Of a stretch of 64,000 nucleotides of DNA, positions 1-64,000 are shown in pieces (position 1 is the stretch's first letter; the number at the start of each line of letters is the position of its first letter). Source of the stretch: Ensifer sp. LC163 (GTDB taxonomy: Bacteria > Pseudomonadota > Alphaproteobacteria > Rhizobiales > Rhizobiaceae); the NCBI RefSeq assembly GCF_001695855.1, contig NZ_MBSS01000009.1, forward strand, positions 1 to 64,000, read 5' to 3'. A program made the position numbers and the translations under genes. The notes below the pieces were generated by a model. It saw nothing but the letters and a program-made list of their open reading frames with translations, was not told where the DNA came from and did no database searches.

Positions 1-85
1 GTCTACTCCGATCATTGTATCCTTCGTCACGGTTGCCGTCCTTTCCGCTCAGTGGCCCTTAACACCACTTTTCTGGCACATCTTG

Positions 86-466
86 ATGCCGTCTGGGAGG
101 GCGGCAACCACCCCATCTGATATGGTGGGCTTCCTCGAGACCCAGCCGCTCGACCTGTTTGCCGCTGCCGCCTTCGGCAAGGGCGAACGGGTGCTGGAGA
201 TCGTCGATGAAAAGCCGGAATTGCTCGACATCCCCTTCGGACAATTCCGTGGGCGTGGGCGTCCAAACCCGCAGAGCGACTGGATGACGCCGCTTGCCAT
301 TGCGGTCGTCCACAGGAGACCGACGGTGGTGAAGCTGCTGCTCGAAAAAGGCGCGAATGCCAACCTGCGCGGTGGCACGGGAACAGGCTCGATCCGCGAC
401 ATGGCGCGCGACGAAGGCGACGAGGAGATAATCTTGTTGTTGCGCCGGGCGTTGCCTTCCAACTAG
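86..466 (+). CDS. Ankyrin-repeat-like protein
   Basis: Short protein of about 126 residues. The C-terminal half carries an ankyrin-type helix-turn-helix unit (MTPLAIAVVHRRPTVVKLLL, then EKGANANLR), and a weaker first unit lies around FAAAAFGKGERVLEIVDEKP. Such repeats bind protein partners; no catalytic motif is seen. The start is uncertain: the frame stays open back to base 2 of the window, TTG 83, ATG 86 and ATG 122 are all possible, and none has a good ribosome binding site. ATG 122 (MVGFLETQPLDLF) begins just before the conserved-looking part and may be the true start. The upstream reading VSFVTVAVLSAQWPL could also belong to a longer gene cut by the window edge. It is followed by a 160-bp gap and the diguanylate cyclase gene on the same strand. 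The partner and role are unknown. Confidence 0.6.
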   Translation: MPSGRAATTPSDMVGFLETQPLDLFAAAAFGKGERVLEIVDEKPELLDIPFGQFRGRGRPNPQSDWMTPLAIAVVHRRPTVVKLLLEKGANANLRGGTGTGSIRDMARDEGDEEIILLLRRALPSN

Positions 467-626
467 CGGTCGCACGACTACAGATTGCTGGTTTTACTAG
501 GCGGTTGAAGTCTTTAAGGCTTTCAATACCAGCTTGCTTAAACTAAATTTCTGCTTTGATCTTTAGGGTGGCGTCTGACCGGTGCCACCCTTCGCCCTTG
601 ACGGCTGGCCCGATGAGGGGGGTGGC

Positions 627-2147
627 GTGATCGAACAAAAGTTTCGGCAATCGAAGCGCAACAAGGCGGTCTGGGCGATCCACGCGGCCTGCACCTTGGT
701 CGCGATCCTGACGATCGCCAGCCTCATCTTCGTTCTCAACCGCTCCGTCGTCGAGGCCGACCGCTTCGGCCTTTCGGCAGAGCGTCGGCTGGTGGCGAAC
801 GAATTGCGGCACCAGATGGAAGCCGCCGTGCAATTCCAGGCGCAGATTTCTTTCTGGAACGACACCTATGCCGAACTGGCATCCGGGCGGATAGGCGATA
901 CCTTCGTCGCAGAACAGTTGGCCGGCTGGCTGTGGGAGGATTACGGCTTCTCCTGGCTGATCTTCAGCGATGCTGACGGACATGTTTCGACCGCTCTGAG
1001 GGACGGATTGCTCGTGCCGACAGGGGTGGCCGGAGCCCCGCTTCGCGAGGTCGACGATCTGCTCGACGAGGCCCGGCGCCGTTACGACAATGCGCTGAGA
1101 AACAACGGCGGAAGCTATATGCTCGACATCACCAGGCCCGACCGGCAATCGGTGGCGCCGGTCGTGCCCGGTATCCATGCCGTCGATCTGCGTGAAATTC
1201 AGGGTCAGATGAGCATCGCCGTGGTTCAGGCGGTGATCCCCGAAACGCTGCAGGTTCCTGCCGCGCGTCGCGAGCCTGTGTTCATGCTCTCGGTTCGTCC
1301 GCTGACGGCGAAGTTGATACGGGAAATCGAGACAAGGCTCGGCGTGACCAGCCTGACCTTCGTGCCGCTATCGCAGCGGTCGGCCAACAGCGTGCATGTC
1401 TCCGCAGGCCGTTGCGCGGACGCCTCCTGCCTTGTCATAGCCTGGACGCCCAAATCCCCTGGCGGCTTCGTGCGTGCGGAGATCCTGCCGAGCGTCATCG
1501 TTATCGCGATCGTGGCGGCTTTGCTGATGGCCTTCGTAGCTCTCCGGTTCTCGACGGTCTTTGCCGCCCTTCAGCAGAGCGAGGCGCGAAACCGCCACAT
1601 GGCGAAACACGATCGCCTCACCGGGCTCCTCAATCGCAGTGGTTTTGACGATGCGCTCGCTGCGGCTCTCCTTGACGTCAAGAACCGGCCGTTCGCGCTG
1701 ATCTACGCCGACCTCGACGAGTTCAAGGCCGTCAACGACCGGCAAGGACATGCGGCGGGCGATGCTGTCTTGATGACAATCGCCGAACGATACCGCCTCA
1801 GAGTCGGCACACGGGGCACAGTCGCCCGTCTGGGCGGCGACGAGTTCGCCGTCATTCTACGGTCAGCCGCCAAGGAAGCAGATGCATCCGAACTTGCTGC
1901 CGGTCTCATCGTCGATGCGCGGACGCCGATCGAGTTCGAGGGGCAGATGCTGCGCGTCGGCGGCAGTGTCGGCATGGCCTTTGTGCCTAGGCATGGCCGC
2001 ACGGCCCGCGCGCTGTTGGCAGCTGCCGACGAGGCGCTCTATCTCGCCAAGCGACGAGGACGCAATCGTGTCCAGACGGCTGATGACCTTTTGCCAGAGG
2101 ACAAGATTTGGTCGCACCAAGAGACGGCCAGGCGTGAGGCCAGTTGA
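627..2147 (+). CDS. Membrane-bound diguanylate cyclase with CHASE4-like sensor and GGDEF domain
   Basis: Predicted to make cyclic di-GMP from two GTP at the inner membrane. Layout: short cytoplasmic N-terminus, first membrane helix (AACTLVAILTIASLIFVLN), a periplasmic sensor of about 240 residues resembling CHASE4, a second helix (SVIVIAIVAALLMAFVALRF), then a GGDEF domain opening with HDRLTGLLNRSGFD and carrying the intact LGGDEFAVIL active-site loop. No EAL domain follows, so synthesis rather than degradation is expected. I chose GTG 627 because GAGGGGGG lies 5 to 12 bases upstream; an in-frame GTG at 582 would add 15 residues without a ribosome binding site. The ligand sensed is unknown. 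The family call is firm; the physiological output is not visible here. Confidence 0.87.
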   Translation: MIEQKFRQSKRNKAVWAIHAACTLVAILTIASLIFVLNRSVVEADRFGLSAERRLVANELRHQMEAAVQFQAQISFWNDTYAELASGRIGDTFVAEQLAGWLWEDYGFSWLIFSDADGHVSTALRDGLLVPTGVAGAPLREVDDLLDEARRRYDNALRNNGGSYMLDITRPDRQSVAPVVPGIHAVDLREIQGQMSIAVVQAVIPETLQVPAARREPVFMLSVRPLTAKLIREIETRLGVTSLTFVPLSQRSANSVHVSAGRCADASCLVIAWTPKSPGGFVRAEILPSVIVIAIVAALLMAFVALRFSTVFAALQQSEARNRHMAKHDRLTGLLNRSGFDDALAAALLDVKNRPFALIYADLDEFKAVNDRQGHAAGDAVLMTIAERYRLRVGTRGTVARLGGDEFAVILRSAAKEADASELAAGLIVDARTPIEFEGQMLRVGGSVGMAFVPRHGRTARALLAAADEALYLAKRRGRNRVQTADDLLPEDKIWSHQETARREAS

Positions 2148-2149
2148 GG

Positions 2150-2287
2150 GTGTCAGTCCGACGTCGTTCCATCGGCGTGATCGAGCGGCCGCGCATCGAG
2201 ACCTTCGCGCTGTCGGACGGGGCGGCGGCCCATGCCCGGCTCGAAGACCGGCGTTTTTCCGGAAAGATCGTGCTTTTGCCTGAATGA
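2150..2287 (+). pseudogene. Remnant of a zinc-type quinone oxidoreductase / alcohol dehydrogenase C-terminus
   Basis: In the frame ending at TGA 2285-2287 the bases encode IERPRIETFALSDGAAAHA followed by RLEDRRFSGKIVLLPE. This matches the usual end of medium-chain quinone oxidoreductases (a 'P.I...F.L..AAAAH..LE....GKIVL' pattern). Only about 40 residues of similarity remain, with no Rossmann fold and no start codon with a binding site; upstream lies the end of the cyclase gene in another frame. I read it as the tail of a gene whose body was deleted, probably by the event that placed the cyclase here. The identification is by pattern recognition only. Confidence 0.55.
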
Positions 2288-2294
2288 GGAACAA

Positions 2295-2322
2295 GCCCCG
2301 CTTGGTCGCGGGCCTGTCTTTT
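2295..2322. terminator. Possible intrinsic terminator between convergent units
   Basis: GCCCCGC at 2295-2301 pairs with GCGGGCC at 2308-2314 around a six-base loop, followed on the + strand by TGTCTTTT. It sits just downstream of the remnant gene and at the tail of the convergent lacI-family gene. The stem has a mismatch, so confidence is modest. Confidence 0.4.
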
Positions 2323-2334
2323 CAGCCACTCGGC

Positions 2335-3360
2335 TCAGGCAACGGGCACATTGTAGGGCGTGATCACCTCGACGGCGGAGAGCTGGCTGCCGCTGAGCTT
2401 TTGGCCGGCGCCGCTTCGTCGGGCGAGAATGGCACGGAAGGTCATGCGGGCGTCGCTGCGCAGATCATGATGCAGGACGAAATGGATCCGGCGTTGGCGC
2501 AGCAGCGCCAGATTGTCCTGGTCGAGATCATGGGCGATGAACACGGCGCAATCGCGGCCGAGGCGCTCGAAGGCGGCCAGCACGGCGCGGTTGCCACCGC
2601 CGATCGAATAGGCGGCGTTGATGTCGGCGTGCTCTGCAAGCGCCTTGGCGGCGAGCACACCCGTCTCGGCGTCCTTGCCGTAGCCTTCGCTGATCTCGAC
2701 GATGCGGATCGCCGGATAATGTTCGCGCAGCACCCGGCGAAAACCGATCTCGCGTTCCTCCTCGCCACGGAAGCGGCTGCTTGAAATCGTCACCAGTACG
2801 GTCGCGGCGCTTTCGGCGAAACGTTCGCCGAGGAGATAGGCAGCCGTCTCGCCGGCCGCGCGGTTGTCGGCGCCGGCATAGGCGGTGCGTGCCGAGTTCG
2901 GCAGATCGGTGACAAGCGTGATGACCGCAATTCCCGCCTGCTCCAGGCGGGCGACAGCGCCGACGATTTCGGGCACATCAGGTGCCTTCAGCACGACGCC
3001 GTCGGTGCCGCGCAGACGGATGCGATCGAGCAGTTGCGCGATGTCGTACGGGCGCATGGTTTCGGCGAAGTGGAAACGGCAACGGAAGGTTGTCGGCATG
3101 AAGGTCGGCGCCTCGGCTTCGAATGCCTGCCTAACCGCCTCGGTGAAGCGTTCCGGCGCCTCCATCACGATGTCGATCGCGCGCTTCTGGCCCTGAACGT
3201 CCAATCCGGATTGCTGCTTCTCCAACTCTCGGATGGCGGCTCGCACCCGCGCTTCGGTCTGCCGGCGTACGCCAGGACGACCATTCAAGACGCGATCGAC
3301 GGTCGCGGTGCTGAGCCCCGCTTGAAAGGCGATGTCCTTGACCAGAAACGGATGAGCCAA
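2335..3360 (-). CDS. LacI-family transcriptional regulator
   Basis: 341 residues, the usual length for the family. The N-terminal helix-turn-helix reads VKDIAFQAGLSTATVDRVLN with the hinge after GRPGVRRQTEARVRAAI. The rest is a periplasmic-binding-protein type sensor, with GTDGVVLKAPDVPEIV, AGADNRAAGETAAYLLGE and DINAAYSIGGGNRAV as recognisable segments; the effector is probably a sugar or related small molecule. It is transcribed away from the dioxygenase-like gene at 3461 across a 100-bp gap, the standard layout for a local regulator, so it probably controls that gene and the SDR gene behind it. No clear operator palindrome could be picked out in the gap. Confidence 0.88.
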   Translation of the reverse strand: MAHPFLVKDIAFQAGLSTATVDRVLNGRPGVRRQTEARVRAAIRELEKQQSGLDVQGQKRAIDIVMEAPERFTEAVRQAFEAEAPTFMPTTFRCRFHFAETMRPYDIAQLLDRIRLRGTDGVVLKAPDVPEIVGAVARLEQAGIAVITLVTDLPNSARTAYAGADNRAAGETAAYLLGERFAESAATVLVTISSSRFRGEEEREIGFRRVLREHYPAIRIVEISEGYGKDAETGVLAAKALAEHADINAAYSIGGGNRAVLAAFERLGRDCAVFIAHDLDQDNLALLRQRRIHFVLHHDLRSDARMTFRAILARRSGAGQKLSGSQLSAVEVITPYNVPVA

Positions 3361-3460
3361 CGACGATCCTTCCTGATGGTTTTTTGATGGATTTCTGCTC
3401 TATATCACGATTTTGCGGCGCCTATAGTCGGGACATCGAAAGTTTCTGAGGAGGAGCGGG
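3361..3460. promoter_or_regulatory. Divergent promoter region between lacI-type regulator and dioxygenase-like gene
   Basis: The 100-bp gap must hold promoters for both directions. Visible elements are a direct repeat GATGG-TTTTTT-GATGG near 3376-3391, AT-rich DNA around 3400-3412, a possible -10 (TATAGT) near 3424, and a strong ribosome binding site GAGGAGGAG just before ATG 3461. No convincing LacI-type palindrome was found, so the operator remains unassigned. Confidence 0.4.
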
Positions 3461-4654
3461 ATGAAGACCGACAACAATGCGCGCCAGCGCCTCGACCGCG
3501 TGTGGCTGAGTGAGGATGCCTGCGACATCGAAGCGTTCCGGGCCGAAGTGGAGCGCCGGACAAACCTTGCGGACTATCCGCACGCGCTCGCCTGCGAGAA
3601 GAATGTGCTGATCTATGACAGCGCCAGCCTGGTTGCTGCCTGCGCCACGGCCGAGGGACGCCGCGCCGCCTTGGCCGAGATCTGCGAGGCGCTTGCGACC
3701 GGGCCCGGCGTCGCGGTGTTCAAGCGCGCTTACGCAGACACGACGGTCATCGATGCCGCCAGCGGTATTTTCGGCGCCATTATCGATGAGCAACATCGCA
3801 CCAACAGCGGCGGCGGCGATCACTTCGCCAAGCCCGGTGCCAACGACCGCATCTGGAACTCGCTCGAAAAGCACTGCCTGAAAAGCCCTGAGAGCTTCGC
3901 CGCATATTACGCCAACGCCATTATAGCGCTCGTCAGCGAAGCCTGGCTTGGTCCGAACTATCAGATGACGGCACAGGTCAATCGCGTCAATCCAGGCGGC
4001 GCATCGCAGTCGGCCCATCGCGACTACCATCTGGGCTTCCAGACCTCTGATGTCATCGAGCAGTATCCGGCGCATGTGCACCGGCTATCGCCGGTGCTGA
4101 CGTTACAAGGGGCGGTTGCCCATTGCGACATGCCGCTTGAGAGCGGCCCGACGCTTTTCCTTCCCTATAGCCAGACCTATGTGCCCGGCTATCTCGCGCT
4201 GAAGCGCCCGGAGTTCCGTGCCTATTTCGATGAGCATCACGTGCAGTTGCCGCTGGAAAAGGGCGATGTCGTCTTTTTCAACCCGGCGCTGTTCCATGCG
4301 GCCGGCAGCAACCGTTCGACCGATATCAAGCGCGTTGCCAACCTGCTTCAGGTGTCGTCGGCCTTCGGGCGGGCGATGGAGACTGTCGATCGCGTCAAGA
4401 TGAGCGCGGCGCTCTACCCGGCGCTTGCGGCCCTGATGGCATCGGGCACGCTTTCGGCCAGTGAGGCGGCCAATGCGATTGCGTCCTGTGCCGAGGGCTA
4501 TTCCTTCCCGACCAATCTCGATCGCGATCCGCCGCTGGGCGGCCTGGCGCCGAAAACCCAGGCGCAACTGATGCATGAGGCGCTTGCGGGCAAGTGGAGC
4601 GATGCGGATTTCCGCAGCGCGCTTGACGAGCAGGCACAGCGCAAACTGAGCTGA
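3461..4654 (+). CDS. Phytanoyl-CoA dioxygenase (PhyH)-like Fe(II)/2-oxoglutarate oxygenase
   Basis: 397 residues. The metal-binding H-x-D motif is seen as SAHRDYHLGF and a distal histidine candidate as FFNPALFHAAGSN, with the PhyH-type segment LESGPTLFLPYSQTY between them. The family hydroxylates a carbon of a small organic substrate using 2-oxoglutarate, O2 and Fe(II); the substrate cannot be read from the sequence. The start is firm: GAGGAGGAG lies 6-8 bases upstream of the ATG. An SDR dehydrogenase follows after 91 bp and a LacI-type regulator lies divergent, suggesting an inducible catabolic unit in which a hydroxylated product is oxidised next. No transporter for the substrate is visible nearby. 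Confidence 0.8.
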   Translation: MKTDNNARQRLDRVWLSEDACDIEAFRAEVERRTNLADYPHALACEKNVLIYDSASLVAACATAEGRRAALAEICEALATGPGVAVFKRAYADTTVIDAASGIFGAIIDEQHRTNSGGGDHFAKPGANDRIWNSLEKHCLKSPESFAAYYANAIIALVSEAWLGPNYQMTAQVNRVNPGGASQSAHRDYHLGFQTSDVIEQYPAHVHRLSPVLTLQGAVAHCDMPLESGPTLFLPYSQTYVPGYLALKRPEFRAYFDEHHVQLPLEKGDVVFFNPALFHAAGSNRSTDIKRVANLLQVSSAFGRAMETVDRVKMSAALYPALAALMASGTLSASEAANAIASCAEGYSFPTNLDRDPPLGGLAPKTQAQLMHEALAGKWSDADFRSALDEQAQRKLS

Positions 4655-4675
4655 AGGACAGGCATAGATATCTCA

Positions 4676-4708
4676 GGTCCCCGGCGCTCTGCGGCGGGGG
4701 CCGTTTTC
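4676..4708 (+). terminator. Hairpin with short T-run between dioxygenase-like and SDR genes
   Basis: GGTCCCCG at 4676-4683 pairs with CGGGGGCC at 4695-4702 (one G-T pair) around an 11-base loop and is followed by GTTTTCCC. It could partly terminate transcription or protect the upstream message end. The downstream SDR gene has its own binding site (GGGAGGA) and may have its own promoter. Confidence 0.4.
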
Positions 4709-4745
4709 CCGTTTCGATGAGACATTCACTCCTGGGAGGACTTTC

Positions 4746-5567
4746 ATGACCGAGCAATATGGCCGTCTCGACGGCAAGATCGCCATCGTCACCGGTGGTA
4801 CGCAGGGGCTGGGCGCAACGATCGCCAGCCTGTTTGCGGAACGTGGCGCGCGAGGCGTCGTCATCTGCGGACGCAACGCGGCCAAGGGCGAAGCGAAGGC
4901 CGAGCAGATCCGCAAGGCAACCGGCGCGCAGGTGCATTACGTCGAGGCCGACCTAGAAAAGGTCGAGGATGCCCGCAAGGTAGTCAGTGCCTGCGACGCG
5001 ACATTCGGGCGTGTCGATGCCCTGGTCAACGCGGCGGCGATTACCGATCGCGGTACCATTCTCGACACCAGCCCCGAGCTGTTCGACCGAATGTTCGCCA
5101 TCAATGTCCGTGCGCCCTTCTTCCTGATGCAGGAGGCGGTCAAGGTTATGCGCCGCGAGGGCACGCAGGGAACGATCGTCAACATCGGTTCGATGTCGGC
5201 GATGGCCGGGCAGCCGTTCATCGCCGCCTATTGCTCGTCGAAGGGCGCCCTGGAGACGCTGACCAAGAACACCGCCTATGCGCTGCTGCGCAACCGCATT
5301 CGCGTCAACGGCCTCAATATCGGCTGGATGGCTTCCGAGGGCGAAGACCGCATCCAGCGCGAGTTTCACGGGGCGGCTGCCGACTGGCTCGAAAAGGCCG
5401 CCGCCAGCCAGCCCTTCGGCCGCCTCGTCGACCCAAAAGAGGTCGCGCGTGCCTGTGCTTATCTGTCGTCGGATGAATCCGGACTGATGACGGGTTCGGT
5501 CATCTGCTTCGATCAGTCGGTCTGGGGCGGCTATGACGGCTCGCCGCATCCGGTCGCGCCGCTCTGA
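4746..5567 (+). CDS. Short-chain dehydrogenase/reductase (SDR), classical type
   Basis: 273 residues. The NAD(P) loop reads TGGTQGLGATIA, the structural NAG-like motif is VNAAAI, and the catalytic set is a Ser in IGSMSAM and Tyr/Lys in AAYCSSKGALE. It catalyses a reversible alcohol/ketone oxidoreduction; the substrate is unknown. The start has GGGAGGACTTTC upstream. It follows the PhyH-like oxygenase gene, fitting oxidation of a hydroxylated product in the same pathway, although the hairpin between the two genes may separate their expression. The C-terminus (VWGGYDGSPHP) is typical of soluble SDRs and no membrane segment is present. Confidence 0.87.
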   Translation: MTEQYGRLDGKIAIVTGGTQGLGATIASLFAERGARGVVICGRNAAKGEAKAEQIRKATGAQVHYVEADLEKVEDARKVVSACDATFGRVDALVNAAAITDRGTILDTSPELFDRMFAINVRAPFFLMQEAVKVMRREGTQGTIVNIGSMSAMAGQPFIAAYCSSKGALETLTKNTAYALLRNRIRVNGLNIGWMASEGEDRIQREFHGAAADWLEKAAASQPFGRLVDPKEVARACAYLSSDESGLMTGSVICFDQSVWGGYDGSPHPVAPL

Positions 5568-5675
5568 CAGCGAGCGGCGGGTCGCAAACATCGGTCGCTG
5601 TCGATAGGCCTTGGGACTGCCGGGGCCGCCATCTCGGGCTTGCTTGTCTTTCCATTCCGCCTGTGTCCATATGGC
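5568..5675. other. Intergenic segment upstream of the cobalamin riboswitch
   Basis: About 110 bp after the SDR stop. It must contain the promoter of the bluB transcript; no consensus -35/-10 pair stands out. No coding potential was recognised. Confidence 0.4.
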
Positions 5676-7746
<2,071 letters not shown>

Positions 7747-7887
7747 CCTTGTTGTGCGGGATCGGTCGCCGCCGGCAATTCCTGTTTTCGCCCTATCATA
7801 AGGCTTGTCGCCGCCGGTGCAACGACAAGCCTCGCATTGCGTTAACAGCTCCGTCCGATGGGAGGAACGGACGGTGCTGATCCGAGA

Positions 7888-8544
7888 TCAGGCGGCGCGC
7901 GCCGCTTCCAGCGACATCGGCCGTTCGAGAACCGTACCGTCGATCGCTGCTACTGCCTTCATGGTACTGAGCAGCGACGGCGTCACCTCCCAGGCGACTG
8001 CCACGGCATAGACTGAGCCGATCCGGTGCGGGTCGGCGATACGCTCGCCGGGGCAACCCATGCGGCGGAACATCCGCTCGAGGAAGACGTCGGTCACCGT
8101 CACGATATGGCTGATACCGGACGCAAGTCCGAGTTCACCGACACCACACATCAGTTCTGCGGCGGCCACGGTCACCTGGTTCGAGGCGCGGTCCTGGGAG
8201 ATCTCCGGGTCGATGCAGAAGCGGCTCGATTCCCAGATCGAGGCGCTGCGGATCTGCGGGTTGTCGCCAAGCAGGATCGGAAACGTATCGTCCAGCATGT
8301 TGGGGCCGAGCGTCGGCAGCAATCTCAGCGATCCGCGCAGCTTTCCCGTCTCCGGCGAATAGGACAGCACATAGAGCGGATTCGACTTGTCATAATTGTC
8401 GATCTCCCATTCCCCATCGGTCTGCACGTCCCATTTCAGGAAATCGTGGAAGACGCGCTTGCGCAGCTTGAACATCTCGTCGATGGCCTGTGGGTGCTGT
8501 CCGCGTGTCCTGCCGTTGAGGATCCTGATCATCGTTTTCTCCAT
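7888..8544 (-). CDS. sinI: Acyl-homoserine-lactone synthase (LuxI family, SinI-like)
   Basis: 218 residues. It makes N-acyl-homoserine lactones from S-adenosylmethionine and an acyl carrier. Family-defining residues are visible: RKRVFHDFLKWDV (Arg, Phe, Trp), DNYDKSNPLYVL (two Asp), GSLRLLP (Arg) and the ESSRFCID segment. MEKT (8544) or MIRIL (8532) may be the start; the second matches the usual LuxI N-terminus. A perfect inverted repeat lies about 50 bases upstream and a LuxR-type regulator gene follows further upstream on the same strand, as in the Sinorhizobium sinR-sinI pair that makes long-chain lactones. The symbol rests on that context and on resemblance; acyl chain length cannot be read from the sequence. 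Confidence 0.88.
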   Translation of the reverse strand: MEKTMIRILNGRTRGQHPQAIDEMFKLRKRVFHDFLKWDVQTDGEWEIDNYDKSNPLYVLSYSPETGKLRGSLRLLPTLGPNMLDDTFPILLGDNPQIRSASIWESSRFCIDPEISQDRASNQVTVAAAELMCGVGELGLASGISHIVTVTDVFLERMFRRMGCPGERIADPHRIGSVYAVAVAWEVTPSLLSTMKAVAAIDGTVLERPMSLEAARAA

Positions 8545-8593
8545 CCTTGCTTTGGGGGATGGCGCGATGCTGTCAGTCCTGCGGCAGTGACGA

Positions 8594-8613
8594 AACTGTC
8601 GGTAGTGACAGTT
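8594..8613 (-). promoter_or_regulatory. lux-box-like operator upstream of the AHL synthase gene
   Basis: AACTGTC-GGTAGT-GACAGTT is a perfect inverted repeat with 7-base arms and a 6-base centre, 20 bp in total, the classic size of a lux/tra box. Its edge lies 50 bp upstream of the sinI-like start and about 75 bp downstream of the luxR-type stop, so it is placed to activate the synthase gene. The binding protein is inferred to be the neighbouring LuxR-type regulator. Confidence 0.8.
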
Positions 8614-8686
8614 CCGGAAACGGCTTTTTCCCTCTAAATTTCGATGGGTTTTCAGATGAGTGAAGGAGGAACGTCTTGGAGCGGGA

Positions 8687-9424
8687 TCAAACCGTCGGGA
8701 TCAGCGCATGGCGAACGGCCTGCGCTACGGCCTGCGTGTTGGAAACGACGTTGAGCTTTCGGCGGGCGTTGGTCATGAAGAAACGCACGGTGCGCTCGGA
8801 AATGCCGAGAATAGTGGCAATCTCCCAGTAGCTTTTACCGGCCGCCGACCAGGTCAAAACCTCGGTTTCACGGCCTGTCAGGCGCATTTCGCGCGTGTTC
8901 AGCCCCCCGGTCATGGCTGCATTCTCAAGCATGCCGGCGTGAAACAGGTTGGCGGCGAGCTGGAAGTCGCGCAGGTGGTTGCGCCGATAGATCGACCACT
9001 CTGCGGCCGACATGTTGACGTTTATGGCAAGCAACGCCATGCGGCCGGCCGGCGAGGGCAGCGGCAGGGCGACACCTTCACTGGAAAGCCCGATCTCTTC
9101 GGCCGTCTTGAACAATGGCTCGCATTCGGGAAAGCGATGGCGCGCCGTTGTCCATTCCACGGGCCTGACGCCGCCGAGCGCCAGCTTGAGGATGGGGTCG
9201 ATACGGTAGAGCCCCCGCGTCAGATAAAGCTCGGCCGCGTAGGCACCGAAGGTGTGGTGCAACCGGCAGATCTTGAGTTCGTCTGGGTAGGGCTCGGCTT
9301 CAAGATAAAGGAGATGAGCGATGCGAAAGGTACGGCGCATCAACGTAAAGAAATGGGCCGGCTCGATACAGCCTCCGCATTCCAGGATTTCCAGCATGTC
9401 GAGGACAGCCTGTTGTTCAGTCAT
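8687..9424 (-). CDS. sinR: LuxR-family quorum-sensing regulator (SinR-like)
   Basis: 245 residues from ATG 9424. The N-terminal autoinducer-binding domain includes GAYAAELYLTRGLYRIDPIL and VNMSAAEWSIYRRNHLRDFQ. The C-terminal LuxR helix-turn-helix reads LTGRETEVLTWSAAGKSYWE with SERTVRFFMTNARRKLNV as recognition region. A longer frame from TTG 9526 adds 34 residues rich in Cys and Lys without family resemblance, so I prefer 9424, although neither start has a strong binding site. It lies upstream of, and in line with, the AHL synthase gene, 142 bp apart with the lux-type box between. It most likely activates that gene when bound to long-chain AHL. Confidence 0.85.
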   Translation of the reverse strand: MTEQQAVLDMLEILECGGCIEPAHFFTLMRRTFRIAHLLYLEAEPYPDELKICRLHHTFGAYAAELYLTRGLYRIDPILKLALGGVRPVEWTTARHRFPECEPLFKTAEEIGLSSEGVALPLPSPAGRMALLAINVNMSAAEWSIYRRNHLRDFQLAANLFHAGMLENAAMTGGLNTREMRLTGRETEVLTWSAAGKSYWEIATILGISERTVRFFMTNARRKLNVVSNTQAVAQAVRHALIPTV

Positions 9425-9560
9425 GCCACAACACCGATTCTTGCCCTGAAACCCCACAATGGTTGGGGGTTCACCTTTTGTCCAGAAGCAGCAGCCGTAT
9501 TTGCTGTGGATTGTCGATCCCTGCAAACAATGGTTGTTGCCAGCGATCGCCAGAGCAACA

Positions 9561-9586
9561 CAGGGCCGCCGGATGCAGCGGCCCTG
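9561..9586 (-). terminator. Intrinsic terminator-like hairpin after dme
   Basis: CAGGGCCGC (9561-9569) and GCGGCCCTG (9578-9586) form a perfect 9-bp GC-rich stem with an 8-base loop. On the - strand it follows the dme stop by 15 bp and is followed by TGTTGCTCT, a weak T-run. It separates dme from the luxR-type gene. Confidence 0.6.
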
Positions 9587-9601
9587 TAAACGAGGGCGCC
9601 G

Positions 9602-11914
9602 TTAGCCCGGATGGCTGGCCTCGACGACGGCGAGTGCCGCCATGTTGACGACGCCGCGCGAGGTTACCGAAGGCGACAGGATGTGCGCCGGCAGCGCCGA
9701 TCCAAGCAGGATCGGGCCGACATGCAGGCTGTCCGTCATCGTCTTGACGACGCCAAGCGTGATGTTGGCGGCATCCAGGTTAGGGAAGACCAGCAGGTTG
9801 GCTTCGCCCGACAGCGTGCTGTTGGGCATGACGCGCTGGCGCAGCACTTCGGAGATGGCGGAATCACCGTGCATTTCGCCATCGACTTCCAGGTCGGGTG
9901 CGAGTTCGCGCACAAGCTGCAGCGCCTGGCGCATCTTGGTAGCACTTTCGGAATCGCGCGAGCCGAAGTTCGAGTGCGAGACCAGAGCGGCGTGCGGCGT
10001 AATCCCGAAGCGCCGAATCTCCTGTGCCGCCATGACGGTGGTCTGGGCGATCTCTTCAGCGCTCGGGCAATAGCTGACATAGGTGTCGGTGAAGAACGTG
10101 GCGCCGCGCTGCGAGATCAGCAGACTGAGCGCGGAGAAGTCGAGTACGCCTTCGCGCTTGCCGATGATCTGCGAGACGTCGCGCAGGTGCTTGCTATAGC
10201 GTCCTTCGACGCCGCAGATCAGCGCATCGGCTTCGCCGCGCTTGAGGGCAAGAGCACCGATGACGGTGGTGTTGGTACGAACGATCGTACGCGCGGCCTC
10301 CGGTATGACGCCGAGCCGGCCGACGAGGGCGAAATAGTCCTCGACGTAGTCGCGGTAGCGCGGATCGCCCTCGGGGTTGACCACTTCGAAATCGACGTCC
10401 GGACGAACGCGCAGGCCGTAGCGACGCAGGCGCGTCTCGATGATCTGCGGACGGCCGATGAGGATCGGGCGCGCGGTTCCTTCTTCCAGCAGGACCTGGG
10501 CGGCGCGCAGCACGCGCTCGTCTTCACCCTCAGCGAAGATCACGCGGTTCTTCTGCGCATTCTTGGCGGCGGCGAAGACCGGCTTCATGATGAAGCCCGA
10601 ACGGAAGACGAAGCGGTTCAGCTTGTCGAGATAGGCGTCGTAGTCCTGGATCGGACGGGTGGCGACGCCGCTTTCCTCGGCAGCCTTAGCGACGGCCGGC
10701 GCGATCCTGAGGATCAGGCGCTGGTCGAAGGGCGACGGGATCAGGTAGTCGGGACCGAAGACCGGCGTCTCACCGGAATAGGCGCGGGCGGCCACATCGG
10801 ACGGCTCCTCGCGAGCAAGGCCGGCGATGGCACGGACCGCCGCCATCTTCATTTCTTCGTTGATCGTGCTTGCGCCGCAGTCGAGCGCACCGCGGAAGAT
10901 ATGCGGGAAGCAAAGCACGTTGTTGACCTGGTTGGGGAAATCCGAACGGCCGGTGCAGATCATTGCGTCAGGGCGTGCCGCACGGGCAGCCTCCGGCATG
11001 ATTTCCGGTGTCGGGTTGGCAAGCGCCATGATCAGCGGCTTTTCGGCCATCTGCACGAGCAGTTCCGGCTTCAGCACGCCTGCAGCAGAGAGACCGAGGA
11101 AGACGTCGGCGCCACCGATGCTGTCGGCCAGCACGCGGTTGTCGCTTTCCTGGGCGTAGACCGATTTCCATTCGTCCATGAGCACTTCGCGGCCCTTATA
11201 GACGAGGCCCTCGAGGTCGTGCACCCAGATGTTCTCGCGCTTGGCGCCAAGCGTGACCAGCAGGTTGAGACAGGCGAGCGCTGCAGCACCCGCTCCGGAG
11301 GTGACGATCTTGGCCTTGGCGATGTCCTTGCCGGCCAGCTCTAGACCGTTGAGGATGGCGGCCGCAACGATGATCGCGGTGCCGTGCTGGTCGTCATGGA
11401 ATACGGGGATCTGCATCCTTTCGCGCAACTGGCGCTCGACCTCGAAGCATTCCGGCGCCTTGATGTCTTCCAGGTTGATGCCGCCGAACGTCGGCTCCAG
11501 CGCCGAAATGACGTCGACCATGCGCTCGATGCTCGCCGCGTCGATCTCGATGTCGAAGACGTCGATGCCGGCGAATTTCTTGAACAGGACGGCCTTGCCT
11601 TCCATCACCGGCTTGGAGGCGAGCGGGCCGATATTGCCGAGGCCAAGAACGGCGGTGCCGTTGGAAATGACCGCGACAAGATTGGCGCGCGCCGTGTAAT
11701 CGGCGGCCATTTCCGGATTGTCGCGGATGGCGATGCAGGGGGCCGCGACGCCGGGCGAATAGGCGAGCGCGAGGTCGCGCTGGTTGCCGAGCGGCTTGGT
11801 GGGCTGGATTTCGAGCTTCCCGGGGCGAGGGTAACGATGGAAGAAAAGGGCCTGCTGGTCGATGTCACCGCTGGCCGGACCTGTTTGGGATTTGGTTTTG
11901 TCGCCCGTGCTCAT
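9602..11914 (-). CDS. dme: NAD(P)-dependent malic enzyme with C-terminal phosphotransacetylase-like domain
   Basis: 770 residues from ATG 11914, matching the size of rhizobial Dme. The malic-enzyme half (roughly 1-430) opens with [20 protein letters not shown] and contains [28 protein letters not shown] and the Rossmann segment [16 protein letters not shown]. The C-terminal half resembles phosphotransacetylase ([20 protein letters not shown] onward, ending [11 protein letters not shown]) but is a domain of malic enzymes, not a separate enzyme. It decarboxylates malate to pyruvate and in rhizobia supports growth and symbiotic metabolism on C4-dicarboxylates. Start choice: AAGAGGA lies about 10 bases before ATG 11914; a longer frame to 12073 lacks resemblance. 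Whether NAD (Dme) or NADP (Tme) is preferred is inferred from the sin-locus neighbourhood. Confidence 0.9.
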
Positions 11915-12089
11915 AGTCTGCATTCCTCTTTTTTGGACGTGGCCTTGTGGCATGAATTGCGAAGCGCGTACAGTTTTTGCGCGGTTCTTTTCAGCCGGTG
12001 CGACGAAGCGGCCGGCGTCCGTGTCATCTTCCTGAAACACGAGTCTGGTTTTGACGGGCCCCAGAAGGCGCAATCAAGACGAGGCTGGT

Positions 12090-12932
12090 ATGATGGCGGC
12101 ACCGCAAAACAACTCCGTACGACACCTCAGGACGTTGTTCATCTCCGACGTCCATCTCGGCTCCAAGGCCGCCAAAACCGACTATCTCATTGATTTTCTG
12201 CGCCACCATGAGGCGGAAACCATCGTTCTTGTCGGCGACATCGTCGATGGGTGGCGGTTGAAGCGCAGCTGGTACTGGCCGCAAAACTGCAACGACGTCG
12301 TCCAGAAGCTGCTGCGCAAGGCGCGCAAGGGCACACGCATCGTCTACATCCCCGGCAATCACGACGAGTTCATGCGCGATTTCCCGGGCGTTCACTTCGG
12401 CGGCATCGAGGTGGCGCAGCGTCATATGCACAAGGGCGCAGATGGCCGCAATTATCTGGTGCTGCACGGCGACGAGTTCGATGTGGTCGTGCGCAACGCC
12501 CGCATCCTCGCCTATCTCGGCGACTGGGCCTATGACACGGCGATCGCCATCAACATCGGCCTTGCTGCCATACGCCGCCGGCTCGGCATGCCCTATTGGT
12601 CTTTCTCGTCCTGGGCGAAGCTGCAGGTCAAACACGCCGTCAACTTCATCGGCGAGTTCCAGAAGGTGGTGGCCGACGAGGCGCGGCGCCATGACGCGCA
12701 GGGCGTGATCTGCGGCCATATCCACCACGCGGTCATCGAAGATATCGGTGATATCAGATACATCAATACCGGCGACTGGGTCGAAAGCTGCACGGCGATC
12801 GCTGAACATCACGACGGCACCATGGAACTGATCACCTGGCATCAGATGCGCGGCGGCGTCGCCGAGGCCGAGGGGGCAACGGCCGACGCGGAACGCTTGC
12901 TGGCGCAGTTGCTGACGCAACGGGCGGCCTGA
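12090..12932 (+). CDS. Calcineurin-like metallophosphoesterase, UDP-2,3-diacylglucosamine diphosphatase family
   Basis: 280 residues from ATG 12090 (ATG 12093 also possible), with GAGG nine bases upstream. The dinuclear metal motifs are complete: FISDVHLGS, LVGDIVDGW, YIPGNHDEF, VLHGDEFD and VICGHIHH. The family includes LpxH/LpxG-like enzymes of lipid A synthesis and rhizobial paralogues of unproven substrate. The segment NIGLAAIRRRLGMPYWSFSS is typical of the alphaproteobacterial members. It is divergent from dme across 175 bp. Hydrolysis of a UDP-sugar lipid precursor is plausible, but the substrate is not established by sequence. Confidence 0.82.
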   Translation: MMAAPQNNSVRHLRTLFISDVHLGSKAAKTDYLIDFLRHHEAETIVLVGDIVDGWRLKRSWYWPQNCNDVVQKLLRKARKGTRIVYIPGNHDEFMRDFPGVHFGGIEVAQRHMHKGADGRNYLVLHGDEFDVVVRNARILAYLGDWAYDTAIAINIGLAAIRRRLGMPYWSFSSWAKLQVKHAVNFIGEFQKVVADEARRHDAQGVICGHIHHAVIEDIGDIRYINTGDWVESCTAIAEHHDGTMELITWHQMRGGVAEAEGATADAERLLAQLLTQRAA

Positions 12933-13036
12933 CAAGCACGGCGGCGAGACGCAAACTTCGCCTGTAGCGAAATCTAGGTTATGGCGATCCTGCTGTGGGC
13001 TATGCTATTGCTGGCCGATAGCCATCAGGTTCTCCC

Positions 13037-14257
13037 ATGATTCCCTCCCAAGCGCCCGCTGCAGTGGGCCCGCCACCGCGTTATTTTACGCTTCGCACCG
13101 CCTTGCTCTTTTGCGCTCCGTTGATCGTCAACGGTTTCGCCATGCCGTATTTTCCGGTGTGGCTGACGACGCTTTCCATGAGCGATTTCGAGATCGGCGT
13201 CGTGCTGGCATTGCCGATGTTCGTACGCGTGTTCACAGCGCCGATAGCGGGCGTGATCGCCGACCGGCTCGGGGAGCGCACGATTGTCTTGATCTGGTCC
13301 GGATTCCTGTCGTTGGCGACCGCCTTTGTGCTGTTCTATGCTAGGGAGTTCTGGCCGGTTCTGATCATCTATACGCTGCAGTCGGCGGTCTATTCGCCCT
13401 ATGTGCCGATCGTCGAGGCGATCGCGCTTTCCGGTGTCCGGCGCTGGGGCTTCGACTATGCGCAGATGCGGCTTTGGGGTTCCGTCGCCTTTATCGGCGC
13501 CACCATGCTTGGCGGCTGGATGATCGGTATCTTCGGTGGAGACATGGTGCTGCCGGCGATGGCGATCGGCTTCGGCCTGACGATCCTGATGGCCTTCGCG
13601 GCGCCGCGTGTCGGCCGGCCGCGGCGCCCATCACCGATCACGGCGCTGACCGAGCCTCCGCCGAAGTCGTTGCGCCAGCTTGATCTGCAGCTGCTGCTCG
13701 TCGGCGTGACGCTGGTGAACGCCAGCCACGCGATGCTCTTCGCTTTCTCGGCGATCTACTGGCAGCATATCGGCTATAGCGGCACGGAGATCGGCATTCT
13801 CTGGAGTGCGGGCGTCGCCGCCGAGGTGACGATGTTCATCTTTGCAAAAGCGATCATCCGGCGCTTCAGCGTCTGGACGATGATCCTGTCCGGCTGCTCG
13901 CTGGCCGTCCTTCGGTGGATTATCTTCCCGATGGATCTGGGCTTTTCCGGCTACTTCGTGCTGCAGTGCTTTCACGCCTTCACCTACGCGATCATGCACA
14001 CCGGCATGCAGAACAAGCTCGTGGAGCGCGTCGTCGAGGAGCAGGAGGCCTCGGCCCAGGGGCTTTACTTCTTCTACACCGGCATCTTCACGGCGATCTT
14101 CACCTTCCTGTCCGGCTATCTCTATGCCTGGTACGGGGTGAACGGGTTCTATTCGATGTCGGTCGTCGCTTTTGCCGGTTGCTGCTTTGCCGTCGCCGCC
14201 TGGTACCTTCAGCCCCAGAGGCGTGGCTCCGGCGGAAAGACCAGCGAGGCTTCGTAG
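13037..14257 (+). CDS. MFS transporter of the phenylpropionate-permease-like (MFS_1_like) group
   Basis: 406 residues with about twelve predicted membrane helices, the first after YFTLRTALLFCAPLIVNGFA. The MFS loop signature appears as GVIADRLGERTIVLIWSG, and the second half begins near LDLQLLLVGVTLVNASHAM. The fold resembles HcaT/3-phenylpropionate permease-like proteins, a group whose rhizobial members have no known substrate. The last 49 bp overlap the convergent epimerase gene, so the two share a 3' region; no terminator separates them. Import of a small organic acid or sugar is only an inference. Confidence 0.8.
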   Translation: MIPSQAPAAVGPPPRYFTLRTALLFCAPLIVNGFAMPYFPVWLTTLSMSDFEIGVVLALPMFVRVFTAPIAGVIADRLGERTIVLIWSGFLSLATAFVLFYAREFWPVLIIYTLQSAVYSPYVPIVEAIALSGVRRWGFDYAQMRLWGSVAFIGATMLGGWMIGIFGGDMVLPAMAIGFGLTILMAFAAPRVGRPRRPSPITALTEPPPKSLRQLDLQLLLVGVTLVNASHAMLFAFSAIYWQHIGYSGTEIGILWSAGVAAEVTMFIFAKAIIRRFSVWTMILSGCSLAVLRWIIFPMDLGFSGYFVLQCFHAFTYAIMHTGMQNKLVERVVEEQEASAQGLYFFYTGIFTAIFTFLSGYLYAWYGVNGFYSMSVVAFAGCCFAVAAWYLQPQRRGSGGKTSEAS

Positions 14258-15192
14258 CGCAGGCCAGGCGTGCGATCGCGCGCCAGGAGCAGAGGACCGT
14301 CGAGGTCGACGAAATCCGCGCCCTGCGCCGCCAGGATTGCCGGTGCCATGCCGAGCGAGGTGCCGACCATGCAGCCGACCATCACCTTGAGGCCGAGCGA
14401 CGTCGCCGCATCGCGCATGCGAAGCGCTTCCGTCAGCCCACCGGTCTTGTCGAGCTTGATGTTGACCGCATCATAGCGGTCGACGAGGGCCGGGAGGTCA
14501 CCGGTCGCATGCACGCTCTCGTCGGCGCACACCGGAACGGGGCGGGTGATTGTGGCCAAGGCCTGATCATTGCCCGCCGGAAGCGGCTGCTCGATCAGGT
14601 CGATGCGTTGCTCGGCGCAGATGGCAAAGTGATAGGCGAGGCTGTCGGGCGTCCAACCCTCATTGGCATCGAGGATGATCCGGCTCTCCGGCGCACCTTC
14701 CCGCACGGCGCGGATGCGCGATGCATCGTCCGTTGTGCCGACCTTGATCTTGAGCAGCGCGCGGTGGGCATATTGTGCGGCCTGTTTGCGCATCGCGTCG
14801 GGCTCGGCAAGCGAGAGCGTATAGGCTGTCGTCAATGTTCCAGGTGAAGAGAGGCCGGCAAGCTCGTGGACAGATTTGTCTTTCTGCTTTGCCTCCAGAT
14901 CCCAGAGAGCGCAATCGACGGCGTTGCGGGCGGCACCCGGCTGCATCGCCGTCTGCAGTTCCAGGCGCGTCAGCCCCGATTCGATCCGGGGGCGAATGGC
15001 TTCGATCTCGGCGAGCACCGAGGCAATGGTTTCGTTGTAGCGGCCATAGGGCACGCATTCGCCCCAACCGCCGATGCCATCCTTGGTGATTCGGCAGGTC
15101 ACCACGCTTGCCGTGGTCTTCGAACCACGCGAAATCGTGAATGTGCCCGCAATCGGGAAGTCTTCGGTTGTCGCTTCGAGCACAGTTGACAT
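14209..15192 (-). CDS. Dipeptide epimerase (L-Ala-D/L-Glu epimerase, enolase superfamily)
   Basis: 327 residues from ATG 15192, with GGAGAAG upstream; a longer frame from 15225 has no binding site. Enolase-superfamily muconate-lactonizing subgroup: the K-x-K catalytic motif is ALLKIKVGTTDD, metal ligands are in RIILDANEGW, LIEQPL and CADESVHA, the second lysine in VNIKLDKTGG, and the specificity motif near the end is ADFVDLDGPLLL. The D-x-D near the C-terminus is typical of dipeptide epimerases, which recycle the murein peptide L-Ala-D-Glu. Related racemases with other substrates cannot be excluded. It overlaps the MFS transporter tail to tail. Confidence 0.85.
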   Translation of the reverse strand: MSTVLEATTEDFPIAGTFTISRGSKTTASVVTCRITKDGIGGWGECVPYGRYNETIASVLAEIEAIRPRIESGLTRLELQTAMQPGAARNAVDCALWDLEAKQKDKSVHELAGLSSPGTLTTAYTLSLAEPDAMRKQAAQYAHRALLKIKVGTTDDASRIRAVREGAPESRIILDANEGWTPDSLAYHFAICAEQRIDLIEQPLPAGNDQALATITRPVPVCADESVHATGDLPALVDRYDAVNIKLDKTGGLTEALRMRDAATSLGLKVMVGCMVGTSLGMAPAILAAQGADFVDLDGPLLLARDRTPGLRYEASLVFPPEPRLWG

Positions 15193-15267
15193 GAAATCTT
15201 CTCCGGCGGGGCTTATCTGGCGCATTGGTCGCGATGTTACCGGCTTCGTCCGGATGACATCAAGGAT

Positions 15268-16485
15268 GTGAGCCGTTATGACGGAGCAAGCTTTTACGAG
15301 CGGTTAGCAAATCGGGATGACAGAGACCAGGTGACGCGTTCCCAGACCAAGATCGTTGCGGATGTCGCGCTCGGCGGAGACGCCGGAGGCTCTGGTGGCA
15401 CTTACGTCTTTTCAGGCGTCTGGCGGCACGAGACAGCCGAAGCCATGGGCGCCAAGCTCGACCAGCTTGCGCGCAAGGGCGGCAGCGTCAGGCAGTTCGA
15501 TCTATCGGGTGTGACGGCCATGGACACGGCGGGGGCCTGGATCATCCGACGTTTCATGACGCAGATTGCCGGTCCTGAAAAGAACGAGATCCAGTTCGTC
15601 GATGGCGGACAGCGCTATGTCGAGCTGATCGGCGCATTGCCGGCGGAACTGCCGACACCGGAAGACGAAGGCGAGCATGTTCCGCTGTTCCAGCAGATAT
15701 TCGCGCCGGTCGGCGAGGTGATGATCGCGACCTGGAACGATATCGTCGCGGCGATGTACATTCTCGGCTCGGCGGTTCGCGGCGCCCAGCTCAAACTCGG
15801 ACGACACAGCGGCGTCTCGCCGGCCGCCATCGTTCACCAGATCGACCGCATGGGCGTCAAGGCCGTGCCGATCATCATGCTGATGTCCTTCCTGATCGGC
15901 GCGATCATTGCGCAGCAGGGCGCATTCCAGCTGCGGTATTTCGGCGCCGAAGTCTTCGTCGTCGATCTCGTCGGCATCCTGCAATTGCGCGAAATCGGCG
16001 TGCTCCTGACCGCGATCATGATCGCCGGGCGTTCGGGCAGCGCGATCACCGCCGAAATCGGCTCGATGAAGATGCGCGAAGAGGTGGACGCGCTGAAGGT
16101 CATGGGGCTCAGCCCGGTCGGCGTCCTGGTGTTTCCGCGGCTGGTGGCGCTGACGATCGCCTTGCCGCTGTTGACCATCATCGCCAACTTCGCCGCGCTC
16201 ACCGGTGCGGCGCTGGTCGCCTGGGCCTATTCGGGCATCACGATTGCAACCTTCCTGTCGCGCCTGCAGGAGGCCGTGGATTTTTCGTCGGTTGCGGCGG
16301 GCATGATCAAAGCGCCGTTCATGGCGCTGATCATCGGCGTGGTGGCGGCGGTCGAGGGGCTGAAGGTCGGCGGCAGTGCCGAATCGCTCGGCCGCCACGT
16401 GACCTCTTCGGTGGTCAAATCGATCTTCGTGGTGATCCTGATCGACGGCCTGTTTGCCATGTTCTACGCATCGATCGACTTCTGA
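15268..16485 (+). CDS. MlaE-family lipid ABC transporter permease with N-terminal STAS domain
   Basis: 405 residues. Residues ~45-130 form a STAS-type domain (VRQFDLSGVTAMDTAGAWII), fused to an MlaE permease: GRHSGVSPAAIVHQIDRMGV, VPIIMLMSFLIGAIIAQQGA, the family signature REIGVLLTAIMIAGRSGSAI and AEIGSMKMREEVDALKVMGL. It forms the membrane part of an MCE-type transporter that moves phospholipids across the periplasm. In E. coli the STAS protein MlaB is separate; here it is fused to the permease, a known arrangement in alphaproteobacteria. The start is GTG 15268 with AAGGA just upstream; GTG 15331 is an alternative. It heads a same-strand operon with an ATPase, an MCE protein and a lipoprotein. 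Confidence 0.88.
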   Translation: MSRYDGASFYERLANRDDRDQVTRSQTKIVADVALGGDAGGSGGTYVFSGVWRHETAEAMGAKLDQLARKGGSVRQFDLSGVTAMDTAGAWIIRRFMTQIAGPEKNEIQFVDGGQRYVELIGALPAELPTPEDEGEHVPLFQQIFAPVGEVMIATWNDIVAAMYILGSAVRGAQLKLGRHSGVSPAAIVHQIDRMGVKAVPIIMLMSFLIGAIIAQQGAFQLRYFGAEVFVVDLVGILQLREIGVLLTAIMIAGRSGSAITAEIGSMKMREEVDALKVMGLSPVGVLVFPRLVALTIALPLLTIIANFAALTGAALVAWAYSGITIATFLSRLQEAVDFSSVAAGMIKAPFMALIIGVVAAVEGLKVGGSAESLGRHVTSSVVKSIFVVILIDGLFAMFYASIDF

Positions 16486-16498
16486 GGCGGATGGGACG

Positions 16499-17308
16499 AT
16501 GAGCACAGCAGCCAGAGAAAGACAGCCGGAAGCCGCCAATGGGCACGAGGCGGTTCTGTCCGTGCGCGACCTGACAGTCGGCTTCGGCTCCCACATCGTT
16601 CTCGACAAGCTCAACCTCGAGATCTATCGCGGCGAAATCCTCGGCTTCGTCGGTGCCTCCGGCACCGGCAAGTCTGTATTGATGCGCACGGTTCTCCGGC
16701 TTTTGGCCAAGCGCTCCGGTACGATCGAGATCCTCGGCGCGGAATACGACAAGATGTCGGAGGCCGACCGGATCGCGCTCGACATGCGCCTCGGCGTGCT
16801 TTTCCAGCACGGCGCGCTGTTCTCGGCACTCACGGTGCGCGAAAACATCCAGGTGCCGATGCGCGAGTATCTCGACCTGCCGCAGAGCCTGATGGATGAG
16901 CTGGCGCGCCTGAAGATCGAGCTGGTGGGACTGGCGCCGGAGGCGGCCGACAAATATCCTTCCGAGCTTTCGGGCGGCATGATCAAGCGGGCGGCACTCG
17001 CCCGGGCGCTGGCTCTCGACCCCGATCTCGTCTTCCTCGACGAGCCGACGTCGGGCCTCGATCCGATCGGTGCGGCCGAGTTCGACGAGTTGATTGCCAA
17101 GCTGCGCGACACGCTCGGATTGACCGTGTATATGGTGACTCACGACCTCGACAGCCTGTTTTCGGTTTGCGATCGCATCGCGGTGCTTGGGAACAAGAAG
17201 GTCCTGGTCGAGGGGACCGTCGAAGACATGCTGGCCTGCGACGACCCCTGGGTGCAGTCCTATTTCCGGGGCAAGCGGGCGCGGTCGATCGTGCGTCACG
17301 ACGAATAG
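16499..17308 (+). CDS. MlaF-family ABC transporter ATP-binding protein
   Basis: 269 residues from ATG 16499, 13 bp behind the permease stop. Walker A is GASGTGKSVL, the signature is ELSGGMIKRAALARALA (the LSGGM form is typical of MlaF), Walker B is PDLVFLDEPTSGLDPIGA, and the switch histidine is in YMVTHDLDSLF. It powers the permease above for lipid transport. An earlier in-frame ATG at 16454 lies inside the permease gene and is not used. Followed after 96 bp by the MCE-domain gene. Confidence 0.9.
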   Translation: MSTAARERQPEAANGHEAVLSVRDLTVGFGSHIVLDKLNLEIYRGEILGFVGASGTGKSVLMRTVLRLLAKRSGTIEILGAEYDKMSEADRIALDMRLGVLFQHGALFSALTVRENIQVPMREYLDLPQSLMDELARLKIELVGLAPEAADKYPSELSGGMIKRAALARALALDPDLVFLDEPTSGLDPIGAAEFDELIAKLRDTLGLTVYMVTHDLDSLFSVCDRIAVLGNKKVLVEGTVEDMLACDDPWVQSYFRGKRARSIVRHDE

Positions 17309-17404
17309 CGCCAGGAAGCCGTCGGACATTCCCTCGGGACATTCCTTGGGGTGTCCGAAGCAGAAGAACGGCCGATAGGATGGCCACTGAGGTAGTCGGA
17401 ACGA
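17309..17404 (+). other. Gap inside the mla-like operon with a direct repeat and possible hairpin
   Basis: The gap contains the direct repeat GGACATTCC (17325-17333 and 17338-17346) and an inverted pair CGGACA / TGTCCG. It could be an internal promoter, a processing site or a weak attenuator. No gene is seen. Confidence 0.35.
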
Positions 17405-18775
17405 ATGGAAACTAAAGCGAACTACGCCATTGTCGGCTTCTTCACGGTGTTCGTGATCGCGGCGGCCTTCGGCTTCGTCTATTGGATGTCGCAATATGGC
17501 CGCAGCGGCGAAATGGTCGAGCTGGTCGTCAATATTCCCGGCTCGGCCAACGGGCTGTCCGTCGGTTCTCCGGTTCGCTTCAACGGCATTCCCGTCGGTT
17601 CGGTGCGCAATTTGGCGATCGATGCCAACGATCCGCGCTTTTCGATTGCGGTCACGGAGGTCTCGATTGACGCGCCCGTGCTGAAATCGACCAAGGCGAC
17701 GCTCGAAGTGCAGGGCCTGACAGGGGCCGCCTATATCGAACTCAGCGGCGGCAACAAGGGCGACGAGAATATCTTGAAGAACGCCATCGAGAAGGGCACG
17801 CAGGCGCGCATTCTCGCCGACCAGTCGAGCGTCACCAGTCTGCTGGCGACCGCGGACCAGATCATGGACCGCGCCAACGACGCGATCACCGATATCCATG
17901 CCTTCATCAAGGATGTGCGCGGCCCGCTGACGGGCACGATCGGCAATGCCGAGAAATTCTCCAAGGCGCTTGCCGACAATTCCGGCGCGATTGACGACTT
18001 CCTGAAAAGCGTGACCGAGCTTTCGGCATCGATCAATGCCGCGTCGAAGAAGCTCGATTCGACGCTGGCCTCGGCCGATGTGCTGGTGAAGTCGGTGGAT
18101 CCGAAGAAGATCGATCATATCGTCAGCAACGTCGAGCAGTTGAGCAACGACCTGAAGGCCGCCTCGGGCGGAGTTTCCGAAACCATCGCGGCGTTCAAGC
18201 GCACGGTGGAGACCTATGACCAGTTCGGCAAGAATGCGCAAAAGACGCTCGAGCGCGTCGATACGCTGGTGGCTACCGTCGACAAGCAGAAGGTCGAGTT
18301 GGTCGTCAACGACATTTCGGCGGCCAGCGCCGACGCCCGCAAGGCGGTCGCCAACATCACGCAATTTGCCGAAAAGATCACCGCGCGGCAGCAGGACATC
18401 GATCGCACGATCACTGACGTCACCCAGATGGCGAGCAAGCTGAATGCGGCCTCGAATAGGGTCGACAGCATTCTCGTCAAGGTCGACGGCTTCCTCGGCG
18501 ATGCCGATGCGCCGTCGCTTTCGGCCGAGGCGCGCACGACGCTCGAATCGTTCCGCAAGATGGCCGACAATCTCAACGCCCAGATCGGCCCGATCGCCGA
18601 CAATCTGAAGCGCTTCTCCGGTTCCGGCCTTCGCGATGTCGAGGCGCTGGTGACCGATACGCGCCGCACCGTCCAGAGTCTCGAAAACACGATTTCGACA
18701 TTCGACAAGGATCCGCAGCGCCTGCTGTTCGGCGGCGAAACGGTCAAACAATACGATGGTCGCACCCGACGCTGA
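17405..18775 (+). CDS. MCE/MlaD-family lipid-binding transport protein
   Basis: 456 residues. One N-terminal membrane helix (IVGFFTVFVIAAAFGFVYWM) is followed by an MCE domain (LVVNIPGSANGLSVGSPVRF, VGSVRNLAIDAND, then TGAAYIELSGG) and a long helical C-terminal region up to residue 440 rich in Asn, Ala and Lys with alternating hydrophobic positions (SVTELSASINAASKKLDSTL). MCE proteins form hexameric rings that carry lipids across the periplasm; the long helical tail may build a tube as in YebT/PqiB-type systems. It is third in the operon, between the ATPase and the lipoprotein. The C-terminus ends in a basic GRTRR. Confidence 0.88.
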   Translation: METKANYAIVGFFTVFVIAAAFGFVYWMSQYGRSGEMVELVVNIPGSANGLSVGSPVRFNGIPVGSVRNLAIDANDPRFSIAVTEVSIDAPVLKSTKATLEVQGLTGAAYIELSGGNKGDENILKNAIEKGTQARILADQSSVTSLLATADQIMDRANDAITDIHAFIKDVRGPLTGTIGNAEKFSKALADNSGAIDDFLKSVTELSASINAASKKLDSTLASADVLVKSVDPKKIDHIVSNVEQLSNDLKAASGGVSETIAAFKRTVETYDQFGKNAQKTLERVDTLVATVDKQKVELVVNDISAASADARKAVANITQFAEKITARQQDIDRTITDVTQMASKLNAASNRVDSILVKVDGFLGDADAPSLSAEARTTLESFRKMADNLNAQIGPIADNLKRFSGSGLRDVEALVTDTRRTVQSLENTISTFDKDPQRLLFGGETVKQYDGRTRR

Positions 18776-18868
18776 ATCGGCTAAGACAATGCCGGTGTGG
18801 GGCCGGGCGGGTTGCTTTCATTAAAGAGCGCTCTAAGGTGCGGCGTATTGGACAAGGGTTTGGGCAGT

Positions 18869-19486
18869 ATGAATTTTCCGGGGCTGGTGTGTGTGCGTGA
18901 GATGGGAGCGGTCAGCTCCGCGCTGGTCTTCACGCTGGCTGTCTTGTTGGCGGGATGCGGGACCCGTGCCGCCGTCAACGACACGTTCAGCCTTTCCGCG
19001 TCGCCGGTCATCGAAGGACGTGCGGCGACCAGCAAGCAGATCCTCGTGCCGGAACCGACGGCGTTGAAGGCGCTCGACAGCGATCAGGTCGTCATCCGTC
19101 TTACCGGCTCGGAGCTGCAATATCTCTCCAAGGCGCAATGGAGCGACCGCCTGCCGCGTATGGTGCAGGCGAAGCTGGTTCAGGCGTTCGAAAACACCGG
19201 CAAGGTCGGCGGCGTCGGCAAGCCGGGCGAGGGGCTGGCGATCGACTATCAGGTGATCAGCGAAATCCGCTCCTTCGAGATATCGACGGAGGGTGCCGAC
19301 ACCGCCGTCGTCGAGATTTTCGCGAAGATCGTCAACGACCGGAACGGCACAGTGCGGGCGCAGAAGGCATTCCGCGCCACTGCGGGCGTCAAGGGTGCCG
19401 GCAACCCGGCCTTCGTGAGGGCACTCGACCAGGCATTCGCGACGGTTGCGTCCGAGATCGTCGGCTGGACGCTCAGCTCTATCTGA
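18869..19486 (+). CDS. ABC-type transport auxiliary lipoprotein (PqiC/ABC_trans_aux family)
   Basis: 205 residues from ATG 18869. A lipoprotein signal ends in the lipobox LLAGC (GAVSSALVFTLAVLLAGCG), so the mature protein is lipid-anchored at Cys about residue 30. The mature part resembles the ABC_trans_aux domain: QILVPEPTALKALDSDQVVI, SDRLPRMVQAKLVQAFENTG and YQVISEIRSFEI. In MCE systems such lipoproteins sit in the outer membrane and receive or contact the periplasmic MCE tube. An alternative start is ATG 18902, but it leaves no positive n-region. Last gene of the mla-like operon; a RIME-type repeat follows the stop by 4 bp. Confidence 0.82.
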   Translation: MNFPGLVCVREMGAVSSALVFTLAVLLAGCGTRAAVNDTFSLSASPVIEGRAATSKQILVPEPTALKALDSDQVVIRLTGSELQYLSKAQWSDRLPRMVQAKLVQAFENTGKVGGVGKPGEGLAIDYQVISEIRSFEISTEGADTAVVEIFAKIVNDRNGTVRAQKAFRATAGVKGAGNPAFVRALDQAFATVASEIVGWTLSSI

Positions 19487-19490
19487 CCTA

Positions 19491-19595
19491 CTGCATAATT
19501 CCTTAAATCGGAATCGATTTAAGGAGAAAATTATGCAGCAAGTTTAGGGTGTTACAGCGTCCTTAGCGCGTCATATTTGATGCGCGGCGCTGTAG
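19491..19595 (+). repeat. RIME1-like palindromic element, copy A
   Basis: About 105 bp with two palindromes. The first starts CTGCATAATT and ends AATTATGCAG, enclosing CCTTAAATCG / CGATTTAAGG. The second starts TTACAGCG and ends CGCTGTAG, enclosing GCGCGTCATATTTGATGCGC. It lies between a + gene and the convergent BON gene. Size and two-palindrome layout fit the Rhizobium-specific intergenic mosaic element RIME1. Four further copies are in this window. Confidence 0.85.
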
Positions 19596-19695
19596 AGCGT
19601 TTCCGGTTTGGACGGAGCCGCGGAAACGCTCTATCTCTTTGTTTTTACGCATTTCCTGACGGAAAGCCGCTTCGCATTTTTCCTGGAAATGCTCT
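19594..19695. repeat. Second class of imperfect intergenic palindromes
   Basis: AGAGCGTTTCCG at 19594-19605 and CGGAAACGCTCT at 19621-19632 are exact inverted repeats. A related pair follows: CGCATTTCCTG near 19649 and TTCCTGGAAATGCTCT near 19680-19695. Similar AGAGCGTTTCC palindromes are common between genes in rhizobia. It directly abuts RIME1 copy A, making a mosaic of two repeat families between convergent genes. Confidence 0.6.
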
Positions 19696-19700
19696 AAGAG

Positions 19701-19973
19701 CTATCTGGTCTCAGCCGCCTCGATGCGGTTGATCACTTCGGCCACCCCTTCCGTCAGCCTTGCGGCTTCTTCCGCGCGCGCGATCTCGGCAGTCGTGGCG
19801 ACATGGCCGGCCAACACGATCGTATTTCCCTTGCAGACGACGGTGACGTCTGCTGCATCGAGTCCCGGCGTCACGGCCAGTCGGTGCGCGACGCGGCGTT
19901 CGAGTTCCGCGGGGTGGTCCCCCGTCCTGCGTTCCGGCTCAATGCCGTGGAATGTGCGCTTCTTGAAGATCAT
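19701..19973 (-). CDS. BON-domain protein
   Basis: 90 residues. After a basic N-terminus (MIFKKRTFHGIEPERRTGD) comes one BON domain: ELERRVAHRLAVTPGLDAAD, VTVVCKGNTIVLAGHVATTA and EAARLTEGVAEVINRIEAAE. BON domains bind phospholipid surfaces or ligands in stress-response proteins such as OsmY. No signal peptide is seen, so it may be cytoplasmic or membrane-peripheral, unlike OsmY. The start ATG at 19973 precedes the domain by about 23 residues. Single-gene unit between repeats and an oppositely directed small gene. Confidence 0.78.
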   Translation of the reverse strand: MIFKKRTFHGIEPERRTGDHPAELERRVAHRLAVTPGLDAADVTVVCKGNTIVLAGHVATTAEIARAEEAARLTEGVAEVINRIEAAETR

Positions 19974-20129
19974 CGTCCGGCCTCTTTCCTTGGTGGAAAG
20001 ACAACGCTGCGCTCGGCCATTTGTTCAGCTGTTCCAATCGAAACAGCGCGAACCTGGCTTTCTTGCGATGGGTCGCACTTGCGGATCGCACGTCATTCCT
20101 GGCCGCAGAATTCGAACGGGGAACCATCC

Positions 20130-20306
20130 ATGCGTCATTCTTTCCGCGTCGTCGCACTTGCGATGACGACCGTCCTTGCTATCGCCATACCGGCAAAAGC
20201 CGGCAACTACAGCTATGGCCAGCGACAGACCTGCGTCGTCAAGACGGTGAAGACCTACGATGCCTATGGCAGGGTCGTGATCAAGAAGGTGCGCTTCTGC
20301 AAATGA
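20130..20306 (+). CDS. Small exported protein of unknown function
   Basis: 58 residues from ATG 20130, preceded by GGGG six bases upstream. The N-terminus is a clear signal peptide (MRHSFRVVALAMTTVLAIAI then PAKA, cleavage likely before GNYSYG). The mature peptide of about 34 residues has two Cys (QTCVVKTVK and KKVRFCK) and many Lys, Val and Tyr, suggesting a small, basic, disulfide-bonded periplasmic peptide. The reading frame continues open upstream, but that part has no resemblance to a protein. Convergent with hemF across 22 bp. Not recognised beyond this. Confidence 0.65.
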   Translation: MRHSFRVVALAMTTVLAIAIPAKAGNYSYGQRQTCVVKTVKTYDAYGRVVIKKVRFCK

Positions 20307-20328
20307 CGCCCGCGCACCTTCAGTCTCT

Positions 20329-21240
20329 TTAGGGCCAGCGCACCACCGGGGGCAGGGACGAGAGAATCGACTCGACGTTGCCGCCGGTCTTGAGGCCGAA
20401 GATGGTGCCGCGATCGTAGAGCAGGTTGAACTCGACATAGCGGCCGCGGCGAACGAGCTGTTCGTCGCGATCTTCCTCGGTCCATGGCGTGTTGAAATTG
20501 CTGCGCACGATCTTGGGGTAGACGAGCGCGAAGGCCTTGCCGAGGTCACGGGTGAAGGCGAAGTCCGCTTCCCAGCCACCTTGCTCGGCCGGAGACTGAA
20601 GCCAATCGTAGAATATGCCGCCGGTACCACGCGGCTCGTTGCGGTGCTTCAGGAAGAAGTAGTCGTCGCACCATTGCTTGAACCTGGCGTGATCCGCGAC
20701 CGGGTGACGATTGCAGGTGATCTCCATGGCGCGGTGGAACAGCTGGGTGTCCGGGTCGGTCATGACACGGCGGCGGTCGAGCACCGGCGTCAGGTCGGCG
20801 CCGCCGCCGAACCAGTTGCTGGTGGTGACGACCATACGGGCGTTCATGTGCACGGCCGGAACGTTGGGGTTCACGGGATGCGCGATCAGCGAGATGCCCG
20901 ACGCCCAGAAACGCGGGTCTTCGTTTGCGCCCGGAATCTGCTCGCGAAATTCCGGCGAGAATTCGCCGAACACGGTCGAGGTGTGAACGCCGACCTTCTC
21001 GAAGACGCGGCCTTCCATCATCGACATGCGGCCGCCGCCGCCTTCGCCGCCGTCGCGGCTCCAGTCCTTAGCCACGAAGCGGCCCGGTTCACGGTCGGAC
21101 AAAGGGCCGGTCAGATCATCTTCGACAGCCTCGAAAGCGGCGCAGATCGTATCGCGCAGGCTTTCGAACCAGGCCCTGGCTGCGGCCTTCTTGTCTTCGA
21201 TATCGGCAGGCAGCCCCTGGGGTAGTTGCGGTCGTTCCAT
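20329..21240 (-). CDS. hemF: Oxygen-dependent coproporphyrinogen III oxidase
   Basis: 303 residues from ATG 21240 ([20 protein letters not shown]). It oxidatively decarboxylates coproporphyrinogen III to protoporphyrinogen IX in haem synthesis, using O2. Family signatures are intact: SVFGEF-like [24 protein letters not shown], the glycine-rich [31 protein letters not shown] and GGIFYDWLQ. An earlier in-frame start would add 21 residues without resemblance. The gene stands alone on the - strand; RIME copy B lies about 110 bp upstream. No FNR-type box was found in its upstream region. Confidence 0.95.
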
Positions 21241-21350
21241 GAAAATTTGTCCTGTTCGCGGCTTTGCGCGCCGGAAAGCCGCCGATTCGTTGATGTGCGC
21301 CACAGTTCATATTTCCGCCAGATTGGCAACGGCGGTCGGGTCATCGGGCT

Positions 21351-21455
21351 GCCGCATAATTCCTTAAATCAGATTCGATTTAAGGGGAAATTATGCAGCA
21401 CGTCTAAAGTGCTACAGCGTCCTTTGCGCGTCATATTTGACGCGCGGCGCTGTAG
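21351..21455 (+). repeat. RIME1-like palindromic element, copy B
   Basis: Same two-palindrome layout as copy A. The left edge reads GCCGCATAAT instead of CTGCATAAT, the inner arms are CCTTAAATC / GATTTAAGG, and the second palindrome ends GCGCGGCGCTGTAG. It lies in the divergent gap upstream of hemF. Confidence 0.82.
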
Positions 21456-21537
21456 TCTGCCGCATCGGCTGGCCGGTGTAAAACGGACTCGCAATGGCCC
21501 GATACTCACACTATCTTTACCTCCAGAGGTATGGCCC

Positions 21538-21798
21538 ATGGCAAGAATACCCGCAGGTCCGCCGCTCGATGGTTTGCGGCGCCAGATCGCCCGGCATCGC
21601 CGGGACAATCCGACACGAGGCGACGGCCTTTTCGTGCGTGAAACCTTTCGGCTCGATCGAAATGCTGCCCGCGCCAAGGCCCGCGAATGGTTCGATACCT
21701 GGCCGAAAGCCGCCTATTGGACCGAGGTGGAAAGCTGGCGCCAGCTCGACGGCGACGAGATCGAATTCACCATGCGCCGACTGCCGACCGCCGATTGA
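21538..21798 (+). CDS. Conserved-looking small hypothetical protein
   Basis: 86 residues from ATG 21538, with AGAGG ten bases upstream. It is basic at the N-terminus (DGLRRQIARHRRDNPTRGDG) with two Trp-rich stretches (AREWFDTWPKAAYWTEVESW) and ends in FTMRRLPTAD. No membrane segment, signal or known motif is seen. Codon use is that of the neighbours, and the frame has a proper ribosome binding site, so I think it is real. It stands between hemF (divergent) and soxR (convergent) and has no clear functional context. Confidence 0.6.
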   Translation: MARIPAGPPLDGLRRQIARHRRDNPTRGDGLFVRETFRLDRNAARAKAREWFDTWPKAAYWTEVESWRQLDGDEIEFTMRRLPTAD

Positions 21799-21885
21799 GC
21801 GCTGGGCATTGACGAACGCCACCCTGTTTTCCTTCGGCGCGTTTGCCAGCCTGGTCGCACTTACTCGATAGCGGCCGCGCGACCG

Positions 21886-22365
21886 CTAGGGCTGACCGTC
21901 CTCTTCCGTCGCATCCATCAGCCGCGGCCCGGCGCCTTCCATCGAAAGCACATCGTGCGGGTTGCGCAGCGGACATTCCCTCAGCGACAGGCATCCGCAG
22001 CCGATGCAGCTCGTCAGGTGGTCGCGCAGCGCCATCAGGCTGGCTATGCGCATGTTCAGCTGCTCGCGCCAGCTCTCCGACAGCCGCGCCCAATCCTGTA
22101 CCGTCAGCGGCCGGTCGTCCGGCAGCACCGTCAAAGCCTCCTGGATTTCCGAAAGCGGAATTCCGGTTCGCTGGGCGACCTTGATCACCGCCACGCGCCT
22201 CAGCACGCTGCGGGGATAGCGACGTTGGTTGCCGCGGCTGCGATTGCTGCGGATCAGTCCCTTGGCCTCATAGAAATGGAGGGTAGAAACGGCGACACCG
22301 CTGCGCTCTGCGACTTCGCCGACGGTCAGCTCGCGCCGCATTTCGCTGCTTCTTACAATCGTCAT
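21886..22365 (-). CDS. soxR: Redox-sensitive transcriptional activator SoxR
   Basis: MerR-family protein of 159 residues from ATG 22365 (ATG 22341 is an alternative; a TTG at 22383 would lie inside the operator). The DNA-binding helix-turn-helix reads LTVGEVAERSGVAVSTLHFY, and the [2Fe-2S] cluster motif near the C-terminus is CIGCGCLSLRECPL, that is C-x2-C-x-C-x5-C as in SoxR. Oxidation of the cluster by redox-cycling compounds or superoxide turns it into an activator. It is divergent from a flavin reductase gene, with a perfect SoxR box between. In non-enteric bacteria SoxR typically controls such reductases directly and does not act through SoxS. Confidence 0.92.
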   Translation of the reverse strand: MTIVRSSEMRRELTVGEVAERSGVAVSTLHFYEAKGLIRSNRSRGNQRRYPRSVLRRVAVIKVAQRTGIPLSEIQEALTVLPDDRPLTVQDWARLSESWREQLNMRIASLMALRDHLTSCIGCGCLSLRECPLRNPHDVLSMEGAGPRLMDATEEDGQP

Positions 22366-22373
22366 GACAGCTA

Positions 22374-22404
22374 TTGACCTCAACTAATGTTGAGGTTTTA
22401 TAGC
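22374..22404 (+). promoter_or_regulatory. SoxR operator/promoter with MerR-type 19-bp spacer
   Basis: CCTCAACTAATGTTGAGG at 22378-22395 is an 18-bp palindrome with 7-base arms around TAAT, very close to the SoxR box. It sits between a -35 TTGACC at 22374-22379 and a -10 TATAGC at 22399-22404, spaced 19 bp. Over-long 19-bp spacers are the mark of MerR/SoxR-activated promoters. The promoter points to the flavin reductase gene at 22443. Confidence 0.9.
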
Positions 22405-22442
22405 ATGAGCTCCATGGAATTCACAACAAGGAGCTGATCCCC

Positions 22443-23018
22443 ATGACAGAGAAAATGACGCTTGCGGTGGTCTACGGCAGCGCCCGGCAGGGGCGCTTCT
22501 GCGATACGGTCGCCAATTGGCTGATCCGCGAGATTTCGGATTCGAACGTGTTCAACCTCACGGTCATCGATCCGGCGCGGCTGAGGGCGTCGCGCGGCGT
22601 CGGCGCTGCGGTCAATCCCGGCGAGTGGCTGGAGCGCAAGGTGGCCGAGGCGGATGCCTTCCTGGTGGTGACGCCGGAATACAATCACGGCTACCCGGCC
22701 GCGCTGAAGGAGCTGATCGATTCAGTCTACGAGCCCTGGCATGCCAAGCCCGTCGCCTTCGTCTCCTATGGCGGCGCTTCGGGCGGCATTCGCGCCGTCG
22801 AGCAGTTGCGGCAGGTCTTTGGCGAATTGCATGCGGTGACGCTGCGCGACGGCGTCCAGTTTGCCAAGGCCTGGTCGAAATTCGATGCGGCCGGCAACCT
22901 CTACAAGCCCGAGGAGATGCGTGCGCCGCTGTTCCTGATGATGGATCGGCTCATCTGGTGGGCGCGGACATTGAAGCAGGCCCGCAAGGTGACGCCCTAT
23001 AACGAAGTGGCCGCCTGA
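22443..23018 (+). CDS. NAD(P)H-dependent FMN reductase / flavoprotein, SoxR target
   Basis: 191 residues. Flavodoxin-like fold: the FMN phosphate loop is VVYGSARQGRFCDTVANWL, the middle motif VVTPEYNHGYPAALKELID binds the isoalloxazine ring, and FVSYGGASGGIRAVEQLRQV follows. These enzymes reduce FMN, quinones or azo compounds with NAD(P)H. The start has AAGGAG nine bases upstream. Placement behind a perfect SoxR promoter indicates induction by redox-cycling agents, and reduction or detoxification of quinone-like compounds is the likely role. The physiological substrate is not known. Confidence 0.88.
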   Translation: MTEKMTLAVVYGSARQGRFCDTVANWLIREISDSNVFNLTVIDPARLRASRGVGAAVNPGEWLERKVAEADAFLVVTPEYNHGYPAALKELIDSVYEPWHAKPVAFVSYGGASGGIRAVEQLRQVFGELHAVTLRDGVQFAKAWSKFDAAGNLYKPEEMRAPLFLMMDRLIWWARTLKQARKVTPYNEVAA

Positions 23019-23100
23019 GTTGCCGGGGCGCTGCCGCCGGCGGCGCCCATCCCCTGAACCCCTTCAGGAAAGGTGGGGCAGAGCCATGCGATTCTTCTTA

Positions 23101-23562
23101 TTAGAGCAACTGCACTTGCCGGATCGCCTCGCCGGCGATCATGGCGGCGGACATGGCGACGTTCAACGACCGTTGCCCCTCGGCCATCGGGATGAGGATG
23201 CGGCCTTGCGCGCGATCATGCACATGGTCTGGTACACCGGCGCTTTCCCGCCCGAAGAGCAGAATATCGTCCGGGCGGAATTCGAAACGGGTGTAGGGCA
23301 CGGCGGCCTTGGTCGAGGCAAGCACAAGCCTGCGTCCCGTCGGCACCCGCCACGCCTCGAACCGTTCCCAATTGATGTGGCGGGTGAGGGTGACCGAGGC
23401 GATATAGTCCATGCCGGCGCGTTTCAGATTGCGGTCGGAAAGGTCGAAGCCCGCCGGCTCGATGACATCGACGGCAAGGCCAAGGCAGGCCGCAAGGCGC
23501 AGGATCGTGCCAGTGTTGCCGGGAATGTCGGGCTGGTAGAGGGCGATGCGAAGGTCACTCAC
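23101..23562 (-). CDS. trmL: tRNA (cytidine/uridine-2'-O-)-methyltransferase TrmL
   Basis: 153 residues, the usual TrmL size. SPOUT-fold knot motifs are present: LRIALYQPDIPGNTGTILRL at the N-terminus, ILLFGRESAGVPDHVHD in the middle and RILIPMAEGQRSLNVAMSAA at the end. It methylates the ribose of nucleotide 34 in leucine tRNAs using S-adenosylmethionine. The GNAT gene lies 6 bp upstream on the same strand, so the two are probably cotranscribed. No other rRNA/tRNA modification gene is next to it. Confidence 0.92.
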   Translation of the reverse strand: MSDLRIALYQPDIPGNTGTILRLAACLGLAVDVIEPAGFDLSDRNLKRAGMDYIASVTLTRHINWERFEAWRVPTGRRLVLASTKAAVPYTRFEFRPDDILLFGRESAGVPDHVHDRAQGRILIPMAEGQRSLNVAMSAAMIAGEAIRQVQLL

Positions 23563-23568
23563 GTCTGT

Positions 23569-24141
23569 TCACTTTCCTTGCGGCATGTCTGTCAAGCTAG
23601 AGAACTCATGCGTGAGAACTCCCATCATGATGTCGTCGTGCCATTCGCCGTCGATCAGCGCCGCCTCCCGCTCACGGCCCTCGACCGAGAAGCCGCATTT
23701 GCGGTAGCTGGCAATCGCGCGCTCGTTGAAGGCAAGCACGCGCAACGAGATACGATGCAGGGCGAGTTCGCCGAACGCATGGCTCAATACGAGCTTCGTG
23801 ACGGCCGTGCCAAGCCCTTTGCCCAGCAGATTCGGATCGAGAATGCCGATGGTGAAGGAAGCGCGCCGGTCGTGCCGGTTGATGTTGTCGAGCCTGAATT
23901 CGCCGATAAACCCGCCACGATCGATGACCCAGGCGGCGGGATGTTCGATGGTGTGCCGCAGCCACGCTTCGGCGTCCGCTTGTCCGTAAGGGCGGGTGAA
24001 GGATGCATCGCCGCCGAACATGCGGTAGATCTCCGGGTCACGCCCGAGCGCCAGCCGCGCGTCGACGTCGCTGTCTCGTGGGCGCCTCAGCAGGAAACCC
24101 TGTCCTTTCAGTTCGGGAGGGGGCGTCGATGATACGTTCAT
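23569..24141 (-). CDS. GNAT-family N-acetyltransferase (RimJ/RimL-like)
   Basis: 190 residues. The typical RimJ/RimL start LRRPRDSDVDARLALGRDPE is followed by the core LDNINRHDRRASFTIGILDP, the acetyl-CoA loop NLLGKGLGTAVTKLVLSHAF and the closing segment LHRISLRVLAFNERAIASYR KCGF (split here only for length). The family acetylates protein N-termini, ribosomal proteins, antibiotics or small amines; the target here is unknown. It sits directly upstream of trmL on the same strand (6 bp), so translation-related acetylation is possible but unproven. Confidence 0.85.
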   Translation of the reverse strand: MNVSSTPPPELKGQGFLLRRPRDSDVDARLALGRDPEIYRMFGGDASFTRPYGQADAEAWLRHTIEHPAAWVIDRGGFIGEFRLDNINRHDRRASFTIGILDPNLLGKGLGTAVTKLVLSHAFGELALHRISLRVLAFNERAIASYRKCGFSVEGREREAALIDGEWHDDIMMGVLTHEFSSLTDMPQGK

Positions 24142-24519
24142 GTGCGTTTCCCGTTGATTTCGTGCCCTCTAATCTGTGCCGAATGGGCAACATCCGGCCG
24201 GACGATGAAAAAACAGGCAAGAAAGTGCCTGCGACAATCTGGCATGTCGAGGCGAATGGAGGTAGACAGAAGATCTCTTCAACGCGAACCGACGGAGGCA
24301 ATGATGACTGTATTGATGTTGACACGCCTTCCAGGAGTGATGGGCCACCGTTTGGCCTGACCGGTTCCGCGACCTATCTTTCAAGAGATCGATGCGCGCT
24401 TCCGGAACTCCGGAAGACAAGCCGCTATGGCGGGCAGCATTTCCGGACTGAAATTTTTCACGATAAAGAATGCGGGGAGATACCCGCCTTCCTTCAAAAT
24501 ACTCTGAAGGAGCAAGACA
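24142..24519. promoter_or_regulatory. Upstream region of the tandem ABC exporters with a perfect palindrome
   Basis: This 378-bp gap lies between divergent units. At 24399-24416, CTTCCGGA-AC-TCCGGAAG is a palindrome with 8-base arms about 105 bp upstream of the first exporter start, a candidate operator. AAGGAG lies just before ATG 24520. No gene was recognised in the gap. Confidence 0.5.
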
Positions 24520-26373
24520 ATGTTTGGCTGGTTTGAATCCCGCCTCAATCCCTATCCGACGGAAGAACCCGTGCTTCCGCCGAAAAGCCTTTTCGGCTTC
24601 TGCTGGCACTATTCCAAGCCGGCGGTTCCGTGGCTGCTGATCATGTCGGTCTGCACCATGCTGATCGCCATCGGCGAAGTGGCCCTGTTCCAGTTTCTCG
24701 GAAACATGGTCGACTGGCTGTCGAACGCCAATCGCGAAACCTTCCTGGAAGCCGAAGGCCACAGGCTCATCTGGATGGGCGGCCTGGTCCTGATCGGCCT
24801 GCCGGCGCTGGTGGCGATCGATTCGCTGGTCATGCACCAGGTGCTGCTCGGAAATTACCCGATGATCGCCCGCTGGCAGATGCACCGCTATCTGCTGCGC
24901 CAGAGCATGACGTTCTTCGCCAACGAATTCGCCGGCCGCGTGGCGACCAAGGTCATGCAGACTTCGCTCGCGGTTCGCGAAACGGTGATGAAGATCCTCG
25001 ACGTCTTCGTCTATGTCGTCAGCTATTTCATCACGATGCTGATCGTCGTTGCCGCCGCTGATTGGCGGCTCGTGGCGCCGCTCGCCGTCTGGCTGGTGAT
25101 CTACATCTGCATCGTCAGCTATTTCGTGCCGCGTCTGCAGAAGATCTCCAAGGAGCAGGCCGACGCGCGATCGATGATGACCGGCCGTATCGTCGACAGC
25201 TACACCAACATCGGTACGGTCAAGCTGTTCTCGCATGCGGGCCGTGAGGAAACCTACGCGCGCGCCGGCATGGATGGGTTCCTCGACACCGTGCATCGCC
25301 AGATGCGCAAGGTGACGCTGTTCCATGTGCTTGTATACGCCAACAACAGCATTGCCCTCTTTGCCATCAGCGCACTCGGGATCCACCTGTGGCTGACAAG
25401 CGCCATCTCGGTCGGCGCCATCGCGATCGCCGTTGGTCTTGCCATGCGCATCAACGGCATGTCGCAATGGATCATGTGGGAAGTCTCGGCGCTGTTTGAG
25501 AACATCGGCACGGTCTATGACGGCATCGGCATGATGACCAAGGCGCACGACATCGTCGACGAGCCGAATGCCAAGCCGCTGCAGGCGGAGAAAGGCGCGA
25601 TCACCTACGACAACGTGCGCTTCCATTACGGCAAGGCGAAGGGTGTCATCGATCACCTGTCACTCGACATCAAGCCGGGCGAGAAGATCGGCCTGGTCGG
25701 ACGCTCGGGCGCCGGCAAGACGACGCTGATGAACCTGCTGTTGCGGTTCTACGATGTGGAATCGGGCGCAATCCGGATCGACGGCAAGGATATCTCGACC
25801 GTCACCCAGGATAGCCTGCGCGCCCAGATCGGCGTCGTCACGCAGGATACCTCGCTGCTCCATCGCTCCATCCGCGACAACATTGCCTATGGGCATCCGG
25901 AAGCCGACGACGAGGCGATCATTGCCGCTGCGAAGCGGGCGAACGCCTGGGAGTTCATCCTGGGGCTCGAGGACAACCAGGGACGCAAGGGGCTCGACGC
26001 CCAGGTCGGCGAGCGCGGCGTCAAGCTTTCCGGCGGCCAGCGCCAGCGCATCGCGATCGCCCGCGTCTTCCTCAAGGATGCGCCGATCCTCGTTCTCGAC
26101 GAAGCGACGTCCGCGCTCGATTCCGAGGTCGAGCAGGCGATCCAGGAAAACCTGTTTGCGCTGATGGCCGGCAAGACGGTGATCGCCATCGCCCACCGCC
26201 TGTCGACGCTGACGGAAATGGACCGCCTGGTGATCCTCGAGGCCGGCCGCATCGTCGAAACCGGTTCGCATGCCGAACTCGTGGCCAAGGGCGGTCTTTA
26301 CGCCGACCTCTGGTCGCGCCAGTCGGGCGGCTTCATCGCCGACGACACCGAGAAGGAAGAAGCGGCGGAATAA
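24520..26373 (+). CDS. ABC exporter half-transporter (fused membrane and ATPase domains), first of a pair
   Basis: 617 residues. The N-terminal ~340 residues hold six membrane helices (for example AVPWLLIMSVCTMLIAIGEV and VSYFITMLIVVAAADWRLVA). The C-terminal ATPase has Walker A VGRSGAGKTTLM, signature KLSGGQRQRIAIARVFL, Walker B ILVLDEATSALD and the switch IAHRLSTL, so it should be active. Family: type IV (MsbA/lipid-like) exporters of lipids, peptides or drugs. The start has AAGGAG upstream. A paralogue with closely matching architecture and end (ADLWSRQSGGF) lies 122 bp downstream; the two may form a heterodimer or be independent homodimers. The substrate is unknown. Confidence 0.9.
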   Translation: MFGWFESRLNPYPTEEPVLPPKSLFGFCWHYSKPAVPWLLIMSVCTMLIAIGEVALFQFLGNMVDWLSNANRETFLEAEGHRLIWMGGLVLIGLPALVAIDSLVMHQVLLGNYPMIARWQMHRYLLRQSMTFFANEFAGRVATKVMQTSLAVRETVMKILDVFVYVVSYFITMLIVVAAADWRLVAPLAVWLVIYICIVSYFVPRLQKISKEQADARSMMTGRIVDSYTNIGTVKLFSHAGREETYARAGMDGFLDTVHRQMRKVTLFHVLVYANNSIALFAISALGIHLWLTSAISVGAIAIAVGLAMRINGMSQWIMWEVSALFENIGTVYDGIGMMTKAHDIVDEPNAKPLQAEKGAITYDNVRFHYGKAKGVIDHLSLDIKPGEKIGLVGRSGAGKTTLMNLLLRFYDVESGAIRIDGKDISTVTQDSLRAQIGVVTQDTSLLHRSIRDNIAYGHPEADDEAIIAAAKRANAWEFILGLEDNQGRKGLDAQVGERGVKLSGGQRQRIAIARVFLKDAPILVLDEATSALDSEVEQAIQENLFALMAGKTVIAIAHRLSTLTEMDRLVILEAGRIVETGSHAELVAKGGLYADLWSRQSGGFIADDTEKEEAAE

Positions 26374-26495
26374 TCCGCTTCGACACCCCGCCGCCTGTAT
26401 GGGCGGCGGGGTGCGGCACTTGACGTTACGCATTTGTAATGCGCCCGCTGGTGGAAACAGATTGCTGTTACCGCCGAACCGCCTATATCGGAACC

Positions 26496-28361
26496 ATGCT
26501 CAGCGCCATCGTCAGCATCTTCGAGAACTGGATCAAGCCGTTTGCGCCGCGGGAGCGATTGCAGCCGCCGAAATCGCTGTGGGGTTTTGCCTGGTTCTAT
26601 GCCCGTCAGGCCAAGGGGCCGTTTCTGGCGATGGCGGTGCTCGGTGGCCTCGTCGCCATGCTGGAGGCAGGGCTTTTCTATTTCGTCGGACGGCTTGTCG
26701 ATCTGCTCGACACCGTCAAACCGGAGGCGGGCTGGAGCGGGCTGATTTCCGCCAACGGCCCCGAACTGCTGTTCATGCTGCTGACGGTGCTGGTGTTCCG
26801 CTTCGTCGCGGTGTCGCTGGCGGCGCTCGTCGAGGAGCAGTCGATCATCACCGGCTTCCTCAATCTGGTGCGCTGGCAGTCCTACACCCACGTCGCGCGG
26901 CAGTCGCTTTCTTTCTTCCAGAACGACTTTTCCGGCCGGATCGTGACGAAGGTCTGGTCGGGCGCGCAGGCAACCAGCGACCTGATCGTCTCGCTGCTGC
27001 AGGTCGTCTGGTTCATCGTCATCTACACCGCCTCGACCATGGCGCTGGTCGCCCAGCTCGACTGGCGCCTGGCGGCGATGGTGGCGTTCTGGGTCGTCAT
27101 CTTCCTGGCGCTGGCACGCTATTTCGTACCGCGCGTCCGCAAGCATGCCCGTGATACGGCCGAAATGGCCTCGATGCTGAACGGGCGGATGGTGGATGCC
27201 TATTCGAACATCCAGACGCTGAGGCTCTTCGGCCGCGACGACGAGAACGATCGTTATATTCGCGCTGGGTTCGATCGTTTCCAGCGTGCGGTCATTCCGT
27301 TTACGCGGCTCTTGACGGCGGTGCGCGCCTCGCTTGCGCTGCTGTCGGGCATGATGATCGCGGCTATCGCGGTCTATGCCATTCACCTCTGGCTTGGCGG
27401 CGTGATCAGTTCGGGTGCGGTCGCCTTCACGCTGGCGCTGGTCTTGCGGCTCAACATGCTGCTCGGGCGCATGATGACGCAGTTCAACTCCATCATGCGC
27501 AATATCGGCACGATCCAGAATTCGGCCGAGCTCGTCTCCCAGCCGATCGGCCTCGTCGACAGACCTGGTGCGAAAGAGCTCACGGTCAGCGAACCGGAAA
27601 TCCGCTTCGAGCATGTGAAATTTCACTACGGCAGAGACGCCGGCGTCATCGACGACTTCTCCCTGATCGTTCGCCCTGGCGAGAAAGTCGGCATCGTCGG
27701 CCGCTCGGGCGCCGGCAAGTCGACGCTCGTCAATCTGCTCTTGCGCTTCTACGACCTCGAAGGCGGACGCATCCTGATCGACGGCCAGGACATTTCGACG
27801 GTGAAGCAGGAATCGCTGCGCGCGCAGGTCGGCATGGTCAGCCAGGATACCTCGCTGCTGCACCGATCCATCCGCGACAACATCCTCTTCGGGCATCCGG
27901 ATGCGACCGAGGAGCAATTGGTCATGGCAGCCGAGAAGGCCGAGGCCTACGAGTTCATCCTCGATCTCCAGGACCAGCGCGGCCGCAGGAGTTTCGATGC
28001 CCATGTCGGCGAACGGGGCGTCAAGCTTTCGGGCGGGCAGCGGCAGCGGATCGCCATTGCGCGCGTCATGCTCAAGGATGCCCCGATCCTCGTCCTCGAC
28101 GAGGCGACGTCGGCGCTCGATTCCGAGGTCGAAGCGGCGATCCAGTCCAATCTCGACCGGCTGATGCAGGGGAAAACGGTGCTGGCTATCGCGCATCGAC
28201 TGTCGACGATCGCCGCCCTCGACCGGCTCGTCGTCATGGACAAGGGCCGGATCGTCGAGGACGGAACCCACGCCGAACTAATCGCCCGGGGCGGCCTTTA
28301 TGCCGACCTCTGGTCGCGGCAATCGGGCGGCTTTCTGGCCCGCGAAGAAGCGGCGGAGTAG
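26496..28361 (+). CDS. ABC exporter half-transporter, second of a pair
   Basis: 621 residues from ATG 26496. Same layout as its upstream neighbour: six-helix membrane domain (GPFLAMAVLGGLVAMLEAGL, FIVIYTASTMALVAQLDWRL), then ATPase with Walker A VGRSGAGKSTLV, signature KLSGGQRQRIAIARVML, Walker B ILVLDEATSALD and IAHRLSTI. All catalytic motifs are intact in both copies, so this is not a degenerate half of an asymmetric pair. The upstream frame to 26439 lacks a binding site. Extensive similarity between the two, including LYADLWSRQSGGF near both C-termini, shows tandem duplication. The substrate is not predictable. Confidence 0.9.
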   Translation: MLSAIVSIFENWIKPFAPRERLQPPKSLWGFAWFYARQAKGPFLAMAVLGGLVAMLEAGLFYFVGRLVDLLDTVKPEAGWSGLISANGPELLFMLLTVLVFRFVAVSLAALVEEQSIITGFLNLVRWQSYTHVARQSLSFFQNDFSGRIVTKVWSGAQATSDLIVSLLQVVWFIVIYTASTMALVAQLDWRLAAMVAFWVVIFLALARYFVPRVRKHARDTAEMASMLNGRMVDAYSNIQTLRLFGRDDENDRYIRAGFDRFQRAVIPFTRLLTAVRASLALLSGMMIAAIAVYAIHLWLGGVISSGAVAFTLALVLRLNMLLGRMMTQFNSIMRNIGTIQNSAELVSQPIGLVDRPGAKELTVSEPEIRFEHVKFHYGRDAGVIDDFSLIVRPGEKVGIVGRSGAGKSTLVNLLLRFYDLEGGRILIDGQDISTVKQESLRAQVGMVSQDTSLLHRSIRDNILFGHPDATEEQLVMAAEKAEAYEFILDLQDQRGRRSFDAHVGERGVKLSGGQRQRIAIARVMLKDAPILVLDEATSALDSEVEAAIQSNLDRLMQGKTVLAIAHRLSTIAALDRLVVMDKGRIVEDGTHAELIARGGLYADLWSRQSGGFLAREEAAE

Positions 28362-28643
28362 GGCAGCCCATCACCCATTTTCACGCCCTTCCGACGAAGG
28401 TCGGCCAGTGGTGATGCCAACCGTCAAGTCCTTGTGCCAATTGGCCGCGCTTTTCCCCGCGACAATCTGCCCACCCGCCCTTGTCAAGGCTGGACATAAT
28501 TTGCGATCAAGCATAGAACGCGCCGGATTGACGGGGAATCTGCGAGCCGTGTGCGCGCAGAACTTGACGGATTCTGACACCGGATAACGTGTTTGCAACA
28601 GCAAGCCGGCTAAGGTGCCAGCACATTGATTGGGCGTGTTTCC
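28362..28643. other. Leader region upstream of the bc1 operon
   Basis: About 280 bp before the FixK-type box, without a recognisable gene. It may carry further promoter elements of the bc1 operon; TTGACGG with a later GATAACG near 28561-28591 is one candidate -35/-10 pair. Confidence 0.35.
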
Positions 28644-28657
28644 TTGACCTAGGTCAA
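28644..28657 (+). promoter_or_regulatory. FixK/FNR-type box (anaerobox) upstream of fbcFBC
   Basis: TTGACCTAGGTCAA is a perfect 14-bp palindrome matching the TTGA-N6-TCAA consensus bound by FixK/FNR-family regulators in rhizobia. Its 3' edge is 69 bp upstream of the fbcF start. This suggests oxygen-dependent control of the bc1 complex. The binding protein and the direction of the effect are inferred. Confidence 0.75.
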
Positions 28658-28726
28658 ACCGCAAGGGCAGGGATCTCGCTGGGCGGATGCGGTTTCCGCA
28701 ACATTGCGTGAGAGGATGGTTTAGCC

Positions 28727-29305
28727 GTGAGCGAACACGACACTTCAAGCGAGACCTTGGGCGAGCCCACTCGCCGCGATTTCCTTTATCTGGCCACGGG
28801 CATGGCGGGCGTCGTTGGCGCCGGCGCGGTGGCCTGGCCCTTCATCGACCAGATGCGTCCGGATGCTTCGACGCTCGCGCTCGCCTCGATCGAGGTCGAC
28901 GTATCGAGCCTGCAGCCCGGCATGTCGCTGACGGCCAAATGGCGCGGCAAGCCGATCTTCATCCGCAACCGCACCGAGAAGGAAGTGGAAGAGGCCAAGG
29001 CGGTCACTCTTGCCGACCTCAAGGATCCGGTTGCGCGCAACGCCAACCTTCCGACCGACGCCGAGGCGAACGATCTCGATCGCTCCGCCGGCGAAGGCAA
29101 GGAAAACTGGATCGTGATGATCGGCTCCTGCACCCATCTCGGTTGCGTGCCGCTTGGTCAGGCCGGTGATTTCGGTGGCTGGTTCTGTCCCTGCCACGGT
29201 TCGCACTACGATACGGCCGGCCGAATCCGTAAAGGTCCGGCGCCGGAAAACCTCCCCGTGCCGACCTTCGCGTTCGTTTCCGACACAGTTATCAAGATCG
29301 GTTGA
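28727..29305 (+). CDS. petA: Ubiquinol-cytochrome c reductase Rieske iron-sulfur subunit
   Basis: 192 residues from GTG 28727, with GAGAGGA ten bases upstream. The N-terminus has a twin-arginine motif ([11 protein letters not shown]) and one membrane anchor ([19 protein letters not shown]). The [2Fe-2S] ligands lie in CTHLGC and CPCHGSHYD, both intact. It carries electrons from ubiquinol to cytochrome c1 in the bc1 complex. Also called fbcF in rhizobia. First of a three-gene operon, 14 bp before petB. Confidence 0.97.
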
Positions 29306-29319
29306 GGGGACTACTGATA

Positions 29320-30642
29320 ATGAGTGCTGAACATTCAACCTACACGCCAACGACTGGCATTGAGAAATGGGTTGATTCCCGTCTTCCGCTGCCGCGCATG
29401 ATTCACGACAGCTTCATCAGCTATCCGGTTCCCCGGAACCTGAACTATGCCTACACCTTTGGCGCCATGTTGTCAGTGATGCTGGTCGTCCAGATCCTGA
29501 CCGGTGTCGTGCTTGCGATGCATTATGCGGCTGAAGCGACCGTTGCGTTCAACTCGGTCGAAAAGATCATGCGCGACGTCAACCACGGTTGGCTTCTGCG
29601 CTACATGCACGCCAACGGCGCATCGTTCTTCTTCATCGCCGTCTACCTGCACATTGCCCGCGGCCTTTACTACGGCTCGTACAAGGCACCGCGCGAAATC
29701 CTCTGGATCCTTGGCGTGGTCATCTACCTCCTGATGATGGCGACCGGCTTCATGGGCTACGTTCTGCCCTGGGGTCAGATGTCTTTCTGGGGTGCGACCG
29801 TTATCACCGGCTTCTTCACGGCCTTTCCGTTGGTAGGCGAGTGGATCCAGCAGTTCCTGCTTGGCGGCTTTGCCGTCGACCAGCCGACGCTGAACCGCTT
29901 CTTCTCGCTGCACTACCTGCTGCCCTTCATGATTGCCGGCGTCGTCGTGCTTCACGTCTGGGCTTTGCACGTGACCGGCCAGACGAACCCGACCGGCGTC
30001 GAAGTGAAGTCAAAGACCGATACCGTTCCCTTCACGCCCTACGCGACGCTGAAGGATGCACTCGGCGTCTCCGTCTTCCTGCTCGTTTACGCCTGGTTCG
30101 TCTTCTACATGCCGAACTTCCTTGGCCACCCGGACAACTACATTCCGGCTGACGCGCTGAAGACGCCTGCTCACATTGTTCCGGAATGGTACTACCTGCC
30201 GTTCTACGCGATGCTGCGCGCCATCACCTTCAATGTCGGCCCGATCGACTCCAAGCTCGGCGGCGTTCTGGTGATGTTCGGTTCGATCATCATCCTGTTC
30301 TTCCTGCCCTGGCTCGATACGTCCAAGGTTCGCTCGGCTGTCTACCGTCCCTGGTACAAGCTGTTCTTTTGGATCTTCGTCGTCAACGCCATCATGCTCG
30401 GCTGGCTCGGCTCGCGCCCGGCGGAAGGCAGTGGTCTGTTTGGCCTGATCTTTGGCGGTGACCTCAAGGGCAACTATGTGGGTTACTCCCAGCTCGGCAC
30501 GCTGTACTACTTCGGCTTCTTCCTCGTCATCATGCCGGTTCTCGGCCTGATCGAGACGCCCAAGCGCATTCCGAACTCCATCACCGAAGCGGTGCTGGAG
30601 AAGAAGAATGCGAAGGCTCAGCCGGCCGCCGCACGCGCCTGA
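29320..30642 (+). CDS. petB: Cytochrome b subunit of the bc1 complex
   Basis: 440 residues from ATG 29320, with GAGGGG upstream. Eight or nine membrane helices. The four haem histidines are in [19 protein letters not shown] and [20 protein letters not shown], and the quinol-site PEW motif is [11 protein letters not shown]. It oxidises ubiquinol at Qo and reduces quinone at Qi. It is a full-length cytochrome b, not the split b6/subunit IV type. Middle gene of fbcFBC, 32 bp before petC. Confidence 0.97.
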
Positions 30643-30674
30643 TCAGAACAGCGATTGATAAGGAACCCACAACA

Positions 30675-31544
30675 ATGAAAAAGCTTGTAACAGGCATTCT
30701 GTCACTTGCTGTCGTCGCTGGCCTCGGTCTCGGAGCTGCTGTCGCTGAAGAGGCGGCAGGTGGCGAGGAGCATGGCGGCGGCACGCCCCACTATCCGATC
30801 CACAAGCCGGAACAGCAGGACTGGTCGTTTGCCGGCCCGTTCGGGACCTACGACAAGGGCCAGCTGCAGCGCGGCCTGAAGGTCTACACCGAAGTCTGTT
30901 CGGCCTGCCACTCGATGAACCTGGTGGCATTCCGTACACTTGATGGCCTTGGCTATTCCGACGCCCAGGTGAAGGCTTTTGCAGCCAACTATGAAGTGCA
31001 GGATGGTCCGAACGCCGACGGCGAAATGTATACCCGCAAGGCCGTGCCTTCGGATCACTTCCCGTCGCCGTACCCGAACAAGGAAGCAGCCGCTGCTTCG
31101 AACAACGGGGCTGCACCGCCGGACTTCTCGCTGATCGCCAAGGCACGCGGCATCGAGCGCGGCTTCCCGCAGTTCGTCTTCGATATGTTCTGGCCCTACC
31201 AGGAAGGTGGCCCGGACTATATCCACGCGCTTTTGACCGGCTATCACGAGCCGCCGGAAGGCGTTCAGGTCGCCGAAGGCACGCACTACAACCCTTACTT
31301 CGCCAGCGCGTCGGCGCTCGCGATGGCCCAGCCGATCGCCAACGACCAGGTCACCTACGACGACGGTGCGCCGCAGACGGTCGATCAGTACGCCAAGGAC
31401 GTCTCGGCCTTCCTGATGTGGGCTGCCGAGCCGCACCTGGAAGATCGCAAGCGCACCGGCTTCATGGTCATGGTGTTCCTGCTGATCTTTACCGGTCTCA
31501 TCTATCTGACCAAGAAGTCGGTTTACGCCAACAAGGAACATTGA
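30675..31544 (+). CDS. petC: Cytochrome c1 subunit of the bc1 complex
   Basis: 289 residues. A Sec signal (KKLVTGILSLAVVAGLGLGAAVA) is followed by the c-type haem site CSACH near residue 75, a conserved region PNKEAAAASNNGAAPPDFSL, and a C-terminal membrane anchor (FMVMVFLLIFTGLIYLTKK). In rhizobia and Bradyrhizobium cytochrome b and c1 may come from one fused gene fbcH; here they are separate. Last gene of the operon and closed by a strong terminator. Confidence 0.96.
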   Translation: MKKLVTGILSLAVVAGLGLGAAVAEEAAGGEEHGGGTPHYPIHKPEQQDWSFAGPFGTYDKGQLQRGLKVYTEVCSACHSMNLVAFRTLDGLGYSDAQVKAFAANYEVQDGPNADGEMYTRKAVPSDHFPSPYPNKEAAAASNNGAAPPDFSLIAKARGIERGFPQFVFDMFWPYQEGGPDYIHALLTGYHEPPEGVQVAEGTHYNPYFASASALAMAQPIANDQVTYDDGAPQTVDQYAKDVSAFLMWAAEPHLEDRKRTGFMVMVFLLIFTGLIYLTKKSVYANKEH

Positions 31545-31580
31545 TCGCAATCTGGCTCGGCCAGTTTGATCGAAACCTGA

Positions 31581-31612
31581 AAAAAGGCCCCGGTTCGTCC
31601 GGGGCTTTTTTT
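31581..31612 (+). terminator. Intrinsic terminator of the bc1 operon
   Basis: AAAAAGGCCCCGG pairs with CCGGGGCTTTTTTT around a TTCGT loop. It lies about 36 bp after the petC stop and has a 7-T tail. Confidence 0.92.
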
Positions 31613-32734
31613 GTTTGCGCGGTGCTGTTCTCGTTCGGAGACCCGAAACGTGTGCAAGGTCGATCCGCACGGGCAGGGAGACATGCCGGTTGCAGCGTCA
31701 AATGCACGGTGCGGCCTGTCCGGGGCTTGGTGCCGTACTGCATGGTGCCACGGCACAAGAAGCCCATGTGCGAACGCCGCCCGAAATCAACGCCGTCAGA
31801 AACACGTGCTGGCGAAAGATAACGGTGCAGCCGGTGGTAGCTCGCATGTCGCACATTCCCCCCGTGGAGCAAACAGCCAGGCTTGCGATATTGGGCTAAC
31901 GGCGGGCACACGCTGTGCGTTCGACAGTTCCGGGCGGATGTGGCGCTGGGCGCGGATGTGTCCCGGTGCGAAACCGGGCACGGTGCCAAACAGGACGCCT
32001 ACTCGATCCGGGTGGCACGGCATGGTTACGGCCTTCTGGTCGGCATCCGCTGCGAGTTTGATGTTGCTGAGACGAGCGGGCTTTCTGCATCTCATACGAA
32101 CTGCGTCTTCCTCCATTAGTGGGAGGAGTCGTGGTGCAGGCTTTCTCCGACACCTCGGCCAGGTGCCACCAACTCGGCTGCAGGTCGCATTTGTGGCCAA
32201 TCACTTCGCCCAACCACCAGCCATAAATGGGCCATCCGGTGCGACGCTCTATAATCTCGGTGCGGGTGAAACGGTGCCCGCGGTCAAGCGGTATGGCAGT
32301 TGCGCAAAGCGTCGCCATCATCTGGCAGAGTCGGAGTAGATCGCAATGGACGCCAGAATAGGATTGGTTGCCGTTCTTCGGGCTTCAAGCGAAGGCATTG
32401 GCGACGGCAACGCCTCATTGAGATGAACGGAGGACCCGCAGGCGCGCGCGCTGGCACCACGCGGCAGGGCACAGGATTGCGTTCTTCTTGCGCACACAGG
32501 CGTCAGTGGCGCCACCGCAACCCATTGGTTTGGGCAGTTGGTTGGAGGCAGCAGCCGGTAAGGTAGCGAAGGGCAATCGGTCCGGTGGTGTGGTGACCAG
32601 ATAACATGTGGTATCTGGATAAGATAAGGCGCCCGCAATAGAATACGGAACATCTTGCTGCCGATGCCAAAGGTTTCGCTGCTCCCAAATGGACGTCGGC
32701 TCGGCGTTTGCTTGCGTTGCGACCGGCACATGCG
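31613..32734. other. 1.1-kb stretch with no recognisable gene
   Basis: Between the bc1 terminator and the terminator of the giant gene no frame looks like a conserved protein. The longest frames are on both strands and overlap each other: + strand 31611-32339, and - strand 31896-32321 with a possible start MMATLCATAIPLDRGHRF. They lack ribosome binding sites, are rich in Arg, Cys, Trp and Pro, and show mixed third-base usage. The DNA is visibly less GC-rich than the genes on either side, especially near 32590-32660. It may be decayed foreign DNA or a deleted gene. The - strand frame 31896-32321 is the only one with protein-like composition (residues 1-70). Confidence 0.6.
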
Positions 32735-32763
32735 AAAACGGCCCCACCGTGCGGTGGGGCCGT
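32735..32763 (-). terminator. Intrinsic terminator of the giant gpr-like gene
   Basis: ACGGCCCCACCG (32738-32749) and CGGTGGGGCCGT (32752-32763) form a perfect 12-bp stem with a two-base loop. On the - strand it ends in TTTTCG and lies 28 bp after the stop at 32792. Confidence 0.9.
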
Positions 32764-32791
32764 TGCAGTTCTGGCTGTTGCCAAGGCTTGT

Positions 32792-35700
32792 TTAGTTGAA
32801 GCGGCCGGCGGCGTGGGCGAGCATCGTGTAGACCTTGCCCGTGTCGGACGTGAGGTAGGTCTGGGTGATGCGCTTGTCCGGGTCGTTGCGCGCGACATCG
32901 GCCAGCAGCTTTTCGAAATCGGCGATGTAGCGGTCGACGGCGGTGCGGAACTCCGGCTCCCGGTCGTACTTGCGCTTGATCTCGTCGAAGGTCTGCTGGC
33001 CCTTCAGCGTGTAGAGCCGGCGGGTGAAGACGTCGCGCTCGCCGCGCTGGTAGCGGCGCCACAGATCGACCGAGGCGTCATGATCGATGGCGCGGGCGAT
33101 ATCGACCGAAAGCGAATTCAGCGATTCCACCACGTGGCGCGGGTTGCGGGTATCGCCGGTGCGGGTCGCCGGCTGGCTTTCAGCCGGGCGCTGCGGCGCG
33201 GTTGTCGGAGCCTCTTCGCGCGAGGCTGCCCGCAGCAGGTCGCGCATCCAGCCACCGCCTTCTGCGACCTCGCTGGTGACGGCCTGGCTTGCAGGCTGCG
33301 CACGGGCAGGCTGGACGGGAGCAGGCTGCTGAACGGTTGCCTGTTCGATGCCAAGGCTGCCGCGCAGTGTGGGCGCCGGATCCTGGCGACGCGGTTCTGC
33401 GACCGGCTGCTGGGCCGGACGGGCGACGGGCGCTGCAGCCACAGGGACGGCTGCGACCGGCTGCTGGCGCAGCGGCTGTGCGACTTCGAGCTGCGTCGAG
33501 GACTTGCCGATGATTTCCGACAGCTCCTGCAGGGCCTTGATCTGCTCGGCCACGGCACGACGCATGACGGCGGCGTTTTCCTTGGCTTCCTCCGGCAGGT
33601 CGAAGGCGCTGCGCTTCAGCTCTTCGCGGGTCATGTCGAGTTCCTTGCGGATCTCTCCTGCCGAGCGGCGGATATCGTCGGTCGCACCGCTGAAGCGTCC
33701 GATGGCCTCGTCGATCGCCACGCGAACGGCGTCGCGAAGCTGAGCTGCCACGCCGTCCGACTTCTTGCCGCTCTCGTTGAGCATGCGCTCGACATCGGAG
33801 ACCGACGAGGCGACGCTGCCGCGCAGGCGGGACGTCACTTCCTTGGAGCGTTCTTCGGCGTTTGCGAAGGCACCCTCGATCGCGGAGCCGGCATCTTCAC
33901 CAACCTTGGCGATCGCCTGGCGGAGTGCTTCGGAGGCGCCGAGCGCGCGGCCTTCGACCGCCGAGAGCGTCTTGTTGACGTCGGCAAACGAGGTCTCGAC
34001 GCCGGAGCGCAGCGTATCGGCAATCTGGCGCGACCGCTCTTCGGCACGCGAGAAGACCGTCTCAACCGAGGCACCAGCTTCGTCACCGGCCTGAGCCAGC
34101 GCATTGCGCATGGATTCGGCCGCTTCGGCTGCACGCTGCTCGGTGCTCGACAGCAGGCGGCCGACATCCGAGAAGGATTGCTGGATGCCGCTGCGCAGGT
34201 TGCCGGCAACGAGGCCGGAGCGCTCTTCGGCGCGCTGGAAGGCGCCATCGACGAAGCCTTCGAGTGCACGCATGGTGCGTTCGATTTCTTCCGAGCGCTG
34301 GACGAGGCCGACGGACAGGGTGCGCAAGGCATCCTGGCGTTCCTCGAGCGTGCTGACGAGGTTCGACTGGGCGGCCCCCAGCAGGTCTGAGGCCTGGCCG
34401 AGCACCTTGGAGTGATCCTCGAAGCGCCCGACGATGCCGCCGATCTGCGACAGTGTGGAGGCGGAGATGTCCGAAAGCTTGTCGACCTTTCCTTCGATGA
34501 GGCGTGTGGAGGTCGACAACATGTCGGAGGCCTGGCGCGTGGTTTCGGAGAAGCGGGTGGCCGTAGCCTCGAGCCGCTGATCCATGTCGCCAAGGTTGTC
34601 GCTTGCCTGGTCGATGACGGTTGCGATCGCCGTGTTGTTGGCGGCGAGCTGGTCGATCAGGCCAAGGGCTGTCGACTGCAGACGGTTCTCGACCATCTTC
34701 ATCGCCTTTGCCGTTTCTTCAGCCCGCAGCGAGATGGCGTTGAGCGTCTCGCCGGTGCGTTCGGTAATGGCATTGACCAATGCGGTATTTTCCGCGCGCA
34801 GGCGATCGGTGCTGTCCTGCGTCAGGCTGGCGATGCGCTCAGCAGCCTCGCGGCCGGTTGCAGCATATTGATCGATGACCGGGCGTGCCTGCTCATCGAT
34901 GATGCGCGACAGCTCCATCGAGCGGCCGGCGAGCATCGAGTTGAGTTCGCGGGTCCGGTCGTCGAGCGTGCTGCGGATCGCCTCGCTTCGCGCTTCCAGG
35001 GCCTTCTCGGCATCGGCAAGACCCTGCTGGATGTTCTGGGCATGGCTGGCGACCTGGCCGTGCGTAGCGGCAAGGCGTGCGGTGGCGGTGTCGGATGCGT
35101 CGGCGACCGAGCGTGCGAGTTCGGCGTGGCGTGCCGCCGTTGCCGAGGCGGTCTGCTCGATGGCATTTGCGAAGTCGGAGTTGCGTGCCGCCAGTACATT
35201 GGCGAAATCCTGGCCGGCCTTGGAAAGAAGACCAGCGGAACGGGCCGCTTCCGTGTCGAGTTCCTGTGCTGCCTCGCTGACCGCGCTGCGAAGGGTGGTG
35301 ACGAGACCGGCGGCCTTGCCCTCGATGCGGGTGGCTTCGGCGTCGAGTTCCTGGGCAACATCGCCGACGGCACCGCGCAGGTTGCTGACGAGGTCCGCAG
35401 TCTTGCCCTCGATGCGGCCGGCTTCGGCGTCGATCTCCTGCGTGACTTCGCTGACGGCGCCGCGCAGGCTGGTGACGAGATCCGCAGTCTTGCCCTCGAT
35501 GCGGCCGGCTTCGGCGTCAATCTCCTGCGTGACTTCGCTGACGGCGCCGCGCAGGCTGGTGACGAGATCCGCAGTCTTGCCCTCGATGCGGCCGGCTTCG
35601 GCGTCAATCTCCTGCGTTACTTCGCTGACGGCGCCGCGCAGGCTGGTGACAAGCACCGCGGCCTTGCCTTCGATCGTCCGGTTGACGTTTTCGAGGCCGA

Positions 35701-38700
35701 TGTTGAGGGCGCGGTCCATGGTGCCGAGACGCTCCTCGATGCGGTCCGTACCGGCATTGATGGCGCTGGAAATGCGGCTTGCGGCGGTTTCGCTGACCCG
35801 GTCAATTTCGCCCGCGCGTTCTCCGAGGCTGTCGGCAATGCGCTGGCCAGCGTTGTCGACGATAGCGTTGACGCTGCCAACGCTATCGCGGATGCGGTTC
35901 TCCAGCGAGCCGATGCTCGTTTCAAGGCGGGCGCCCGTGTCGTCGACCAGAGCGTTGACGCTGCCGACGCTACCGCGAATGCGGCCTTCGAGCGAACCGA
36001 TGCTCGTCTCGATGCGGGCGCCGGTATCGTCGACAATCGCGTTGACGCTGCCGACGCTATCGCGGATGCGGTCCTCAAGGGTACCGATGCTGGCCTCGAT
36101 GCGGAAGCTGGTGTCGTCGACGATCGAATTGACGTTGCCGACGCTGCCGCGAATGCTCTCTTCCAGAGAACCGAGCCGGTCTTCGATGCGGTTGCTCGTT
36201 TCATCGACGATGGCACCAACCTTGTCGACGCTGCCGTGCATGCGGCCTTCGAGCGAGCCCAGGCGGGTCTCGATGCGAGCCGCGGTGTCATCGACGATGG
36301 CACTGACGTTATCGACGCTGCCGCGCATACGATCTTCAAGCGAGCCAAGACGGGTCTCGACACGAGCACCCGCCGCATCGGCAATCGTGCCGACATTTTC
36401 GGCGCTGTCGCGCATGCGCTCTTCAAGTGCGCCAAGGCTCGTCTCGATGCGCAGGCTGGTGTCGTCGAGACGGTCATTAAGGCCGTTGATCGACATGTCG
36501 ACGCGGTTGGTCAGCGTATCGGCAGCCAGGCTGATCTGGCCTGCCGTTTCCGCCAGACGCTCGGCGATGTTGCCGGTGGTCGAGCGCATACGGGCTTCGA
36601 GCGTTTCGCCGCTGCGATCGATGATGCCGGCAAGTGCCGCCTGGCGCTCTTCGAGTGACATTTCGAGCATGCTGGCACTGGTGGCGAGGCTCGTGGCAAT
36701 CGACATGGACTGGTCGGACAGCATGCCTTCCAGCTGATCGCGGCCCTGGTCGACGGCGAGGTTGATGGCATTGATCCGGTCGTCAAGCGTAGCGCGGATC
36801 TGCTCGTGCGTCGAGGACAGCGTTTCGCGCAGGTGTTCGGCGCGGCCGGCGAGTGTCTGTTCGATTTCCGTCGCCTTGCCGGCGAGCGAGGCGGTCGCCT
36901 CGGTCGTGCGCGCCGTCAGCGCTTCGGCAATCTGTGCGCTTGTGGCGGTCAGAGCGTCCGAGATCTTGCCGACGCGGCCGCTGAGGTCTTCAGCGATCCG
37001 GGCGCTGGTGTTGGTGAGGGTATCGGAAATCTGGCTGACCCGGCCGCCGAGGTTCTCGGCAACGAGGGACACGCTGTCCGAAAGCTTCTGTTCGATTTCA
37101 CCGACGCGGTCCGTCATCGTCTCGGCAACGGCCGTGGCGCGGAAGGTGAGGTTGTCGGCGACGTCTTCGGCATGACGGCTCAAGGAGACCGCCATTTCGT
37201 TGGCGCGGGCCGTCATCGTCGAACTGATGTGGGCGGAGCGATCGGCAAGAACGCCGTCGAGTGCGGATGTCTGGCTCGAAAGGGTCTCTGCAATCGCCTG
37301 GCTGCGTTCCGACAGAACGCGCTCCAGCCGGTCGGCCGTTTCGCCGACCGCGCCTTCGATCGCGTCCGTTCCGGTCGAAAGCACGGTAGAGAGAGCAAGG
37401 GTGCGCTCAGACAGGGTGTTGTCGAGGCGGTGCTGGCTTGCGGCGATGGCGCTGGTGATTTCGTCGGTCGAACCGGTCAGCGTCTGCTCGATGCGGGCGT
37501 GGGCCGCGTGCAGGCCGTCGACGAACTGCGCGGTGCGGGTGTCGAGGCCCTCGGTCAGCCGCTGCTCGCTGGTCGTCAGCGCCGTTGCGAGCGCATCGGC
37601 GCGCCGGCCGAAGCCGCTCTCGATGCGATCCTGGGCCTCCGAAAGGGCACCCATCAGGCTGCTGGTCTTTTCGGACAGCACGCTGTCGATGCGGCTGTGG
37701 GCATCGCCGATCAGGTTGCTGAGATCAGACGTGCGGCTGCCGATCGTTTCCTCGATGAAGTCATGCGTCGCGCCGAGCGCGGTCGCAAGCGTCAGCGACT
37801 GATCCGAGAGAGCCGAGCCGATCTTCTCTATGCTGCTGTCGAGCGCACCGCCGATGGCATCGGACCCGCCGGATACGGTCTCGTTGATGCGGTGCAGGCT
37901 CTCCATCAGCTTGGTATCGAGCATGCTGGCGCGCTTGTCGAAGGCCGAGGCGAACTCGTGGAAGCGTTCGTCGAAGGCGGTGGCGAGCTGGCCGACGGTC
38001 GTCTGCAGCTTCTCTTCGAAGAAGCCGCCGCGCAGGTCGAGATCCATGATTGCGTCGTCGGCGCTGGAGCGCAGGCTCTGGCGGAAATGCGCGCCCTTTT
38101 CGTCGAGCGTGGCGTTGAGCGTGGCAAGCACGTCTTCAAGGCCGCCGGCAATCGCCTGCTGGCCGACGCTCAGGCTCTCGTTGAGGTCACGGGTGCGGGC
38201 AATCAGCGTTTCATTGAGCTGGCGGGCGCGCTCATTCAGAGCCGCGTTCAGCTTTTCGGTATTGGCGTCAAGCGAGGAGGCGCGGGTCTCGAACTGGCCG
38301 AGCAACTGCTCGCCGCGCTTGGTCAGCGTGTCGCTCAGCTGGTCGAGGCGGGTGTCGAATTCATTGCTGAGTCCGAGGCCGGCGGCCGTCAGGCCGGACA
38401 GGAGCGAGTCCGTGCGGTTCGACAGCATGGTGCTGATGTTCTGCAGCGCCGTATCGGACTTTTCGCTGAGAGCTGCTGCACGCGTGTCGATCAACGAGGC
38501 AAACGCCTCGCCGGAGATGGCGATGCGCGATGCGATGTCTTCGCCCGCCTGGTCGAGATCGTCCTTCAGCTTGCCGTGCGCACCGGCGATGGTCGAGCGG
38601 ATGCGCTCGGAGTGGCCGATGATGGCTTCGCGCTCAAGGCCCAGCTCCTGAACCAGCGTACGTACCCGCAGTTCGTTTTCGCTGTAGCTGCGTTCAAGTG

Positions 38701-39448
38701 CGTTGACTTCGGAGTGAACGAGCGTTTCGAGCTCGGTGGCGCGGGCAATCGTGCGCTCGATGCCCTCGTTCATCGCGGAGACTTCGCGGCGAACTGCCTG
38801 ACCGACGGTCATGACCCGGTCGGCCGCCGCAGTTTCCGGTTCGGCCAGACGTAGCGCCACTTCGGCCATGGAGCGCGCGGCGTTGCGCAGTTCCTGCGCA
38901 CGGGCGATCATGATGGCGAAGGAGAAGAAGAGCATGATGGGCAGCGTGATGCCGATGGCGACGCCGACCGCACCAGGGGTGGCGGCGAGATCGCTCAGCG
39001 TGCGGATCTGCCAGATCTGCGGGCCATAGAGCAGGTTGGCAACGCCGAGGCCGGCCACAGCCCAGACCACCGAGACGAGGGCGGCGACACGAATGGCGGC
39101 GCGGTTCGAGCGAACGTCCAGAGCGCGCAACATTGCCGCCGGAGAGCGGCGGCCGTCGTCGTTTGCCGGAGAAAGGGGAGGCGACTTCGGTGCGGGTTCC
39201 GGAGCGAGCCCGCGTGCAGCGTCGTTGGCTCGCGCGGCGCGGGGGGCTTCCTGCTGAGGCTTTGTATTTCGACTGTGATCGGGCGCAGCAGCCTGATTGG
39301 TGGAGTCAGACACATTTTCCTCCGGATCATCCAAGGAAGTCTTGTCGTTAGGGCTCGACTTAAGCTCGTCAAAATCGATCTTAAGGGCCGCTTCCAGAGC
39401 CTGGAAGGCCTTTTCATCAATCGACTCGTTGCTCTTCTTCGTCGCCAT
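32792..39448 (-). CDS. Giant membrane-anchored helical growth-pole-ring protein (GPR/RgsE-like)
   Basis: 2218 residues from ATG 39448 (GAGG about 10 bases upstream; an ATG at 39463 would add five residues). Layout: charged, Pro/Asp-rich cytoplasmic segment (1-117), two membrane helices (~118-142 and ~158-183), then about 1700 residues of helical, Ala/Leu/Glu/Arg-rich repeats of the apolipoprotein type, a Gln/Pro/Ala-rich linker (~2000-2110) and a compact C-terminal domain (VESLNSLSVDIARAIDHDAS, ending AHAAGRFN). Residues ~1000-1202 and ~1263-1378 are regular 29-residue repeats. This size and architecture match GPR of Agrobacterium and RgsE of Sinorhizobium, which form a ring at the growing pole and are needed for unipolar growth. 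No enzymatic motif is seen. Identity rests on architecture, not on alignment. Confidence 0.83.
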   Translation of the reverse strand: MATKKSNESIDEKAFQALEAALKIDFDELKSSPNDKTSLDDPEENVSDSTNQAAAPDHSRNTKPQQEAPRAARANDAARGLAPEPAPKSPPLSPANDDGRRSPAAMLRALDVRSNRAAIRVAALVSVVWAVAGLGVANLLYGPQIWQIRTLSDLAATPGAVGVAIGITLPIMLFFSFAIMIARAQELRNAARSMAEVALRLAEPETAAADRVMTVGQAVRREVSAMNEGIERTIARATELETLVHSEVNALERSYSENELRVRTLVQELGLEREAIIGHSERIRSTIAGAHGKLKDDLDQAGEDIASRIAISGEAFASLIDTRAAALSEKSDTALQNISTMLSNRTDSLLSGLTAAGLGLSNEFDTRLDQLSDTLTKRGEQLLGQFETRASSLDANTEKLNAALNERARQLNETLIARTRDLNESLSVGQQAIAGGLEDVLATLNATLDEKGAHFRQSLRSSADDAIMDLDLRGGFFEEKLQTTVGQLATAFDERFHEFASAFDKRASMLDTKLMESLHRINETVSGGSDAIGGALDSSIEKIGSALSDQSLTLATALGATHDFIEETIGSRTSDLSNLIGDAHSRIDSVLSEKTSSLMGALSEAQDRIESGFGRRADALATALTTSEQRLTEGLDTRTAQFVDGLHAAHARIEQTLTGSTDEITSAIAASQHRLDNTLSERTLALSTVLSTGTDAIEGAVGETADRLERVLSERSQAIAETLSSQTSALDGVLADRSAHISSTMTARANEMAVSLSRHAEDVADNLTFRATAVAETMTDRVGEIEQKLSDSVSLVAENLGGRVSQISDTLTNTSARIAEDLSGRVGKISDALTATSAQIAEALTARTTEATASLAGKATEIEQTLAGRAEHLRETLSSTHEQIRATLDDRINAINLAVDQGRDQLEGMLSDQSMSIATSLATSASMLEMSLEERQAALAGIIDRSGETLEARMRSTTGNIAERLAETAGQISLAADTLTNRVDMSINGLNDRLDDTSLRIETSLGALEERMRDSAENVGTIADAAGARVETRLGSLEDRMRGSVDNVSAIVDDTAARIETRLGSLEGRMHGSVDKVGAIVDETSNRIEDRLGSLEESIRGSVGNVNSIVDDTSFRIEASIGTLEDRIRDSVGSVNAIVDDTGARIETSIGSLEGRIRGSVGSVNALVDDTGARLETSIGSLENRIRDSVGSVNAIVDNAGQRIADSLGERAGEIDRVSETAASRISSAINAGTDRIEERLGTMDRALNIGLENVNRTIEGKAAVLVTSLRGAVSEVTQEIDAEAGRIEGKTADLVTSLRGAVSEVTQEIDAEAGRIEGKTADLVTSLRGAVSEVTQEIDAEAGRIEGKTADLVSNLRGAVGDVAQELDAEATRIEGKAAGLVTTLRSAVSEAAQELDTEAARSAGLLSKAGQDFANVLAARNSDFANAIEQTASATAARHAELARSVADASDTATARLAATHGQVASHAQNIQQGLADAEKALEARSEAIRSTLDDRTRELNSMLAGRSMELSRIIDEQARPVIDQYAATGREAAERIASLTQDSTDRLRAENTALVNAITERTGETLNAISLRAEETAKAMKMVENRLQSTALGLIDQLAANNTAIATVIDQASDNLGDMDQRLEATATRFSETTRQASDMLSTSTRLIEGKVDKLSDISASTLSQIGGIVGRFEDHSKVLGQASDLLGAAQSNLVSTLEERQDALRTLSVGLVQRSEEIERTMRALEGFVDGAFQRAEERSGLVAGNLRSGIQQSFSDVGRLLSSTEQRAAEAAESMRNALAQAGDEAGASVETVFSRAEERSRQIADTLRSGVETSFADVNKTLSAVEGRALGASEALRQAIAKVGEDAGSAIEGAFANAEERSKEVTSRLRGSVASSVSDVERMLNESGKKSDGVAAQLRDAVRVAIDEAIGRFSGATDDIRRSAGEIRKELDMTREELKRSAFDLPEEAKENAAVMRRAVAEQIKALQELSEIIGKSSTQLEVAQPLRQQPVAAVPVAAAPVARPAQQPVAEPRRQDPAPTLRGSLGIEQATVQQPAPVQPARAQPASQAVTSEVAEGGGWMRDLLRAASREEAPTTAPQRPAESQPATRTGDTRNPRHVVESLNSLSVDIARAIDHDASVDLWRRYQRGERDVFTRRLYTLKGQQTFDEIKRKYDREPEFRTAVDRYIADFEKLLADVARNDPDKRITQTYLTSDTGKVYTMLAHAAGRFN
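35314..35661 (-). repeat. Four tandem 87-bp repeats inside the gpr-like gene
   Basis: Units begin at 35314, 35401, 35488 and 35575, each 87 bp, encoding 29 residues around LVTSLRGAVSEVTQEIDAEA and GRIEGKTAD. The second and third units differ at a single base and the fourth at a few, while the first is more diverged. Near-identity at DNA level points to recent duplication or gene conversion. Confidence 0.93.
35843..36451 (-). repeat. Seven tandem 29-residue repeats inside the gpr-like gene
   Basis: Seven exact 87-bp periods (609 bp) encode a pattern R-[IVL]-E-x2-[IL]-G-[SAT]-L-E followed by -R-[MI]-R-x-S-V-x2-V-x-[AS]-[IL]-V-D. Unlike the other block, units are diverged at DNA level but conserved in period and key positions. 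The same 29-residue period is used in both blocks with different consensus sequences. Confidence 0.9.
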
Positions 39449-40056
39449 AGGGATACGCCTCATTACCTATTGCTTCCGATGAAACGTGTCCTTTTAATCC
39501 GCAACTGCGGCCAGGCACTGTCTTTATCGGGGCGGTGACGGCAAGATACGCGCATCACATCTACGCAATACCCTACTGAACACCCACTGCATTTCCTCGA
39601 TGGATAGTCGGAATTGACCCTCGAGGGCACCACTCGCACAGCTTATCCACCGGAACGGTTGCCATTTTCGTACGCAAGCCCGTTCCTAACCGTATCGTAG
39701 TGACACATTAGCCAGGTTCTTACAATTAAGAGCACTGCGGCTTCATTAAAATCCTAATGAATTCTTAATGCGATAGAGGGGCTTATGGCGGAAAAGACAA
39801 GGAAATCAGGAGGTTTAACGGGCGTTAACCATTTTCCCAGTTTCCTGCCTATATTGCGCCCCGTTTTAAGCCGATAGCAGCGCCCGCCCGTGGAGGATGA
39901 TAGCTGCACACGCCGTAGCGATCGTCCGGAGACGATGCTTGGTGAGCAGGCGTCGTCAGTCACGGCGTCCGTGCCGCCCATGGCAATCGGACCGCGAATG
40001 ACGCGGACGGCATCGGACAATGACCAACACCATACGAACAATAGGGAAATTGGCTC
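39449..40056. promoter_or_regulatory. Divergent regulatory region with CtrA-like half-site pair
   Basis: This 608-bp gap separates the giant gene from the divergent HPt gene. TTAA-CGGGCG-TTAACC at 39815-39830 resembles a CtrA site (two TTAA half-sites, here with 6 instead of 7 bases between). Around 39720-39775 the DNA is AT-rich with repeated TTAAT/CTTAATG. No gene was recognised; open frames here on both strands are short, lack binding sites and do not resemble proteins. Confidence 0.5.
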
Positions 40057-40425
40057 ATGGCGGCCCTCAGAATTGCCTTCGAAGCTCCCGATACTCCGGG
40101 CAGTTCCTCTCCTTCCGGCAGGAAGCCCATCGATTTTGCCCATCTTGCCGCGCAGACAATGGGAGACAAGGCGCTTGAAATCGAAGTACTGCAACTTTTC
40201 GCCCGCCAGGCGCGAAAGGTGATGAAGGACATCACCGACGGCGAAGTGAACGGACGCGCCCAGGCGGCCCATCAATTGAAGGGGGCAGCACTTGCCGTCG
40301 GCGCCGTCGACGTTGCGACTGCAGCGGGCGCGATCGAGCAGCGCCCTACCGATCCGGCTTTGCCCGACGTTCTTGCAGCAAGCGTGCTTGAGGCGGAACT
40401 GTTCATCCTGAAGCTCTGCCGCTGA
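40057..40425 (+). CDS. Orphan histidine phosphotransfer (HPt) domain protein
   Basis: 122 residues, a single HPt domain. The phosphorylated histidine is in QAAHQLKGAALAVGA (H-x-L-K-G motif), preceded by LLQLF-like EVLQLFARQARKVMKDI. HPt proteins pass phosphate between hybrid histidine kinases and response regulators. No kinase or regulator gene lies next to it, so its partners are elsewhere; the CctA-type kinase gene cckA is 12 kb away. It is not ChpT-like in size or sequence. The CtrA-like site upstream hints at cell-cycle timing, without proof. Confidence 0.85.
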   Translation: MAALRIAFEAPDTPGSSSPSGRKPIDFAHLAAQTMGDKALEIEVLQLFARQARKVMKDITDGEVNGRAQAAHQLKGAALAVGAVDVATAAGAIEQRPTDPALPDVLAASVLEAELFILKLCR

Positions 40426-40444
40426 TTGCAGCTTGCCAGAAAGG

Positions 40445-40484
40445 CGCATCGCGGCCCGCGCTGAAACGCCGCGTCCGCGATGCG
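40445..40484. terminator. Stem-loop after the HPt gene
   Basis: CGCATCGCGG (40445-40454) pairs exactly with CCGCGATGCG (40475-40484) around a 20-base loop, 20 bp after the HPt stop. There is no T-run, so it is only a possible terminator or message-stabilising hairpin. Confidence 0.4.
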
Positions 40485-40571
40485 ACCGCCGGCTGTTGTT
40501 GACTGAATGGCCGAATTGTTGGAAGAACTTTCCCTGAATTCGCGCCCGCTGCTCCATGCGGCTTTGCGCTG

Positions 40572-40676
40572 CTGCATAATTCCATAAATCGGAAACGAAC
40601 TATGGACAAAATTATGCAGAAATTTGAAAGTGTTACAGCGTCCTTGGCGCGTCATATTTGACGCCCGGCGCTGTAA
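40572..40676 (+). repeat. RIME1-like palindromic element, copy C
   Basis: Outer arms CTGCATAATT / AATTATGCAG and the second palindrome TTACAGCG...CGCTGTAA are kept, but the inner arms (CCATAAATCG / CTATGG) are more degraded than in other copies. It lies directly upstream of the ferredoxin gene (35 bp) and could affect its leader. Confidence 0.8.
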
Positions 40677-40710
40677 TGGCCAGTCCCATCAGCTTATTCC
40701 GGAAAGTGAC

Positions 40711-41031
40711 ATGACAAAACTTACGATCGTTGCCTTTGATGGCACGCGCCACGAACTCGATGTCGAGAACGGCTCGACCGTCATGGAGAACGCCGTTCGC
40801 AATTCGGTTCCGGGTGTTGAAGCGGAGTGTGGCGGGGCCTGTGCCTGTGCCACCTGTCATGTCTATGTCGACGATGCCTGGACGGCCGCCGTCGGTGCTC
40901 CGGAAGCTATGGAAGAGGACATGCTGGATTTTGCCTATGACGTACGTCCGACGTCGCGGCTTTCCTGTCAGATAAAGGTCAGCGATGCCCTGGACGGGCT
41001 CGTCGTGCACGTGCCCGAACGCCAGGCGTGA
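40711..41031 (+). CDS. 2Fe-2S ferredoxin, adrenodoxin/putidaredoxin type
   Basis: 106 residues from ATG 40711, with GGAAAG six bases upstream. Cluster ligands are C-x5-C-x2-C in [16 protein letters not shown] and a fourth Cys in [11 protein letters not shown]. The acidic stretch [10 protein letters not shown] matches the partner-binding helix of vertebrate-type ferredoxins. It carries electrons to cytochromes P450, ring hydroxylases or Fe-S assembly. It stands alone; no reductase gene is adjacent, so it may be the general cellular ferredoxin. Often named fdx/fdxE in related genomes, but I leave the symbol blank. Confidence 0.9.
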
Positions 41032-41112
41032 TGGCTGACCGCGGACACCGCGCCTGTCGAGACGACGCACCTGTGCGTCTCTCGCTCTCCGTCTATGATG
41101 CCCATGTTTTGC

Positions 41113-41148
41113 AAAAAAGCGCCTCGCTGGTCGGGTGACGAGCGAGGC
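41113..41148 (-). terminator. Intrinsic terminator on the - strand without an obvious parent gene
   Basis: AGCGAGGC / GCCTCGCT form an 8-bp stem (41121-41128 with 41141-41148). On the - strand it is followed by CGCTTTTTTG. The nearest - strand gene ends at 41519, 370 bases away, which suggests a separate short transcript or a long 3' untranslated region. Confidence 0.7.
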
Positions 41149-41271
41149 TAGGAGGGCGTATCGCACGCAGATGAGGGAGGGAACATCTGCTGCATCAAGA
41201 CACGCCAGGAGAACCTGTATTGCTGCGTCGTAGAGCTTTACACTCAAGGAAACGAACCGACGCTGCTGAAT

Positions 41272-41355
41272 TCAAGTAACGGCAATATTTATACGTCCCG
41301 CAAGGCCCATCATGGCCCGCCAAATCGCTTTCGATAACGGAGGGTTGGGTTTCAT
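41272..41355 (-). CDS. Possible 27-residue small protein or leader peptide / sRNA locus
   Basis: ATG 41355 has GAGGGCGAA directly upstream (a good ribosome binding site) and encodes MKPNPPLSKAIWRAMMGLAG plus RINIAVT before TGA at 41272. A strong - strand terminator lies 124 bases beyond. It could be a small basic amphipathic protein, or the coding may be accidental inside a small regulatory RNA of about 210-300 nt. No similar protein is recognised, so treat it as a candidate. Confidence 0.35.
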   Translation of the reverse strand: MKPNPPLSKAIWRAMMGLAGRINIAVT

Positions 41356-41518
41356 TTCGCCCTCACGTCTCATGTTTCGAATGTAAGCGAGTCGCTCATT
41401 TGCAGCTATCGCTAGATTTCACCAATAAAATACTGTGGGTGTCCGCGCGCTAAACAGATAGGGCGAAGTATATTCCCGATATGCTTATGCCGGTCGTGAT
41501 GGTGAAGCGTCGACCTGT

Positions 41519-42148
41519 CTACCGCTGTGTTTTTTTCAGCGTTTCCAGCCGGTATTGCAGCAGACGGATCATACGCTTGTCGAAATTAGCCGCCTCCGTC
41601 CGGTCGAACCGGGCCTGGTCCTTGTCATGGCTGGCGATCGCCTCGGCGCTGGCGCGCGTGACGCTTTCCTGCATTTTTTCACAGTCGGCCTGCGGCTTCA
41701 GGGCCAGAAACATCTTTTCCATTTTGCGCGCGTGGTTGCGCGCGATCTCCGCATGGCGTTCCTCGTGCCGCTTGATATCGCTCGACAGCGTATCCCAGAC
41801 CAAAGCGAGGTCGCGGCTTGCCTGCTTGCGATATTTCCAGCGCGGCAGGATGATGCGCGTGCTGAGCGTGACGCGGGCAACGCCGACCGCGCAGCGTCCG
41901 CCGCGATTGACGTAGGTGATGGTTCCGCCAAACTTGATGCGCGTGGCGCCCGGATGGCGTGCGCCCGTCGATTTCATCATCGGCCCGGCCTTGGACAGAG
42001 CCTTGTCGAGATCCGCAGCCGTGCGACCGCCGATCGAGAAATAGGAAAAGCTCTTGTTTATCACCGTCTCGCCGGACGCCGAGCCCATGGGCATCGCTAC
42101 CAGAAGGGCAAGAAGTGTGGCTTTGAACGGAACGCGTACTCGAGACAT
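41519..42148 (-). CDS. Exported DUF922-family Zn-dependent protease-like protein
   Basis: 209 residues from ATG 42148 (a preceding ATG at 42151 is equivalent). A Sec signal (ATLLALLVAMPMGSASGE) is followed by YFSIGGRTAADLDKALSKAG and the zinc-binding H-E-x-x-H in DIKRHEERHAEIARNHARKM. DUF922 proteins are predicted metalloproteases. Later sequence is charged and helical (DQARFDRTEAANFDKRMIRL). Periplasmic location is likely. It is divergent from the folate genes across about 100 bp. The substrate is unknown. Confidence 0.83.
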   Translation of the reverse strand: MSRVRVPFKATLLALLVAMPMGSASGETVINKSFSYFSIGGRTAADLDKALSKAGPMMKSTGARHPGATRIKFGGTITYVNRGGRCAVGVARVTLSTRIILPRWKYRKQASRDLALVWDTLSSDIKRHEERHAEIARNHARKMEKMFLALKPQADCEKMQESVTRASAEAIASHDKDQARFDRTEAANFDKRMIRLLQYRLETLKKTQR

Positions 42149-42253
42149 CAATGCGTAGTTCTCTTTAGTTGAACTTCAATCAAGCTTGGGGCATAGCCAG
42201 CGCGGGTGCAACAGCAAATCGAAATGGTTTCCGGCTGCGCATCGTGAGGGGAA

Positions 42254-43105
42254 ATGACTTACAATCCATTTCAAAATTTTCACTGGAAACTGGCGCATGG
42301 GCGTAACCTCCAACTGGGGTCGCGTGGCGTTTTGATGGCGATCATCAATGTTACCCCCGACTCTTTCTCCGACGGCGGTCGTTTCACTGATACGTCAGCC
42401 GCCGTCGCTCAGGGCAAGCGTTGCCTCGAAGAGGGTGCCTTGATCCTCGATGTCGGGGGTGAATCAACCAGACCCGATGCAGCGCCGGTGAGTGCCGACG
42501 AGGAACAGAGCCGGATCCTTCCGGTCATCGCGGCATTGGCGCGCGACACCGATGCCCTCATATCGGTGGATACCTACAGGGCGGAGACGGCACGGCTTGC
42601 CGTCGAAGCCGGCGCCCACATCGTCAATGACGTGCACGGGCTTCAGCGCGAACCGGATATTGCGCGGGTTGCTGCGCAGACGGGCGCAGGGCTCTGCGTC
42701 ATGCACACCGGTCGAGACCGCCAGAAGCTTGCCGACGTGGTCGATGACCAATTCGACTTTCTCGCGCGCTCGCTGCAGATCGCAGCAGAAGCCGGCATCG
42801 AACACGGGCGCATCGTGCTTGATCCAGGCTTCGGCTTTGCCAAGGACACGGATGAGAACCTGGAACTGATGGCGCGTTTTGCGGAATTGCACCGTTTCGA
42901 GCTGCCGTTTCTGGTCGGCACGTCACGCAAGCGTTTCCTCGGCGCCGTCACAGGACGTGAGCCGGCCGACCGCGACGCCGCGACAGCGGCGACGACGGCG
43001 CTACTACGTATGGCGGGTGCTGCCATTTTCCGCGTACATGATGTCGCAAACAGCAGGGATGCGCTGATGATGGCGGATGCTATGCTGGGTGCAAAGAAGA
43101 GCTGA
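42254..43105 (+). CDS. folP: Dihydropteroate synthase
   Basis: 283 residues, with GAGGGG five bases before ATG. It joins dihydropterin pyrophosphate and p-aminobenzoate to dihydropteroate; it is the target of sulfonamides. Signatures: IINVTPDSFSDGGRF, DVGGESTRPDAAPVSADEE, HIVNDVHGLQ, IVLDPGFGFAKD and VGTSRKRFLG. All are intact. First gene of folP-folB-folK. Confidence 0.95.
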   Translation: MTYNPFQNFHWKLAHGRNLQLGSRGVLMAIINVTPDSFSDGGRFTDTSAAVAQGKRCLEEGALILDVGGESTRPDAAPVSADEEQSRILPVIAALARDTDALISVDTYRAETARLAVEAGAHIVNDVHGLQREPDIARVAAQTGAGLCVMHTGRDRQKLADVVDDQFDFLARSLQIAAEAGIEHGRIVLDPGFGFAKDTDENLELMARFAELHRFELPFLVGTSRKRFLGAVTGREPADRDAATAATTALLRMAGAAIFRVHDVANSRDALMMADAMLGAKKS

Positions 43106-43119
43106 CGGGACGGATAACC

Positions 43120-43488
43120 ATGAGCGCGACCTATACGATCACCCTGAAAAACTGTGCCTTCTTTGCGCGCCATGGCGTTCTCGACGAAGAAGAATTCCTC
43201 GGCCAGCGGTTCTTCGTCGATGCAGAGCTCGAAGTGGAGCAGGGCACGGCGCTGGTCGACGATTCGATCGACGACACCGTGCACTATGGCATCGCCTTTA
43301 CCGAGATCGAGCGAATCGTCACGGGACGCCGGCGCTACCTGATCGAGGCGTTGGCCCTCGAGGTCGCCAAGACGCTCTGTGTGCGCTTCCCGCAGATCCG
43401 CCGCGCGAAGGTTTCCGTCCGCAAGCCGAACGCACCTGTGCCCGGCGTGCTCGACTATGTCGAAGTAACCGTCGAGCATGTCGCCTGA
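43120..43488 (+). CDS. folB: Dihydroneopterin aldolase
   Basis: 122 residues. FolB motifs are present: NCAFFARHGVLDEEEFLGQR, the conserved Tyr/Gly segment DTVHYGIAFTEIERIV and RRYLIEALALEVAKTL. It cleaves dihydroneopterin to 6-hydroxymethyl-dihydropterin and glycolaldehyde. It starts 14 bp after folP and overlaps or abuts folK, so the three are translated together. Confidence 0.94.
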   Translation: MSATYTITLKNCAFFARHGVLDEEEFLGQRFFVDAELEVEQGTALVDDSIDDTVHYGIAFTEIERIVTGRRRYLIEALALEVAKTLCVRFPQIRRAKVSVRKPNAPVPGVLDYVEVTVEHVA

Positions 43489-44002
43489 CATGAGCGGAAC
43501 GATCGCGACACTGGGGCTGGGCGGAAATCTGGGCGAGCCGCCAAAGGCCATGGCCGAAGCCCTGCAGATGCTCGACGCCCGGCCGGATTGCACGGTTCGA
43601 GCCGTTTCACGCCTGTTTCGCACACCCCCCTGGGGCAAGACCGACCAGGCCTGGTTCTTCAATGCCTGCGCTGAAGTCGAAACGACGCTCGGCCCGGAAG
43701 CGTTGCTGGATGCCTGCCTCGACATCGAGCGGCAGATGAAGCGGGTGCGCGACGAGCGCTGGGGCCCGCGGACGATCGACATCGATATCCTGACCTTCGG
43801 CGACATCTCCCAGACCGAGACCAAGCTGGAACTGCCGCATCCACGCATGACCGCACGCGGTTTCGTCCTGATGCCGCTCGCGGACTTCGCTGCTGCCATG
43901 AGCGTGAACGGACGGCGGGTCGAGGAGTGGCTGGCGGATGCCGATGTCACCGGGATAGAGGTGGCCGACGAAGACAGCGGCTGGTGGCGGGCAGGGACCT
44001 GA
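43478..44002 (+). CDS. folK: 2-amino-4-hydroxy-6-hydroxymethyldihydropteridine pyrophosphokinase
   Basis: 174 residues from ATG 43478 (overlapping folB by 11 bp); ATG 43490 just after the folB stop is equally likely. Motifs: TLGLGGNLGEPPKAMAEAL, FLFR-like LFRTPPWGKTDQAWFFNACA, the catalytic RWGPRTIDIDILTFG and HPRMTARGFVLMPL. It transfers pyrophosphate from ATP to the pterin, giving the FolP substrate. The genes are in the order P, B, K, not in pathway order (B, K, P). Confidence 0.95.
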   Translation: MSPDMSGTIATLGLGGNLGEPPKAMAEALQMLDARPDCTVRAVSRLFRTPPWGKTDQAWFFNACAEVETTLGPEALLDACLDIERQMKRVRDERWGPRTIDIDILTFGDISQTETKLELPHPRMTARGFVLMPLADFAAAMSVNGRRVEEWLADADVTGIEVADEDSGWWRAGT

Positions 44003-44018
44003 GATCAAGTAGGGTAGA

Positions 44019-44056
44019 AGAGAAAAGCCCTGGCGTTCGACCGGGGCTTTTCTCTT
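44019..44056. terminator. Bidirectional intrinsic terminator after folK
   Basis: AAGAGAAAAGCCC at 44019 pairs with GGGGCTTTTCTCTT ending 44056 around a short GC-rich loop; A-rich and T-rich flanks make it work for both the fol operon and the convergent gene at 44072. Confidence 0.9.
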
Positions 44057-44071
44057 GAACGGTCCTGCCGC

Positions 44072-44623
44072 TTACTTGATCGAGCCAACGGCGATGTTAT
44101 CGACCTGACGGTTGAGGCTGACGCCGATCACCGGCACCATCGTATCCTCGACCTTGACCGAGATCGTGATGTTCATCGTCGAGTCGTTCTGAAGCCGGGC
44201 GATCATCGCGCCATTCAGCTTCTTGCGGTTGATGCCGACGACGACCTTGTCCTTGGCGACGTTGCCTGACACCACGTCGAGGCCCTTGCCGTCAGCGCCA
44301 TCGAGGAACTTGCCGGTGTAGCTGCTGCCCTTCTGGGTGATCAGCGCCGACATCGGCTGCTTGAACACGCCAACCCGGCAGAAGCCGTCGAGCTTGATGC
44401 CGGCATCATTGCCGGCAACCGGTTCGCCGGCGAGATCGCAGGTGAACTTGGTGCCCTTGTATTTTCCGGCGACAATCTCGCCGGGACCCTTCCACTGGCC
44501 GGAGACTTTCTCGAAGAAAGCCTTGTCCTTGCCGCCGGAAATGGCTGGCGTCGCAACGCCGACGGTTGCTGCAAGCGCGAAGGCGGCAGTGCCGCGAGCG
44601 ATCAAAGAAGGGCGCGAGAACAT
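44072..44623 (-). CDS. Exported protein of unknown function
   Basis: 183 residues from ATG 44623, with AAGGA eight bases upstream; an in-frame ATG at 44644 would add seven residues. Sec signal: SLIARGTAAFALAATVGVAT, cleavage likely near ISGG. The mature part reads like a lipocalin-like or calycin-like beta-rich protein with repeated short strands (GQWKGPGEIVAGKYKGTKFT, FKQPMSALITQKGSSYTGKF) and ends in VSLNRQVDNIAVGSIK. Two Cys are present. It is not assigned to a family with confidence. Convergent with the fol operon. Periplasmic role unknown. Confidence 0.65.
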   Translation of the reverse strand: MFSRPSLIARGTAAFALAATVGVATPAISGGKDKAFFEKVSGQWKGPGEIVAGKYKGTKFTCDLAGEPVAGNDAGIKLDGFCRVGVFKQPMSALITQKGSSYTGKFLDGADGKGLDVVSGNVAKDKVVVGINRKKLNGAMIARLQNDSTMNITISVKVEDTMVPVIGVSLNRQVDNIAVGSIK

Positions 44624-44872
44624 AAACGATCCTTGATGGGTCAACGTCCGAAACTAGGAGTCACATTTGCGCTCAAATGGTTAATGGACGGTTTCTTCCG
44701 GGTGGATATCGAGGCTTCTTTGTGTCGATGATACCGCTTTGTGGGCAGCAGATCGGATGGCCGCAAGGCGGTCACCGCAGCCTCACCGTCATGTGCACCG
44801 ATGCGCGCAGACGTGTTTATGAAACTCTGTCGCAACGGCGTACGTATCCACTTGAAACGCGGAGGTTTCACG

Positions 44873-45733
44873 ATGGCAACGGCGATTAACGACACCCCGG
44901 AAATGGACGTCTCGCGGACGCTCACAATCCGCCGTCACGGACTTGCCACGCGGCTGACCCATTGGCTGTGGGCACTGGCATTGTTCTTCCTGCTCTTGAG
45001 TGGCTTGCAGATCTTCAATGCCCATCCGACGCTTTATCTCGGGCAGCAATCGGGATTTGCCTTCGACAACAGCGTTCTTTCCATCGGCGCCGCTCGCACG
45101 GAAGATGGAGAGGTCAGGGGTGTGACGACGTTGCTTGGCCACCGGTTCGATACCACAGGCACCCTCGGGGTCAGCGGTCCCGCTGATCGCCGCGCCTACA
45201 GGGCCTTTCCGGCCTGGCTGACGCTCCCGTCCTATCTGGACCTGGCGACGGGCCGCGTGGTGCATTTCTTCTTCGCGTGGCTTTTCGCGACGGTCTTTCT
45301 TGTTTGGTTGGTTGCGAGCCTGATCAACGGGCACCTGCGCCGCGACATCCTGCCATCGGGCGCCGACATCCGCAGCCTGCCACAGAGCTTCATCAACCAC
45401 CTGCGGTTCCGGTTCGATCACGGCCGCAGTTACAACGGCTTGCAGAAACTCTCTTATGCCGCTGTTTTGCTGATCTTTTTTCCGTTGATGATCCTGACGG
45501 GGCTGACGATGTCGCCGGGCATGGACGCGGCTTGGCCATGGCTGGTCGATCTCTTCGCCGGCCGGCAGACGGCACGAACGATCCACTTCGTCATCATGAT
45601 TCTGCTCGTCATCTTCTTCGTCGTCCACATCTTCATGGTGATTGCCGCCGGGCCGATCAACGAATTGCGCTCGATGATAACAGGACGATACCGCATCGGT
45701 GGCGAGCTGCCGCGCAAGGAGGCAGGACAATGA
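44873..45733 (+). CDS. Cytochrome b561-type membrane subunit (partner of molybdopterin oxidoreductase)
   Basis: 286 residues from ATG 44873, with GGAGG seven bases upstream. Four to five membrane helices; haem histidines in RLTHWLWALALFFLLLSG, VVHFFFAWLFATVFLVWLVA, and the C-terminal TIHFVIMILLVIFFVVHIFM. It belongs to the cytochrome b/b6-type subunits that pass electrons between quinol and a periplasmic Mo enzyme. The next gene overlaps it by ATGA (45730-45733), indicating translational coupling and one complex. Confidence 0.85.
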   Translation: MATAINDTPEMDVSRTLTIRRHGLATRLTHWLWALALFFLLLSGLQIFNAHPTLYLGQQSGFAFDNSVLSIGAARTEDGEVRGVTTLLGHRFDTTGTLGVSGPADRRAYRAFPAWLTLPSYLDLATGRVVHFFFAWLFATVFLVWLVASLINGHLRRDILPSGADIRSLPQSFINHLRFRFDHGRSYNGLQKLSYAAVLLIFFPLMILTGLTMSPGMDAAWPWLVDLFAGRQTARTIHFVIMILLVIFFVVHIFMVIAAGPINELRSMITGRYRIGGELPRKEAGQ

Positions 45734-46521
45734 GCCGACTTCTGATCAACCGCAGGCGCTTTCTGACGGCCGCCGGCATCGCCGCCTCGACATTACCGCT
45801 TGCCGGCTGTGATGCATTTGACGGCATGCTGAAAAACAGAGCGCCAGTCCGCGACGTCCTGGCGTCGGCGAACGGCCTGACCTACCGGGTGCAGCGGCTA
45901 TTGATGGACGCCGACCGGCTGGCGCCAGAGTTTGGCGAAAGTGAAATCCGGCAGGGGCAGAGGCCGAACGGCTCGACCGAGCCGACCGATCCGGAGTACA
46001 TTGCACTCCAGCAGCAGGATTTCGCCGGTTACCGCCTCGGTATCACCGGGTTGGTCGAAAAGCCGCTCAGCCTGACATTGACCGAGTTGCGCAACATGCC
46101 GTCACGCACCCAGATCACGCGCCACGACTGCGTCGAGGGCTGGAGCTGCATCGCCAAATGGACCGGCGTTCCGCTTGCCAGGGTGCTTGATGAAGCGAAG
46201 GCTAAACCGGAAGCGCGTTATGTCGTCTTCCATTGTTTCGATCGCTTGGACCTCGGGCTTTCCGGACCGGCGGCCTACTACGAATCGATCGACCTTACCG
46301 ATGCGCGCCACCCGCAGACGATCCTTGCCTATGGATTGAACGGAAGGCTGCTTCCGGTCGCCAATGGCGCGCCGCTTCGGGTGCGCATCGAGCGCCAACT
46401 CGGCTACAAGATGGCGAAGTATATCAGCACCATCGAGGTCGTTGCGGATCTGTCGCCATTCGGACGCGGACGCGGCGGCTTTTGGGAGGACCTCGGTTAC
46501 GACTGGTATGCGGGCATCTAA
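45730..46521 (+). CDS. Periplasmic sulfite-oxidase-family molybdopterin oxidoreductase
   Basis: 263 residues. The N-terminus has a twin-arginine motif with a lipobox (NRRRFLTAAGIAAS, then TLPLAGC), so it is exported folded by Tat and perhaps lipid-anchored. The molybdenum ligand is probably Cys in RHDCVEGWSCIAKWTGV, as in the sulfite oxidase family; other segments are FHCFDRLDLGLSGPAAYYES and VANGAPLRVRIERQLGYKM. Related to MsrP/YedY-type enzymes but paired with a b561 cytochrome, not with MsrQ. The substrate (sulfite, methionine sulfoxide or other) is unknown. RIME copy D follows within 4 bp of the stop. Confidence 0.85.
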   Translation: MSRLLINRRRFLTAAGIAASTLPLAGCDAFDGMLKNRAPVRDVLASANGLTYRVQRLLMDADRLAPEFGESEIRQGQRPNGSTEPTDPEYIALQQQDFAGYRLGITGLVEKPLSLTLTELRNMPSRTQITRHDCVEGWSCIAKWTGVPLARVLDEAKAKPEARYVVFHCFDRLDLGLSGPAAYYESIDLTDARHPQTILAYGLNGRLLPVANGAPLRVRIERQLGYKMAKYISTIEVVADLSPFGRGRGGFWEDLGYDWYAGI

Positions 46522-46524
46522 CTA

Positions 46525-46629
46525 CTGCATAATTCCTTAAATCTGAATCGATTTAAGGATAAAATTATGCAGCAAGTTTAAAGCGTTACAGCGTCCTTTG
46601 CGCATCATATTTGATGCGCGGCGCTGTAG
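46525..46629 (+). repeat. RIME1-like palindromic element, copy D
   Basis: Both palindromes are well kept: CTGCATAATT / AAAATTATGCAG with CCTTAAATC / GATTTAAGG inside, then TTACAGCG / CGCTGTAG. It fills the gap between two convergent genes and touches neither coding sequence. Confidence 0.85.
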
Positions 46630-46634
46630 AGCGG

Positions 46635-47720
46635 CTAGACGTCTTCGGTTTGACTGGCCGCCCGACCGCCGCCGGGTGTGAGGTCTGAGAGAAAATCGCC
46701 GATCCCGGGCCGTTTCAGCGCGCGGAACGGCATGGGCCGGCAAAGGTCCATGGCAGCGATGCCGATGCGCGCCGTCATCAGCCCATTGATCACGCCTTCG
46801 CCGAGCCGCGCCGAGAGTTTTGATGCAAGGCCGTGGCCGAGCACCTGCTGGATCAGGCTGTCGCCGGCGGCGATCGAGCCGGTGACGGCGAGGTGGGCGA
46901 TGACATCGCGCATCAGCCTGATCATGCCGAGCGTGCCGGGGCGGCCGCCGTAAAGCTCGGCCATGGCACGGATCATGCGCGCGGATTCGTAAAGCACATA
47001 GCCAAGATCGACGAGCGCGCGCGGGCTGACGGCGGTGACGATCGACACGCGCTTGGAAGCGGCAAGGATGATACGCCGCGCCTCGCGATCGAGCGGCGTC
47101 AGCAATTCGCGCTCCGTCAGGTCGAGCAGATGCGGGCCGTCGATGATCTCGCCTTCGGTTTCCTTAAGACGCGCACGACCGCGTGCCGTGCGCGGATTGG
47201 CGGCGAGAAGATGGACCAGCTTTTCCGAGGCAGACCGCGCCAGCTTGGTGTTACCGGAAGCGGCCGCAGTCTCTGTTTCCGATTTCAAGGTCTGGACGGC
47301 CGTCAGCTGCATCATGCCTGAAAGCTCGCGCGCAACGACCACCAGCAGCGCCAGGAGCCCGATGGCAACGACTCCCACAGCGGCATAGCCGAGCCAATCG
47401 GCGCGGGAGAACAGGTCGCGGATCAGGCGGTCGACCCAAAGGCCTGCCGCGAGCGACAGGAGAATGCCGAAGGCCCCCATGGCGATCTTGCCGACGGACA
47501 GGCGACGTCTGCGGGGACTTGCCTCCGGCAGAGCGAGGCTCTCGACCGCGCGTGTGGTTTCCCGGAAGGGATCCTCCGCGTCCGGCGTCATCACCACCTT
47601 GTCGTCAAAGCTCGCCGGCGCGCGGCGGGGGCGGGCACTTTCCGCCGGCTTCGGCTCCGGATCCGGGCTCACCGAAAAGGCGCCGGGCTTGCGGCCCCGA
47701 CTGTTGGAATCGTCGCTCAT
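46635..47720 (-). CDS. TIGR01620-family (YcjF/DUF697) membrane protein
   Basis: 361 residues. A charged N-terminal tail (SDDSNSRGRKPGAFSVSPDP onward) is followed by two or three membrane helices (VGKIAMGAFGILLSLAAGLW, AAVGVVAIGLLALLVVVARE) and a DUF697-like region (YGGRPGTLGMIRLMRDVIAH, LGHGLASKLSARLGEGVING). It is the usual partner of YcjX: the two genes overlap by 4 bp with ycjX upstream, indicating coupling. The pair is known as a stress-associated GTPase and membrane protein of unclear role. Confidence 0.88.
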   Translation of the reverse strand: MSDDSNSRGRKPGAFSVSPDPEPKPAESARPRRAPASFDDKVVMTPDAEDPFRETTRAVESLALPEASPRRRRLSVGKIAMGAFGILLSLAAGLWVDRLIRDLFSRADWLGYAAVGVVAIGLLALLVVVARELSGMMQLTAVQTLKSETETAAASGNTKLARSASEKLVHLLAANPRTARGRARLKETEGEIIDGPHLLDLTERELLTPLDREARRIILAASKRVSIVTAVSPRALVDLGYVLYESARMIRAMAELYGGRPGTLGMIRLMRDVIAHLAVTGSIAAGDSLIQQVLGHGLASKLSARLGEGVINGLMTARIGIAAMDLCRPMPFRALKRPGIGDFLSDLTPGGGRAASQTEDV

Positions 47721-49210
47721 GCCAGCCGGTCTCCAAACAGGAACTGCATCGCCCGATCGAGCCGTATATGTGGTACCGACAACTTCAAGCCGCCACCGGT
47801 CTCTTCGAGATGCGGAGGCCGGAAACGCACGAAACTCAACTCGGGCAGCGGGTGCACGTCGCCGAATGTTATCGCTGACGCATCGGCATCAAGCACCTTG
47901 AAAAGAACTTCAGGATCGTCCGGCAAGTCACCAGGAAATATGGCTGTTTTCCGTTCGCCGTCAAAAGTCTCGCCGTTGATCTTCTCGCCGGAGATCGGTG
48001 TGCCGACGATAACCGGAAGCGTATGTCCGCCGTGGTCGACCGTTGCCTCGCGCGTCGCCCGGACCGAGGCGATCGCCATGACTTCCAGTCCCGCGCCGCT
48101 CATGCCGATGCTGGCAGCCGCCCGGGTGACCAGCCGCGCTGTGATGCGCTCCAGACGATCGTGGCTTTCGTGGTGCAGATGATCCGCCTTCGTCGCGGCG
48201 ATCAGCACCCTGTCGATCCTCCGGGTCAAGAACGACGAGAGCCAGCTGTTTGTGCCCGGACGGAAGCAGGCCAGCACATCGGCCAGCGCCTGCTCCAGAT
48301 CAAGCAGGGCGTCCGGCCCGCCATTGATCGCCTGCAGCGCGTCGACGAGGACGATCTGCCGATCGAGCCGGGCAAAATGTTCGCGAAAAAACGGGCCGAC
48401 GACGTGCTTCTTGTAGGCCTCGTAGCGACGCTCCATCATCGCCCAGAGCGACCCTTTGGGCGCGCGGCCATCCGGCAGGTCGGGCAGCGGCGAGAAGGTC
48501 AGGGCCGGCGACCCCTCGAGATCGCCCGGCATCAAGAAGCGACCGGGCGGCAGGGTCGAGGGTGAGCTGGCGTCCGCCTTGCAGGCCCCGAGATAAGCGG
48601 TGAAACTTTCGGCAAGCCGGCGCGCACTGCTTTCGTCGGCGATCGCAGTCGGCCCCGCCGACGAGGCAAGCGTCAGCCAATCCGCCGACAGGTTGGCGCG
48701 GCCACGGGCACGGGCGCGAGCCACCGAATTGTCGCTGAACTCTTTGAAATCCTGCGCGAGTAGCGGCAGGTCCAGCAGCCACTCGCCGGGATAATCGACG
48801 ATATCGAGCGACAGTCGTCCGGCCGAAAACAGCCTGTTCCAGCCACTTGCGCTCTCGAAGTCGAGGGTTATGCGAAGCTGCGAGATCGCGCGCGTCGAAT
48901 CCGGCCAGATACGATCGCGCACCAGAGCGGCGATGTGATCCTCATATTGAAAGCGCGGCACGGCGTCGTCCGGCTGTGGCTCAAGCCTTACCTTCGAGAC
49001 GCGGCCGGAGCGCACCGGTTCGAACACCGGCAGCCGGCCACCGTTCAGGAGATTGTGCACCAGCGACGAGATGAAAACGGTCTTTCCGGCTCTCGAAAGG
49101 CCGGTGACACCCAGCCGGATGGTGGGATTGACGAGGCCCGATGCACGATCGGTAAGATTGTCGAGCGCGATCAGGGCGTCGTCTTTGAGGCTGGTCAGAT
49201 TTGGCGCCAA
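47717..49210 (-). CDS. YcjX-family GTP/ATP-binding protein
   Basis: 497 residues. The P-loop is GVTGLSRAGKTVFISSLVHN; a later switch-like segment is LDIVDYPGEWLLDLPL, and the NKxD-like position appears in VLIAATKADHLHHES. These define the YcjX family of predicted GTPases. The gene is transcribed ahead of the TIGR01620 gene and overlaps it by 4 bp. The function in rhizobia is unknown; in other bacteria the pair responds to envelope or heat stress. Confidence 0.9.
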   Translation of the reverse strand: MAPNLTSLKDDALIALDNLTDRASGLVNPTIRLGVTGLSRAGKTVFISSLVHNLLNGGRLPVFEPVRSGRVSKVRLEPQPDDAVPRFQYEDHIAALVRDRIWPDSTRAISQLRITLDFESASGWNRLFSAGRLSLDIVDYPGEWLLDLPLLAQDFKEFSDNSVARARARGRANLSADWLTLASSAGPTAIADESSARRLAESFTAYLGACKADASSPSTLPPGRFLMPGDLEGSPALTFSPLPDLPDGRAPKGSLWAMMERRYEAYKKHVVGPFFREHFARLDRQIVLVDALQAINGGPDALLDLEQALADVLACFRPGTNSWLSSFLTRRIDRVLIAATKADHLHHESHDRLERITARLVTRAAASIGMSGAGLEVMAIASVRATREATVDHGGHTLPVIVGTPISGEKINGETFDGERKTAIFPGDLPDDPEVLFKVLDADASAITFGDVHPLPELSFVRFRPPHLEETGGGLKLSVPHIRLDRAMQFLFGDRLA

Positions 49211-49334
49211 GTCGTGCTATCCCTCGCGGACCTTGCCGCTTTCGTTCATGCCGATGTCGGCCGCCGAGATGGGCGGCAGGCCCTGTTTGCCTTGGCGATA
49301 TAGGAAATATTTCCCGCACCGCAACAACGGCATG

Positions 49335-49856
49335 TCATTTCGGTTCCCTGGTCGGCAGCATCAACGACACCAGCGTGGCCGCAGCGCCGCTGCCTGCGCC
49401 TGCCTGCATATCAAGGATCGCAAGGGCTGCGGGCGGATAACCATGCGCAAGCGCGTCGGTCGCCACCTCGTTTCCGGCAAGACGATGGAACAGTTCGTCG
49501 ATCATCGGATTGTGTCCGACGATCATCAGCGAACTCAGATGCCGGTGAGCATCGATGATGTCGGTGTAGACACTTGCCGGGCCGGTATAGAGCTCGTCGA
49601 CATAGCGGATTTCGAGGTCTTCACTGACGATGCGAAAGAAGGGTTCTGCGGTCTGGCGACAACGCACGGCTGGCGAGCACAAGATCAGCTCCGGCCGGAT
49701 GCCGCGATCGGCAGCCATCTCCGCGATCAGCTCCGCCTCGGCATATCCGGTGTCGTCGAGCGCGCGATCAAAATCACGTTGTCCGGGCAGGGCCCAACTG
49801 GAGCGGGCATGACGCAGAAGGAGGAGACGGAAGGGCCTGGCGGCACTGTCTTGCAT
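49335..49856 (-). CDS. Histidine phosphatase family protein (SixA-like)
   Basis: 173 residues from ATG 49856. The catalytic R-H motif is LLLRHARSSWALPG and the second histidine is in MIVGHNPMIDELFHRLAG, with ELILCSPAVRCRQTAEPF between. SixA proteins remove phosphate from phosphohistidine of HPt proteins; related members act on small phosphoesters. A longer frame upstream to 49967 shows no resemblance. It stands alone on the - strand. Confidence 0.85.
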   Translation of the reverse strand: MQDSAARPFRLLLLRHARSSWALPGQRDFDRALDDTGYAEAELIAEMAADRGIRPELILCSPAVRCRQTAEPFFRIVSEDLEIRYVDELYTGPASVYTDIIDAHRHLSSLMIVGHNPMIDELFHRLAGNEVATDALAHGYPPAALAILDMQAGAGSGAAATLVSLMLPTREPK

Positions 49857-50269
49857 ATATGAGTTCCGGTATCTGCCGGCCGCGGGTCGCGACGGGATCG
49901 AATATCGCCGGATCGGGGTCTTGCGCGTCTCGCGGCGGATCACCACCTTTTCCCGTCGATGATGCAAAGATCAAGCTGCGAGCCGCTTTTTTCAGGGGAT
50001 TGCCCGCTTGCTGCCAGACGCGGCAATCCCGGCAAAGGGCGGCGTCGCGCTGGCAGCAGGACATCCAAGTTACGACCGGTCTTCTTGACGACGGGTAGGT
50101 GATCATCCCTACGATTAAGATCTCATCTGTAATTTTGATGAAATATTCGCCAGTTAGCCTGAATTGCAAGCATTGTTAAAATACGGTTGAGTGTCTAATC
50201 CGAGGCTTGAATCGCGGCTTCCATGGGGCTATACACCGCCGCAATGAGATGTTCTTCAGGAGAATCGCG
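49857..50269. other. Intergenic region between SixA-like gene and dksA
   Basis: Divergent 413-bp gap. No protein-like frame was recognised. AT-rich DNA near 50120-50190 (for example TTTGATGAAATATT) is the most likely promoter zone of dksA. A good binding site CAGGAGAATCGCG precedes the dksA start. Confidence 0.4.
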
Positions 50270-50689
50270 TTGAGTGAGAAGATCGATCTTAGTACCTTTG
50301 TTCTCTCCGAGGACGAGGAATTCATGAATGCCACCCACCGGGCCTATTTCCGGGCCAAGCTCAATGCTTGGAGAAACGATATCCTTCGCGAGGCACGCGA
50401 GACACTGGATCACTTGGCCGAGGAGAGCGCCAATCATCCTGATCTCGCCGACCGAGCCTCTTCCGAAACAGACCGGGCGATTGAACTGAGAGCCCGCGAC
50501 CGTCAGCGGAAGTTGATCTCGAAAATCGATGCGGCGCTACAGCGGCTAGATGAAGGGACCTACGGCTATTGCGAGGAAACCGGAGAACCGATCGGTTTGA
50601 AGCGTCTGGACGCCCGGCCGATTGCAACTCTCTCGATCGAGGCGCAGGAGCGCCACGAGCGTCGGGAAAAGGTCTACAGGGACGAATAA
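50270..50689 (+). CDS. dksA: RNA polymerase-binding factor DksA, single-cysteine form
   Basis: 139 residues from TTG 50270, chosen because AGGAG lies eight bases upstream and the next residues SEKIDLSTFVLSEDEEFMNA match the conserved rhizobial DksA start. The coiled-coil arm is REARETLDHLAEESANHPDL with the tip D-x2-D-R-A (DLADRASSE), which acts in the RNA polymerase secondary channel with ppGpp. Of the four Cys of the zinc finger only one is left (YGYCEETGEPIGLKRLDARP); the others are Thr, Ala and Ser. This matches single-Cys, zinc-independent DksA described in alphaproteobacteria. Confidence 0.93.
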   Translation: MSEKIDLSTFVLSEDEEFMNATHRAYFRAKLNAWRNDILREARETLDHLAEESANHPDLADRASSETDRAIELRARDRQRKLISKIDAALQRLDEGTYGYCEETGEPIGLKRLDARPIATLSIEAQERHERREKVYRDE

Positions 50690-50716
50690 AGGTCCGGTTT
50701 CCGGATCAGTCTTTAG

Positions 50717-50745
50717 AAAAAGGCGCGGTTTGACCGCGCCTTTTT
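50717..50745 (+). terminator. Intrinsic terminator after dksA
   Basis: AAAAAGGCGCGGT pairs with ACCGCGCCTTTTT around TTG, 28 bp after the dksA stop. Confidence 0.9.
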
Positions 50746-50791
50746 CTTTGTGCTCATGTGTTTGTTTCATGGAGCCGTGACGCAGAATGCG

Positions 50792-51745
50792 TCAGGGTTT
50801 GCGGCCGGCGGAGATGTCGGCGAGCATGCGGTTCATCTCTTCCTCGATCGTCGGTTCCTTGCGGGCATCGTCAAGCGGTGCGCCAAGCAACGGCTCCTGG
50901 CGGGCCGTGGCGGCCACCGGCACACGGTTTTCCGGACGTGCAGCGGCTGCAGCCGGCGTCAGCCGCTGCAGGTCTCCGCTGATTTCGGCGTCGAGGATGC
51001 GCTCGAAATCCGACAGCGAACTTTGAGCGACGGGCTGCTGTTGGGCGACAGGTACGGGGCGCTGTTCCTGCACCGCAGGCTGGGTCGGAAGCACCCGGCT
51101 GCGGGCGGCATCGAAAATGCCTTCGACCTTCTCGGCCGTGTTTGCGGGGGGAACGATCTCGGGTGTCGGTGGCGCAACCCTTGCGACCGGGCGCGGCTCG
51201 ACGGCCATTACGGGAGCCTGGCGTTGTTCGGCGACAGCGCGAACAGGCACGGCCGGCTCGACGCGCGCAATCGGCTGCTCCTGTGGCGTCGCCACCGGGC
51301 GCACCGGCGCATTGAGGGTCACCTCCGGCTGAGCGACAGGGCGTGACTGCGCCGGCGCTGCCACCTTCATCTGTGTTCCGTTGCCGTCGGCAACCAGCTG
51401 CTCGATCGGCCTGCGCTCGATGACAGCCGGACCGTCGTTTGCGAAGGCGCTCTCGTCGATCGGTGCAATCCGGCTTTCGATGACAATATCCGTCGGTCCG
51501 CCGATCATGATCAGGTGTTCGACGTCGTCCCGACGCACGAGCACCAGGCGACGACGCGTGTCGACCGCGGCGGCATCGAGCACGGCGAGGCGAGGCTGCC
51601 TGTTCTTGCCGCCGCGAATGAACGGCGACGACGGCCTGTTGCGCATTATCCACAGCACGGCCACGAGGCACAGAAGCCCGATCGCAACGGCGCCGGCGGC
51701 GATAATGAATCGGCTACCGTTGTCTCCGACGATCGTTTCCATCAT
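50792..51745 (-). CDS. FliO/MopB-like membrane protein with long Pro/Ala-rich tail
   Basis: 317 residues from ATG 51745, with GGAG eight bases upstream. One N-terminal membrane helix (FIIAAGAVAIGLLCLVAVLW) is followed by a FliO-like domain: RLAVLDAAAVDTRRRLVLVR and DDVEHLIMIGGPTDIVIESR. FliO helps assemble the flagellar export gate (FliPQR). The remaining 200 residues are Pro/Val/Ala/Gln-rich and probably disordered, ending in DLQRLTPAAAAA and a charged tail (EEEMNRMLADISAG). No other flagellar gene lies in this window, so a flagellar role is only an inference; it may be a FliO-like envelope protein. Confidence 0.75.
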   Translation of the reverse strand: MMETIVGDNGSRFIIAAGAVAIGLLCLVAVLWIMRNRPSSPFIRGGKNRQPRLAVLDAAAVDTRRRLVLVRRDDVEHLIMIGGPTDIVIESRIAPIDESAFANDGPAVIERRPIEQLVADGNGTQMKVAAPAQSRPVAQPEVTLNAPVRPVATPQEQPIARVEPAVPVRAVAEQRQAPVMAVEPRPVARVAPPTPEIVPPANTAEKVEGIFDAARSRVLPTQPAVQEQRPVPVAQQQPVAQSSLSDFERILDAEISGDLQRLTPAAAAARPENRVPVAATARQEPLLGAPLDDARKEPTIEEEMNRMLADISAGRKP

Positions 51746-52020
51746 AGGCTGAACTCCTTCTGCCTTTCGAGTGGCAGTACTTGACGGCTTTTTTCGGGCC
51801 TGGACAAGCACTTCGCCGACATTCCCTGTGAATTGACCGCTGCGCTTCCGCAGAGGTGCTTTTTGCTGTTATCTCTGATCGTTAAAGATGATTCCTATCC
51901 GAATGATCGAGGGCGTGTCGGTATTGGCCGATTTTGCCTGGCGGATTGCGCGGATGCCGGCCGGAGCGCCGGACCGAACCGGCCTTGGGCCGGGCGGTAT
52001 TGGCGGCAGATGAGGACCCG

Positions 52021-54645
52021 ATGACGAAATTGCGGCAGTCAGGTGACTACCAGATGCCGGTTGTTGACCGTGGCGTCAGGCCGGGAACCGTCATGCGGAT
52101 CGTCCTGCTTGCGATCGTTCTCACCGTCTCTGCGATCGCCTTCGTGATTTTCAAGAACGAACTGGACAACGAGATCGTGCTCGGCATCCTTGGCGTTCTT
52201 GCGATGGTCGGGATCTTCTTCCTCGTCTCCTCGGTCATCGGCTTCATCGAGGTGATGCCGCAATCGCGGCCGGACGAGCTGGCGCGCGCCTTTCTCGACG
52301 CCCATGAAGACGGCACAATCGTCACGGACCGCAAGGGCCGCATCATTTACGCCAACGCCGCCTACGGCGCGCTGACCGGGGCGAAGAACGCGGCCGGCAT
52401 CCAGTCGCTCGAGACGATCCTGTCGCGAAACCGCGAGGCGACCGAAGCGATCTACCGCCTGACCAACGGCCTGCGCGAGGGCAAGCAGGGACACGAGGAG
52501 TTTCGACTGTTGAAGCCGCTCGCCACCGGCGCTGCCTCCAGCGGCTCCGGCGCCCACTGGTTTCGCTTGAAAGCCCGCGTGCTGCCGCTCGAAGACAGCG
52601 ACCGCAATCCGCTCTACCTCTGGCAGATCGCCGACATCACCGCCGAACGCGACGACCAGGAGCGGTTCTTCAAGGAGCTGCAGAACGCCATCGACTATCT
52701 CGACCATGCCCCGGCCGGCTTCTTCTCGGCCGGGCGCAAGGGTGAGATCTTCTACATCAACGCCACCCTTGCGGATTGGCTGGGCATTGACCTGACGAAG
52801 TTCCAGCCAGGTTCCATGAGCATCGGCGACCTCGTCGCCGGCGAAGGGTTGACGCTGGTGCAGTCGGTGCAGGCGGAACCCGGACTGAAGAAGACCAAGG
52901 TGCTGGACCTCGATCTGCGCAAGACCAATGGCCAGAGCCTGCCGGTGCGCATGGTGCACCGGGTGTCGTCGGCACGCGACGGCGCGCCCGGCGAAAGCCG
53001 GACCATCGTCATGTCGCGCGACGGCGGCGAGGACGAGGATCAGTCGGCGTCGAGCGCTGCGATGCGCTTTACCCGCTTCTTCAACAATACGCCGATGGCG
53101 ATCGCCTCGGTCGACGGAAAAGGCCGAATTCTTCGCACCAATGCGCCGTTTCTCAAGCTATTCTCGGGCCTCGTCTCCCAGGACGATGTCGAGCGCGGCG
53201 CGCTGATCGAAACGGTCGTGCACGCGACAGAGAAGGGGCGCCTGCACGACGCACTTGCCGCCGCCAAGGATCGCCAGGGCGACATTGCCCCGATCGACGC
53301 ACTGCATCCGGTCGATGGCGAGCGCCATTTCCGCTTCTATATCAATGCCGTCATCGACCAGAGCGATCAGGCACCGGAAGAAGCGGCGATCATCTATGCG
53401 CTTGAAATTACCGAGCAGAAGGCGCTCGAAAACCAGATGGCGCAGACGCAGAAGATGAATGCGGTCGGCACGCTTGCGGGCGGTATCGCGCACGACTTCA
53501 ACAACGTGCTGACGGCCATTCTGCTTTCGTCCGACCATCTGCTTTTGTCGGCGCGCCCCGCGGATGCGAGTTTCGCCGACCTGATGGAAATCAAGCGCAA
53601 TGCCAATCGGGCGGCAGTTCTGGTCCGGCAATTGCTCGCCTTCTCGCGCAAGCAGACCATGCGGCCGACGGTGCTGAGCATGACCGACGTGATCGGCGAT
53701 TTGCGCATGCTCGTCGATCGCATGACCGGCACCAACGTCAAGGTCGAAGTCGACTACGGGCGCGATCTCTGGCCGGTGCGCACGGATCTCGGCCAATTCG
53801 AGCAGGTGCTGCTCAACCTGGCCGTCAACGCGCGCGACGCGATGCCGGCAGGCGGCATCATCACGCTTCGCACGCGCAATCTGCCGTCAAGCGAAATCGC
53901 GGCTCTTGGCCGGCGCGAGCTGCCGGAAGAAGATTTTGTGATGGTGGAGGTTTCCGACCAGGGAACCGGCATTCCGCCCGAGATCCTCGACAAGATCTTC
54001 GAACCGTTCTTCACCACCAAGGAAGTCGGCAAGGGCACCGGTCTTGGTCTCTCGATGGTCTATGGCATCGTCAAGCAATCCGGCGGCTACATCTATCCGG
54101 AATCCGAAGTCGGCAAGGGAACGACATTCCGCATCCTGCTGCCGCGCCATATCGACATTCCCGAAGTCGCCGGTGAGCCGGCGTCGGGCACGTCAGCCGA
54201 AACGGTGGCGCTGCCGCCGGTCGAAACCGTCATCAAGCCGGTCGCCAAGGCCGAAGAACCGACGGACCTCACCGGCGATTCGGCCGTCGTCCTTCTCGTC
54301 GAGGATGAGGAAGCCGTCCGCCGCGGCGGCAAGCGCATGCTCGAGACACGCGGCTATACCGTCCATGAGGCCGGTTCCGGCGTCGAAGCGCTCGATATCA
54401 TGGACGAGCTTGATGGTGCCGTCGATATCGTCGTGTCTGATGTGGTGATGCCGGAAATGGACGGGCCGACGCTCTTGACGGAGTTGCGTAAGAAATACCC
54501 AGACCTAAAATTCATCTTCGTTTCGGGTTACGCGGAAGACGCATTCGCCCGCAATCTGCCGGCCGACGCAAAGTTCGGCTTCCTACCGAAGCCGTTCTCG
54601 CTGAAACAACTGGCAGTGGCCGTGCGCGAAATGCTGGATTCCTGA
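52021..54645 (+). CDS. cckA: Cell-cycle hybrid histidine kinase CckA
   Basis: 874 residues from ATG 52021, with GAGGACC upstream. Two membrane helices (~25-75), PAS domains ([40 protein letters not shown]; later [19 protein letters not shown]), a HisKA domain with phosphohistidine H491 in [16 protein letters not shown], HATPase ([31 protein letters not shown]) and a C-terminal receiver with D807 in [16 protein letters not shown]. In alphaproteobacteria CckA phosphorylates ChpT and so CtrA and CpdR, and switches between kinase and phosphatase. The architecture is exactly that of CckA. The gene is monocistronic and closed by a terminator. Confidence 0.93.
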
Positions 54646-54673
54646 GCCGCTTGCCGACGTTCACGTCACCGCA

Positions 54674-54713
54674 AAAGAAAGGCCCGACGCTTGCGCGTCG
54701 GGCCTTTCTTTTT
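54674..54713. terminator. Intrinsic terminator between cckA and psuG
   Basis: AAAGGCCCGACGC pairs with GCGTCGGGCCTTT around TTGC, followed by CTTTTTG on the + strand and A-rich on the other side, so it can serve both convergent genes. Confidence 0.92.
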
Positions 54714-54735
54714 GTCGTCTCGCTGACTGTCGCCC

Positions 54736-55665
54736 CTACTTCGCGGCGAGCGCGACAGCAATTTCGCCGGCGAGGCGGGCATTGTTCTCGACCAGCGCGA
54801 TGTTGGTTTCGAGGCTGCGGCCTTCGGTCAGATGGAAGAGGTTGTCGAGCAGGTAGGGCGTCACTTCCTTGCCTGTGATTTCGTCGCGTTCGGCGTTGTC
54901 GAGCGCGCGTGCGATGTAGATTTCCATCTCCTCGCGCGGGATCTCGCTTTCGGCTGGAACCGGGTTGGCGATCAGCATGCCGCCATCGACGCCGAGCAGT
55001 TCGCGCATGTTCTGGAAGTTGGCGATTGCTGCCGGGCTGTTGAGCATCAGCGGGCTCTTGAGGCCTGAATCGCGCGACCAGAAGGCCGGGAATACGTCGC
55101 TGTCATAGGTGACGACGGGCACGCCGCGGGTTTCGAGAACTTCGAGCGTCTTCGGAATGTCGAGAATGGCCTTGGCGCCGGCGCAAACGACGATGACAGC
55201 CGTGCGTCCCAGTTCGTCGAGGTCGGCGGAGATGTCGAAGCTCAGCTCGGCGCCACGGTGCACGCCGCCAATGCCGCCGGTCGCAAAGACGCGGATGCCG
55301 GCACGGGCGGCAGCGATCATCGTCGCGGCAACGGTCGTCGCACCGGTGCGGCGCTCTGCGATCGCAAAGGCAAGATCGGCACGCGACACTTTCATCGCGC
55401 CTTCAGTCTTTGCCAGCTCTTCGAGCTTGGCGTCATCAAGGCCGATATGCAGAACGCCGTGGATGACGGCGATGGTCGCCGGCACGGCGCCCTGGTCGCG
55501 AATGATCGCTTCGACGCTGCGGGCCATGTTCAGATTGCCCGGATAGGGCATGCCATGGGTGATGATGGTCGATTCCAGCGCCACGATGGGCGCGCCGCGC
55601 GCCTTGGCGGCTGCAACCTCGTCGGAATATTCCATCGGCAGGAAGGGGGAAGCGGGTTTGGTCAT
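54736..55665 (-). CDS. psuG: Pseudouridine-5'-phosphate glycosidase
   Basis: 309 residues. PsuG signatures: IVALESTIITHGMPYPGNLN, VPATIAVIHGVLHIGLDDAK, TVAATMIAAARAGIRVFATG and GIGGVHRGAELSFDISADLD. It breaks the C-C bond of pseudouridine 5'-phosphate to uracil and ribose 5-phosphate. The kinase gene lies 31 bp upstream on the same strand, giving the two-step salvage of pseudouridine. Confidence 0.93.
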   Translation of the reverse strand: MTKPASPFLPMEYSDEVAAAKARGAPIVALESTIITHGMPYPGNLNMARSVEAIIRDQGAVPATIAVIHGVLHIGLDDAKLEELAKTEGAMKVSRADLAFAIAERRTGATTVAATMIAAARAGIRVFATGGIGGVHRGAELSFDISADLDELGRTAVIVVCAGAKAILDIPKTLEVLETRGVPVVTYDSDVFPAFWSRDSGLKSPLMLNSPAAIANFQNMRELLGVDGGMLIANPVPAESEIPREEMEIYIARALDNAERDEITGKEVTPYLLDNLFHLTEGRSLETNIALVENNARLAGEIAVALAAK

Positions 55666-55696
55666 GGTTTTTCCTTGGGAGTTCGGCTAGCGGCGT

Positions 55697-56644
55697 TCAT
55701 GCCAGCATTTGAGGTGCCGGCACAAGAGCCAGCGCCCGTTCGAGATTGGCCTGCGACATTTGTTCCGAGGCGGCCAAGGGGGAGCGAAGCGTAATGCCGG
55801 CAGACGCAATGCCGTGCCGCAGGCATTCCGAAAGATCGTGACCGGCAAGCCGGGCGGCGAGGAAGCCGGACGCCAAGGCATCGCCGGCACCGGTGACATC
55901 GGCGAGTTCCGGCAAAGCCGGTGGCGTCGCGACGCAGACGGTTTCGCGATCGAAGGCGACCACCGCGCGGCCGCCGCGGGTGACGACGCCACCTTTGAGC
56001 CCGGCTGCGCGCAACAGCGGCGGCCAACCCTCAGCATCCGCTGCGTCCTTGCCGGTGAGCGCCCGGGCCTCGGCTTCGTTCATGAACAGGAAGCCAAGCT
56101 TGGCCAGGCTCGGCTGGAAGCGGATCACTTTTGCCGGCGAAACAGCGATGCCAGCGACGATGCGCCCGTCGCAGGACGCTGCCTCGACGAGAGCGGCAAT
56201 CGTTTCTTCCGGCAGGTTCGCATCGGTCAGAACCAGCCGGCTGTCGGCGATGGCGTCGCGCAGTGCGCGACGCTGCAACTGGCGCGGCGAGAACATCCTG
56301 TAAAGATCCATGTCGGCAAGCGCGATGACCAGGTTGCCGTCATTCTCGATGATCGCGGTGTAGCTCGGCGTCTTGCGGTCAAGGAAGGTGAGGGGATTGT
56401 CGATCACGCCAGCGGCGGCGGCGGCGGCCGTTACCATCTCACCGGCCGCGTCTCCGCCGCGCGTGCTGATCATCCTCACGCTATGCCCCAGTCGCGCCAG
56501 ATTGCGCGCAGCGTTGAAACCGCCGCCGCCAGCTTCCTCGAACCAGGTGCCGGGGTTGCTCGAACCGGGCGCGGTCGTGCCGGTGATGCGGCCACGCCGA
56601 TCGATATGGGCGCCGCCAAAGACGGCGATTTCGCCTTCCATCAT
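55697..56644 (-). CDS. psuK: PfkB-family kinase, probably pseudouridine kinase
   Basis: 315 residues from ATG 56644 (or 56641), with AGAGGA upstream. PfkB motifs are IAVFGGAHIDRRGRI, EEAGGGGFNAARNLARLGHS and the catalytic DVTGAGDALASGFLAARLAG with the conserved Asp. It phosphorylates a sugar or nucleoside at the 5' or related position; the adjacency to psuG makes pseudouridine the likely substrate. Transcription proceeds psuK then psuG. Ribokinase-type alternatives are less likely in this context. Confidence 0.87.
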   Translation of the reverse strand: MMEGEIAVFGGAHIDRRGRITGTTAPGSSNPGTWFEEAGGGGFNAARNLARLGHSVRMISTRGGDAAGEMVTAAAAAAGVIDNPLTFLDRKTPSYTAIIENDGNLVIALADMDLYRMFSPRQLQRRALRDAIADSRLVLTDANLPEETIAALVEAASCDGRIVAGIAVSPAKVIRFQPSLAKLGFLFMNEAEARALTGKDAADAEGWPPLLRAAGLKGGVVTRGGRAVVAFDRETVCVATPPALPELADVTGAGDALASGFLAARLAGHDLSECLRHGIASAGITLRSPLAASEQMSQANLERALALVPAPQMLA

Positions 56645-56742
56645 GAATGTTCCTCTGCTGTCTCTTGGGCGAATCGGATCAGCACCGTTCATCTTCTCAA
56701 GGCGCGCGGGGCGCTGCCGAAAAACTTACCCCGCAATGCGTG

Positions 56743-56757
56743 AACATGAATCGAACA
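56743..56757 (+). promoter_or_regulatory. Alphaproteobacterial SOS (LexA) box upstream of recA
   Basis: GAAC-ATGAATC-GAAC fits the LexA box of alphaproteobacteria, GAAC-N7-GAAC (a direct repeat). It lies 126 bp upstream of the recA start. RecA is the classic LexA target, so damage-inducible expression is expected. Confidence 0.85.
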
Positions 56758-56883
56758 CAATCCGAATAATTCCTATTTTTCAATACCTTGTTCTGCCCTT
56801 GCAAAAACGGAACAAAACATGTACAAAAACTCGTGCGGCGGCTTCATTGCCTCGGTAGCTTCAATAACCTAAAGGTGGACCAA

Positions 56884-57972
<1,089 letters not shown>

Positions 57973-57997
57973 TCAGCAAGCAAAGCTTTGAGCTTTC

Positions 57998-58032
57998 AAA
58001 AACCGGTCGCCCTCGTCGGCGGCCGGTTTTTT
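57998..58032 (+). terminator. Intrinsic terminator after recA
   Basis: AAAACCGGTCGCC pairs with GGCGGCCGGTTTTTT around a short loop, 25 bp after the recA stop. Confidence 0.9.
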
Positions 58033-58202
58033 GCTGCCGTCTGGACAGCATGATACGCGAACGATAAAAGCCTGTGGTTCCGGCGACCGAGGGCGTTGGA
58101 GGGCGCAGCCGTCAGGGACGGCTGCGGGGTTGAAGGACAACGGCGAGTGGCGCGGCAAATGCCGGGGCTTGGGCCTGAATTGGTGCACAGATAGGACGCA
58201 AG

Positions 58203-60866
<2,664 letters not shown>

Positions 60867-60871
60867 GGCAA

Positions 60872-60972
60872 CTGCATAATTCCTTAAATCGGATCCGATT
60901 TAAGGACAAAATCATGCAGCAAGTTTAGAGCGTTACGGCGCCGCGCGTCATATCTGACGCGCGGCGCCGTAG
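60872..60972 (+). repeat. RIME1-like palindromic element, copy E
   Basis: First palindrome kept (CTGCATAATT / AAAATCATGCAG, with CCTTAAATC / GATTTAAGG inside). The second is shorter (TTACGGCG / CGCCGTAG, with compensating G-C changes in both arms), lacking the TCC(T) step seen in other copies. It starts 6 bp after the alaS stop. The compensatory changes suggest the stem itself is maintained. Confidence 0.83.
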
Positions 60973-60991
60973 GCGCAGAAACGTAAAATTG

Positions 60992-61022
60992 AAAAGGGCG
61001 TCCGTTTCGGGCGCCTTTTTTT
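60992..61022 (+). terminator. Intrinsic terminator after alaS
   Basis: AAAAGGGCGTCCG pairs with CGGGCGCCTTTTTTT (with one internal mismatch) around TTT, 20 bp after RIME copy E. It ends the alaS message outside the repeat. Confidence 0.85.
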
Positions 61023-61125
61023 GTGGCTGCGATTGGCCTTCGGTCCGGCAGTCGCAAAACTCCGCAGGATTTGTCAAAGTCGTCTATGGTCTACCGACCC
61101 GTGAGCAAAACGCAAAAGGTTCGAC

Positions 61126-61977
61126 ATGGACGAGCAGGCGACCTGGGCAGCTTACGAAAGACGGCTGCACAGGGTGAGCGACTACATCTACGGCCATCTC
61201 AACGAGGAGCTCGATCTCGATCGGCTCGCAGAAATCGCCTGCCTGTCGCCGCACCACTGGCACCGGATCTACCGGGCCGTCCACGGCGAGACGCTGGCGG
61301 CAACGGTCAAGCGGCTTCGGCTACAGAAGGCCGCCGCCGATCTCGTGCAGTCCGATCTTCCTGTCGAAGCGATCGCGCAGCGCTCTGGCTACCCCAATAT
61401 TCAATCCTTCAACCGCACCTTCAAGGCAGTCTACGGATTGCCGCCGGCGCGATATCGGAAGGAGGGCAGCCACAAAACCTTCGAAACCGCTTCATCGGAA
61501 GGAATTGCGGACATGTATGAAGTCACCCTCAAGGAGATCGATAGCTTCGATCTCGTCGGCGTCGCCCACACCGGTTCCTATATGGGCATCGGCAAGGCAT
61601 TCGAGACACTCTACGGCACGCTGTTTTCGCGCAATCTTTTTCGCCCCGACATGGAGATGGTCGGCATCTACCAGGATGATCCGGAATTGGTGCCGGTGGA
61701 CAAGCTGCGCTCCTTTGCCTGCGTCACGGCCAAGCAGACCCTGCCTGCCGAAGCGCCGCTGACACCCCAGACGCTCGACGGCGGCCGCTATGCCGTGCTG
61801 CGCCACAAGGGGCCTTATGCTGATATGCCCTTGGCCTATCAATGGCTCTACGGCACCTGGCTGCCACAATCGGGCCGCGAAGTGCGCGACAGCCTGATGT
61901 TCGAGAAATACCTCAACAACCCGCGCGACGTGCCGCCGACCGAGCTCTTGAGCGAGATCTACCTGCCGCTGAAATAG
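61126..61977 (+). CDS. AraC-family regulator with GyrI-like effector-binding domain
   Basis: 283 residues. N-terminal AraC-type DNA-binding domain: two HTH units (LDLDRLAEIACLSPHHWHRI and EAIAQRSGYPNIQSFNRTF). The C-terminal ~150 residues resemble GyrI/SOUL-type effector binding (MYEVTLKEIDSFDLVGVAHT, TPQTLDGGRYAVLRHKGPYA). The order (DNA-binding first) is that of Rob/YkgD-type regulators, which respond to lipophilic or cationic compounds. Targets are unknown; no adjacent efflux gene is controlled in an obvious way. Confidence 0.87.
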   Translation: MDEQATWAAYERRLHRVSDYIYGHLNEELDLDRLAEIACLSPHHWHRIYRAVHGETLAATVKRLRLQKAAADLVQSDLPVEAIAQRSGYPNIQSFNRTFKAVYGLPPARYRKEGSHKTFETASSEGIADMYEVTLKEIDSFDLVGVAHTGSYMGIGKAFETLYGTLFSRNLFRPDMEMVGIYQDDPELVPVDKLRSFACVTAKQTLPAEAPLTPQTLDGGRYAVLRHKGPYADMPLAYQWLYGTWLPQSGREVRDSLMFEKYLNNPRDVPPTELLSEIYLPLK

Positions 61978-62011
61978 CCGGCCCTGGGGCGCAGCATGCA
62001 GAGAGCAAAAA

Positions 62012-62035
62012 GAAACCCGGCACGAGGCCGGGTTT
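62012..62035. terminator. Bidirectional terminator between the AraC-type gene and icd
   Basis: GAAACCCGGC pairs with GCCGGGTTTC around ACGAG (62012-62035), with AAAAAG on its left side. It lies between convergent stops at 61977 and 62062 and can serve both; the T-run is best on the - strand. Confidence 0.85.
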
Positions 62036-62061
62036 CGCATTCAGTCCATGGCTGATGCCGG

Positions 62062-63276
62062 TCAGGCAGCCATTGCCTTCTTCAGGTTCTCGTCGATCTT
62101 GTCGAGGAAGCCGGTGGTCGAGAGCCACGGCTGATCGGGGCCGATCAGCAGCGCCAGGTCCTTGGTCATGAAGCCGGCTTCGACGGTGTCGACGCAGACC
62201 TTTTCGAGCGTTTCGGAGAATCGGGCGAGCTCGGCATTGCCGTCGAGCTTGGCGCGGTGTGCAAGGCCACGGGTCCAGGCGAAGATCGAAGCGATCGAGT
62301 TGGTCGAGGTTTCCTCGCCCTTCTCGTGCTGGCGGTAGTGACGGGTCACGGTGCCGTGGGCGGCTTCGGCTTCGACAGTCTTGCCATCCGGCGTCATCAG
62401 GACCGAGGTCATCAGACCGAGCGAGCCGAAGCCCTGGGCCACGATGTCGGACTGGACGTCGCCGTCATAGTTCTTGCACGCCCAGACGTAACCGCCGGAC
62501 CACTTCAGCGCCGAAGCGACCATGTCGTCGATCAGGCGGTGTTCGTACCAGATCTTCAGTTCCTTGAACTTGTCGGCGAATTCTTCCTCGAAGACCTTCT
62601 GGAAGATGTCCTTGAAGCGGCCGTCATAGACCTTGAGGATGGTGTTCTTGGTCGAGAGGTAGACCGGAACCTTGCGCTGGATGCCGTAGTTGAACGAAGC
62701 GCGGGCGAATTCGGTGATCGAATCGTCGAGGTTGTACATGCCCATGGCAACGCCGGCCGACGGTGCGTCGAAGACGTCGTATTCGATTTCCTTGCCGTCC
62801 TCGCCGACGAACTTCATCGTCAGCTTGCCCTTGCCCGGGAACTTGAAGTCGGTGGCGCGGTACTGGTCGCCGAAGGCGTGACGGCCGACGATGATCGGCT
62901 TGGTCCAGCCCGGAACCAGGCGCGGAACGTTCTTGCAGATGATCGGCTCGCGGAAGATGACGCCGCCGAGGATGTTGCGGATGGTGCCGTTCGGCGACTT
63001 CCACATCTTCTTCAGCTTGAACTCTTCGACGCGGGCTTCGTCCGGGGTGATCGTGGCGCACTTGACGCCGACGCCATGCTTCTTGATGGCGTTGGCGGCA
63101 TCGATCGTCACCTGGTCGTCGGTGGCGTCGCGGTTTTCCATGCCGAGGTCATAATACTCGAGATCGATGTCGAGGTAGGGATGGATCAGCTTGTCCTTGA
63201 TGAACTGCCAGATGATGCGGGTCATCTCATCGCCGTCGAGTTCGACGACCGGATTGGCGACCTTGATCTTTGCCAT
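62062..63276 (-). CDS. icd: NADP-dependent isocitrate dehydrogenase
   Basis: 404 residues from ATG 63276, the size of rhizobial Icd. Eukaryotic/alphaproteobacterial-type [43 protein letters not shown], the substrate Arg cluster in [20 protein letters not shown] and [20 protein letters not shown]. It oxidises isocitrate to 2-oxoglutarate in the citric acid cycle and makes NADPH. An upstream in-frame extension to 63366 has no resemblance. Convergent with the AraC-type gene. Confidence 0.97.
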
Positions 63277-63550
63277 GAATATGCCTCGTAGCTTAGCGGG
63301 ACAGCGGGAGCGATGTCCCTTCCTCTTTAGAAAAATCCAGAGCCCTATAGCATTGTGAAACGGCAAGGCAAAGCATGCTTGGCTGAAACTTTGGGTGGAG
63401 ACTCGATCGACCGGCGGGCAGGGGCCGAGGCCGCGTTTTTGATCGGTTCAAGCCGGCCGCCGCCTTGAAAAGATCGGGGGCAGCGTTAAGCAGGAAGGAG
63501 CAGTGAAGCGGCGCCGGTCGATGGTCGCCGCAGCAGGCAAAAGGCATCCG

Positions 63551-64000
63551 ATGGAAATTCGCTCCCGCGTGCGCGATTGGCTCCTGGCCAACGATCCTGC
63601 CTTTTCCCGGCTGCGCCAGGCGACGCGCATCACCGCGACGATCGTTTCGTCGGTCTGCCTGCTAATGGCGTTCCACTTTCTCGTGGCGCCGCTGCCGCCG
63701 GCGGCCTACGGCCTTGCCGTTTCCCTCTCGATCCAAGGCGGCCTTGCCGTGCTCGATCGCACGCACGGCGAACAGCTGGTGACCCGCGCGATTGCCGTCA
63801 TCGTCGGCGTCTCGATGGTTGCGCTGGCCTCGGTGCTGGAAGACCACCGCTATGTCTCGGATGTCGTCTTTTTGTCGATTATCTTCCTGGCGGTCTACTG
63901 CCGCTCGTTCGGAGCCAGATGGTTTGCCGTCGGCATGTTCGCCTTCATGTCCTATTTCATCGGAGCCTATCTCCGGCCGACGGTCGACCAGTTGCCTGCG
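63551..64000 (+). CDS. FUSC-family membrane protein (aromatic acid exporter type), 3' end cut by window
   Basis: 150 residues visible, and the frame is open at base 64000. After a short N-terminal helix (RDWLLANDPAFSRLRQATRI) come membrane helices: TATIVSSVCLLMAFHFLV, AIAVIVGVSMVALASVLE, VVFLSIIFLAVYC and FAVGMFAFMSYFIGAYL. The N-terminal pattern is that of FUSC/aromatic-acid-exporter proteins, which pump aromatic carboxylates or similar compounds. ATG 63551 has AAGG upstream; GTG 63503 and ATG 63521 are in frame and possible. The full length cannot be judged. Confidence 0.72.
   Translation, partial: MEIRSRVRDWLLANDPAFSRLRQATRITATIVSSVCLLMAFHFLVAPLPPAAYGLAVSLSIQGGLAVLDRTHGEQLVTRAIAVIVGVSMVALASVLEDHRYVSDVVFLSIIFLAVYCRSFGARWFAVGMFAFMSYFIGAYLRPTVDQLPA

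Follow-up and report, generated by a model that had tools for sequence, protein, structure and literature searches.

In Sinorhizobium meliloti, the protein RgsE (SMc00190, 2,089 aa) is the published homologue of GPR (PMC7327166) and, like GPR of Agrobacterium tumefaciens (Atu1348), is described as a protein of about 2100 aa exhibiting two N-terminal membrane helices, an apolipoprotein-like helical rod and a conserved C-terminus (PMC7327166, PMC8262873). The partners published for RgsE are RgsA, RgsS, and TolQ (PMC7327166), and the loss of GPR/RgsE results in deformed cells in both Agrobacterium and Sinorhizobium (PMC8262873, PMC7327166). A continuous helix of about 1700 residues and a growth-pole ring made of six foci further characterise GPR/RgsE. 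Respective to the rod, the GPR paper puts forward the apolipoprotein reading and also asks whether the helices mediate protein contacts (PMC8262873).

Outside this family, a likeness by published description exists with Scy and FilP of Streptomyces, i.e., hendecad rods of the polar-growth machinery, the rod of Scy exceeding 1000 residues and being almost wholly composed of hendecads (PMC9858780). While an undistorted helix has 3.63 residues per turn and heptads 3.5, hendecads entail only a very minor supercoil (PMC9858780). Scy and FilP nonetheless are dimers with an Ala-rich core and a DivIVA domain (PMC9858780), whereas Ala accounts for 6-10% at the centre of the apolar stripe of the GPR rod. 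Concerning length, the sensor linkers of PadC offer a second precedent, as their coiled-coil length changes keep phase and the differences are, for most PadCs, multiples of seven; these linkers are short and heptad-based (PMC9587094), whereas the GPR/RgsE rod spans about 1700 residues and its length quanta are built from 11 and 7. In the open-licence literature, no mention was found of a hendecad basis for GPR/RgsE, of phase-keeping indels in this family or of its range of unit lengths, and no paper came up on hendecads in Rhizobiales or on indels in hendecad coiled coils; the words “hendecad,” “heptad,” and “repeat” are absent from the main text of the GPR paper (PMC8262873).

The Ensifer orthologue of rgsE/gpr and its surroundings

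The window, namely the whole stretch of 64,000 nucleotides from Ensifer sp. LC163 that was analysed, harbours on its minus strand an ATG-started frame translating into 2218 aa (Table 1). From the letters alone, the original prediction had announced a protein of this length with two arrays of 29-residue period and two transmembrane helices, resembling GPR/RgsE by size and layout. Translation, Tandem Repeats Finder and protein autocorrelation agree with the first of these statements, and two runs of 19-residue windows starting at residues 116-124 and 154-167 (Kyte-Doolittle of at least 1.6) fit the second. As for the third, sequence agrees with it, the identity reaching 78% over 2080 aligned residues with the S. 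meliloti 4H41 protein, 52% with the A. albertimagni protein and 47% over 2055 residues with the A. vitis CG78 protein; the orthologues aligned were those of S. meliloti 4H41, A. vitis CG78, A. albertimagni, E. adhaerens L18, and R. phaseoli. Among the 15 other same-genus proteins, six have their last 1200 residues in common with proteins of named Ensifer records (E. adhaerens SD006 and L18, E. oleiphilus, E. sesbaniae, Ensifer sp. Root278 and LC11), which places the window in Ensifer in this sense. PF01442 matches the LC163 protein at 258 bits (cut-off 90; 5e-77) in 13 stretches, and the C-terminal domain is present in 16/16 same-genus, 244/247 same-family and 142/150 same-order genomes. On homology, the two membrane helices, PF01442 and the distribution of the C-terminal domain, the gene at 32792-39448 is, judged by sequence, the Ensifer orthologue of rgsE/gpr, found as a single match and thus in one copy in the LC163 genome, and the protein itself is already known.

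Table 1. Features of the rgsE/gpr locus of Ensifer sp. LC163, with positions in the window.
Feature	Position	Strand	Basis
RgsE/GPR orthologue, 2218 aa	32792..39448	-	translation, 78% identity to S. meliloti 4H41 protein
Membrane helix 1, about residues 116-142	39023..39103	-	hydropathy
Membrane helix 2, about residues 154-185	38894..38989	-	hydropathy
Helical rod, residues 220-1982, 2 prolines, no cysteine, period 3.66	33503..38791	-	hydrophobic period
Hendecad (11/22-residue) rod part, residues 240-1000	36449..38731	-	autocorrelation, period 3.664
Block A, seven clear 29-residue units, residues 1005-1207	35828..36436	-	tandem-repeat and consensus scans
Inter-block stretch, residues 1208-1262, conserved island from about 1233	35663..35827	-	alignment, outgroup scan
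Block B, five 29-residue units, residues 1263-1407	35228..35662	-	tandem-repeat and consensus scans, alignment
62-residue repeat (5x11+7), residues 1719-1892	33773..34294	-	autocorrelation
Pro-rich linker after rod, small indels common among relatives	33179..33502	-	pair alignments
Conserved C-terminal domain, residues 2101-2218, predicted all-helical	32795..33148	-	genome matches, AlphaFold2

The C-terminal domain is the best-conserved part of the protein in the outgroup scan. AlphaFold2 (129 residues, 41 sequences) predicts seven helices for it (pLDDT 78.7, pTM 0.72); no Pfam family passed its cut-off, and the PDB gave no usable match by profile (best E 0.14) or by fold (best E 0.37).

Convergent with the rod gene are the Rieske, cytochrome b, and cytochrome c1 genes at 28727-31541 (+), and fbcC or fbcB lies within about 6 kb of the rod gene in 21/119 relatives' loci; as such, fbc synteny is supportive in near relatives but not general. 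On the plus strand opposite the rod gene run three frames of 560, 748, and 682 aa (32708-34390, 34412-36658, and 36806-38854), which the codon pattern of such a repetitive gene may have generated as a by-product. The stretch 39757-41247 (-), upstream of the rod gene, holds two frames (267 and 204 aa) with no Pfam match at E 0.001, which may not be genes.

Helical period, repeats and charge pattern of the rod

Over residues 240-1960 of the LC163 protein, the strongest hydrophobic component (I, L, V, M, F, W, Y) has a period of 3.660 residues per turn, near that of a hendecad (11/3 = 3.667), and over residues 240-1000 the period is 3.664 with autocorrelation peaks at lags 22, 44, 66, and 11. Locally, the stripe period is 3.595 in the first rod stretch, 3.679 in the short stretch 1209-1262, and 3.579 and 3.598 in the 176-residue windows 1551-1726 and 1639-1814, respectively. 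Residues 1551-1814 (3.58-3.60) are the sole long part of the rod in which the stripe would drift to the left-handed side. By the same method, the SMC coil from the same genome, used as a control, gives 3.493. A heptad coiled coil (period 3.5) is rejected on this ground, since none of 177 family rods peaks below 3.60 and the lowest 176-residue window of LC163 stands at 3.579, in agreement with the early claim that ordinary heptads are not at hand. Taking 3.63 as reference, the drift of the stripe over the rod does not exceed about 570 degrees, with an end value near -440 and an almost flat course in the 29-residue blocks, while a heptad rod of equal length would drift 6409 degrees, all these figures depending on the assumed 3.63.

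The exact 87-bp period of the two blocks is recovered by Tandem Repeats Finder, at 35274-35681 (period 87 bp, 4.7 copies, 89% matches, score 592) and at 35855-36343 (period 87 bp, 5.6 copies, 77%, score 409), with a second row for the latter block at 35856-36451 (6.9 copies). At the protein level, a lag of 29 yields identical residues at fractions of 0.56 (residues 1001-1260) and 0.79 (residues 1261-1410), the mean of the tested lags being about 0.09. The counts of the original prediction need some amendment: its seven units of block A are seven clear ones, in a phase shifted by 15 bp from the one given, and a consensus scan counts eight, while block B comprises five units instead of four. The two units do differ in consensus, as had been said; 9/29 positions are identical in the same register (by-eye count) and the hydrophobic spacing 3-4-4-3-4-3-4-4 is common to both, on which account blocks A and B may share an origin. 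As for the reading of the unit as 11+11+7 with eight turns per 29 residues, the observed 3.627 in both blocks fits it (29/8 = 3.625), and the unit also reads as 11+7+11, i.e., eight turns, but the fit carries little weight, as 8/29 is the sole harmonic of an exact 29-residue repeat in the alpha-helix range and 3.627 thus follows from the repeat period once a helix is granted. Over 200 shuffles, the best reached about a fifth (block A) or a third (block B) of the block power. The view of the blocks as the source of near-straightness did not stand, since hendecads underlie the rod in its entirety (3.66) and the family shows several superperiods, 29 among them.

The family was considered through 200 proteins, namely 119 relatives' loci, 80 named records and the LC163 protein, of which 185 differ from one another in the last 1200 residues; the 119 loci were picked from same-genus, same-order and same-family genome searches for unbroken frames and spread, and start codons are uncurated so that total lengths are approximate. 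The 177 proteins retained for the rod are distinct over the last 1000 residues and at least 1400 residues long, except that 18 of them, which lack the rod-start motif, were excluded from pair counts and assigned a default start for the lag scan. Each of the 177 rods has a period of 3.60-3.67, with 5-95% quantiles of 3.640-3.666. Internal repeats (58-residue windows, identity of at least 0.38) occur in 175/177 rods, and, of the 68 lags between 5 and 72, a set of 18 accounts for 581/589 lag-protein pairs, each of the 18 corresponding to 3.60-3.667 residues per turn; the eight pairs out of this band come from two proteins, L122 (12, 24, 32, 52, 56) and L218 (5, 6, 68). Since the lag band was fixed after inspection of the lags in 80 proteins and relatives share ancestry, no p-value is claimed for it. 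The 29-residue period itself, which homologues had been expected to share, is present as at least two units 29 residues apart in 29/29 Ensifer/Sinorhizobium proteins, but across the order lag 29 appears in just 70/177.

A helical period of 11/22 residues is also that of apolipoprotein A-IV (PF01442). The apolar stripe of the rod, about 90 degrees wide, is as narrow as in this protein, and the argument that such a stripe would be too narrow for lipid binding was dropped on this control. Stripe width and period, together with the PF01442 match (5e-77, 13 stretches) and a further model over its cut-off, ApoLp-III (54.7 vs 36.3 bits), speak for the published hypothesis that the rod is a true apolipoprotein relative, with amphipathic helices resting on the membrane and binding or sorting lipids at the growth pole, lipid roles being proposed in the GPR paper (PMC8262873). 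However, a shared periodicity can yield a PF01442 match, a baculovirus envelope-protein model passes its cut-off too, ZorA and SpiroCoCo models match the rod below theirs, and sub-cut-off PF01442 matches occur in 7/14 control genomes. In a class A apolipoprotein helix, basic residues line both flanks of the apolar face. This charge pattern is displayed by the apoA-IV control (one segment, 232 residues; Lys/Arg 0.55-0.56 at ±90 degrees), which has prolines on its polar face, but not by the GPR rod, where Lys/Arg sit mainly on one flank (LC163, S. meliloti, and pooled rods), i.e., 0.21-0.24 at +60/+90 degrees vs 0.06-0.11 at -60/-90 degrees in pooled rods, and where 1763 residues include two prolines. 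Asp/Glu are nearer the stripe on the flank opposite Lys/Arg, yet common all over the polar face. Alike in period and stripe width, the rod is thus unlike apoA-IV in charge pattern and proline content, and a membrane-lying apolipoprotein relative appears unlikely. In the block region, PDB sequence matches to a spike HR1 mimic (E 2e-4) and to apoA-IV (5e-4) were set aside as reflecting periodicity and not homology, no stretch passing alone.

ZorA is a motor protein of the MotA/TolQ type with a long tail. Six stretches of the rod match the NCBIfam model ZorA_1 (3.4e-21, below its cut-off), the best one covering residues 1156-1284, and the score for ZorA (NF033914), 75 bits, falls short of the curated cut-off of 190. 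By analogy, and given that RgsE binds TolQ (PMC7327166), ZorA and RgsE may share a tail geometry.

Modelling of residues 986-1425 by AlphaFold2 (27 sequences; mean pLDDT 81.4, pTM 0.25) gives helices at positions 2-192 and 209-439 of the fragment (191 and 231 residues), separated by a low-confidence break at model residues 193-208, i.e., about residues 1178-1193 of the protein. This model speaks for helix but gives no firm indication on packing. Taken at face value, the break could mean that the rod folds back into antiparallel hairpins near residues 1180-1200 and forms a compact bundle instead of an extended rod, in line with the published suggestion that an apolipoprotein-like action would require GPR to fold back over its own length (PMC8262873). 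Block A and its period continue through the break site, though, block means of pLDDT are down to 46-56 there with the pTM as low as stated, and spuriously bent coiled-coil models are a named limitation of AlphaFold (PMC11676326), so that such a fold-back is regarded as rather improbable.

Length changes among relatives

Within LC163's genus, block A counts 7 or 8 units in 16 proteins, and 2 to 7 in 13 proteins of the Sinorhizobium side, a set including two records named Ensifer, namely aridi and MPMI2T. In block B, the two sides differ more sharply, and LC163 departs here from RgsE of the S. meliloti side, with 4 to 6 units in the same 16 proteins vs one in the same 13; together with the alignment, these counts suggest that block B is probably the expansion, within LC163's genus, of a single old unit. 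The block region as a whole differs between the two sides by 145-261 residues, and between the records named E. adhaerens L18 and SD006 neither block is the same. Without recourse to alignment, the anchor-to-anchor distance across the blocks departs from that of LC163 by 29k or 29k ± 11 residues in 28/28 Ensifer/Sinorhizobium proteins, these differences sharing ancestry and four of them being zero, and the values -11, +18, and -40 involving an 18-residue shift beside the right-hand anchor. From the second anchor to the C-terminus, a part that contains the linker, length shifts range from -23 to +22. The rod part preceding the blocks is of equal length in 15 same-genus proteins and 22-154 residues longer in the 13 others, where the gains of 22, 44, 66, 88, and 154 are multiples of 11, those of 106, 117, 128, 131, and 139 being too long to inform.

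In 40 disjoint close pairs (shared 5-mers > 0.45), which are not phylogenetically independent, the rod indels in the range of 5-72 residues (34/34) all have one of 15 lengths out of 68 possible, i.e., the combinations of 11 and 7 within the band, and a second gap scheme places 36/36 on allowed lengths. The lengths observed are 11, 18, 22, 29, 33, 36, 40, 44, 58, 62, and 66, with longer rod indels of 77, 88, and 106; lengths > 59 being always writable as 11a+7b, it is the shorter lengths and the residues-per-turn band that are informative. The allowed lengths were fixed after an earlier and overlapping set of 60 nearest-neighbour pairs, where the 65 rod indels of at least 5 aa are all 11a+7b and three further ones measure 2-4 aa. 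Indels of 1-4 residues number two in 66,539 columns of the rod. For every 1000 substitutions, the rod has 0.5 of these small indels (2 events), as against 24 for the N-terminal tail (12 events), 115 for the linker (61), and 29 for the C-terminal domain (1), so that the rod falls about 47-fold short of the N-terminal tail. Such a pattern suggests, at the level of sequence comparison, that evolutionary gains and losses of rod length almost always amount to whole helical turns.

With 35/40 rod indels (of at least 5 aa) showing 50% identity or more to the tandem neighbour, the mutational route is likely to have been unequal exchange. The same figure, along with the identity at the protein level of 3/5 block B units from the second residue-region onward, could be taken to mean that the phase-keeping lengths are mutational and not selected, old 11-residue and later 29-residue repeats recombining and indels being units gained or lost. 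Quantised lengths do partly follow from repeats, and recombination explains part of the length pattern; what a purely mutational origin leaves unexplained is that repeat units of 18, 29, 36, 40, 51, and 62 are all phase-neutral, as well as the about 47-fold lack of 1-4 aa indels in the rod (2 vs 12 in the N-terminal tail). As a full account it is therefore held to be improbable, and selection would have to be invoked chiefly to account for the absent small indels and for which unit lengths are used.

A rod acting as a length ruler for ring size or ring-to-pole distance, with about 260 nm if extended and thus comparable in magnitude with the 200-nm ring of the GPR paper (PMC8262873), is very improbable and was rejected, as rod length ranges from 1073 to 2868 residues (2.7-fold) in the 159 proteins measured and the block region alone varies between the two sides to the extent given above. 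With starts uncurated, whole proteins extend up to giant members of 3387, 3016, and 2887 residues (L139, L143, and L099, respectively) vs 845 in L125.

A proposed phase-keeping rod at the growth pole

With a probability of roughly two in three, the protein is best read as a membrane-anchored, parallel homo-oligomeric hendecad coiled-coil rod with little supercoil, the phase of which is kept by selection, a model in which we infer geometry, oligomeric state and ring function. Anchored by its two N-terminal membrane helices, the protein would extend as a parallel homo-oligomeric hendecad coiled coil of very little supercoil over up to about 260 nm (1763 residues at the helix rise of 0.15 nm per residue). 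Conserved islands of the rod and the C-terminal domain would dock growth-pole partners, the 29-residue blocks would serve as phase-neutral spacers resized by unequal exchange between 87-bp repeats, and selection would keep the stripe continuous in such a way that survivors are mainly insertions or deletions of whole turns. Parallel packing is suggested by the charge pattern as its sole basis, as the basic flank of one helix would meet the acidic flank of its neighbour in a parallel homo-oligomer. With 6-10% Ala at the stripe centre, the core would be one of large residues, which, following the Ala-in-core rule stated for the number of helices in hendecad coiled coils (PMC9858780), would favour more than two helices.

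The islands, obtained from a scan against a random 40 of 148 outgroup proteins, have 23-residue window starts at about 177-265, 386-408, 452-463, 1233-1244, 1486-1497, 1673-1706, 1915-1959, and from 2102. Lying between variable repeats, they are candidate docking sites. A near-straight rod combined with phase-neutral length changes would keep them on one face. More tentatively, and with the odds rather against it, this would be a giant phase-locked rod whose length is free to evolve while its azimuth is fixed, the islands on one face lining up TolQ, RgsA, and RgsS along the growth-pole membrane, and Scy representing an independent case.

Precedents in print exist for hendecad rods in polar growth (Scy, PMC9858780) and for linkers quantised in heptads (PadC, PMC9587094). 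In GPR/RgsE, the keeping of phase over some 1700 residues despite a 2.7-fold range in length argues for a continuous packed stripe. As such, the family constitutes a natural data set on near-straight coiled coils with clean in-phase and out-of-phase tests, and the same phase rule could be sought in Scy and FilP.
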